From: Alteromonadaceae bacterium
GTDB taxonomy: Bacteria; Pseudomonadota; Gammaproteobacteria; Enterobacterales; Alteromonadaceae
NCBI GenBank assembly: GCA_015491935.1
Contig: WGGB01000201.1
Span: 1-37,121 of the forward strand
Direction: 5' to 3'
DNA: 37,121 nt
Part shown: positions 1-37,121 of the stretch, piece by piece
Layout of the letters: every line of letters starts with the position of its first letter
Numbering within the stretch: the stretch's first letter is position 1
Translations under genes and position numbers: made by a program
Notes under the pieces: generated by a model
The model's input: the letters and a program-made list of their open reading frames with translations, nothing else
What the model was told of the DNA's origin: nothing
Databases searched by the model: none

Positions 1-1160
1 ATATTATTCATGGGTGAAGGTGGCTTAGTACCCAACACACCCAATACGATAAAACTAATAGCGAATTGAATAAGGTTAAAGGTATGAAGTTTGCTACGAT
101 ATTTCAATGATTTTACTACACCACGGTCAAACCAAGGTAATAAAAATAAAACAATAATCGCAGAGAACATACCAATAGCGCCAATGCCTTTGCTAGGAAT
201 AATACGTAAAATAGTATAGAAAGGACCAAAATACCAAACAGGTGCAATATGCTCAGGTGTTTTTAAACCATTTGCAGGTTCAAAGTTTGGCGCTTCCATA
301 AAGTAACCGCCACCATCCGGATGGAAAAACATAACCCAACAAAAGATAAAGATAAAGGCGACTACATACATAATATCTTTAACTGAATAATAGGGATGAA
401 ATGGCACCGAATCAACAATGTCATATTTATCAGTATAGTTTTTATGGAATTTAAATTTACTTTGCTCTTCTTTTGGAATGCTACCTTTAGGTTTTTTAAT
501 ATCAGTACCTTCAGGGTTGTTAGAACCAACTTCATGTAAAGCTAAAATATGGAAGAAAACTAGTACCACTAAAACCAGTGGAATCGCAGCAACGTGCAAG
601 GCAAAAAATCGATTTAATGTGGCACCTGAAATAACATAATCACCACGGATCCAAAGAGTTAAATCATCACCAATGACGGGAATAGCACCAAATAAAGAAA
701 TAATTACTTGCGCACCCCAATATGACATATTACCCCAAGGCAATAAATATCCCATAAAGGCTTCAGCCATCAAGGCTAAGAAAATTAACATACCGAATAA
801 CCACAATAACTCACGTGGTTTTTGATAAGAACCGTACATTAAGCCACGGAACATATGCATATATATAACAATGAAAAATGCTGATGCACCAGTTGAATGC
901 ATATAACGCAACAACCAACCATAATCTACATCTCTCATTATATATTCAACAGAAGCAAATGCTCCTTCACCCGATGGATTATAATCCATGGTTAACCAAA
1001 TACCAGTAAGTAGCTGGTTAACTAATACTAAAATAGCCAGCGAACCAAAAATATACCAAAAATTAAAGTTTTTAGGTGCTGGATACTGAGCTAAATGTTT
1101 ATTCCACGCATCGGTCACAGGTAAACGTTTGTCAATCCAAGCCATAAAATTTGATAACAT
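1..1160 (-). CDS. petB: Ubiquinol-cytochrome c reductase cytochrome b subunit (3' end beyond window)
   Basis: This is the di-heme integral membrane subunit of the bc1 complex, which oxidises quinol and passes electrons to the Rieske protein and cytochrome c1. About 386 codons are present; the last few tens lie beyond the left edge. The translation begins MLSNFMAWIDKRLPV. Likely heme ligands are H88 and H102, and H189 and H204; the second pair is 15 apart rather than the 14 of mitochondrial cytochrome b. The Qo-site motif reads PVWY instead of PEWY, which I recall as usual in beta/gammaproteobacteria. The ATG shares its A with the TAA stop of petA (TAATG), and AAGGAGAGG lies just upstream, so the start is firm and translation is probably coupled. 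Cytochrome c1 (petC) would be expected next, outside the window. Confidence 0.96.
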   Translation of the reverse strand, partial: MLSNFMAWIDKRLPVTDAWNKHLAQYPAPKNFNFWYIFGSLAILVLVNQLLTGIWLTMDYNPSGEGAFASVEYIMRDVDYGWLLRYMHSTGASAFFIVIYMHMFRGLMYGSYQKPRELLWLFGMLIFLALMAEAFMGYLLPWGNMSYWGAQVIISLFGAIPVIGDDLTLWIRGDYVISGATLNRFFALHVAAIPLVLVVLVFFHILALHEVGSNNPEGTDIKKPKGSIPKEEQSKFKFHKNYTDKYDIVDSVPFHPYYSVKDIMYVVAFIFIFCWVMFFHPDGGGYFMEAPNFEPANGLKTPEHIAPVWYFGPFYTILRIIPSKGIGAIGMFSAIIVLFLLPWFDRGVVKSLKYRSKLHTFNLIQFAISFIVLGVLGTKPPSPMNN

Positions 1161-1756
1161 TATACCTCTCCTTGACTAACACCAATTAATAGCGTGTCTT
1201 CTGAAATATATGAATGATCGGGAACCACTAAGTTTAATGGTGCAGGAACCCCTTGAAATACACGACCAGAAAGATCATATGTTGAACCATGACAAGGGCA
1301 GAAAAAACCATTGTCTAGGCCTTTAACATGCTCTTCCATCGTATCTTTTTCATAAGTTGGCGCACAACCTAAATGAGTACAAACCCCTAAACCAACCCAA
1401 AATTCAGGCTTAATTGAGCGATTAATGTTTTTTGCATAAGGTGGCTGCTGCGGCTCTTCTGAATTAGGATCTCGTAATCTGTCGCTAATATCAGGCAATT
1501 TAAGTTCTGCCAACATTTTTTCTGTTCTGCGAACGATATATACTGGCTTACCTCGCCATTCAGCACGAATCATCTGGCCTTTTTCTATTTTACCTACATT
1601 GATTTCAACCGGAGCGCCCGCTGCTTTCGCACGTTCGCTGGGGTTCCAAGATCTAATAAAAGGCACAGCCCAACCGACAACACCTACACCACCGACTACC
1701 GAAGTAGCAACAGTTAAAAAGCGTCTACGGCCATTATCAACTGGCACATTGCTCAT
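1160..1756 (-). CDS. petA: Ubiquinol-cytochrome c reductase Rieske iron-sulfur subunit
   Basis: This is the Rieske [2Fe-2S] subunit of the bc1 complex, anchored by one N-terminal helix with its cluster domain in the periplasm. The 198 residues match the family's usual length. The N-terminus NGRRRFLTVA followed by a Gly/Val-rich hydrophobic stretch is a twin-arginine type signal-anchor. Both cluster-binding boxes are intact: CTHLGC (C126, H128, C131) and CPCHGS (C153, C155, H156, S158). It is the first gene of the petAB(C) operon and overlaps petB by one base. A candidate Fur box and promoter lie upstream, which would fit iron control of an iron-rich complex. Confidence 0.97.
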   Translation of the reverse strand: MSNVPVDNGRRRFLTVATSVVGGVGVVGWAVPFIRSWNPSERAKAAGAPVEINVGKIEKGQMIRAEWRGKPVYIVRRTEKMLAELKLPDISDRLRDPNSEEPQQPPYAKNINRSIKPEFWVGLGVCTHLGCAPTYEKDTMEEHVKGLDNGFFCPCHGSTYDLSGRVFQGVPAPLNLVVPDHSYISEDTLLIGVSQGEV

Positions 1757-1944
1757 TCAAACTCTCCAAATTAGTTTTATTTAAACAAAACTCATTTTTA
1801 CTAAAAAACACTAAAATTATTATTATTGTTCAAATAAAAAACACAAAAAAAATCACTACAAAATCTTTACGATCATAAAGAAATAGCTTTATTTTTACAA
1901 GGTAATTTACTGATTTAGAGTATTATTTCAGTAATTATTTTACT

Positions 1945-1974
1945 TATATAATCAGCTACAATCTAATCACCCAA
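1945..1974 (-). promoter_or_regulatory. Candidate petAB promoter
   Basis: On the minus strand TTGGGT (1974-1969) and TATATA (1950-1945) are separated by 18 bases, about 190 bases before the petA start. The -35 match is weak and AT-rich DNA gives many chance -10 boxes. The neighbouring Fur-box-like sequence adds some support. Confidence 0.35.
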
Positions 1975-1976
1975 GT

Positions 1977-1995
1977 AATGAGAATTATTACTATT
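1977..1995. promoter_or_regulatory. Candidate Fur box upstream of petAB
   Basis: AATGAGAATTATTACTATT matches the 19-base gammaproteobacterial Fur pattern AATGANAATNATTNTCATT at 14 of its 16 specified positions. It lies immediately upstream of the candidate petAB -35 box. Chance matches are more likely in AT-rich DNA, so this is a candidate only. Confidence 0.45.
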
Positions 1996-2103
1996 AAAAA
2001 TGTGATATTAGTTATTATTTAGAACGGTTTACTTGCACACATTATTTTTACTTAAAATTAGGTCAAGAATTTAAATATGTAAAGGAAGTGAATAAATTAA
2101 AGA

Positions 2104-2135
2104 CATAAAAAAACCGACATTTGTCGGTTTTTTAT
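2104..2135 (-). terminator. Rho-independent terminator of rplM-rpsI
   Basis: On the minus strand ACCGACA-AA-TGTCGGT, flanked by A and T runs, gives a stem of about 12 pairs ending in a T tract, starting about 30 bases after the rpsI stop. The A/T symmetry means it could also work in the other direction. Confidence 0.9.
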
Positions 2136-2166
2136 AATTATATTTTCTAAATGCAGAGCATAAAAA

Positions 2167-2559
2167 TTAACGTTTCGAGAATTGTGGTTTTTTACGTGCT
2201 TTATGTAAACCAACTTTCTTACGTTCAACTTTACGAGCATCACGCGTAACGAAGCCAGCTTGACGTAGAGCACCACGTAAAGTTTCATCGTATTGCATTA
2301 ATGCACGAGTAATACCGTGACGAATTGCACCAGCTTGACCTGAAATACCACCACCAACAACAGTAATATTAAAGTTAAATTTTTCTAACATTTCAACAAG
2401 TTCTAATGGTTGACGAACAACCATACGAGCCGTTTCACGACCAAAGTACTCAGAAATATCACGTTTGTTAATTGTAATTGCACCGTTACCAGCTTTCATG
2501 AACACACGAGCAGTTGAGCTCTTGCGACGACCAGTACCGTAATATTGATTATCAGCCAT
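2167..2559 (-). CDS. rpsI: 30S ribosomal protein S9
   Basis: Small-subunit ribosomal protein S9, whose basic C-terminal tail reaches the P-site tRNA. The 130 residues equal the E. coli length. The start [19 protein letters not shown] and the C-terminus KKPQFSKR are diagnostic, and the terminal Lys/Arg is retained. It follows rplM by 3 bases, and its GGAG ribosome site lies inside the last codons of rplM, so the two are one transcription unit. A strong terminator follows. Confidence 0.98.
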
Positions 2560-2562
2560 TGC

Positions 2563-2991
2563 TTAAAGCTCCAAAAGTTGTGGTTGTTGTGCAGTATGCT
2601 TGTGCTCAGCACCGGCATACACTTTTAACTTACGGTACATTTCACGACCTAAAGGACCTTTAGGTAACATACCTTTTACTGCGAATTCAATAACACGCTC
2701 AGGTGCTTTTTCAATTAGTTTTTCAAAGCTAATTTGCTTTAAGCCACCAGGGAATTCAGTATGCGAGTAGTAAATTTTACCTTTCGCTTTGTTACCAGTA
2801 ACTTTTACTTTTTCAGCGTTAATAACAACGATGTAATCGCCAGTATCACAATGAGGAGTATATTCTGGTTTATGCTTCCCGCGTAAGCGAGTTGCAATTT
2901 CAGTAGCGATACGACCTAAAGTTTTATCTTCGGCGTCCACTAAGAACCATTCGCGTTTAACGCTTTCTGGTTTTGCTACAAAAGTTTTCAT
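2563..2991 (-). CDS. rplM: 50S ribosomal protein L13
   Basis: Large-subunit assembly protein L13. I start it at [10 protein letters not shown] because this gives 142 residues, the E. coli length, and aligns with MKTFTAKPET. An in-frame ATG four codons earlier (3003) would add MGFL. Neither start has a good Shine-Dalgarno sequence, and a structured leader precedes both, which suggests control at the level of translation. Conserved blocks include HVDTGDY-like [16 protein letters not shown] and [12 protein letters not shown]. It is the first gene of rplM-rpsI. Confidence 0.97.
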
Positions 2992-3140
2992 TAAAAAACC
3001 CATATTTTAAAAATGTTACATAAATAATAATTTAGTAGTTACCTATTAAATTATTGGTTAATTGAGGCTACGCACTACCCCTTCGAGTATCGAGCCCATT
3101 GTTTTAGCTTAATACTAAAACAGTGTAACGTTGGGAGCGC
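2992..3140 (-). promoter_or_regulatory. Structured 5' leader of rplM-rpsI (candidate L13 autoregulatory leader)
   Basis: Between the promoter and the rplM start the RNA can form three hairpins. One is GTTTTAG/CTAAAAC. A middle one is closed by GGCT/AGCC. The third, close to the start, is a 13-pair stem with one mismatch (3055-3043 with 3038-3026) and a GTAA loop. rplM has no clear Shine-Dalgarno sequence. In E. coli rplM-rpsI is repressed by L13 acting on its leader, so the same role is inferred here. Confidence 0.55.
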
Positions 3141-3175
3141 AAGATTATACAGAAAGTTATTTTAAAGATCACGCT
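3140..3175 (-). promoter_or_regulatory. Candidate rplM promoter
   Basis: On the minus strand a perfect TATAAT, preceded directly by TG and followed by CTTGCGC, lies about 160 bases before rplM. The -35 element is poor (GTGATC at 17 bases). The GC-rich stretch after the -10 is typical of ribosomal protein promoters. Confidence 0.5.
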
Positions 3176-3435
3176 TAATTTTTAATCTTATATAAAAAAA
3201 TTAACTTTATACTGCTATTTGATAAAGTGGATATTAGAATGAGTAAATTAATGTAAAAAATATCAACCTGATTCCACTCCAATGTCGCTAGTAACATATT
3301 CTGTTTATTAATAGGCTATTTATTAACTATGAAAAAGTAAGCCATTAATATGTTGATACGCTAATTAATTTACAACGACTTATTCAGTTATCTCCTGCTT
3401 TTACTGCAACTCATCATTAAGATGCGTAAATACTT
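3176..3435. other. Gene-free AT-rich spacer between the rplM promoter and the efflux operon
   Basis: No coding sequence, convincing hairpin or direct repeat is visible. This is the junction where the accessory efflux block meets the ribosomal protein operon. I find no terminator for the efflux operon here and no insertion-sequence ends. Confidence 0.5.
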
Positions 3436-3777
3436 TTAAAAGTGCCCACTATCACTGATGGGTAAAAACCAAAACCGTAAATTGGCGGATTGGCAAATAG
3501 GAGATAACTTTTGCATTAATGCTGTTTTATCTTCCATTTTCACCAACACTTCAAATTGAAATAATTCGCGATATCCTTCTACCTGCTCAGTAATATTAAA
3601 ATGGCTATGCTCTTTACTATAACCGCTCATTTTTTTTAAGTTAAAACCTGTTATTTGCTCCATCGCGATAAGTGCATCTACTAAGTCATCTTTTAATTCT
3701 TTTGGTGAGATTAAAATAAATAACTGTTCTTTTTGCGCCAAATTAGCACTTTTCTGATCGTCAAACTGATACTTCAT
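3436..3777 (-). CDS. DUF3240 family protein, accessory to CusA/CzcA-type efflux
   Basis: A small soluble protein (113 residues) that I recognise as the DUF3240 family, usually encoded directly after CusA/CzcA-type RND pumps. Its molecular function is not established as far as I know. The alpha/beta pattern suggests a PII-like or ferredoxin-like fold, including a stretch around ITGFNLKKMSGYSKEHSHF. I start at the ATG at 3777 because GGAG precedes it by six bases. An in-frame GTG at 3789 would add MEHS. It is the last gene of the efflux operon and lies immediately after the pump. A regulatory or metal-sensing role is plausible but only inferred. Confidence 0.8.
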   Translation of the reverse strand: MKYQFDDQKSANLAQKEQLFILISPKELKDDLVDALIAMEQITGFNLKKMSGYSKEHSHFNITEQVEGYRELFQFEVLVKMEDKTALMQKLSPICQSANLRFWFLPISDSGHF

Positions 3778-3790
3778 ACTATGCTCCACA

Positions 3791-6700
3791 TTACTGCCCT
3801 GTGTTTTCTATAAGGTTAGCGCTATTACATACTTTACTCTTCATTCTATCTTCCATAAAGCGCTCCATGCGCGCATAAAATAATGGTAATAAATACAAGG
3901 TAGTGATGGTTGATGTGATCAAACCACCAATGACCACTATTGCTAACGGTTTTTGAATTTCAGCTCCTGGTCCTGTAGCAAAAGCTAAAGGGATCAAACC
4001 AAACATTCCTGTAGATGCTGTCATTAAAATAGGTCTTAAACGACGATTAGCACCATCAATGACTCTATGATTTAAATCATTAATCAGCATTTTTGTTTGT
4101 TCAAAATAACTGACCATTACCACGCCATTAGCAACAGCAACACCTAATAAAGCAATAAAACCTACAGAGGCTGGAACAGAAAGATATTCACCACTAATAT
4201 ATAAAGCGATAATACCTCCCATAACCGCAAAAGGTATATTTGCTAGGATCAGTGCTGACTTTGTTAAAGAATTAAAAGTAGTAAATAAAATAATGAAAAT
4301 GAGTATTAAAGCTGCAGGTACTACAATTAATAAGTTTTTAGTTGCTCGCTGCTGACTTTCAAATTCACCACCAAACACTAATGTATAACCACTTGGCATA
4401 ATAACTTTTTGACTTATTTGTTGATTTAATTCATCAACAAAGCCAACAACATCTCGTCCAACAACATTGGTACTAATAGAAACAAAACGATTGCCCTTTT
4501 CACGCTCAATGAGTAAAGGGCCATTTTTAAAACTAATATTGGCAATCGTTTCTAAAGTCATTAAACTATGATCAGGCATTAACACCATTATATTTTTTAA
4601 TTCAGCTAACGAAGTAATGCTTTTGGCTGTTACGTGTTTATTTACACTCACGTTAGTATGATTACTTAACACAACTGCTGTAGATTTATTACCCTGTAAA
4701 ATTTCAGATACTGTGTATTCTTCTAACTGAGATTTTAAAAACATCGACAATTCTTTTACTGTCATTCCTGCTTGCATGGCAACTTCAGGAATAAGCTCAA
4801 TATTAAGATACTTACCACCTTCAATTAAAGCTGCTTGCACATCAGCACTCCCTGTCACTTTATTAGTAACTTCAGCAATGTCATTCGCCAATTTAGCCAA
4901 TATGTTAACATCATTGCCAAATACTTTTATTGAAACATCACCCGTGCTACCTGTTAACATTTCAGATACACGCATTTGAATGGGTTGAGTAAAACCAATA
5001 TTAATCCCTGGAAATTCTACTAATACTTCCCGAATTGCTTGTACAAGTTCAGCTTTGGTTTCAAAACGCCATTCATCACTAGGGGCAAGCTCCATAAAAA
5101 CATCCGTTTCATTTAAGCCCATAGGATCAAGCCCAAGTTCATCAGAACCTGTTCTTGCAACTATTTGTTTTATCTCAGGTACTCTCTCTAATAGTATGCG
5201 CTCTATTTGTTCATCTAAATCAATTGATGCCTGTAAAGAAATACTAGGCGATTTTTCTAACTGAACGATAATATCCCCTTCGTCTAGTAATGGCATAAAG
5301 CTTTTCCCTAACCCCATAAATAATACACCACTTAGCACTAATATTGCGCTAATGCTGAACACAAACACTTTAGGTGCTGCTAACATTTTAGTTAATGTGC
5401 GCTTATAAAAGTGTTGCATTACGGTAACCATTTTAGGATCTTTAACCGCCTCATCTTTAAGTAAAAAAGACGCCATAATAGGAATGATGGTTAACGATAA
5501 AAGTAAAGCACTGATCATGGCAAAAACAATAGTAAGTGCGACTGGTGTAAACAATTTACCTTCTAACCCCGTTAACGTCAGTAAAGGTGAAAAGACAATC
5601 AACACAATAATAGTGCCCACTACAACAGGCACCGCTACTTCTTTACAGGCGCGGTAAATAACGTGTAAACGTGGTAATGACTTATTCTTTGAAAGTTGAT
5701 TAACGATGTTTTCAACAATGACCACCGAGGCATCAACCAGCATACCTATAGCTATCACCAGTCCGCCTAAACTCATTAAATTGGCAGAAAGATTGAAGTA
5801 ATTCATTAAAATAAATGTCATCAATGCAGCAAGTGGTAAAGATAACGACACCACAATAGATGAACGTAAATCACCTAAAAATATCGCTAACAAAATAATC
5901 ACTAAAATAACCGCTTGAGCCAATGCGCTGGTAATGGTGCTAATAGCAGTATCAATCAAGTTTGAGCGATCATAAAACACATTAATTTGTGTACCTTTAG
6001 GCAATGATGGTGCAATTTCAGCAAGTTTTGCTTTTACATTTCTAACTACCTGCGCAGTGTTACTATTTTTTAAAGCAATAATTAACCCTTGTGCGGTTTC
6101 TTTACCATCTTTTGTTACCGCACCATAACGTGTTAAATGCCCTATATTAACGGTAGCTATATCACTTAAACGAATAACTTTATTGCCTTGACCTTTTTTA
6201 GTAACTGATTTAATAATAAGTTTTTCTAAATCGGCAAGGTGAGTTAAACGCCCTTGTGTGCGTAAAACTAAGGTATCATTACCTTTAATTAATCGTCCGA
6301 TACCGCCATTAATATTATTATTTGCTAATGCTTGCTCAATGTCGCTAAATGATATTTTTAATTGCGCCATAATTAAAATATCAGGGCTAATTTCAAAGGT
6401 TTTTACATAACCTCCTAAGCTATTTACATCTGCAACGCCAGCAACCGTTCTTAATAGCGGCCTAATTTGCCAATCAAGTAATTCTCGTCTCTGAGTCAGC
6501 GATAAATTAGGGTTTTCAACGCTGAACATAAACATTTCACTCAGCGGTGTACTCATTGGAGCCATGCCACCACTGATATTCTTAGGTAAAGATGACCATA
6601 TATTCATTAAACGCTCATTCACTTGCTGACGAGCCCAATAAATGTCAGTACCTTGTTCAAAATCAATAGTAATAGCGGTAATTGAATACTTAGTGGTTGA

Positions 6701-6949
6701 ACGCAACATTTCTTGCGCAGGAATACCAAGTAACTCTGTTTCAATAATACGAGTCACTTGAGATTCTATTTCAACCGATGTCATACCTGGCGCTTTAAGC
6801 ACTATTTTCACTTGTGTAGGTGAAATATCAGGAAAAGCATCAATAGGAATATTGAGCCAAGATTTTGCACCTATAATCACTACAATTAGCGCAATAATGC
6901 TAACGAATAATCGTTGTGACAAAGAAAACTTAATCAGTGATTGCAACAC
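3791..6949 (-). CDS. CusA/CzcA-family heavy-metal efflux RND permease
   Basis: Inner-membrane proton-driven pump of the HME branch of RND transporters (1052 residues, usual size). A first membrane helix near residues 11-31 is followed by the HME signature in the porter domain (GTDIYWARQQVNERL). Helix 4 has IAIGMLVDASVVIVEN with a single Asp in the proton relay, as in HME rather than HAE1 pumps. The porter region has MRVSEMLTGSTGDV, a Met-containing variant seen in CzcA-like proteins. Substrate metal (Cu/Ag versus Zn/Co/Cd) cannot be fixed from sequence. The start is a GTG overlapping the TAG stop of the adaptor gene by one base, with GGGGGTGAG just before it, indicating coupled translation. 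Confidence 0.93.
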   Translation of the reverse strand: MLQSLIKFSLSQRLFVSIIALIVVIIGAKSWLNIPIDAFPDISPTQVKIVLKAPGMTSVEIESQVTRIIETELLGIPAQEMLRSTTKYSITAITIDFEQGTDIYWARQQVNERLMNIWSSLPKNISGGMAPMSTPLSEMFMFSVENPNLSLTQRRELLDWQIRPLLRTVAGVADVNSLGGYVKTFEISPDILIMAQLKISFSDIEQALANNNINGGIGRLIKGNDTLVLRTQGRLTHLADLEKLIIKSVTKKGQGNKVIRLSDIATVNIGHLTRYGAVTKDGKETAQGLIIALKNSNTAQVVRNVKAKLAEIAPSLPKGTQINVFYDRSNLIDTAISTITSALAQAVILVIILLAIFLGDLRSSIVVSLSLPLAALMTFILMNYFNLSANLMSLGGLVIAIGMLVDASVVIVENIVNQLSKNKSLPRLHVIYRACKEVAVPVVVGTIIVLIVFSPLLTLTGLEGKLFTPVALTIVFAMISALLLSLTIIPIMASFLLKDEAVKDPKMVTVMQHFYKRTLTKMLAAPKVFVFSISAILVLSGVLFMGLGKSFMPLLDEGDIIVQLEKSPSISLQASIDLDEQIERILLERVPEIKQIVARTGSDELGLDPMGLNETDVFMELAPSDEWRFETKAELVQAIREVLVEFPGINIGFTQPIQMRVSEMLTGSTGDVSIKVFGNDVNILAKLANDIAEVTNKVTGSADVQAALIEGGKYLNIELIPEVAMQAGMTVKELSMFLKSQLEEYTVSEILQGNKSTAVVLSNHTNVSVNKHVTAKSITSLAELKNIMVLMPDHSLMTLETIANISFKNGPLLIEREKGNRFVSISTNVVGRDVVGFVDELNQQISQKVIMPSGYTLVFGGEFESQQRATKNLLIVVPAALILIFIILFTTFNSLTKSALILANIPFAVMGGIIALYISGEYLSVPASVGFIALLGVAVANGVVMVSYFEQTKMLINDLNHRVIDGANRRLRPILMTASTGMFGLIPLAFATGPGAEIQKPLAIVVIGGLITSTITTLYLLPLFYARMERFMEDRMKSKVCNSANLIENTGQ

Positions 6950-8061
6950 TACTCACCCCCTAATTCAAGTAATACACCTTGAATCGCACTGACTGATGTT
7001 ACGAGTACTTGTTGGTTAATTATCGGCTCAACACTGCTAAAAATATAATCTTCGTTGGTTGAATTAAGTAAGGTTACTGCAACCAGTGTTAACTGATTTT
7101 GTTCAGGTTCTTTAATCGCAATATAATTTTGATTTTTAAACTCAAATACAGCAGATTTTTTTATCCTATACGCTTGTTGATCATAAATAGGTGTTACGAC
7201 CACATTCTGCCCTAGCGATAATTGACACGTTGAGTTATCAACAACACTTTTAGACCATACAGCAACAGTAAAACCATTAATCACTTGCTCTTTATTATCT
7301 AGTGCTAATTTACATTTTTGCCTTACAAGGTTGAAATAGTTCAAGTTAACAAGATTTGTAATGGGTACATTCACCTTTAAGCGAATTGCAGATGTTGGAA
7401 TCACATCAAATAACAACTCCCCCTCATTTTTTGCAATTAAAGGTTGTGATGTTGAAGACAACGCATAGCGCAGCACTCCAGATGTAGGCGCAATAATGGA
7501 TATTTTTTCATTGTCATCAATATGTAAAAATGATTTGTAATGATGTAAATGTTCAAAGCGCAGTTTAGCAGCAAAATAATGCTGGCTAATGGCAACCCAC
7601 TTAGATTGAGATAATGCTTTTTGATTATACAAACGTTTACTTGATTGATATTGCTGGTTAGCATTTTCAAAAAGTTGTTTTGCTGCTTCAAACTCATCAA
7701 GAAAGTGATGTACATCGTAGCCCGTTAAATAGGCTATTGGCTGGTTTTTGGTCACTGTTTGCCCATTACTAACCATGTAGTTAACTTGTTGTACCGAAAA
7801 AGGTAAAAATACTGAAAAATTTTCACCTTGTTTTTCTGTTACGGCCGCAAGTACATTGGAGCCTGATACATATTTAACTTGCGCCACTTTATCAAAGGTA
7901 AAGTTATATTGCCCTAGTTGGTCTAAATTCAAATTGGTAGCTGAAACCATCGTTGTTGGTAATAAGGTTAATGCCGCAACAATAAAACTTGTTGTTAAAG
8001 GCTTTATTGACGACTTTGAAACGCGCATCAATGTAGATGATTTTTTTATTAGCTGATTCAT
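6949..8061 (-). CDS. Efflux RND periplasmic adaptor (membrane fusion protein)
   Basis: A HlyD/CusB-type adaptor (370 residues) that bridges the inner-membrane pump and the outer-membrane channel. The N-terminus has a hydrophobic export segment at about residues 20-42 ending VSA. Next come a lipoyl-like half (NGQTVTKNQPIAYLTGYDVH), a helical hairpin rich in Gln/Asn and Ala, and beta-barrel domains. It overlaps the upstream channel gene by four bases (ATGA) and the downstream pump by one, so the operon is tightly coupled. Similarity to well-studied CusB is low and no Met-rich N-terminal metal site is obvious. Confidence 0.88.
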   Translation of the reverse strand: MNQLIKKSSTLMRVSKSSIKPLTTSFIVAALTLLPTTMVSATNLNLDQLGQYNFTFDKVAQVKYVSGSNVLAAVTEKQGENFSVFLPFSVQQVNYMVSNGQTVTKNQPIAYLTGYDVHHFLDEFEAAKQLFENANQQYQSSKRLYNQKALSQSKWVAISQHYFAAKLRFEHLHHYKSFLHIDDNEKISIIAPTSGVLRYALSSTSQPLIAKNEGELLFDVIPTSAIRLKVNVPITNLVNLNYFNLVRQKCKLALDNKEQVINGFTVAVWSKSVVDNSTCQLSLGQNVVVTPIYDQQAYRIKKSAVFEFKNQNYIAIKEPEQNQLTLVAVTLLNSTNEDYIFSSVEPIINQQVLVTSVSAIQGVLLELGGE

Positions 8062-9374
8062 AGAGAAATTCCTGATGCTTGCTTCAACATCGCTGTATTT
8101 TTTTGTAGAAGAAGTTGGTTTAATTGAAAATGAGTTTTGGTAGTAAAAGCAGCAAGCATCCTACGAATAGCTTGACTTTGATCTATCTGATTTGCATTAA
8201 TCAAAAGCTGTGTTTCTTTAATAATATCTTTTGAAAGTGTTTTACTTTTTTCTAATAATTGTTGTTTTTGTACCAATGTATCTTGTTGATTAAGCACCTT
8301 CTGTAAGTTTTGTTTCAACTCAAGGTATAATTGACTACGTGCTAAGTCATAGTTTACTTTGGCTTCTTGCCATTCATTATTTAACCCTTGTCTTTCAGTA
8401 TCAAACAAAGTTAATGCGACTTCTGCACCAATACCTATTTGGGTTTCTTGATAATTACTATTGTCTAAATTTTTTGCCGTTAAAGAAATTTTCCAAGGCT
8501 CAGCTTTATTACTCGCTAGTTTCAAACGCTGTAATTGCTCAAACCAATGATATTGTAACTTTTTAAATAAAGGATGCTGTGTGATCAACTCTGTAATATT
8601 TATATTTTCAATAGCAAATTGCTCATGAATATTTTTAGGTAACACACATAACCCCGTTACAGCTTGATACTGTGACAAGGTCGTTTTTATTTGTTGCTTT
8701 AACGATAGCTGCTCTATTTTGCTATCCAACATTTCTTGTTTTATTAACAACAAAGGGTATTGAGTTACAACACCTGATTGAAATAACTGTTGGTATTGTT
8801 GCTTTAATTTTTCAAGAAAATCACTTTTTTGTTGTAAAGTATTAAGCTGCATTTTAGCTATTTCAATATTCCAGATATGCTCTCTAATCAATCCCGATAG
8901 CTGCAAGCGTAAATTACTCGAAAAAAGATGACTCAATCTCTGGCTTGATGTTACTAAAGCATCATCAATACTCGCTTGAAAAGTCGATTTAATAGGTAAA
9001 TTAATCGCCATTTCTAATTCATCAGTACCCAATTGTCGATCACTCTTTAAATAGTTAACGGCAACAGAGGGAGATGATGCTAACCAAGTAGAGGATTTAT
9101 TTAACTTAAACTCCGCTGGGGAAGACACATTGGTTAAGCTGTTTTTTTGTATTTTTTGATATAGCTCTTGTTGTACAATTGCGGCATCAAGTACGTCAGA
9201 CAGCTTTATTGACTTAATACTATTGTGAGTAATATATTGCTGGTTACTGTCAACTTTATTACTGAGCTCTTTGATAGAACTATTCGCAAAGGTGCAATAG
9301 CTTGTTGATAACAACAAAGTACCAAGTCCAAGCCCTCGTAATATTTTATTTTTAAACCCTTTCCTTTTAAACAT
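8058..9374 (-). CDS. TolC/CusC-type outer membrane efflux protein
   Basis: Outer-membrane factor of the tripartite pump. I start at the ATG at 9374 (438 residues); a TTG at 9392 would add six residues. A signal peptide follows (residues 1-31 after MFKRKGF, ending CTFA). The body is rich in Gln, Leu and Lys with long predicted helices and two repeats typical of OEP domains. The stop overlaps the adaptor start by four bases. It is the first gene of the operon and is transcribed divergently from the LuxR-type regulator gene. Confidence 0.85.
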   Translation of the reverse strand: MFKRKGFKNKILRGLGLGTLLLSTSYCTFANSSIKELSNKVDSNQQYITHNSIKSIKLSDVLDAAIVQQELYQKIQKNSLTNVSSPAEFKLNKSSTWLASSPSVAVNYLKSDRQLGTDELEMAINLPIKSTFQASIDDALVTSSQRLSHLFSSNLRLQLSGLIREHIWNIEIAKMQLNTLQQKSDFLEKLKQQYQQLFQSGVVTQYPLLLIKQEMLDSKIEQLSLKQQIKTTLSQYQAVTGLCVLPKNIHEQFAIENINITELITQHPLFKKLQYHWFEQLQRLKLASNKAEPWKISLTAKNLDNSNYQETQIGIGAEVALTLFDTERQGLNNEWQEAKVNYDLARSQLYLELKQNLQKVLNQQDTLVQKQQLLEKSKTLSKDIIKETQLLINANQIDQSQAIRRMLAAFTTKTHFQLNQLLLQKNTAMLKQASGISL

Positions 9375-9392
9375 ATATATTCTGCTTATCAA

Positions 9393-9550
9393 AAATCTAT
9401 TTTGAAGGCATAATATCGATATATTTAGTTATTACATCAGGCATTTGTTATTTTCCCCCTATAGTACAAATGTCCATTGACAATATAGCATCTTGTTTTT
9501 ACTGCCTTTATCTATATTTAATAGCTTCGGATGATTTAAAGTGAGTTTTT
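9393..9550. promoter_or_regulatory. Divergent control region of the efflux operon and its regulator
   Basis: This 158-base region must hold promoters in both directions. Visible elements are a perfect 10-base palindrome ATATCGATAT (9413-9422), the sequence TTTTCCCCCTATAGTAC with central CTATAG, and a consensus -35 hexamer TTGACA at 9477 on the plus strand that lacks a good -10 at normal spacing. A poor -10 with a perfect -35 would suit an activated promoter. No operator can be assigned. Confidence 0.45.
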
Positions 9551-10051
9551 ATGAAAGACAAACTAATTGCGACTATTTTATTGGTTATAATGACGTTAAA
9601 TTTTTTTGATGTACTTACCGATATTTCTTTAGGAGTACCTTACTGGCATATTATTGAAGAAAGCATGATCGTGCTAATTTCTGGTTTGGTGGCTATTTTT
9701 ATTATTATTGATATTCGAAAGCGTACGAAAAACATTCAAACATTAAAAACAAAACTTGAAGATAGTGATATAAAGCTAAAGGATATTACCGATGAAATGA
9801 TGACTGCACGTATTCAATACAGCCAAGTCATTCATGAACAATTTGAGCAGTGGCAGTTAACAAAAAGTGAACAAGAAGTCGCAATGTTATTACTTAAAGG
9901 TTTGAGCTTTAAAGAGATTAGCGTAGTACGCGAAACAAAAGAGAAAACAGTACGTCAACAAGCATCTAGTATTTATAGTAAAGCAAGCGTTGATGGGCGA
10001 CATGATTTTGCCGCATGGTTTTTAGAAGATTTTATGACTGAAAATGTGTAA
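9551..10051 (+). CDS. Membrane-anchored LuxR-type HTH regulator, probable regulator of the efflux operon
   Basis: A 166-residue one-component regulator. Two hydrophobic segments (about residues 5-20 and 36-54) flank a short periplasmic loop containing DISLGVPYWH. A predicted coiled coil follows (about 60-100), then a GerE/LuxR-type helix-turn-helix (about 103-155) with LTKSEQEVAMLLLKGLSFKE and recognition-helix region KEKTVRQQASSIYSKA. It has no receiver domain, so it is not a classical response regulator. It is divergent from the RND operon, which makes it the likely regulator of that operon. The signal could be sensed in the membrane or periplasm; that is inference. Confidence 0.82.
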   Translation: MKDKLIATILLVIMTLNFFDVLTDISLGVPYWHIIEESMIVLISGLVAIFIIIDIRKRTKNIQTLKTKLEDSDIKLKDITDEMMTARIQYSQVIHEQFEQWQLTKSEQEVAMLLLKGLSFKEISVVRETKEKTVRQQASSIYSKASVDGRHDFAAWFLEDFMTENV

Positions 10052-10053
10052 TA

Positions 10054-10079
10054 ACCCGATATTAATCGGGTCAATTTTT
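10054..10079 (+). terminator. Terminator of the LuxR-type regulator gene
   Basis: ACCCGAT-ATTA-ATCGGGT forms a 7-pair stem directly after the stop codon, followed by CAATTTTT. Confidence 0.8.
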
Positions 10080-10132
10080 CACAATCAAAAAGATTGTATT
10101 TAACCTGAGTCGTTAACTTGTTTAACAAAATA

Positions 10133-11248
10133 TCAGGGTAGATGCTCGCTGGCCAAATAATCATACGATTGCATTTCTTGTAAACGTGATAAACAACGTT
10201 TAAATTCAAAGGTTAATCGCCCATCTTTATATAACGCTTCAAGTGCTACTTCAGCCGATATAATCAACTTAACATTGCGTTCATAAAATTCATCGACTAA
10301 CGCAATAAAGCGGCGGGCACTATCTTCACAGCTAGCACTCATTTGCTTCACCCCAGCCAATATAACAGTATGATATTTATTACTTATTTCTATATAGTCA
10401 TCCTGACTACGAGGCGACTCACACAAAACAGAAAAAGTAAAATATACCACACCACCTGAAACAGCCACTACGGGTAAACTACGATTATTGATTTCTATAG
10501 TCGTATTTTTTTTTCCTTTTTCTGTCGATAGCTGATTAAAATACTGCGTTAAATTTAACGCGACTTTTTTATCTAACGGATAATAATATATCTCAGCCTG
10601 TGTTAAAGTTCGTAAGCGATAATCAATACCACTATCTACATTAATCACCTCACAATTTTGGTTAATTAAGGCAATAGCTGGTAAAAAACGAACTCGTTGC
10701 AAGCCATTCCAATATAATTTATCTGGGATAATATTCGACGTAGCCACTAAGGTAACATGATGTGCAAAAAGCTCTTCAAATAAAGTACCTAAAATCATGG
10801 CATCAGTAATATCAGAGACAAAAAATTCATCAAAACAAATGACACAGGTTTCTTCAGCAAAACGTTTCGCAATTATTTTAAGTGGATCGGCTTGCCCCGT
10901 TAAGAGCTTTAGTTCTTGATGAACTCTATGCATAAAACGATGAAAATGCACACGCATTTTATTTTCAAAAGGCAAGCTGTCAAAAAAAGTATCAACTAAA
11001 TAAGTTTTTCCACGACCAACCCCACCCCAAAAATACAAGCCTTTAATCACTTGTGTTTCAGGTTTTGAAACTACGCGTTTCCAACGATTTAATACTTTTT
11101 TAAACCCTGTCACGGCTAATGGTTTATTTTGTAAATCGTTATATAAACGCTGTAAATGTTTTACCGCATTTTCTTGCGCAGCATCATATTGAAAGTCTGC
11201 ACGTTGTAAATCTTGTTTATACTTAGCAAGAGGAGAAAGTTTAATCAT
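10133..11248 (-). CDS. zapE: Cell division protein ZapE (AFG1-like ATPase)
   Basis: An AFG1/ZapE-family P-loop ATPase that in E. coli associates with the FtsZ ring during constriction. The 371 residues are close to the E. coli length (375). The Walker A motif is GGVGRGKT (75-82) and the Walker B-like motif is CVICFDEF (D140, E141). Further AAA blocks include VATSNIIPDKLYWNGLQR. It is divergent from zapG, as in E. coli. In E. coli it lies directly upstream of rplM; here the efflux block intervenes. Confidence 0.95.
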   Translation of the reverse strand: MIKLSPLAKYKQDLQRADFQYDAAQENAVKHLQRLYNDLQNKPLAVTGFKKVLNRWKRVVSKPETQVIKGLYFWGGVGRGKTYLVDTFFDSLPFENKMRVHFHRFMHRVHQELKLLTGQADPLKIIAKRFAEETCVICFDEFFVSDITDAMILGTLFEELFAHHVTLVATSNIIPDKLYWNGLQRVRFLPAIALINQNCEVINVDSGIDYRLRTLTQAEIYYYPLDKKVALNLTQYFNQLSTEKGKKNTTIEINNRSLPVVAVSGGVVYFTFSVLCESPRSQDDYIEISNKYHTVILAGVKQMSASCEDSARRFIALVDEFYERNVKLIISAEVALEALYKDGRLTFEFKRCLSRLQEMQSYDYLASEHLP

Positions 11249-11418
11249 TTAACAACCTTGAAAATAAAAAATTTGTGCATATATATTTTGTAAGAAGCGC
11301 TAATATATATTATTACACAATAAAGCGATTATTATTTTCATTATTAACGTTAAATAATAATTTTTATTAAATTATATTCTCTAGTTTTAATTTCAATAAC
11401 ACAAGGCAGGAAACTTAT

Positions 11419-11874
11419 ATGACACCCACAACAATAGGAATTATTACATTTATTATCGGCGCCATTTTTGGTTATGTTGTACACCGTTTTTTATCATCAG
11501 CTAATACCGAAAAAGAATTGGCGGAAAAAGTTAATCAAAGTGAGCAAGCATTAACGCAATACAAGCAAGAAGTCGCGGTACATCTTGAGCAATCAGCGAG
11601 TTTATTAACGCAGATGAATGGAACCTGTCAAAAAGCAATGCAGCAAATGGAGCAAAGCACCCAATTGTTAAAGCAGGCAACGCCTACAGAAGCTACTAGT
11701 ATGCCTTTTTTCTCTGCTGAAACGGAGCAACAATTAGCTGAAACAGTGGCAGCACGCCACCCAAAGCGTCAGCAAGATGAAACGGCTAAAATTTCACAAC
11801 CACCTTTAGACTATTCTGATGAATCGAGTGGTTTATTTGTTGACCAGAAACAAAGTATTACAAATGACGAATAA
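11419..11874 (+). CDS. zapG: ZapG/YhcB (DUF1043) inner-membrane coiled-coil protein
   Basis: A single-pass membrane protein linked in enterobacteria to cell division and envelope biogenesis. One N-terminal helix (residues 5-25) is followed by a coiled coil (about 30-90) and a low-complexity acidic tail, the classic DUF1043 layout; 151 residues compare with about 132 in E. coli. The ATG is preceded by CAGGAAACTTAT. It lies head-to-head with zapE and upstream of degQ-degS, matching the E. coli order. Confidence 0.9.
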   Translation: MTPTTIGIITFIIGAIFGYVVHRFLSSANTEKELAEKVNQSEQALTQYKQEVAVHLEQSASLLTQMNGTCQKAMQQMEQSTQLLKQATPTEATSMPFFSAETEQQLAETVAARHPKRQQDETAKISQPPLDYSDESSGLFVDQKQSITNDE

Positions 11875-11912
11875 GGATTAACGAACTTTATTATTCGTTC
11901 TTAGTCCTAAAT
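11873..11912 (+). terminator. Possible hairpin terminator after zapG
   Basis: AACGAA and TTCGTT enclose an 8-base loop, and the stem extends imperfectly outward (AGGATTAA with TTAGTCCT). No clear T tract follows, so termination here is uncertain. Confidence 0.4.
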
Positions 11913-11995
11913 TACGTTTATTTACCTTTACAACAATGCAAAATGCAATAAGTGTCACTTAATTATTAGATTAATATTTAGGAGTTTTATTAAAT

Positions 11996-13396
11996 ATGAA
12001 TAAATCATCGAGCAAAATACTTCCATTACAAAAAAAATCGCATAAAAGTTTGGTACTATTAATTAGTGCAGCTTTATTTTCTAGTGCTTTGGTCTTGCCT
12101 CAGCAAGCTCATGCTGGTTTTCCTTTTTCTATTGGTTCAAAGCAATTACCCAGTCTTGCACCTATGATTGAAAAAGTCACTCCTACGGTTGTTAGTGTTT
12201 CAGTTAAAGGCACTCACGAAGTTAAACAGAACATCCCTGATGCATTTAAGTTCTTTTTTGGTCAAGGGCAACAAAAACGAGGACCACAAGAAAAACCTTT
12301 TAAAGGTTTAGGTTCTGGCGTTATTATTGACGCGAAAGAAGGTTATATTGTTACTAATTATCACGTTATTCATGAAGCCGATAAGATTGAAATCACTTTA
12401 AAAGATGGTCGTCAATTTACGGCCAAAAAATTAGGCGCTGATGCCGAAAGTGATATTGCATTATTGCAAATAGAAGCCGATGATCTTCATGCTATAAAAA
12501 TTGCTGACTCAAACAACTTACGTGTGGGCGATTTTTCTGTTGCCATTGGTAGTCCTTTTGGATTAGGGCAAACAGTTACTTTTGGTATTATAAGTGCTTT
12601 AGGGCGTAGTGGCTTAAATATTGAAAATTTTGAGAACTTTATTCAAACCGATGCAGCAATTAACCCAGGTAATTCAGGTGGTGCTTTAGTCAACTTAAAT
12701 GGTGAACTTATTGGGATTAATACCGCAATATTAGGTCCTGGCGGCGGTAATGTTGGTATTGGTTTCGCTATTCCCAGTAGTATGGTTAAAAATTTAGTTG
12801 ATCAAATTGTTGAATTTGGTGAAGTGCATCGTGGTGTTCTTGGTGTTGCTGGTCGTAGTATAGACAGTGATATTGCTAAGGCTATGGATTTAAAAACGAC
12901 ACAAGGTGGTTTTGTCCAAGAAGTTACTCCAGACTCAGCAGCAGCACAGGCGGGTATAAAGGCTGGTGATGTTATTACTAAAGTTAACGGTAAAGCAATT
13001 AAATCGTTTGCTGAATTACGTGGTAGGATTGGCTCTATTGGCGCAGGTAAAAAAGTTAAAATTACGGTGATCCGTAATAATGGAGAAGAAAGAGTATTTA
13101 CCGTAAAATTAAAACGTAATGAAAGTGTTAACGTTGAAGCTAAAAATATTCATCCTGCGTTTAAGGGAGCCAAATTAGAAAACAACGACACAGGCCCAGG
13201 TGTAAAAATAAGCGAAGTTACCCCTAAAACCAATGCAGCTTATGTTGGGTTAAAAGCCAATGATATTATTATTGGTATTAATCGTAAGCCTATTAATAAT
13301 ATTACCGAGTTGCGTAAAACCTTAAAAGATCATCAAGGTGTTTTTGCATTAAATATAAAACGTGGTAAAAATAACTTGTATATTATGATCCGTTAA
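11996..13396 (+). CDS. degQ: Periplasmic serine endoprotease DegQ/DegP (Do family)
   Basis: A periplasmic quality-control protease and chaperone. A signal peptide with cleavage after AHA (about residue 40) precedes a trypsin-like domain with intact triad H123 (TNYHV), D153 (SDIALL) and S227 (NPGNSGGA). Two PDZ domains follow (about 270-370 and 375-466), the Do-family architecture. The 466 residues and the position before degS point to DegQ. An AGGAG lies 11 bases before the ATG. A strong terminator separates it from degS. Confidence 0.95.
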   Translation: MNKSSSKILPLQKKSHKSLVLLISAALFSSALVLPQQAHAGFPFSIGSKQLPSLAPMIEKVTPTVVSVSVKGTHEVKQNIPDAFKFFFGQGQQKRGPQEKPFKGLGSGVIIDAKEGYIVTNYHVIHEADKIEITLKDGRQFTAKKLGADAESDIALLQIEADDLHAIKIADSNNLRVGDFSVAIGSPFGLGQTVTFGIISALGRSGLNIENFENFIQTDAAINPGNSGGALVNLNGELIGINTAILGPGGGNVGIGFAIPSSMVKNLVDQIVEFGEVHRGVLGVAGRSIDSDIAKAMDLKTTQGGFVQEVTPDSAAAQAGIKAGDVITKVNGKAIKSFAELRGRIGSIGAGKKVKITVIRNNGEERVFTVKLKRNESVNVEAKNIHPAFKGAKLENNDTGPGVKISEVTPKTNAAYVGLKANDIIIGINRKPINNITELRKTLKDHQGVFALNIKRGKNNLYIMIR

Positions 13397-13421
13397 ACCT
13401 TTGCTTTATATATTAATTATT

Positions 13422-13456
13422 ATAAAAGATCTATTTAAAATAGGTCTTTTATTTTT
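13422..13456 (+). terminator. Rho-independent terminator after degQ
   Basis: ATAAAAGATCTATTT pairs with AAATAGGTCTTTTAT over up to 15 positions, with one G-T pair and a minimal central loop, followed by TTTTT. Confidence 0.85.
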
Positions 13457-13517
13457 AACGTTATAATTTATGTTATTCTTTCAGTAATCATCTTATTGTC
13501 TACGAAATAAAATTATT

Positions 13518-14579
13518 TTGAAACTATTACCTATATTAAAATACATATTAAAGTCAGCTAGCTACGGAATAGCTGTTGCCGTTATTTTATTATTAGCACT
13601 ACCTAACTTACGTGATAACAACCCTTATTTAGAACATTTATTCACAAATACTAATAACAGCGATGCCCCTTTAAGTTATGCTAAAGCCGTTAATGCTGCA
13701 GGTCCTGCAGTTGTTAATATTTATTCTGAAGCCATTGAAACCAATCCTAATTATTATAACCAAGCAAGAAAAATCAATAAGTTAGGTTCTGGGGTTATCA
13801 TGACCAGAAACGGTTATATATTAACCAACTTTCATGTGGTTCAAAATGCTGATTTAATTAAAGTTTACTTGCAAAATGGCGTTAGGTATCCTGCTGAATT
13901 AATTGGTTATGACATGGTAACCGATTTAGCGGTATTAAAGGTAGATGCTAATAATTTACCCGTGATCCCACAAAAAACTAATTTACGCTCTGCCGTTGGT
14001 GACATTGTACTCGCTATTGGTAATCCTTTTAATTTAGGACAAACCGTTACTCAAGGCATTGTTAGTGCAACAGGTAGAAATAGTTTAAGTAGTACAAATT
14101 ATTTAGAATTTTTACAAATGGATGCGGCCATTAATAAAGGTAATTCAGGTGGCGCATTAGTTAATACCAATGGCGAGTTAGTGGGTATTAACTCACGTGA
14201 ATTTACTGAAGCTAATCCACAATTTAAAATTCAAGGTATTTTCTTTGCTGTGCCTTATAAACTTGCAGCAAAAGTAATGCAACAAATCATTGAGAATGGA
14301 CGCGTAGTACGTGGGCGACTTGGAATAACTTCAAATACTTATCTAACGAATGCAAAAGGTTTTGTGATTGAGTCTATAGAACCCAACAGCCCAGCATTAA
14401 AGGCGGGATTACAACCTGATGACGTGGTAGTACAAATAGGTAAAACACCTATTCAAAGCATCACTCAAGCCCTAGATATTGTCGCGGAAACCAAACCAAA
14501 TGCAACAATTATGTTTAAAGTTTATCGCAATAAAAAACAATTAAATATTCCTGTAACCATTGCAGAATATAGACCTTAA
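13518..14579 (+). CDS. degS: Membrane-anchored serine protease DegS
   Basis: The site-1 protease that senses misfolded outer-membrane proteins through its PDZ domain and cleaves RseA to release sigma-E. The 353 residues match the family. A single N-terminal anchor (about residues 12-30) precedes a trypsin-like domain with H106 (TNFHV), D136 (TDLAVL) and S210 (KGNSGGA), then one PDZ domain (about 255-350). The only workable start is TTG at 13518, because the next in-frame ATG lies inside the protease domain; no good ribosome site precedes it, so expression is probably low. Confidence 0.94.
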   Translation: MKLLPILKYILKSASYGIAVAVILLLALPNLRDNNPYLEHLFTNTNNSDAPLSYAKAVNAAGPAVVNIYSEAIETNPNYYNQARKINKLGSGVIMTRNGYILTNFHVVQNADLIKVYLQNGVRYPAELIGYDMVTDLAVLKVDANNLPVIPQKTNLRSAVGDIVLAIGNPFNLGQTVTQGIVSATGRNSLSSTNYLEFLQMDAAINKGNSGGALVNTNGELVGINSREFTEANPQFKIQGIFFAVPYKLAAKVMQQIIENGRVVRGRLGITSNTYLTNAKGFVIESIEPNSPALKAGLQPDDVVVQIGKTPIQSITQALDIVAETKPNATIMFKVYRNKKQLNIPVTIAEYRP

Positions 14580-14612
14580 ATAAATGTACAGAGATATTAT
14601 TAGAGAAATAAA

Positions 14613-15056
14613 ATGATCGATAAATTAAAACATTTTTTTACTCACTTAGCTGCGGACACTTCGATAGCACAAGATGAAACATCACTACAGCTTGCTTGCA
14701 CTGTGTTATTAGCAGAAGTCATGCGAGCCGATGGAAAAAGTGATGAGAATGAACGTATTACTATTGTTAAGCAACTTTCTCAATACTTTAAATTATCAAT
14801 AACAGAATTGACTGAAATGTTAAATCATGCTGAAAAATTAAGCGAACAAGCTACTGATTATTATCAATTTACTTCAAAAATAAATGCTACTTATTCCATT
14901 AAAGACAAAATTAAAATAGTCGAAATGTTATGGGTTGTCGCAAATGCCGATGGCGAAATATCCGCTATTGAACAGCATACTATTCACAAAATTGCTGATT
15001 TATTGCATCTTCGCCATAATGAATATATATGTAGCAAGCTTAAAATATTATCATAA
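14613..15056 (+). CDS. TerB-like family protein
   Basis: A 147-residue soluble helical protein of the TerB (tellurite-resistance protein B-like) family. It has the two acidic repeat signatures of the fold: MRADGKSDENERI near residue 37 and NADGEISAIEQHTIHKI near residue 109. These Asp/Glu clusters bind metal in characterised TerB. The gene lies 33 bases after degS and may be cotranscribed with it. No other ter genes are nearby, so tellurite resistance should not be assumed; the function is unknown. Confidence 0.82.
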   Translation: MIDKLKHFFTHLAADTSIAQDETSLQLACTVLLAEVMRADGKSDENERITIVKQLSQYFKLSITELTEMLNHAEKLSEQATDYYQFTSKINATYSIKDKIKIVEMLWVVANADGEISAIEQHTIHKIADLLHLRHNEYICSKLKILS

Positions 15057-15157
15057 TTTAATAGGTTCAGTGCCTTTCAAAAAATTCAATAAAACAATTA
15101 AAAATCAGTTATTATGCGCCCTTATAAAAGCCGTTTTATCTCATTTCAGGAAACATC

Positions 15158-16000
15158 ATGACAAATACTCGCGCAAATATTGGTAAATATAATACCCTAT
15201 CCGTGATCGCAATGACCGATAACGGCGCCTATCTTGATGCAGGTGAATTAGGCGAAGTACTATTACCGAATCGTTATACTCCTGAAAATATTGAAATTGG
15301 TCAGCAAATAAAAATTTTTCTTTATCTTGATTCGGCAGATCGTTTAGTCGCAACCACTGAAACACCATTAGCACAAGTTGATCAATTTGCCTCATTAAAA
15401 GTAGTACAAGTCAATAAAATGGGGGCGTTTTTGGACTGGGGCTTAAAAAAAGATTTACTCGTACCATATAATCAACAACATACAAAAATGGAAGTGGGTA
15501 AGTATTATTTAGTGCGCGTATTTTTAGATACTCGTACCGAACGTATTGCAGCTTCAAGCAAACTCGATAAATATATTGATATCTATCCTGCAGATTATAA
15601 TGAGGGTGATAAAGTAGAATTAACTATTGCAGGTAAAACTGACTTAGGTTTTAAAGCTATTATTAACGATCAGCATTGGGGATTATTATACGATAATGAA
15701 ATTTTTCAACCACTGCGCAGCGGTAAACGGTTAACAGGTTATATTAAAAAAATGCGTGAAGATGGGCGTATTGATTTAACGTTAACTAGAGCTGGCAAAG
15801 GTAAAGTGATTGACTTTAAAGACACCTTAATAGCCCATTTAGAAGCAAATAATGGCTTTAGCCCACTACATGATAAAAGCTCACCAGAACTCATAAAGCG
15901 CACTTTAGGGGTAAGTAAAAAAACCTTTAAATCTACCGTGGGTAATTTATTAAAAATGGGGAAAATCACCATAGAAAAAAATGGTATTCGTTTAAAGTAA
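15158..16000 (+). CDS. CvfB/YitL-like S1 RNA-binding protein
   Basis: A 280-residue cytoplasmic protein of the CvfB/YitL family, predicted to bind RNA through tandem S1-like OB folds with a C-terminal winged helix. Repeats of the type MTDNGAYLDAG.LGEVLLP and VNKMGAFLDWGLKKDLLVP are visible in the first half, and the third S1-like unit carries IKKMREDGRIDLTL. The last ~65 residues (SSPELIKRTLGVSKKTFKST) fit the winged helix. AGGAAACATC precedes the ATG. S. aureus CvfB affects virulence-factor expression; the role in Gram-negatives is not clear. Confidence 0.88.
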   Translation: MTNTRANIGKYNTLSVIAMTDNGAYLDAGELGEVLLPNRYTPENIEIGQQIKIFLYLDSADRLVATTETPLAQVDQFASLKVVQVNKMGAFLDWGLKKDLLVPYNQQHTKMEVGKYYLVRVFLDTRTERIAASSKLDKYIDIYPADYNEGDKVELTIAGKTDLGFKAIINDQHWGLLYDNEIFQPLRSGKRLTGYIKKMREDGRIDLTLTRAGKGKVIDFKDTLIAHLEANNGFSPLHDKSSPELIKRTLGVSKKTFKSTVGNLLKMGKITIEKNGIRLK

Positions 16001-16006
16001 ATAATC

Positions 16007-16042
16007 AAAAAAATCACTTATGGCTATTTTTATAGCCATAAG
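16007..16042 (-). terminator. Terminator whose stem encodes the last codons of the solute-binding protein
   Basis: On the minus strand CTTATGGCTAT-AAAA-ATAGCCATAAG is a perfect 11-pair hairpin, followed by the TGA stop codon and seven T residues. The stem lies inside the coding sequence (encoding the end YGYKNSHK). It would serve transcripts from the riboswitch operon direction. Confidence 0.85.
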
Positions 16043-16793
16043 TTGCCAATATCGCCTGATAACGACCATTGTTTTTGAGGCTCTTTATGCATTGATCTAT
16101 TTTCTTCAAAAAAGCTTGCGGATCAGTAATATTTTTAGATTTTTTTGAAACGGTAATAAAATAATTTTTTTCATTTATAGTATAATCAAGTACATTAATT
16201 TTATCACTCACACCTAATTTTTGCGCTTGCCAATAAAAGGTTGTCTTAGCGTCAGCCATAATGTCAAAGCGTGGCGTTGGCGCCAGTAATTGAGAAAACA
16301 TAGCAACTAAGTTGTAGCCAGTGGTTAATTCTTTATTCTTAGCTTTAGCCTCAATTATTTCCATCAATTCAGGGGAATAAGATAAACCAGCTAAATATCC
16401 CATTTTATAAGGCGTTAAATCTGCTAATTTAGTAATATTTATATCGCTGTCTGCGCGTACCATAAAACCATAATTAGTATTAAAAAGGCTTTCTTTACCA
16501 TACCAAACAAATTTTTCTCGACTTTTGCGATAAGAATAAATAGTGATATCAATATCACCATTTTCCATATAAAGATGTGTTCGCTTAACAGGCAACCGAT
16601 GATATTCAGTATTATAATCAGCCTGAGACAGACAAATATTGATTAATTCTTTGCCAATACCTTGCTGTTGTTTATCACCAGTAAAAAAGTAAGGAGGCCA
16701 ATAAACATCATTAATAATAATAGATTGCTTAGCATACAGAGGAAACGCTACTAATATAGCAATAAAAAGAAAGGTAGTTTTTGAGTGATACAT
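16014..16793 (-). CDS. Periplasmic solute-binding protein, family 3 (orphan)
   Basis: A 259-residue secreted protein with a signal peptide ending LYAKQ at about residue 22 and a bilobed amino-acid-binding fold (SBP_bac_3): NDVYWPPYFFTGDKQQQGIG, then GDIDITIYSYRKSREKF and YKMGYLAGLSY. No permease or ATPase gene is adjacent, as is common for stand-alone members in marine Alteromonadales. It starts 71 bases after the M14 deacylase gene. TTGATT and TAAATA at 17 bases in that gap could be its own promoter, or it may be the last gene of the lysine operon. The ligand is unknown. Confidence 0.83.
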   Translation of the reverse strand: MYHSKTTFLFIAILVAFPLYAKQSIIINDVYWPPYFFTGDKQQQGIGKELINICLSQADYNTEYHRLPVKRTHLYMENGDIDITIYSYRKSREKFVWYGKESLFNTNYGFMVRADSDINITKLADLTPYKMGYLAGLSYSPELMEIIEAKAKNKELTTGYNLVAMFSQLLAPTPRFDIMADAKTTFYWQAQKLGVSDKINVLDYTINEKNYFITVSKKSKNITDPQAFLKKIDQCIKSLKNNGRYQAILATYGYKNSHK

Positions 16794-16864
16794 TGGTAGC
16801 CAAAAGAAATATTTTGATCTTAAGTAAGTGCTAATATTTACCAGTTATTGGGCAATAAATCAAT

Positions 16865-17995
16865 TTATAAAATAAAAAAGTTAGTGAAAACTTTATAAAG
16901 CTCAGTACCTTGATTTACACTCGCAGAAGCAAAATGCAAAATAGGTAACACGGGGTGATCCAGCGTTAAATAGTGTATTGCTTTATCACTGGCATTGCTC
17001 ATTTCAAGATCATAGTTATCCATGCGTAAAATACGCGCTAACGGCTGCCCTGCTGGTAATGGTTTGCCAAATTCAGCTAAATAATCAACCATGCCGCCCA
17101 TCGGTGAATAAAATGCTTTATAATTTTTTAAATAACAAGCATAACGAGTGATATTTTCGGGAGCATATTGTTTATTTGAAAGTACATTTTTAAACGCTAA
17201 GTAGCTTAAAATACTTTTAGCATCTTCTTTGGCAAGCTCTAAATTAATTTGTTCTTGTGAACCTAATTCAACGGTAAAGGCTTCTTTATTAAAAGTAAAA
17301 TTTCGTCCTAAACGCTTAAACTCAGTTTGCAATTTCCACCATGGACAAAAATTAGCTTCATCCATAGCGCCGTCAAATTCATTAGGAATTAAAATAGTAT
17401 GTTCAATATTAAAATAACTGGCGCTCTGTTGTGCATATTCAGGACAATATAAATGTTTGCTCGATATTGGCCCTGTATGTAAATCTAATACTATATCTGC
17501 TTGTTGAGCCATGCGTTGCAGTTGATAAGCAATACGTTGACCAGTAGTTAAGCCGTATTGGTTATGCTCAAGTTTATCGGTTATTTCAGTGTGTAATAAT
17601 TGTTTGAAAGCAATATCAACTTCAGCATCACTCGCCTGTAAATATTGCAGGGCAAAGGGTGCAATAATACTTTCATTAAAATGATACATACGATTCCAAT
17701 TAATGCCGGTAATGGGATCAAAACGACCTAGTGTATATTCACCATTTTTATGGTTACAAGCAACGGGATTAGCGTAAGGAACTAAGGTGATTTCACCCTT
17801 AAATTTGGTATTTTTTAGTATTTCTAATAACTGAAAAATAACCGCATTGCCTTGTACTTCCGCACCATGCATATTTGCTTGAATATACACTTTGGGCCCT
17901 GCAATATTGCTTTTTAACCGATATACAGGAATACTCAATTGCGCACCACTAGCCATTTCACCAACATACAGTACTTGTTTAGAAAATTCAGTCAT
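16865..17995 (-). CDS. M14-family zinc deacylase (AstE/aspartoacylase-like), candidate N-succinyl-DAP desuccinylase
   Basis: A 376-residue cytoplasmic zinc hydrolase of the succinylglutamate desuccinylase/aspartoacylase group. The zinc ligands are visible as H43 and E46 (NMHGAEVQG) and H173 (LDLHTGP), with the probable catalytic base E243 (FTVELGS). A C-terminal beta-rich domain (about 285-360) contains SPMGGMVDYLAEFGKPLPAG. Family members remove acyl groups from amino-acid derivatives. It is the fourth gene of a lysine-riboswitch operon that makes N-succinylated intermediates (DapD) but has no dapE, so it may remove the succinyl group from N-succinyl-LL-diaminopimelate. That assignment is inference; other N-acyl amino acids are possible. 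Confidence 0.85.
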   Translation of the reverse strand: MTEFSKQVLYVGEMASGAQLSIPVYRLKSNIAGPKVYIQANMHGAEVQGNAVIFQLLEILKNTKFKGEITLVPYANPVACNHKNGEYTLGRFDPITGINWNRMYHFNESIIAPFALQYLQASDAEVDIAFKQLLHTEITDKLEHNQYGLTTGQRIAYQLQRMAQQADIVLDLHTGPISSKHLYCPEYAQQSASYFNIEHTILIPNEFDGAMDEANFCPWWKLQTEFKRLGRNFTFNKEAFTVELGSQEQINLELAKEDAKSILSYLAFKNVLSNKQYAPENITRYACYLKNYKAFYSPMGGMVDYLAEFGKPLPAGQPLARILRMDNYDLEMSNASDKAIHYLTLDHPVLPILHFASASVNQGTELYKVFTNFFIL

Positions 17996-18007
17996 AACCT
18001 ATTGCCT

Positions 18008-19252
18008 TTACCTTAAATATTCACTTGCTACTTGTGGGGCTCGTACTTGCGTTAATTCACCTTGTTCAAAAACATATTCAGCGGCGACGTTATGACAGAG
18101 GAAAAACGGCATACTTTCAGAGAATCCATAAGCACCGCAATAGCCAAAAATCAATTCATCACCTACAGCCACATTTGTAGGTAATGGCAAAGTGCCAAGT
18201 TTGTCTAAGCTAGTGCACAGCGGGCCATGCATATGATAGTCCACCATTGGTGTAAGCTGTTGCTTATCTGATAACAATGTACAAGGAAACGCTTGTTCGG
18301 TAATGGCAGGGCGAATAATATGATTAATACCAGCGGCTAACACCAATTGTTGTTCAGTAAAGTTAGTTTTTTTATCGACAATGTCAGTGACATAATACCC
18401 ACATTCACCAACCGCATAACGACCTAATTCAAGCCACAATTCTGTAACCTCGGCTTGTTGTTTTATTTGCGCTAAATCACGAATAATTTGCGACCAAGAA
18501 AGCGTATTAGTTTGTGTTAAATAATCAAGCCCTAAACCGCCGCCTAAATCGAGTATTTTCAGCGCCATACCTAACTGTTTAGCAAGTTCAGTTAATGGCG
18601 CTACCATTTGTGACCAAAGTGAATACATTTTTTCATTGCTGAGCATATTGCCCCACTGAAAAATATGTAAGCCGCAAATATCAAGCGCAGGATAATCACG
18701 CAATGATATTTGCTGCCACTTGGCGGTTGATAATCCAAAAGGTGTTAAACTATTTCCTCCTAACGGATTTTTTTTACCGTCTGGCCATTGTAATTGCACC
18801 CGCAATAAAACAGTCGGCTTAACCTTAAGTTTTGCGGCACATTCATTTAACCAAATAAGTTGATTAACGCTTTCCACCACAAAGGTATTCACCCCTTGCT
18901 CAAGAAAATACTGCAATTGTTTTTTTGATTTAGCTGGCCCTGTATTTAAAATACGTTCAGGGGCAATATCTTGCGCGAGTACTTGCTGCAATTCCCCGAC
19001 ACTGGCAACATCAAAATTAAAGCCTTGTCCGTCTAATGCCTTGATAACATGTGATAACGGATTTGCCTTTACCGCATACCAAAGTTTTACGACATCTTGC
19101 TGTTGTAAATTAGCTAAATGCTGCTTTAACTGATCAAGATGATAAACAAAATAGCCATTTTCACTGTCCAGTATATTGTCATTTTTATTAGCTGCTTTAT
19201 CTTGCAAACTTAACGCTAAATCATCGGCTAACCAATGTGGAAAATCACTCAT
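18008..19252 (-). CDS. LysA-like PLP-dependent (fold III) decarboxylase
   Basis: A 414-residue alanine-racemase-fold decarboxylase. The PLP lysine is K62 (WYAVKAN), the phosphate-binding motif is LDLGGGLG (about 235-242), LELGRY corresponds to the E-x-GR motif, and C346 (HGPLCTSLD) is the active-site Cys donated by the partner subunit. It departs from standard LysA: the usual HIGS-type motif reads HIFQWGN, the CESxD motif reads CTSLD, and the last motif is GAYGFSES. These resemble LysA relatives that act on modified substrates. In context, between dapD and the deacylase, meso-diaminopimelate decarboxylation is most likely, but specificity is uncertain. It starts 8 bases after dapD. Confidence 0.85.
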   Translation of the reverse strand: MSDFPHWLADDLALSLQDKAANKNDNILDSENGYFVYHLDQLKQHLANLQQQDVVKLWYAVKANPLSHVIKALDGQGFNFDVASVGELQQVLAQDIAPERILNTGPAKSKKQLQYFLEQGVNTFVVESVNQLIWLNECAAKLKVKPTVLLRVQLQWPDGKKNPLGGNSLTPFGLSTAKWQQISLRDYPALDICGLHIFQWGNMLSNEKMYSLWSQMVAPLTELAKQLGMALKILDLGGGLGLDYLTQTNTLSWSQIIRDLAQIKQQAEVTELWLELGRYAVGECGYYVTDIVDKKTNFTEQQLVLAAGINHIIRPAITEQAFPCTLLSDKQQLTPMVDYHMHGPLCTSLDKLGTLPLPTNVAVGDELIFGYCGAYGFSESMPFFLCHNVAAEYVFEQGELTQVRAPQVASEYLR

Positions 19253-19260
19253 AATTTACC

Positions 19261-20010
19261 CTAACGTAAAACGCTTTCAAGCGCTAACGAGGCATCACTT
19301 TGCTCGTCGCGATACTTAACGATAAGTGCACACGCCATATTTAAACCATGTTCACTTGCCCATTCGCCTTTCATAGGACGCGTACCAGGAATAACCACTG
19401 CACGTTCAGGAATGGGCGCGCCACGCTCAAGCATTACGTTATTAACACAATCAAAGACAGGAATAGACGCCGAAAGCGAAACACCTGGCGCGATCACCGC
19501 GCCTTTTTTCACTACCACACCTTCAACAATAACCACGCCTGCACCTAAAAACGCATCATCTTCAATGATCACAGGACTCGCACCAACGGGCTCTAACACG
19601 CCGCCTATTTGTACCGCCGCCGAAACATGAACATTTTTACCAATTTGCGCACACGAACCAATAAGTGCGTGACTATCAACCATAGTACCGCTGTCAACAA
19701 ACGCGCCAACATTAATGTAAGCTGGCGGCATAATGATCACACCTTTGGCAACATAAGCACCGCGTCTAACTGATGAACCACCGGGGACTAAACGGACATT
19801 ATCGGCAACAGTGAATTGACGTGCAGGTAAGTTATTTTTATCAACAAAACCTTGGTAATTCCCCTTAAATTCAATATTTTCTCCCGCTTTAAACGCCGCT
19901 AAAACCGCTTGCTTAGCTTCAATATTTGCACTCCATTGACCTTGTTCATTTCGGGTTGCCGAACGTACTGTGCCTGCTTCTAATTGTGATAAAGTTTCTT
20001 GCCAGCTCAT
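19261..20010 (-). CDS. dapD: Tetrahydrodipicolinate N-succinyltransferase
   Basis: A left-handed beta-helix acyltransferase that adds a succinyl group from succinyl-CoA to tetrahydrodipicolinate, opening the succinylase branch of the DAP pathway. Hexapeptide repeats are clear, and MPPAYINVGAFVDSGTMVDS and GSCAQIGKNVHVSAAVQIGG are DapD signatures. At 249 residues it is shorter at the N-terminus than E. coli DapD (274) and resembles the DapD subgroup typical of other phyla, so horizontal origin is possible. Parts of it are noticeably richer in G+C than its neighbours: 30 of 60 bases at 19441-19500 against 15 of 60 at 17161-17220. It starts one base after the dapA stop. Confidence 0.9.
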   Translation of the reverse strand: MSWQETLSQLEAGTVRSATRNEQGQWSANIEAKQAVLAAFKAGENIEFKGNYQGFVDKNNLPARQFTVADNVRLVPGGSSVRRGAYVAKGVIIMPPAYINVGAFVDSGTMVDSHALIGSCAQIGKNVHVSAAVQIGGVLEPVGASPVIIEDDAFLGAGVVIVEGVVVKKGAVIAPGVSLSASIPVFDCVNNVMLERGAPIPERAVVIPGTRPMKGEWASEHGLNMACALIVKYRDEQSDASLALESVLR

Positions 20011-20011
20011 G

Positions 20012-21031
20012 TTAGGCTCCTACGGCTTGGTTAGATTGAATTAATGACTTGGTTGATGTTAGTAGTGAATTTTGTTCAATAAACCAAGCTTTGATTTGCT
20101 GGTCATAGCGTTGAATATCATCGCTTGAACTGAGTTCTAAATGCGTTAATGGTGCACGTAAATTAGGTAAACTAATTTCACCTTGTAAATGCATTAATAT
20201 TTTTACAGGGATAGGATTGGCGACACTAAATAAGCTCGCAATCGCATTATTCCACAGAGGAAATAACGTTTTTGATTCGTTAGCTAATGATAACTCAACA
20301 TAACGTTTAGTTGGTGCAGGCCATGCGTTAGCACATACCGATACTAGGCCTTTTACACCTGCATTAGCTAAATAAGGCACCATAGCATCTTCACCACTAA
20401 ATAATGCGACTTCAGGCACAGCTTGACGGTAAGCTAAAAATGTATTGATATCGCCACTGGCCTCTTTCATCGCCCAAAAGTTAATGTGTTTACTAAGGTT
20501 TTTAACCGTTTGTAATGGGATTTCAGCACAGCTACGTGAAGGGACATTGTAAAGCATACACGGAAACTTAGCCGTATTGAGTAATTGTTCAAACCACTGA
20601 GTTTGTCCAACAACGCCAGGCTTTGCATAAATAGGTGTGCCAAGTAAATAAGCGTCTATTGGATATTGATTACATTGCTCTACCCATGCTGTTTGTTCAG
20701 GTAAATTATGACCACCAACCGCAACCATAAGTGGGGTATTTAACTTAAGCTGACAAATAAACTCGACTATTTTTGTTTTTTCAACAAGGGTTAACGCTAA
20801 GCCTTCGCCCGTACTACCTAACAAAACAATACCGTTGCCTGCTGCAGCTTGTTTAGCAGCAATAACGGCTAACGAATCGAAGTCGATACTGTCGTTTTCG
20901 GTAAAAGGAGTAATTAATGCTGTCCATAATACAGTATCACTAAGTGTACTGTTGACTGCACTATTTGCCACATTAGTGGCAGATGTATTAAATGATGATA
21001 AATTATTTTGATTCATTGCTCTCGAACTCAT
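20012..21031 (-). CDS. dapA: 4-hydroxy-tetrahydrodipicolinate synthase (lysine-riboswitch controlled)
   Basis: A class I aldolase-fold enzyme that condenses pyruvate with aspartate semialdehyde, the committed step to DAP and lysine. Active-site residues are present: Schiff-base K189 (AMKEASGD), Y161 and R166 (LYNVPSRS), and S73/T74 (GSTGEG). The 339 residues exceed the E. coli 292: a Ser/Asn-rich segment of about 33 residues precedes the barrel and about 20 follow it. Two in-frame starts exist, ATG at 21031 and ATG at 21016; the first lies in a hairpin loop and neither has a good ribosome site. It is the first gene of the riboswitch operon. Confidence 0.92.
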   Translation of the reverse strand: MSSRAMNQNNLSSFNTSATNVANSAVNSTLSDTVLWTALITPFTENDSIDFDSLAVIAAKQAAAGNGIVLLGSTGEGLALTLVEKTKIVEFICQLKLNTPLMVAVGGHNLPEQTAWVEQCNQYPIDAYLLGTPIYAKPGVVGQTQWFEQLLNTAKFPCMLYNVPSRSCAEIPLQTVKNLSKHINFWAMKEASGDINTFLAYRQAVPEVALFSGEDAMVPYLANAGVKGLVSVCANAWPAPTKRYVELSLANESKTLFPLWNNAIASLFSVANPIPVKILMHLQGEISLPNLRAPLTHLELSSSDDIQRYDQQIKAWFIEQNSLLTSTKSLIQSNQAVGA

Positions 21032-21043
21032 GTCGTTCGGAGA
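21020..21043 (-). promoter_or_regulatory. Hairpin enclosing the first dapA start codon
   Basis: TCTC-C-GAAC pairs with GTTCGAGA around the loop GACATGA, an 8-pair stem with one bulged C. The first dapA ATG sits in the loop, and the downstream strand carries the only purine-rich stretch before the second ATG. It could tune translation; this is inference. Confidence 0.5.
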
Positions 21044-21059
21044 ACTTTTTAGGCGTTTG

Positions 21060-21094
21060 CAAATAACAAATGATCAGAGTGAAAATTTCTGACC
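21060..21094 (-). terminator. Riboswitch expression-platform terminator hairpin
   Basis: On the minus strand TGGTCAGA (21094-21087) pairs with TCTGATCA (21077-21070) over 8 positions with a 9-base loop, then TTTGTTATT. Its 5' arm GGTCAGAA can instead pair with TTCTGGCC, the 3' strand of aptamer helix P1, forming an antiterminator. This is the layout of a transcriptional OFF switch. Confidence 0.7.
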
Positions 21095-21104
21095 AGAGTT
21101 TTTA

Positions 21105-21280
21105 CAAAGGCCAGAAGCTCTCCACCTAAAGGTGACAGTCGCAAAAACTCAATTTTGACGACCGATAAATGTAGCACCAAAACTACCTTTACCTCGGCGT
21201 TAATCCCCCTCAATATTCATCAATGAAGTTTGATCTTCTCTGAATATTTACCTGGTTAACGCTCCTCTTCTGGCCCTTTT
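21105..21280 (-). promoter_or_regulatory. Lysine riboswitch aptamer
   Basis: On the minus strand the P1 strands GGCCAGAAG (21275-21267) and CTTCTGGCC (21116-21108) pair perfectly. Between them are the conserved lysine-aptamer segments in order: AGAGGAGCGTTAACCAGGTAA, TGAGGGGGATTAACGCCGAGGT, CGGTCGTC, and GACTGTCACC...GGTGGAGAG. They follow the same order as in the E. coli lysC leader. Lysine binding should reduce expression of dapA-dapD-lysA-deacylase. Confidence 0.95.
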
Positions 21281-21315
21281 TGATATTGATTTGTTTCGTT
21301 TGTTATTAATATTTT

Positions 21316-21344
21316 GTTATATTAATAACGCATAAACAAACCAA
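21316..21344 (-). promoter_or_regulatory. Candidate promoter of the lysine riboswitch operon
   Basis: TTGGTT (21344-21339) and TATAAC (21321-21316) are 17 bases apart on the minus strand and about 40 bases before the aptamer, placing the transcript start near 21308. Confidence 0.55.
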
Positions 21345-21512
21345 TCAGAATAAGGGACAAGGCTATTAAATCATTTTTTAGAGTTTTTAGTCAACTTTAA
21401 TTTGCATATTGTTTAAGCATTTTTGCTAAGTTGATAAAAATTGATTTTAATTAGCTTATCAATCTAAACTAACGTAGGATCACCTCAGATACTAGCTGTT
21501 AACTACAATACC
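21345..21512. other. Spacer between riboswitch promoter and rsmC
   Basis: No gene. It contains a 7-base inverted repeat TTGATAA (21431-21437) and TTATCAA (21456-21462). No promoter or ribosome site for rsmC can be assigned with confidence. Confidence 0.4.
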
Positions 21513-22550
21513 ATGTCATTATCAAATCCTAGCCAATTATTATTACGCAATATTGATTTACTCAATGCTAACAATCCTTTATTAATTAACCCACCAGCAG
21601 ATCAATTAATAAGTGAAATAAAACAACACGATAGTGCTGTTAAACTCAGTTGTTTTACTTTTGATTATGCTCATTATTGTTATTTAAGCAGTTTAAATAA
21701 GGCCGAGTGTTATTTTGCTGCTGACTATCAAACTACTCACGACAATAAGCATGATTTAGTGGTGATTTTTTTTCCTAAGTCTAAAAATGAATTTACTTAT
21801 ACGCTTGCTATGCTGGCGAATCACTTAACTGACAACGCCAACGTATTAATTGTGGGTGAGAATAAAAGTGGTGTGAAATCAGCAATAAAACTTACCCACT
21901 CATTTTTAAGTCATTGTGAAAAAGTAGACTCTGCTCGCCACTGTACTTTATTTTCAGGACAGTTTAATAATCAGCACAATAATTTTGAACTAAGCCAATG
22001 GTATAAAAATTATTCATTAAATATCAACAATATTGAATTAACCATTAGTTCATTACCGGGGGTTTTTAGTCAAAATGAATTAGATGTCGGTACAAAATTA
22101 TTACTAAATAATTTACCCCCTAAAATGCACGGCGAAGTATTAGATTTTGGCTGTGGCGCAGGCGTGATCAGTGCATATATTGGTAAAAAACACCCTAACA
22201 TAAAACTTAACTTACTTGATATTAATGCCCTTGCACTAAAATCAGCCGAGCAAACGTTAGCGATTAATGGCTTACAAGGAAATATTTTTGCCTCTGATAG
22301 CTTGAATAATGTTAAGGGCAAGTATCAGCATATTGTTGCTAACCCACCATTTCACCAAGGAGTAAAAACCCATTATGCCGCCACCGAGAGCTTTTTAGCT
22401 GGCATTAAACAGCATATTAAAAATTCAGGTGACATAACCATAGTGGCAAATAGTTTTTTACGTTATCAAAGTATTATGGAAGACAATATTGGCAAAACAA
22501 CAAAAATAATTAATAAAAGTGGTTTTGCAATTTATCGTTGTCAGTTGTAA
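21513..22550 (+). CDS. rsmC: 16S rRNA (guanine(1207)-N2)-methyltransferase
   Basis: RsmC methylates N2 of G1207 in 16S rRNA in the small subunit. The 345 residues compare with 343 in E. coli. The degenerate N-terminal methyltransferase-like domain (1-170) is followed by the catalytic Rossmann domain with SAM motif DFGCGAG (211-217) and the catalytic NPPFHQG (277-283). The start ATG lacks an obvious Shine-Dalgarno sequence. It is divergent from the riboswitch operon. Confidence 0.93.
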   Translation: MSLSNPSQLLLRNIDLLNANNPLLINPPADQLISEIKQHDSAVKLSCFTFDYAHYCYLSSLNKAECYFAADYQTTHDNKHDLVVIFFPKSKNEFTYTLAMLANHLTDNANVLIVGENKSGVKSAIKLTHSFLSHCEKVDSARHCTLFSGQFNNQHNNFELSQWYKNYSLNINNIELTISSLPGVFSQNELDVGTKLLLNNLPPKMHGEVLDFGCGAGVISAYIGKKHPNIKLNLLDINALALKSAEQTLAINGLQGNIFASDSLNNVKGKYQHIVANPPFHQGVKTHYAATESFLAGIKQHIKNSGDITIVANSFLRYQSIMEDNIGKTTKIINKSGFAIYRCQL

Positions 22551-22593
22551 CAATACAAGCTTATCTACTTTACTCTGAAAAACTGGACTATTT

Positions 22594-22662
22594 TTGTAGG
22601 TCGACACGCGTGCAGCGAGGCTCGACTTTTAGCCTTTTGTCGAGGCAAGCATCGACCTACAA
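22594..22662. repeat. REP/MITE-like palindromic element
   Basis: Perfect 11-base terminal inverted repeats TTGTAGGTCGA (22594-22604) and TCGACCTACAA (22652-22662) enclose an inner stem CTCGAC/GTCGAG (22621-22626, 22639-22644). The element is richer in G+C than its surroundings and lies in a convergent intergenic gap, as REP-like dispersed elements do. Related GTAGGTCG palindromes are familiar from Alteromonadales genomes. Copy number cannot be judged from one window. Confidence 0.7.
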
Positions 22663-22696
22663 TATGTCAATTCTAAATCATCTGCATAGATATATA

Positions 22697-22733
22697 ACAA
22701 ATAAAAATAAATGGTGGGCAAACTGCCCACCAT
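22697..22733 (-). terminator. Terminator of the RND efflux operon
   Basis: ATGGTGGGCA and TGCCCACCAT form a perfect 10-pair stem with a 3-base loop (22711-22733). On the minus strand it is followed by TTATTTTTATTTG. On the plus strand no T tract follows. Confidence 0.85.
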
Positions 22734-22786
22734 TACACTAATTAACCTCAACTTTTTAATCTCAGCTTTCTCTCAACTTTGCTTAG

Positions 22787-25700
22787 TTAAGCAACTTTAG
22801 CTTTATATTCTTTTTCACCAAAGCCAAATACGACTCGTTTTATCCAGCGATAAATATTGCCAAAAAAACGACGAGTATCTGCAAAAATCAAATATAAGCT
22901 TGGCATTAAGATTAAGGTGACTACCGTTGCAAACAACACCCCAAAGGCTAATGACACTGCCATAGGAATTACAATCAATGCTTGTGCACTCGTTTCACTC
23001 ATAATCGGTACTAAGCCAATAAAAGTCGTTAATGACGTTAACATGATAGCGCGAAAACGATTACAACCAGCACCAACAACAGCATCAACTATGCTCGCGC
23101 CTGCTTTTCGTGCTTTATTGATATAATCAACCATTACTAATGAATCGTTAACCACTACACCTGCGACGGCGATAATCCCAAACATAGAGAATAAATTAAG
23201 ATCCATGCCCATGATCAAGTGACCAAAAACAGAGCCAACAATACCAAAGGGGATCACGGTCATGATCATAAGTGGCTGCGTGTAAGATTTTAATGGAATA
23301 GCCAATAATGAATAAATCACTAACAGCGATACCACTAAGTCACGTATTTGATCAGCAAATCCTTTCATTTCTTCTTGAATTTTACCTGACAATTCACTCT
23401 TAACTAATGGGTATTTACGTAATAATTTAGGCACAAAGTTATCGCGAATATCTTTTGCTACTTTAAAGGGTTCAACCTGATCCGCATCGACACTCGCCCA
23501 AACGTTAATGGTACGATTACCGTTTTCACGACGCACACGGGTAACGCCATCGGTAACAATAATATCGGCCAATTCAGACAAAGGTAGCTCAGCACCATTA
23601 GGCGCTTTGATCATTACATCATTAACTTGACCAATTGAATTACGTTGGTTTTGAGGGTAACGTACCATCACCTTTACTTCTTCACCATCACGTAAAATAC
23701 GCTGCGCTTCTAAGCCATAAAAACTATAGCCAACTTGTGAAGCAATATTAGCTAAAGTTAAGCCCATGCTATAAGCCAATGGTTTTAAAGAAAATTGTAC
23801 TTCTTTAGCGCTCGTTTGGCGACTGTCGTTAACATCAGCAACACCTTTAAGGCTATTTAATTTATGTTTTAACTCTTTTGCGGCTAACAATAATTGTTGA
23901 TCGTCTTTACTTTCTAAACGAAAACTTATATCGCCATCTTCTCGTCCACCACCAAATAAATTATCGCTAATCGTTAATGATTTAACGCCTGGCATTGACG
24001 GAATAGCTTTACGCCATAAATCTGCTAGTTCAAAAGTATTAATGGGGCGCTCTTTGGGTATAACTAACTTAACCATAATTTGTGCGCTGGTACGACTACG
24101 CATATCGACTTGCATATCAGCGATCATACTTTTGCCGTAATCCGATATCACTTTTTTATCAACGTCATAAATAACACTTTCAACTTTTTTCAAGGTCGCT
24201 AAAGTGGCTTTTTCAGAACTATCGACATTCATTTCAATTTTAATGCGTGGAAAATCATGCGGTATTTTAGGTTGACCAACATAACGAATAATACCGCCAC
24301 CAAATAAGCCAGCACTCAATAATAATATGCTGATAAAAAACATTAATACGGCCCAGCGATACTCAAGACACTTCAGTAAAAATGGGCGGTACATTTTTTC
24401 GATAAAATAGCGTAAACCATTATCAATAGCGCGACGCAACCTATCGATAGGATTACGAGGGTTAAACACTTTAGGCTTCATGTGTGCAATATGCGCAGGT
24501 AAAATCAATTTAGATTCTATCAATGAAAAAAGTAAGCATAACACCACCACATAACCTATGGCATGGCCATAAGCTGAACCTTGTCCGTCTGCTAATACCA
24601 TTGGCATAAAAGCGGCAACGGTGGTTAATACGCCAAAAGTTGCTGGCATGGCAACACGTTTAACTCCCACAATAACATTGTCAATGGTATGACCTTTTTT
24701 CTCTATCTCTGCGTGGGCACTTTCGCCAATAACAATGGCATCGTCCACCACAATACCTAATACTAAAATAAAGGCGAACAAACTGGTAATGTTAATAGTG
24801 ACGTTAATAAATTCCATCGGCATCATAAATAATGTACCTAAAAATGCTACAGGTAAGCCCATCATTACCCAAAAAGCTAAACGTACACGTAAAAATAACG
24901 CCAACATTAATAACACTAATAATCCGCCACTAACCATATTACCTAACATCATGTCTAAACGACCTTGCAAGTAATATGTCATATCAACCCATGTCTCTAA
25001 TTTAACATTAGGGGGTAATACTTTTTGCTTTTCACTGACAAATTTATCAATAACTTTGGCGACTTTAGTAATACTTTGATTATCTGCGGCCCCAACAAAA
25101 ATGGTTACTGAGTTCTTGCCATTAAATTTAGAGTATTGCAAACCTTCAGTAAAACCATCGTGTATCGTGGCAATTTCACCCAACAATATTTTACTGCCAT
25201 CAGCTAAAGTAACTACAGGTACTTTTTCAAATTCAAAACCACGATAGGCTTGATTTTCAACGCGTAAATTAATATAACCATTTTCTGCGCGAATTTGCCC
25301 TGCCGACATATTGCGCGAAGAATTACGCACTGCATTGGCGACATCTTGAAAACTTAAACCATATTCACGAAGTTTATCTTTACTCACTTCTATAGATATT
25401 TCATAAGGTAAACCACTAAAAAAATCAGAAACATTAATTGTAGGTAATTGTTGAATTTCATTATGTATTTTACGACCTAAGTTTTTCAATTCTCGATAAC
25501 TCATGTCACCATATAAACTGATATACATAACTTCTTGACGAAATTTTTCTCGTTGTACGGTAGGTCGTTCAATCCCCGCAGGAAAACTCGAAATAGAGTC
25601 AATTTGTCCTTTTACCTCTTCTAAAATAACTTGCGGATCATAATTTTCGTCGACTTCAAGCCAGCCATTAGAAGAGTTTCGGTTAGAGTAAGTGATCACT

Positions 25701-26044
25701 CTTTTTAAACCTTGTACACTTTTTAACGCTTCTTCTATTTTAATGGTAATGCCTTCTTCCACTTCTTGTGGGGCAGCACCAGGATAAGGCACACTGTAAG
25801 ATAACCAGTTGATTTTAAACTGTGGAAACATTTGTTTATTGATAGTGAGTGCTGTTAAAGCACCACCTATAATGATAAATATCATTAATAAATTGGCAGC
25901 AACACTGTTACGTGCAAACCAAGCAATAATACCTTTATTTGTGTCATACACAGTATCATCTAAAAGATCAGGATCATTATCTAAATTGGTCTGTAATTTT
26001 TTATCGCTAGGTGAGCTTGATGGTGTTTTCTTATGAGTTGCCAT
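22787..26044 (-). CDS. Efflux RND transporter permease (AcrB/HAE1-like)
   Basis: A proton-driven inner-membrane pump of 1085 residues. The cytoplasmic N-terminus is extended by about 40 residues (Ser/Asp-rich, up to TVYDTNKG) before the first helix (NSVAANLLMIFIIIG). The first porter loop has YPGAAPQEVEEGI. Helix 4 contains LVLGIVVDDAIVIGES with the paired Asp residues of the HAE proton relay, distinguishing it from the HME pump in this window. The C-terminal membrane half has FGIIAVAGVVVNDSLVMVDY. It lies 2 bases after its adaptor gene. No outer-membrane factor is encoded beside it, so it probably uses a TolC from elsewhere. Substrates are unknown. Confidence 0.92.
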   Translation of the reverse strand: MATHKKTPSSSPSDKKLQTNLDNDPDLLDDTVYDTNKGIIAWFARNSVAANLLMIFIIIGGALTALTINKQMFPQFKINWLSYSVPYPGAAPQEVEEGITIKIEEALKSVQGLKRVITYSNRNSSNGWLEVDENYDPQVILEEVKGQIDSISSFPAGIERPTVQREKFRQEVMYISLYGDMSYRELKNLGRKIHNEIQQLPTINVSDFFSGLPYEISIEVSKDKLREYGLSFQDVANAVRNSSRNMSAGQIRAENGYINLRVENQAYRGFEFEKVPVVTLADGSKILLGEIATIHDGFTEGLQYSKFNGKNSVTIFVGAADNQSITKVAKVIDKFVSEKQKVLPPNVKLETWVDMTYYLQGRLDMMLGNMVSGGLLVLLMLALFLRVRLAFWVMMGLPVAFLGTLFMMPMEFINVTINITSLFAFILVLGIVVDDAIVIGESAHAEIEKKGHTIDNVIVGVKRVAMPATFGVLTTVAAFMPMVLADGQGSAYGHAIGYVVVLCLLFSLIESKLILPAHIAHMKPKVFNPRNPIDRLRRAIDNGLRYFIEKMYRPFLLKCLEYRWAVLMFFISILLLSAGLFGGGIIRYVGQPKIPHDFPRIKIEMNVDSSEKATLATLKKVESVIYDVDKKVISDYGKSMIADMQVDMRSRTSAQIMVKLVIPKERPINTFELADLWRKAIPSMPGVKSLTISDNLFGGGREDGDISFRLESKDDQQLLLAAKELKHKLNSLKGVADVNDSRQTSAKEVQFSLKPLAYSMGLTLANIASQVGYSFYGLEAQRILRDGEEVKVMVRYPQNQRNSIGQVNDVMIKAPNGAELPLSELADIIVTDGVTRVRRENGNRTINVWASVDADQVEPFKVAKDIRDNFVPKLLRKYPLVKSELSGKIQEEMKGFADQIRDLVVSLLVIYSLLAIPLKSYTQPLMIMTVIPFGIVGSVFGHLIMGMDLNLFSMFGIIAVAGVVVNDSLVMVDYINKARKAGASIVDAVVGAGCNRFRAIMLTSLTTFIGLVPIMSETSAQALIVIPMAVSLAFGVLFATVVTLILMPSLYLIFADTRRFFGNIYRWIKRVVFGFGEKEYKAKVA

Positions 26045-26046
26045 GA

Positions 26047-27258
26047 TTAGTTCCCCATACTTGCTACTTGTGTTGTCTTAACCTTTTTTTTATCCAACTC
26101 GTCTTTACTTGGTGATAATGGTTTCTTTTTATCTATTAATGCCAATTTCATACCATCGACAGGGTAATCTAATGCCGAAATAATTAATTGATCACCATTA
26201 TTTAATCCCTCATTAATAATCACATTAGCACCTTCTTCTCGAACAATATTAACGGGGCTATAATGCAATTTAGAATGACTGTCTAATATGGCAACTTTAT
26301 TGTTATTTACTAAATAACGAGGAATAATGGCAGCTAAAGATAACTGTATGCCTTGAATTTTAGCATTAACATAAGAACCAAAACGTAACGGTTTTGCTTT
26401 AGTATTAGAGGCTAAATGATAAGGATCATCAACTTGAGCAACGAGATAAGTCATGCGAGATTTATCATCAACCACGCCCTCGTCACGAACAATATGCGCT
26501 TGCCATTGCATTTTTTGCCCTGATACGTCACCTTGCAATATGACTTTGGCATCTTTGCTTTGATTCATTAAAAACTTTAACTGATTATCTGCTACAGGCA
26601 ACCGCACTTCAGCGATATCAGTTGATAATAATTTACCTATTTGACTCCCTATAGTGACAAAAGAGCCTAAGCCAATATTACGGCTATCAATCATGGCATC
26701 ATAAGGCGCTTTAATTTCTGTACGCTGTAAATTACGCTTTGCCCGTAAAATATTTGCTTGTGCAGATTTTACTCGCGCTAATTCTTGTGCCAATTGCGGT
26801 TTGCGTAAACTTAACTCTGTTGGTGAGGCATCGGTAATACGTTTCCATTCAGTTTCGGCCACTTTGCCTTGTGCCATTTCAGTTTGTAATGACGCTTTTG
26901 CTGAAGCTAAAGTCGCTTGTGCATCAATTAATGCGGCTTGATAATCGCTTGGATCTATGCGCGCTAACAACTGCCCTTTTTTAACAAAACCACCACGAAC
27001 AAAGGCATCCGATAATTCAACTATTTGTCCTGTTACTTGCGCGACTAACTGAGTTTCATATTTAGGTTTTACAATACCGTAAGATTTAACATCTAAACTA
27101 AGTGGTGCCAAAGTAACTGTTTCAACGGCAACAATAGGCGTATTATCTACCGCTTCCTTTTCCTCGGGTGGTTTTTTCAAGCTACTGAGCCCAATCATTG
27201 TTAAAACACCACCGATTAATATAACAATTGGCATGATAATTTGTTTTTTAGTCGCCAC
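26047..27258 (-). CDS. Efflux RND periplasmic adaptor subunit
   Basis: A membrane-fusion protein of 403 residues. An uncleaved or signal-anchor helix (about 7-26) is followed by a barrel-sandwich lipoyl half (TGQIVELSDAFVRGGFVKKG), an alpha hairpin rich in Ala, Lys and Glu (about 108-180), the second lipoyl half (IKAPYDAMIDSRNIGLGSFV) and beta-barrel domains. It is the first gene of a two-gene operon with the RND permease. A candidate promoter lies at 27318-27345. Confidence 0.9.
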   Translation of the reverse strand: MATKKQIIMPIVILIGGVLTMIGLSSLKKPPEEKEAVDNTPIVAVETVTLAPLSLDVKSYGIVKPKYETQLVAQVTGQIVELSDAFVRGGFVKKGQLLARIDPSDYQAALIDAQATLASAKASLQTEMAQGKVAETEWKRITDASPTELSLRKPQLAQELARVKSAQANILRAKRNLQRTEIKAPYDAMIDSRNIGLGSFVTIGSQIGKLLSTDIAEVRLPVADNQLKFLMNQSKDAKVILQGDVSGQKMQWQAHIVRDEGVVDDKSRMTYLVAQVDDPYHLASNTKAKPLRFGSYVNAKIQGIQLSLAAIIPRYLVNNNKVAILDSHSKLHYSPVNIVREEGANVIINEGLNNGDQLIISALDYPVDGMKLALIDKKKPLSPSKDELDKKKVKTTQVASMGN

Positions 27259-27317
27259 GAATTTCCCCTTTCATTTAAAACTGATTCAATAATAGTCATT
27301 TAAAATCATTAATTAGC

Positions 27318-27345
27318 GTAATACTACCGAACAATGAACAAACAA
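27318..27345 (-). promoter_or_regulatory. Candidate promoter of the RND operon
   Basis: TTGTTT (27345-27340) and TATTAC (27323-27318) are 16 bases apart on the minus strand, about 60 bases before the adaptor start. The match is moderate. Confidence 0.35.
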
Positions 27346-27503
27346 CCTTGCGTAAAGATGTAACTATCTATTACAAATATTGTTCCAAAATATAAAAAAC
27401 AATTCATGACAACGAAAATAAAATAAAAACACTTAAAATACAATTAATTACACTTTTAAAGCGCATTTTAAAAGAAGTTAAATATTTTCAGCTATAAAAT
27501 AAT

Positions 27504-27534
27504 TTTTTAGCTAATTAGTCAATTTAGCTAAAAA
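27504..27534. repeat. 11-base inverted repeat upstream of prpE (possible operator)
   Basis: TTTTTAGCTAA (27504-27514) and TTAGCTAAAAA (27524-27534) are perfect inverted repeats with a 9-base spacer. No transcription unit is known to end here, so an operator is more likely than a terminator. The binding protein is unknown. Confidence 0.5.
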
Positions 27535-27694
27535 GTTATGCTTTCATAAATTTTTTTAGTTTATATGGCTAAAAGATTAAATGCTGATAGCAAACTACCC
27601 TATGAGAACTCAATAAACCTAGCCAAAAGTCTAATAGCTGTATTTTGTCGACAGTTTTACACTAAACAAAGATTAAAGAACAGTAGAGATAAAA

Positions 27695-29584
27695 ATGATG
27701 AATTATGCTGACGAATATAAAAAATCGATTGAAAGCCCTATTGCTTTTTGGCAAGAGCAAGCTAAAAACATTGCTTGGTATAAAACACCAATACAAATAT
27801 TGTCGACAGATTCAAGTAATCCTTCACAATGGTTTGTCGATGGCGAGTTAAATACGAGTTATTTAGCACTAGATCATCATATAGAACAAGGCCGCGGTGA
27901 ACAAATCGCTTTAATTTACGATTCTCCTGTAACCCAAACCAAGCAAAAATTCACCTACAACCAATTATTAGAACAAGTGGCTAAATTTGCTGATGTATTA
28001 CAAAAACAACAAGTAAATAAAGGCGATAGAGTATTAATTTATATGCCGATGATCCCACAAGCCGCTATTGCCATGCTCGCTTGTGCACGCATTGGCGCAA
28101 TACATTCGGTCGTCTTTGGCGGTTTTTCCGCACACGAATTAGCAATACGTATTGATGATGCCCAACCTAAAGTTATTGTCAGCGCTAGTTGTGGTGTTGA
28201 AATAGAAAAAATCATTGAATACAAACCACTTGTTGATAAAGCCATTGAACTTGCCAAAGAAAAGCCGCAAAGTTGCATTATTTATCAGCGCGAAATGGTT
28301 GAAGCTAAGTTACAAAAAAATCGCGATTTTTGCTGGCAAACGCTAATAAAAACAGCCAACGCAATTAAAGCAATTCCTTTACCAGCAACCCATCCGCTCT
28401 ATATTTTATATACTTCAGGCACGACAGGAACACCAAAAGGTGTGGTGCGCGATCATGGTGGTCATGCGGTCGCCATGCAGTATAGTATGGAAACTATTTA
28501 TGGAATGACTGCTGGTGATGTCTTTTGGGCGGCATCTGATGTCGGTTGGGTAGTAGGTCACTCTTATATTGTTTATGCGCCGTTAATCGCAGGTTGTACC
28601 AGCATTTTATATGAAGGAAAACCGATAAAAACCCCCGATGCAGGAGCGTTTTGGCGAGTCTGTAGCGAATATAAAGTAAACGCCTTATTTAGTGCGCCCA
28701 CCGCTTTTAGAGCTATCGCCAAAGAAGATCCACAAGGGAAATTTATTCAACAATACGATTTAAGTCATTTACAGCGTTTATTTCTTGCGGGCGAACGATT
28801 AGATCCTGCAACTTATTCATGGCTAAAAGACAAAACTCAATTATCTGTAATAGATCACTGGTGGCAAACCGAAACAGGTTGGGCAATTGCAGGTATTCCT
28901 TTAGGTATAAAAAATATGCCGACAAAAGCAGGCTCTGCTGGCGTGCCTACTCCAGGGTTTAAAGTTGAAATTCTCGATAGTTTGGGAAAACAACTACCAG
29001 CAAATACTTCAGGCAATATTGTTTTAAAGCTGCCTTTACCTCCTGGCTGTTTAACCACCATTTGGCAAAACCCACAGCGTTATCAACTCGGCTATTTAAG
29101 CACCTTTGACGGCTATTATTTAACGGGTGATGGTGGCTATATTGATGAGGACGGTTATTTGTTTATTATGGGGCGTACTGATGATGTTATTAATGTCGCA
29201 GGGCATAGATTATCTACTGGGGAAATGGAAGAAATAGTTTCAGCTCATCATGCTGTTGCAGAATGTGCGGTTTTTGGTATTCACGATGAATTAAAAGGAC
29301 AAGTGCCGCTTGCCTTAGTGATCACTAAAAATGGAGTTAATATTGATAAAAGTCTGTTACAAGCTGAATTAAGACAGAGTGTCCGCGAAAAAATAGGTGC
29401 TATTGCATCATTAAAGCAAGTGCTTATTGTAGAACGTTTACCGAAAACTCGTTCAGGAAAAATATTACGTAAAGTGATGCGACAAATGATTGATGGCGAA
29501 CCTTACCAAGTACCTTCAACCATTGATGATACGGCTATTATTCCTGAGTTAGATGACGTTTTTAAAAAAAATATTTTAACGTAA
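27695..29584 (+). CDS. prpE: Propionyl-CoA synthetase
   Basis: An AMP-forming acyl-CoA synthetase that activates propionate (and some acetate) to the CoA ester via an acyl-adenylate. The 629 residues compare with 628 in E. coli PrpE, with close similarity throughout. The ACAS N-terminal domain, the P-loop YTSGTTGTPKG (about 240-250), ASDVGWVVGHSYIVYAP, DHWWQTETGW and the C-terminal catalytic lysine in PKTRSGKILRK are all present; that lysine is the usual site of regulatory acylation. GAGATAAAA precedes the ATG; a second Met follows at once. It stands alone here, without prpBCD. Confidence 0.92.
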   Translation: MMNYADEYKKSIESPIAFWQEQAKNIAWYKTPIQILSTDSSNPSQWFVDGELNTSYLALDHHIEQGRGEQIALIYDSPVTQTKQKFTYNQLLEQVAKFADVLQKQQVNKGDRVLIYMPMIPQAAIAMLACARIGAIHSVVFGGFSAHELAIRIDDAQPKVIVSASCGVEIEKIIEYKPLVDKAIELAKEKPQSCIIYQREMVEAKLQKNRDFCWQTLIKTANAIKAIPLPATHPLYILYTSGTTGTPKGVVRDHGGHAVAMQYSMETIYGMTAGDVFWAASDVGWVVGHSYIVYAPLIAGCTSILYEGKPIKTPDAGAFWRVCSEYKVNALFSAPTAFRAIAKEDPQGKFIQQYDLSHLQRLFLAGERLDPATYSWLKDKTQLSVIDHWWQTETGWAIAGIPLGIKNMPTKAGSAGVPTPGFKVEILDSLGKQLPANTSGNIVLKLPLPPGCLTTIWQNPQRYQLGYLSTFDGYYLTGDGGYIDEDGYLFIMGRTDDVINVAGHRLSTGEMEEIVSAHHAVAECAVFGIHDELKGQVPLALVITKNGVNIDKSLLQAELRQSVREKIGAIASLKQVLIVERLPKTRSGKILRKVMRQMIDGEPYQVPSTIDDTAIIPELDDVFKKNILT

Positions 29585-29587
29585 AAA

Positions 29588-29624
29588 ACAAAAGAGGATA
29601 TAAAATCCCCTTAATTTTTATTCT
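29588..29624 (+). terminator. Possible terminator after prpE
   Basis: AGAGGAT and ATCCCCT form a 7-pair stem with one mismatch and a 5-base loop, followed by TAATTTTT. It lies between convergent prpE and hpf. Confidence 0.55.
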
Positions 29625-29648
29625 GTTTGGTTATGATAATCGTTATGA

Positions 29649-30005
29649 TTAATTTAAATCTAAATCTTGAATATGCTCATGCACAACAGCCGGCGAGGTT
29701 ACGGGTGATTCTTTACGTAAACTAGCCGCTAGCTGTCCTTTTCGATGCGATAATGCTGATTCGAGTTTTTTTATCGCATTATTTACCGCTGGATATAAAA
29801 CACGGTCTTTACCATGAGAGGCTAACTTGCCACCTTCATACATAGTACTTAATTCTACATGATGTTCATTATTTTGTTTTGACAAAATAACATCGACATT
29901 TAATAAACTTGGATAGTGTTTTTCTATTTTAGTAAATTTTTGTTGGATATCACTGATAACAGCGCTAGAGATGTCAACATGGTGACCAGAAACTTTAATT
30001 TTCAT
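29649..30005 (-). CDS. hpf: Short ribosome hibernation factor HPF/RaiA
   Basis: A small protein that binds the 30S decoding channel and inactivates ribosomes in slow growth. It shows the beta-alpha-beta-beta-beta-alpha pattern of the family, starting MKIKVSGHHVDISSAV and including a conserved block around GKDRVLYPAVNNAIKKLESAL. At 118 residues it is longer than E. coli HPF (95) and close to RaiA (113), with a C-terminal tail rich in Val, His and Asp. It is not the long form with a dimerisation domain. Whether it behaves as HPF or RaiA cannot be settled from sequence. Confidence 0.9.
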   Translation of the reverse strand: MKIKVSGHHVDISSAVISDIQQKFTKIEKHYPSLLNVDVILSKQNNEHHVELSTMYEGGKLASHGKDRVLYPAVNNAIKKLESALSHRKGQLAASLRKESPVTSPAVVHEHIQDLDLN

Positions 30006-30197
30006 ATTATTTCCTTGCTTTTATTCTTACGAAAGGTGATTTTTATTTACCCTAAAAAGGCTAAAAAAAAAAACAATAAAGAAATTATTTATCAACAATA
30101 ATCACTCTTACTATAAAATCTGGGGGGAAAGCTGAATAATTCAAGCTGTAAAATGAAAATTTTGTAATTTATTTTATAAACTGTTTACGTAATATAC
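30006..30197. other. AT-rich spacer upstream of hpf
   Basis: No gene or clear hairpin. It includes a run of eleven A residues. It presumably holds the hpf promoter, which I could not place. Confidence 0.35.
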
Positions 30198-30704
30198 TTA
30201 ACAACCAGAAATAACCACTAAATACGCAGCTGGCACAGTTTCGCTTTGTGCCTGTGTGTATTTAAAATAGCAATTATCATCCTTTACTTGGCCATCATTA
30301 TTCAGATCATAACCAATATAAGTAAAATCAATACCTTCTTCTTCAAGTAAGAAATCATTAGACAAATCAATACGTTTAATTATATCGGTGTTATCTATGT
30401 AATGGTATTTAAGGCGCACATCAATATTATCGCTACTAAACACCTCAAAATCCCCATCATGATCCATATCTATATCAATAAGATCTGGTCGATTTAAAAC
30501 AGGTCTAATTGAATAGCTCGACATAAAAGATTTTAAGTAAAGTAAATCATTAGCAGCTTTTACGCTGGTTTTTATTTGTGTAATGACTTTTATTCTCGCC
30601 TCGCTAGATAAATTAATAAAATGAGGTAAAGCAGTGACTGATAAAATACCAATTATCACCAACACAATAATCAATTCTATTAAAGTAAACCCTTGATTTT
30701 TCAT
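30198..30704 (-). CDS. MSHA-like type IV prepilin with Ca-binding-loop motifs
   Basis: A class IV prepilin-like protein. From the ATG at 30704 the leader is MKNQG, followed by FTLIELIIVLVIIGILSVTA, so prepilin peptidase would cut between G and F. A TTG at 30713 would add three residues and sits closer to a GGAGG. The globular domain has an MSHA-like start (HFINLSSEAR) and two DxDxDG-type loops, DMDHDGDFE and DLNNDGQVKDD, the kind that bind Ca2+ in dockerins and EF-hands. Two Cys near the end (CYFKYT and ISGC) could form the C-terminal disulfide. No pilus assembly genes are adjacent, so it is an orphan pilin or minor pilin. Confidence 0.85.
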   Translation of the reverse strand: MKNQGFTLIELIIVLVIIGILSVTALPHFINLSSEARIKVITQIKTSVKAANDLLYLKSFMSSYSIRPVLNRPDLIDIDMDHDGDFEVFSSDNIDVRLKYHYIDNTDIIKRIDLSNDFLLEEEGIDFTYIGYDLNNDGQVKDDNCYFKYTQAQSETVPAAYLVVISGC

Positions 30705-30751
30705 AACAGTCAAGACACCTCCACTTAGCATACTGAGCCATATTAAAAGGC

Positions 30752-30790
30752 TATAAAACAATAACCCTACTATGGTTAAATAGCAGGGTT
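30752..30790 (-). terminator. Terminator of the upstream membrane-protein gene
   Basis: AACCCT-G-CTAT and ATAG-T-AGGGTT pair around GGTTAA/TTAACC (30763-30790), an 11-pair stem with one mismatch. On the minus strand ATTGTTTTATAG follows. It separates the pilin gene from the membrane-protein gene. Confidence 0.7.
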
Positions 30791-30827
30791 ACTTAAATTA
30801 AGATAAACTAAAATGACGAGAATAAAC

Positions 30828-32735
30828 TTAATTTTTTTCGCTATCGTTATTATCATCGTTATTTAAAGACTGCTCTTGCTGTAAATAACCTGCTGCTTCT
30901 TCATCTTGTTTTAATAACTTATCTGATGTTGCCATTGGCACAGCACGAGTTTGCTCATTTAATTGATGAATTTGTGAGGCATTACCTAAATCACGTTCAC
31001 TGGTAATTGAAGCTATAGATTCTCTATCTTTTAAGAATTTAACAAGATCATTCTTTATAGACAGCAATTCATTATCTGCTTTATGCATTTCTAAAATAAC
31101 CCGTGCGTGCTCTAAGTTTTTCATACCCGTATCGGCAAAAGTTGAGGTAACAATACGCGAAACTATAACCCAAGGTGTGATACTACTTCGAACTAAAGTA
31201 TTTTCAGAGCGAGTGCTGTCATGAATGCCAGTACCCGTTGATATTTTAGATTCAGTAAAAGTCCCTTCACATTTAAAATAGACTAATAAAGATTCAAACT
31301 GAATTTCAGCAAAAAATAATCTTGCTACAGTCGCTAATAATTGGCCAAATGACTTAAATAAATAAGCAATTAAAAAAAAGTGTATTGCGGTCATCACTAA
31401 GTTAGAAAAATCATTAAAATACTTGTCACTAAAAGTTTCTTTTAACGAGGTAATATGGGTTGTTTTTATAAAGCTATAAATATCAACAACCGAATAAGCC
31501 AAGAACAAAGTCAAGGCAATTGCCACCAGATAAAAAACATTACCGCTAATTAAAGCGAGTAATCTGGCAAGATCAAAAGATTTCCCTAACTTCATATCCA
31601 ATACTTTAGGTTGTATTTCTTGGATCATTTCACCTTTAAATTCACCTTTACCGTCAACTTGTTCATTAAGTTTAGGCTCTAATTCTCGGTAAATACGGTT
31701 AGGCACCTCTTTATAACGACGATTAGCCATAACCAAATTATCAAGATTGATAAATATTTCATTAGGATGAACAGACTCTTGCCAGTTTTCTCTTAATTCT
31801 GACACTTCAACTGATGGCGTTACATGATTTAAGCGCAATTTCAACATAAACCAAATAAGTGCCGTAGAAAGTATCGCTAAAATAAAGATACCAAATAAAT
31901 AATAACCTGCATTAAAACTAGGTAAGGTTGCAAACCACTGCGAAATTTTTTCGCTATTCAAATGAGTAGAATTAGCCAGCCAATTGAGTATTAAACCAAT
32001 GACAACAGGTAATAAAAGAGAAAAAACAATCACTTTTACCAAGTCACCAGTACCTAAGGCTTCAATACCTCTTTCCGCATTTCTAGCAATTGGTTTTCCC
32101 GCATTACGCCAGATAATTAACAAATATAATGTTAATAAAACAGAATAAATAGGAAAAACTTGATCGCCCACATCTCCAGCAAAACCAGCCAATGAAACAA
32201 ACGCAACAAAGCCATAGGCAATAAGTGCCACTAATGTTTTTACCCAAGCAGCAAAAAGCGTTTGGCTAACATTTCGAATAGGAAATGGCATAAACAACAA
32301 TTTAGGCACTAATGTATGTAATAAACGAGCGAGAAAACCTATAGGTTCAAGAAACGTCGAGTTTTTTCGTCCTACCAACATTTCTTCAAGTGCGTTACCA
32401 TCATAGGCTACATAACCATCTTCTTCTTGCGCTGTACTTTTTTCTGATTTACTAAAGTTATGCGCCAAGGATGTTGGATGATTACGACCAACAAAATAAC
32501 GCATAGTGGCATAAATACCACCACCTAAAACACGTAAACCACCCACCAATAAAGTAATACCAAAAGCAACCAGTATCCACCCTTGACCTACGTCATCTTT
32601 AACAATACCAGCAGCACTAACTAAAAGGTATAAACCTAATAACGTCTGAATAAGACCTCTAATTGCTGTTATTGTGCCTTGTTTTTTAAAAGGATTTTTT
32701 AATCCTAAATCTATCGAACCGTAATCAAATGCCAT
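30828..32735 (-). CDS. Unrecognised polytopic inner-membrane protein
   Basis: A 635-residue protein from the ATG at 32735, chosen because AGGAAAG precedes it; an in-frame start at 32753 would add six residues. I do not recognise the family. It has hydrophobic stretches near the N-terminus (RGLIQTLLGLYLLVSAAGIV; ILVAFGITLLVGGL), a middle group of about five, then a charged cytoplasmic-type segment (about 310-380) containing HPNEIFINLDNLVMANRRYK, two more helices, and a soluble C-terminal region ending in a Gln/Asn/Asp-rich tail. It has no signal peptide, transporter motif or enzyme motif that I can see. A terminator follows it, and it is monocistronic. Confidence 0.75.
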   Translation of the reverse strand: MAFDYGSIDLGLKNPFKKQGTITAIRGLIQTLLGLYLLVSAAGIVKDDVGQGWILVAFGITLLVGGLRVLGGGIYATMRYFVGRNHPTSLAHNFSKSEKSTAQEEDGYVAYDGNALEEMLVGRKNSTFLEPIGFLARLLHTLVPKLLFMPFPIRNVSQTLFAAWVKTLVALIAYGFVAFVSLAGFAGDVGDQVFPIYSVLLTLYLLIIWRNAGKPIARNAERGIEALGTGDLVKVIVFSLLLPVVIGLILNWLANSTHLNSEKISQWFATLPSFNAGYYLFGIFILAILSTALIWFMLKLRLNHVTPSVEVSELRENWQESVHPNEIFINLDNLVMANRRYKEVPNRIYRELEPKLNEQVDGKGEFKGEMIQEIQPKVLDMKLGKSFDLARLLALISGNVFYLVAIALTLFLAYSVVDIYSFIKTTHITSLKETFSDKYFNDFSNLVMTAIHFFLIAYLFKSFGQLLATVARLFFAEIQFESLLVYFKCEGTFTESKISTGTGIHDSTRSENTLVRSSITPWVIVSRIVTSTFADTGMKNLEHARVILEMHKADNELLSIKNDLVKFLKDRESIASITSERDLGNASQIHQLNEQTRAVPMATSDKLLKQDEEAAGYLQQEQSLNNDDNNDSEKN

Positions 32736-32821
32736 TATCTTTCCTACCATCACTTAAACACTAATATCACCCACACAGCGGATAAAATTAGTATTTTATT
32801 TTTCTAGTTATTATTTTTTTC

Positions 32822-32868
32822 ATAAAACAAAATCGCCTCAATTTATAACAATAATAAATTGAGGCGAT
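32822..32868 (-). terminator. Rho-independent terminator of efp
   Basis: ATCGCCTCAATTTAT and ATAAATTGAGGCGAT form a perfect 15-pair stem with a 7-base loop (32832-32868). On the minus strand TTTTGTTTTATG follows, 50 bases after the efp stop. Confidence 0.9.
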
Positions 32869-32918
32869 AATATATTACGATTTGCTAAATAAAGCTATTT
32901 TATCTTTATAATGCAGTG

Positions 32919-33488
32919 TCATTTTCCTGCACGCGATACATATTCGCCCGTACGCGTATCAACTTTAATACGCTCACCTATTTGCACAAATAAAGGCACA
33001 CGTACCACTGCGCCAGTATTTAAGGTAGCAGGTTTGCCGCCAGTACCAGCAGTATCGCCTTTTAATCCGGGATCGGTTTCAGTAACTTCTAATTCAACAA
33101 AATTTGGTGGTGTTACTGAAATCGGTGTACCATTCCATTGTGTGATAGTACAAAGGTCGCCTTCAACTAACCATTTTTCGTTATCCGCAATGGCTTTTTC
33201 ATCGGCAGCAATTTGTTCAAAAGTGTCATTGTTCATAAAATGCCAAAATTCACCGTCGGCATAAAGGTAGGCTAATTCGCTATCCATAACATCAGCGCCT
33301 TCAACACTTTCACCCGACTTAAAGGTTTTTTCTAAAACTTTACCCGAAATAAGTTTACGAATTCTAACGCGGTTAAAGGCTTGCCCTTTACCTGGTTTTA
33401 CAATTTCGTTTTCTAAAATGTTGCAAGGTTCGCCGTCAAGCATTATTTTAAGCCCGGCTTTAAATTGGTTTGTACTGAAATTAGCCAT
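32919..33488 (-). CDS. efp: Elongation factor P
   Basis: EF-P relieves ribosome stalling at polyproline stretches. The 189 residues match the E. coli protein closely. The modification loop PGKGQA carries K34, the site of beta-lysylation by EpmA with (R)-beta-lysine made by EpmB. Other signatures are [19 protein letters not shown] and the C-terminal GEYVSRAGK. It is divergent from epmB, 34 bases apart, so modifier and target genes share a control region. epmA is not in the window. Confidence 0.98.
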
Positions 33489-33522
33489 AATAATTTATCT
33501 TTATTAACTCTGATCATAAGAA

Positions 33523-34551
33523 GTGGAAAAACAATTGCCGCAGATAATAACCCAAATAAATAAAAATTTGCACACTTGTTGGCAAAAAGAATTAGCCAAT
33601 GTAGTAACAGATCCTAAACAGTTGCTTACTATGCTAAAAATAGATGCCAATGCTTATCAACAACACTTTAGCGCAAGGCGGTTATTTCCAGTGCGTGCGC
33701 CTCTACCTTTTATAAGTCGTATGCGCCAAGGTGACTTTAATGATCCCCTATTAAAACAAGTAATGCCATTAACCGATGAATTTATTAACGTTGATGGCTT
33801 TAGTCAGGATCCTCTTGCTGAGCACGATACCGTAGCCACAGGTTTACTGCATAAATATAAGCACCGTGTGTTAATGATTGTAAAAGCAGGTTGTGCAATA
33901 AATTGTCGTTATTGCTTTCGTCGACACTTTCCTTATCAAGATAACAGTCCAAACAAAGTCCGTTGGCAAGAAGCACTAACCTATATAAGCAAGCATGATG
34001 AAATAAATGAGGTTATCTTTAGTGGCGGCGATCCTTTAATGGCGAGTGATGAACATTTAGCATGGCTAATCAATCAGCTTGAACAAATACCTCATCTTAA
34101 GCGCTTACGCATTCATAGTCGTTTACCTGTGGTTATTCCTCAGCGAATCAACCATTCGTTTGTTGCAATGCTAAAAAATAGTCGTTTAAAAGCCACTATG
34201 GTGCTACATATAAATCATGGTAATGAAATTGATGAGGATTTTAGTACAGCTTTAGAACCATTACGTAAAGCTCGTATCCCATTATTTAATCAAAGTGTCT
34301 TATTAAAAGGTATAAATGATAGTGTGGACATACTCGCTAACTTAAGTGAAAAAAGTTTTGATCATGGTATTCAGCCTTATTACCTACATTTACTTGATAA
34401 AGTACAAGGCGCAGCGCATTTTAATGTTGATGAACAAAGCGCTATTGCTTTATATAAAGCATTAATGGCAGAACTGCCTGGTTTCTTATTACCTAAAATG
34501 GTAATAGAAATTGCAGGTGAAGCGAATAAAACACCTATTTCTCTTGATTAG
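33523..34551 (+). CDS. epmB: EF-P beta-lysylation protein EpmB (lysine 2,3-aminomutase)
   Basis: A radical-SAM, PLP-dependent aminomutase that converts L-lysine to (R)-beta-lysine for attachment to EF-P. The 342 residues equal the E. coli length. The radical-SAM cluster motif is CAINCRYC (C124, C128, C131). Other conserved parts are EVIFSGGDPL and the PLP-site region MVIEIAGEANK. The start is a GTG at 33523 with only a weak AAGAA before it. The head-to-head arrangement with efp supports the assignment. Confidence 0.96.
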   Translation: MEKQLPQIITQINKNLHTCWQKELANVVTDPKQLLTMLKIDANAYQQHFSARRLFPVRAPLPFISRMRQGDFNDPLLKQVMPLTDEFINVDGFSQDPLAEHDTVATGLLHKYKHRVLMIVKAGCAINCRYCFRRHFPYQDNSPNKVRWQEALTYISKHDEINEVIFSGGDPLMASDEHLAWLINQLEQIPHLKRLRIHSRLPVVIPQRINHSFVAMLKNSRLKATMVLHINHGNEIDEDFSTALEPLRKARIPLFNQSVLLKGINDSVDILANLSEKSFDHGIQPYYLHLLDKVQGAAHFNVDEQSAIALYKALMAELPGFLLPKMVIEIAGEANKTPISLD

Positions 34552-34602
34552 CTTATCTGGCATAATAGCTTCGATTTTATTTATATATACTTAAAAAGAA
34601 CT

Positions 34603-34917
34603 ATGCCTGAAAAAATTAACCAACAACTTATCGATAATATTTCACAAATATTAAAACGTTCATTAGCAGCCGATGCTACTTTGTCTGACTTACGCAGCAA
34701 AGATAAAGCCAAATTTAAGGCTATTTTTGCAAAAGACGCAGGTTTTAATTGCACTGCCGACACTTTTCAACCTTATGTTGAAGAAGTCGCAGACGATTTA
34801 ATTTCTTGGCAGGGTACGCAAGACAAAGAACTATTAATTGCTTTAGTGAAAAAAATTGAACAACTATTTAAAGTATTGACTAATTTTGAACAAAGTAACT
34901 CTATAACTGTGCATTAA
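34603..34917 (+). CDS. Small conserved-looking protein of unknown function
   Basis: A 104-residue soluble protein starting at the ATG at 34603, 51 bases after epmB and possibly cotranscribed. It is Lys/Asp/Ala-rich and mostly helical, with the segment TLSDLRSKDKAKFKAIFAKD and a C-terminal amphipathic helix (ELLIALVKKIEQLFKVL). It has no signal peptide, membrane segment or metal motif. I do not recognise the family. A competing antisense reading frame exists, but this one has better codon character and context. Confidence 0.65.
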   Translation: MPEKINQQLIDNISQILKRSLAADATLSDLRSKDKAKFKAIFAKDAGFNCTADTFQPYVEEVADDLISWQGTQDKELLIALVKKIEQLFKVLTNFEQSNSITVH

Positions 34918-34945
34918 CAATTGTAAAAAGTTAAAATTATGTTTT

Positions 34946-35012
34946 ATCCACGCACCATCTGAAGATACGTGGATAGTTGTAAGAGCGTCACCCCACAGTA
35001 TTTTCTGTGGGG
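34946..35012. repeat. Two adjacent intergenic hairpins
   Basis: ATCCACG (34946-34952) and CGTGGAT (34968-34974) enclose ATCT-GA-AGAT. Fifteen bases on, CCCCACAG (34991-34998) and CTGTGGGG (35005-35012) form a perfect 8-pair stem. Neither is followed by a T tract on either strand, so they are not obvious rho-independent terminators. Confidence 0.55.
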
Positions 35013-35115
35013 ATCTAAGTAAAAAACAAGAAAGCTTGGATTAATTAAAAAGATAATTTATCGAAAATTATAATAAATTGCCTTCTGATAATACACTTAG
35101 CCAAAAAAATAGAGT

Positions 35116-36768
35116 TTATGATACTTTAAATTGGCTAATTAAATCATTTAATTCCATTGCTAACTGCTCTAATTCTTGACTTGCTTCTTTGTTTTTATCT
35201 GAGTGTTGGGAGGTTATATTAGTTAATTGATTAATACTAGATATAGTCTGTTTCATATCCCTTGCTGATTCTGACTGTTGTTGAGTAATATCGTTAATTT
35301 CAGCATTAACTTGTGTAATTTCATTAATACTAGAATTAATACTATTAATAGCTTTATAAGTTTTTTCAGCTGATTTTACTACCTCAAGTGTTTGAGTTCT
35401 GTTAGCTTCCATAACTTGCACCGCAGAAGAAGAACCTGACTGTAATCGCTCAACCATTGTTTGAATTTCAGCAGTAGACTCTTGTGTTCTACTTGCCAAG
35501 GTTCTTACTTCATCAGCAACAACTGCAAAACCACGACCTTGTTCTCCAGCCCTTGCAGCCTCAATCGCCGCATTCAAGGCCAATAAATTTGTTTGTTCTG
35601 CTATACTCTTGATCACATCCATCACTCCGCCAATAGCATCAGTATCTTGTTCTAAAGCATGAATCATTTCAGAAGCTGAAGCCGCATCAGTGTCTAGTTT
35701 GTTAATAGTTTCTTTTGTCTGTTCTACTGCATTTAACGCTGCATTAGCCTCTGATGTAGTACGATTTACGGCTTTATTAGCGCGCTCAGTATTGTTTACA
35801 ATAGAATATACGGTGTTATCTAAAATGTTCATAACATCTGTAATATGGCTAACAGCACTTTGCTGTTGACCAATATTCTCTGAAGCACTTTCTGTAGTAG
35901 TAATTAAGCTTGATGATGAATCAGAAAGTTGAACAATTGCCTGCCTGACTTGCAATAAAATTGATTGAAATTTTTCAAGCATACGATCAAATGCTTGTGC
36001 TACCTCAGATAGCTCATCATGAGCTTCTAATAGAATTCTTTTATGAATGTCTGAATTTTTCTCAATATATACAATGTTTTCTTTCAAATATTGTAATGGT
36101 TTTGAAATACTCCGAGTTAATATTAAAGTAAAAAAAACAGTTACAATCAAGGAGACAAACATAAATATTGAGCTAAAAAATCTTGTTTGTGAAATATTTT
36201 TTTCTGTGCTTTTGGTTATGTCTATTTTAAATTTATTTTCTATTTTAATAAGTTTTTTAAAGCTAGACCTAGCTTTATTTGCCAATGGACTTGCCGTTGC
36301 GTGATAGTCTGCCCACGCCTCATTTCTAATTTGTTGCGAACGTTCTGTTTTAGATAGATCATCCATGCGACGTAAACCGTCATTCAAAAAAGCCATAGTG
36401 TCTTTTTCTGAATCACTAATCACCGATAACAATTGATTTTTTTCAGCTGTCTTTAATAAATTACTTGAAGATTTTAAGTGTGAAAAATGTTGTTTAATAT
36501 CATTAATACGTTGTGTTAGTTTATTGTAGTTTTTTTCAAAGTTATCACCTAACATAATACTGCGCATTAACCGTGAGCAATAATTCATATCACGACTAAT
36601 TTGCAAAATATTTACTTCACCTTGAACAACTGCTTCCTTATATAATTCAAAACTCGTTTTGATATTTGATAACTGTAATGTTTGCCACACAGTTAAAAAG
36701 GTACCCGATACAATAACCAAAAAAATTAATACATATAATCTTGTTTTAATGGTGATATTTCTTAGCAT
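35116..36768 (-). CDS. Methyl-accepting chemotaxis protein
   Basis: A transmembrane chemoreceptor of 550 residues. Membrane helix 1 (about 9-30) is followed by a periplasmic four-helix-bundle-type sensor (about 31-190), helix 2 (about 193-215), a HAMP domain (about 216-270) and the cytoplasmic signalling hairpin, whose tip begins at residue 390 with [20 protein letters not shown] and [12 protein letters not shown] for CheA/CheW contact. There is no C-terminal CheR-docking pentapeptide. AAAGGAATAATA precedes the ATG. The ligand is unknown and no che genes are adjacent. Confidence 0.93.
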
Positions 36769-36947
36769 TATTATTCCTTTACTGATTAAAAGACAATTTT
36801 TAATTTAATGAATAATTATAGTCTAATAAAATTATTTACGCATAATAAAACCTAAATATTGTCAATACGTACAAATAAAAACAGCTAATTACAATGATTA
36901 TTTTTAGATCGAGTTTTTTATAAAATAAAGTATTTTTACTATTTATG

Positions 36948-36976
36948 TGTTCGTTTAATTTATAAAATGATATACT
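36948..36976 (+). promoter_or_regulatory. Candidate promoter of the EF-G paralogue
   Basis: TATACT (36971-36976), followed by CGCGCGC, with a poor -35 TGTTCG 17 bases upstream, about 50 bases before the start codon. Confidence 0.4.
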
Positions 36977-37026
36977 CGCGCGCAAAATTTTTATAAATTG
37001 ATTTACACAAACAGAGAAACCACAAA

Positions 37027-37121
37027 ATGGCAGATTTAGCTAAATACAGAAACATTGGTATTTTCGCGCACGTTGATGCGGGTAAAACCACCACTACAGA
37101 GCGTATCTTAAAACTTACAGG
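37027..37121 (+). CDS. fusA2: Elongation factor G, second-type paralogue (5' end only)
   Basis: Only the first 31 or so codons are present; the gene runs off the right edge. The sequence begins [20 protein letters not shown], continuing [12 protein letters not shown], which is the EF-G G1 P-loop (AHVDAGKT). The start [13 protein letters not shown] matches the second EF-G of marine gammaproteobacteria rather than the str-operon FusA, and no rpsL/rpsG/tuf lies upstream. Whether it acts in translocation or ribosome recycling is unknown here. Confidence 0.85.

Follow-up and report, generated by a model that had tools for sequence, protein, structure and literature searches.

A lysine-riboswitch operon in the window (the whole stretch of DNA analysed, 37,121 nucleotides) encodes, with a probability that we put at about 0.55, a lysine-only branch of the succinylase pathway that bypasses meso-diaminopimelate (meso-DAP). 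In textbook lysine synthesis by the DAP routes, meso-DAP and LysA are obligatory stages, so that lysine is coupled to the supply of cell-wall precursor. In the proposed branch, the riboswitch would switch the operon on at low lysine. DapA2 and the cell's DapB would provide tetrahydrodipicolinate, DapD2 would acylate it, the acyl group presumably being succinyl, and an aminotransferase would yield N-succinyl-LL-DAP. The decarboxylase of the operon (hereafter DEC) would act on the free L-amino end of this compound to give N2-succinyl-L-lysine, from which the hydrolase (hereafter M14) would take off succinate to release lysine. Since the steps of DapE, DapF and LysA, together with meso-DAP, would be bypassed, lysine supply could be stopped while the meso-DAP for the cell wall is left unaffected. 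We see a slightly better than even chance that several bacterial lineages possess such a second branch, in which a LysA repurposed by a natural Glu-to-Thr switch turns N-succinyl-LL-DAP directly into N2-succinyl-L-lysine, desuccinylation is performed mostly by M14 and, no meso-DAP being formed, the riboswitch can silence lysine without starving the cell wall. If true, this would be a new bacterial way to make lysine, would uncouple lysine supply from cell-wall precursor supply and would present a natural case of a residue switch that protein engineers used. No paper on the proposed intermediate was found in the open-access literature.

The preliminary description had read the locus as a lysine aptamer followed by dapA, dapD, a gene for a LysA-like decarboxylase and an M14 gene, and this layout was borne out by Rfam and family profiles (Table 1). 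The four genes are separated by gaps of 1, 8 and 12 bases. The aptamer is the sole Rfam match at gathering score in the whole window. A second in-frame ATG of dapA2 is found at 21016, the first lying inside a predicted hairpin, and the true start may be the ATG at 21016.

Table 1. Features of the lysine-riboswitch operon.
Feature	Positions	Strand	Evidence
Lysine riboswitch aptamer (RF00168), upstream of operon	21107..21277	-	Rfam, 102.6 bits, E 1.9e-26, full length (gathering score 30); stable predicted fold of aptamer and leader, z -5.29
dapA2, 4-hydroxy-tetrahydrodipicolinate synthase	20012..21031	-	TIGR00674, 244.8 bits (over cut-off, 206.15)
dapD2, divergent tetrahydrodipicolinate N-acyltransferase, 249 aa	19261..20010	-	NF008808, 296.6 bits (over cut-off, 204); TIGR00965, 196.4 bits (under cut-off, 375.4)
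DEC, alanine-racemase-fold PLP decarboxylase; proposed N-succinyl-LL-diaminopimelate decarboxylase	18008..19252	-	Residues; motifs shared with BtrK and SbnH
M14, zinc amidohydrolase of the AstE/aspartoacylase/CphZ group; proposed N2-succinyl-lysine (perhaps also N-succinyl-LL-DAP) desuccinylase	16865..17995	-	PF24827, 103.5 bits (over cut-off, 25); invariant residues

Judged by its sequence, DEC is not a normal LysA, a point overlooked when it was first called LysA-like: LysA-related features are present, but the protein misses the LysA cut-off of TIGR01048 (183.2 bits against 297.9), as it does that of its best-scoring family, TIGR03099 (186.2 against 478.45). Against TIGR01048, other DEC proteins score between about 152 bits, for a sequence truncated at the edge of its contig, and 226 bits. 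In one alignment, K62, R278, R314, C346, T347, D350 and Y375 (window numbering) are present in 24/24 DEC sequences, so that the PLP lysine (K62) and both arginines for the distal carboxylate (R278, R314) are retained. Directly after the catalytic cysteine, 83 of 84 distinct DEC proteins carry Thr (Thr347 in the window protein) and all 30 distinct LysA proteins carry Glu in a second alignment, from which duplicates were removed, in which some sequences are truncated and where DEC numbering is that of the window protein plus one. Five solved LysA chains likewise have Glu at this site. Four residues after the second arginine, Tyr of LysA is replaced with Thr in 82 of 84 DEC proteins. Altogether, 42 conserved columns differ between DEC and the compared LysA, the Glu/Thr site included.

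A point against the proposed branch is that LysA works on a D-centre, whereas N-succinyl-LL-DAP presents an L-centre, at which DEC would have to act. Glu315 of T. maritima LysA contacts the distal amino group of the substrate, and two arginines bind its distal carboxylate; the E315T mutant has lost most DAP activity, acts on 2-aminopimelate, which has no distal amino group, and is still D-specific (PMC8277567). We equate Glu315 with the Thr site of DEC by its position beside the catalytic cysteine rather than by alignment of the T. maritima sequence. DEC resembles this mutant in the Glu-to-Thr change at the distal-amino site and in the kept arginines, but is a natural protein and not a laboratory variant. 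DEC also has a CT motif and neighbouring motifs in common with BtrK and SbnH, which decarboxylate conjugated L-amino acids (PMC7857480). Fold and PLP site are shared with the citryl- or carrier-linked amino acid decarboxylases (SbnH, BtrK, FslC/FigC), of which SbnH and BtrK have Thr at the site after the cysteine; the same source gives Met, not Thr, for FigC (PMC7857480). Unlike DEC, which is found in lysine operons, these enzymes serve siderophores and an antibiotic; identity is ~25%, and DEC scores 50.7 bits against the FslC family (cut-off 500). Fold comparison did not place DEC with either LysA or SbnH/BtrK (Z 39.6, 39.3 and 39.1, a tie). Taken on its residues, the DEC active site suggests decarboxylation before deacylation.

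This order would set the branch apart from the succinylase route (DapD-DapC-DapE-DapF-LysA), with which it has DapA, DapD-type acylation, an aminotransferase and PLP decarboxylation in common. There is an analogy, and an analogy only, in arginine synthesis via N-acetylornithine, where the acyl group shields the alpha-amine until late; substrates and enzymes are different there.

The same gene set was sought in relatives, as the preliminary description had proposed. Among 83 other DEC loci, 51 have the order dapA-dapD2-DEC-M14 and a further 20 have dapD2-DEC-M14; the set excludes the copies of the window itself (L004, L006 and L008) and two repeat copies of one place (L091 and L142). Because the order recurs, the gene set is not a product of chance. 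The 83 loci contain dapD2 (83, of which 82 inside the chained operon and all inside the stretch), M14 (78), dapA (60), lysC (9), dapB (4), an aminotransferase (3) and asd (1). Neither dapE nor dapF was detected in any of the 83. In control searches, the dapE query recovered 8/8 known dapE stretches. The 34 stretches used as controls for dapF included 33 with canonical lysA, three lysA places being represented twice; the dapF query detected its gene in 23 of the 34. Ten of the 33 lysA controls (three being repeat copies of one place) gave no dapF match nearby. As the lysA of the window's genome (L005) is one of these ten, the contrast between lysA with dapF and DEC without it is not universal, which counts against the proposed branch.

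In a survey of 394 genomes, DEC and DapD2 were found in an identical set of 21 (E-value limits 1e-55 for DEC, 1e-60 for DapD2 and 1e-40 for M14). Plasmid-borne spread of DEC was rejected, as a search of a collection of plasmids at E 1e-40 gave no DEC match. A 172-177-bit protein of Shewanella-type genomes was considered as a hidden DEC and rejected as well; the one viewed (L143) reads GPTCDSAD at the motif. The preliminary description had held that absence of M14 from otherwise identical riboswitch operons of relatives would refute its reading, and this was observed in part: three riboswitch operons with lysC-dapB-dapA-dapD2-DEC (L109-L111) show no M14 over the sequence read, although L111 is cut by a contig end. 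These operons also count against the lysine-only branch.

M14 had been taken for a non-homologous replacement or a duplicate of DapE. Replacement is rejected: dapE, dapD and lysA were sought in the window's genome, and canonical copies of all three were found elsewhere in it (dapE with 555.5 bits). Canonical dapE is also retained in 38/38 genomes reached through named loci and in 64/66 others, the sets overlapping in part. DEC as a replacement of LysA is excluded in the same way, since canonical lysA is over the cut-off in the window's genome and in 37/38 and 29/30 genomes, again in partly overlapping sets; the lysA and dapE searches cover the same 38 out of 80 named loci. The two exceptions are G002, where no more than a lysA-type fragment was seen, on a different contig, and G134, which is 93% complete in 450 contigs. 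With canonical lysA kept almost everywhere, no genome in which DEC must supply lysine was found among those searched, which speaks against the lysine-only branch.

The retained dapE is the sign of an ordinary route whose succinylated intermediate is N-succinyl-LL-DAP. M14 could thus be a second, lysine-repressed desuccinylase of this compound (a DapE isozyme) and DEC a divergent meso-DAP decarboxylase, the operon boosting the ordinary pathway at lysine shortage. We consider this unlikely. DEC lacks the Glu by which LysA recognises the distal amino group of DAP, and that change cost the tested LysA most of its DAP activity (PMC8277567). Moreover, dapF, needed by the meso-DAP route, is missing from operons in which lysC, dapA, dapB, dapD2 and the aminotransferase are variously present, and the tie between DEC and DapD2 is left unexplained.

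In all, 73 selected loci were scanned for riboswitches (16 from the 80-locus set; M14 absent from 5), plus L045 and the window. Of the 24 DEC loci in these scans, 22 carry the lysine riboswitch. It was present in 47/48 scanned loci with M14 beside a lysine gene versus 0/20 with M14 but no lysine gene, in agreement with the original proposal of a riboswitch-controlled, succinylase-type module with M14 tied to lysine synthesis. A search of L089, L112, L092 and L045 at a lax Rfam threshold revealed no lysine aptamer.

Against the lysine-only branch, M14 also occurs in operons without DEC and DapD2, namely riboswitch-lysC-M14 (riboswitch in 27/27 scanned) and dapA-M14, and, therefore, must have a use without N2-succinyl-lysine. 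That genomes devoid of DEC have M14 next to just lysC or dapA, under lysine riboswitches, fits the isozyme reading, since N-succinyl-LL-DAP would be the obvious succinylated intermediate for M14 there. Another reading is a broad M14 that acts on both N-succinyl-LL-DAP and N2-succinyl-lysine, with DEC acting on N-succinyl-LL-DAP and M14 kept alone in Shewanella-type genomes after loss of dapD2-DEC, or there before their gain. A single carboxylate separates the two substrates, and a tree of M14 places the 27 lysC-M14 members between groups that have DEC, with weak deep support (0.47, 0.63). This possibility, which we regard as rather improbable, overlaps the lysine-only branch and differs from it just in the second substrate of M14.

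For M14, AstE_AspA_cat (PF24827) was the only Pfam family reported at E 0.001, with no M20 (DapE-type) match. NCBIfam gave no AstE equivalog at E 0.001; a weak DoeB match was the only one (28.9, cut-off 402.7). Residues H43, E46, H173, N101, R102 and E243 are invariant across 25 sequences; we take H43, E46 and H173 to be zinc ligands and E243 the catalytic Glu. The counterpart of E243 in CphZ is the Glu that the E251A variant has changed to Ala. The nearest structures are two uncharacterised ones from Shewanella, followed by CphZ (Z 36.3, rmsd 2.6, 350 aligned), well over AstE (Z 17.6). If true, the proposed branch would explain what an M14 family does whose solved structures (3fmc, 3lwu) are uncharacterised. 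In the open-access literature, no paper was found that links lysine and aspartokinase of Shewanella to the M14 annotation, or that names CphZ.

CphZ (8ein, 8eip) is the nearest characterised relative of M14 (sequence match of 81 bits), and its family removes an aspartyl group, a C4 dicarboxylic one, from the alpha-amine of Arg or Lys. By this kinship M14 could hydrolyse beta-Asp-Lys (cyanophycin-type) dipeptides, salvaging scarce lysine and merely sharing the riboswitch with biosynthetic genes. Identity to CphZ is, however, only 19% in the structural alignment, and the partners of M14 at riboswitch loci (lysC, dapA, dapD2, DEC) are genes of lysine synthesis, which makes this very unlikely. The Asparaginase_2 family includes isoaspartyl peptidases, and a gene of this family, in line with dipeptide salvage, is found in the stretch of L097, whose M14 is more remote and has no lysine genes beside it.

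Genome G418, which also counts against the lysine-only branch, has dapD2-DEC, with no match to M14 at E 1e-40 or to canonical dapE at E 1e-60. Together with the near-constant presence of canonical lysA, which means that lysine need not require the operon, this would suit an operon that makes from N-acyl-DAP a compound other than free lysine, e.g. N2-acyl-lysine or another modified lysine. The riboswitches of the DEC loci and the lysC found in nine of them point to lysine as the product, and we hold such an alternative highly improbable.

No paper on the operon was recognised by title in a search for the lysine riboswitch with Francisella. For Pseudoalteromonas haloplanktis, Table 1 of PMC5584792 lists a riboswitch operon dapA-dapD-lysA-hypothetical1-hypothetical2, which is probably the same operon. 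In the part of that article available, the decarboxylase is called lysA, the hydrolase is unnamed and no pathway consequence is drawn; if the lysine-only branch is real, the lysA label would be corrected.

The lysine riboswitch aptamer of the window is followed on the - strand by dapA2, the divergent dapD2, the gene for a LysA-like PLP decarboxylase (DEC) and that for an AstE/aspartoacylase-type zinc hydrolase (M14). The gaps between genes were re-measured as 1, 8 and 12 bases, in agreement with the preliminary description. DapA2 scored over the cut-off of its own family, and DapD2 passed one DapD model and failed the other. Against the LysA model DEC scored 183 bits, short of the cut-off of 298, and its score against TIGR03099 was about the same. 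The AstE/aspartoacylase catalytic domain is present in M14, and no match to the AstE equivalog was found. Simple scans of the leader surroundings (21520-20950, - strand) revealed no promoter-like or terminator-like site. According to fold prediction, a leader hairpin in the region 21010-21040 contains the first ATG of dapA (21031) together with a purine-rich stretch that precedes another in-frame ATG, at 21016. The position of the first ATG inside the hairpin hints at control at the level of translation, and the second ATG may be the true, translationally controlled start. A gene for a periplasmic solute-binding protein (SBP_bac_3; 16014-16793) lies on the same strand 71 bases after M14; among 80 named loci brought in by the M14 search, such a gene was found only in L009 and L010. 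The window also carries an RND-type efflux system with a CusA/CzcA-family pump (3791-6949) and a second one with an ACR_tran-family protein beside a periplasmic adaptor (22787-27258).

Coordinates of the lysine riboswitch aptamer and of short divergent DapB proteins
Feature	Location	Coordinates	Strand	Length	Remark
Lysine riboswitch aptamer	window	21277-21107	-		full-length, 102.6 bits
Short divergent DapB	L109	4646-5326		223-226 aa	accompanies DEC
Short divergent DapB	L110	10202-10879		223-226 aa	accompanies DEC
Short divergent DapB	L111	4113-4784		223-226 aa	accompanies DEC
Short divergent DapB	L112	1002-1679		223-226 aa	accompanies DEC

M14 had been proposed to be a replacement or a duplicate of DapE. 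Replacement of a missing DapE is rejected. The genome to which the window belongs is 3.2 Mb in size and 91.6% complete; a search of it revealed canonical dapE (555.5 bits), lysA (489.8 bits) and dapD (469.3 bits) outside the operon, and M14 of this type once in all. Of the genomes accessed through the named loci, 38 of 38 also had canonical dapE over the cut-off, and within the order so did 64 of the 66 genomes that carry M14 or DEC. The two with no match at E 1e-60 are G418 (L089), a single contig listed as 100% complete, with dapD2-DEC and no M14 match at E 1e-40, and G067 (L112), 92% complete with 5% contamination, with dapB-dapD2-DEC-M14. Canonical lysA was over the cut-off in 37/38 and 29/30 genomes. 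Since the canonical genes are retained, the operon is a second set alongside the housekeeping pathway.

In an alignment of 30 LysA and 84 DEC sequences, 45 columns are conserved alike in the two groups and 42 are conserved yet different. The PLP lysine, arginines 278 and 314, catalytic cysteine 346 and aspartate 350 (window numbering) are common to both. The residue after the catalytic cysteine is Glu in all 30 LysA, as well as in five solved LysA chains, and Thr (Thr347) in 83 of 84 DEC; four residues past the second arginine, Tyr (30/30 LysA) is replaced by Thr (82/84 DEC). In the available parts of PMC8277567, two arginines of T. maritima LysA hold the distal carboxylate and Glu315 the distal amino group, and E315T loses most DAP activity and uses 2-aminopimelate, in the D form only. 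We place Glu315 in the LysA Glu column on the ground that in this family the residue next to the catalytic cysteine has this role (PMC7857480, available parts), and not by alignment of the T. maritima sequence. At this mapped position DEC and E315T both have Thr, but the mutant is still D-form-specific. The same parts of PMC7857480 assign BtrK, SbnH and FslC/FigC, which act on conjugated L-amino acids, to a LysA-containing clade, and give Met in FigC where DEC has Thr. In our alignments BtrK and SbnH share with DEC the threonine after the catalytic cysteine and similar neighbouring motifs. Fold scores were undiscriminating (LysA 39.6, SbnH 39.3, BtrK 39.1). N-succinyl-LL-DAP, which presents a distal carboxylate and a blocked distal amine, would fit such a site.

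We therefore favour, with a probability near one half, a lysine-only branch as the explanation of most of the data: DEC would first decarboxylate N-succinyl-LL-DAP to N2-succinyl-lysine, which M14 would then desuccinylate to lysine, without meso-DAP. All 25 M14 sequences compared have H43, E46, H173 and E243 as well as the pair N101-R102; H43, E46 and H173 are presumably the zinc ligands, and E243 aligns with the Glu altered in CphZ E251A (8eip). The structures closest to M14 are two uncharacterised Shewanella ones (Z 47), followed by CphZ (Z 36.3). Lower scores were obtained with 3na6 (Z 25.4) and 3cdx (Z 25.3), succinylglutamate desuccinylases by annotation only, DoeB (Z 25.3) and AstE (Z 17.6). 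N2-succinyl-lysine is beta-Asp-Lys, a CphZ-type substrate, minus the aspartyl amino group, and given this resemblance the reaction proposed for M14 would differ little from one already known.

An operon of this type is probably already on record: in Table 1 of a survey of riboswitches, an operon of Pseudoalteromonas is given as dapA-dapD-lysA-hypothetical1-hypothetical2, the decarboxylase and hydrolase standing there, in the available part of the paper, without analysis (PMC5584792). Open-access literature, a scope outside which most subscription papers lie, returned nothing for N-succinyl-lysine with lysine biosynthesis or succinyl-lysine with diaminopimelate.

At 83 DEC loci, the accompanying genes are dapD2 (83), M14 (78), dapA (60), lysC (9), a short divergent dapB (4), an aminotransferase (3) and asd (1). 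Among the fullest operons are those of L179-L182, riboswitch-lysC-dapA-dapD2-DEC-M14. In L111, riboswitch-lysC-dapB-dapA-dapD2-DEC precedes the aminotransferase gene; L109 has the same lysC-to-DEC genes, with the aminotransferase gene upstream under its own riboswitch, and in L110 aminotransferase-asd lies upstream of the arrangement riboswitch-lysC-dapB-dapA-dapD2-DEC. Of the short DapB proteins, the two scanned scored 81.9 and 106.7 bits, under the dapB threshold of 122. Each of lysC, asd, dapA, dapB, dapD and the aminotransferase is thus present in some DEC operon, and the two steps linking N-succinyl-LL-DAP to meso-DAP were seen in none: not one of the 83 stretches (8.6-16 kb) gave a dapE or dapF match. 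The dapE query recovered 8/8 known dapE stretches. DapF makes the substrate of LysA. Of the 34 stretches used as controls for the dapF query, 33 are canonical lysA stretches, and dapF was detected in 23 of the 34; dapF beside lysA was not found in the window's own genome, G067, G232, G395, G480, G618 and G722. Canonical lysA is thus often, not always, with dapF; DEC is instead with dapD2. The stretch with the lysine operon of Colwellia marinimaniae (L028) contains a group II intron match (13119-13284, 54 bits).

Among 394 genomes of the order, M14 is present in 65, and DEC and DapD2 in the same 21. M14 adjoins dapD2-DEC in 19 of the 21, the exceptions being G203, where the contig ends within DEC, and G418. 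A survey of 369 genomes of the class added DEC in three (G480, G618 and G722; 2.0-2.1 Mb), which may be Francisella-like. The complete set dapA-dapD2-DEC-M14 is present at 52 of the 80 named loci; 21 have dapD2-DEC-M14, five dapA-M14 (L037, L043, L049, L056, L058) and two M14 alone (L045, L086).

Among the loci scanned, a riboswitch is present in 47/48 cases where M14 lies beside a lysine gene and in 0/20 where no lysine gene is nearby. At 27 loci M14 follows a riboswitch-controlled lysC without DEC or dapD2 (riboswitch in 27/27), and at two scanned loci it follows dapA alone (2/2). Context tracks the tree of 131 distinct M14 sequences (8 changes versus at least 41 in 200 shuffles), in which the lysC-M14 group comes out amid groups that carry DEC, with the deep nodes weakly supported. 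At the lysC-M14 loci, either M14 acts also on N-succinyl-LL-DAP or it has another use. The former would agree with the duplicate of DapE envisaged in the preliminary description. M14, though kept at most DEC loci, is absent from the like riboswitch operons of L109-L111 in the stretches read, where some other enzyme would have to take off succinate. These operons and the lysC-M14 loci hold our confidence in the lysine-only branch to the level stated. More distant M14 relatives (L097, L099-L108, L157, L168, L170-L174) have no lysine genes or riboswitch nearby and perhaps a different, isoaspartyl-type function; the L097 stretch holds an Asparaginase_2-family gene.
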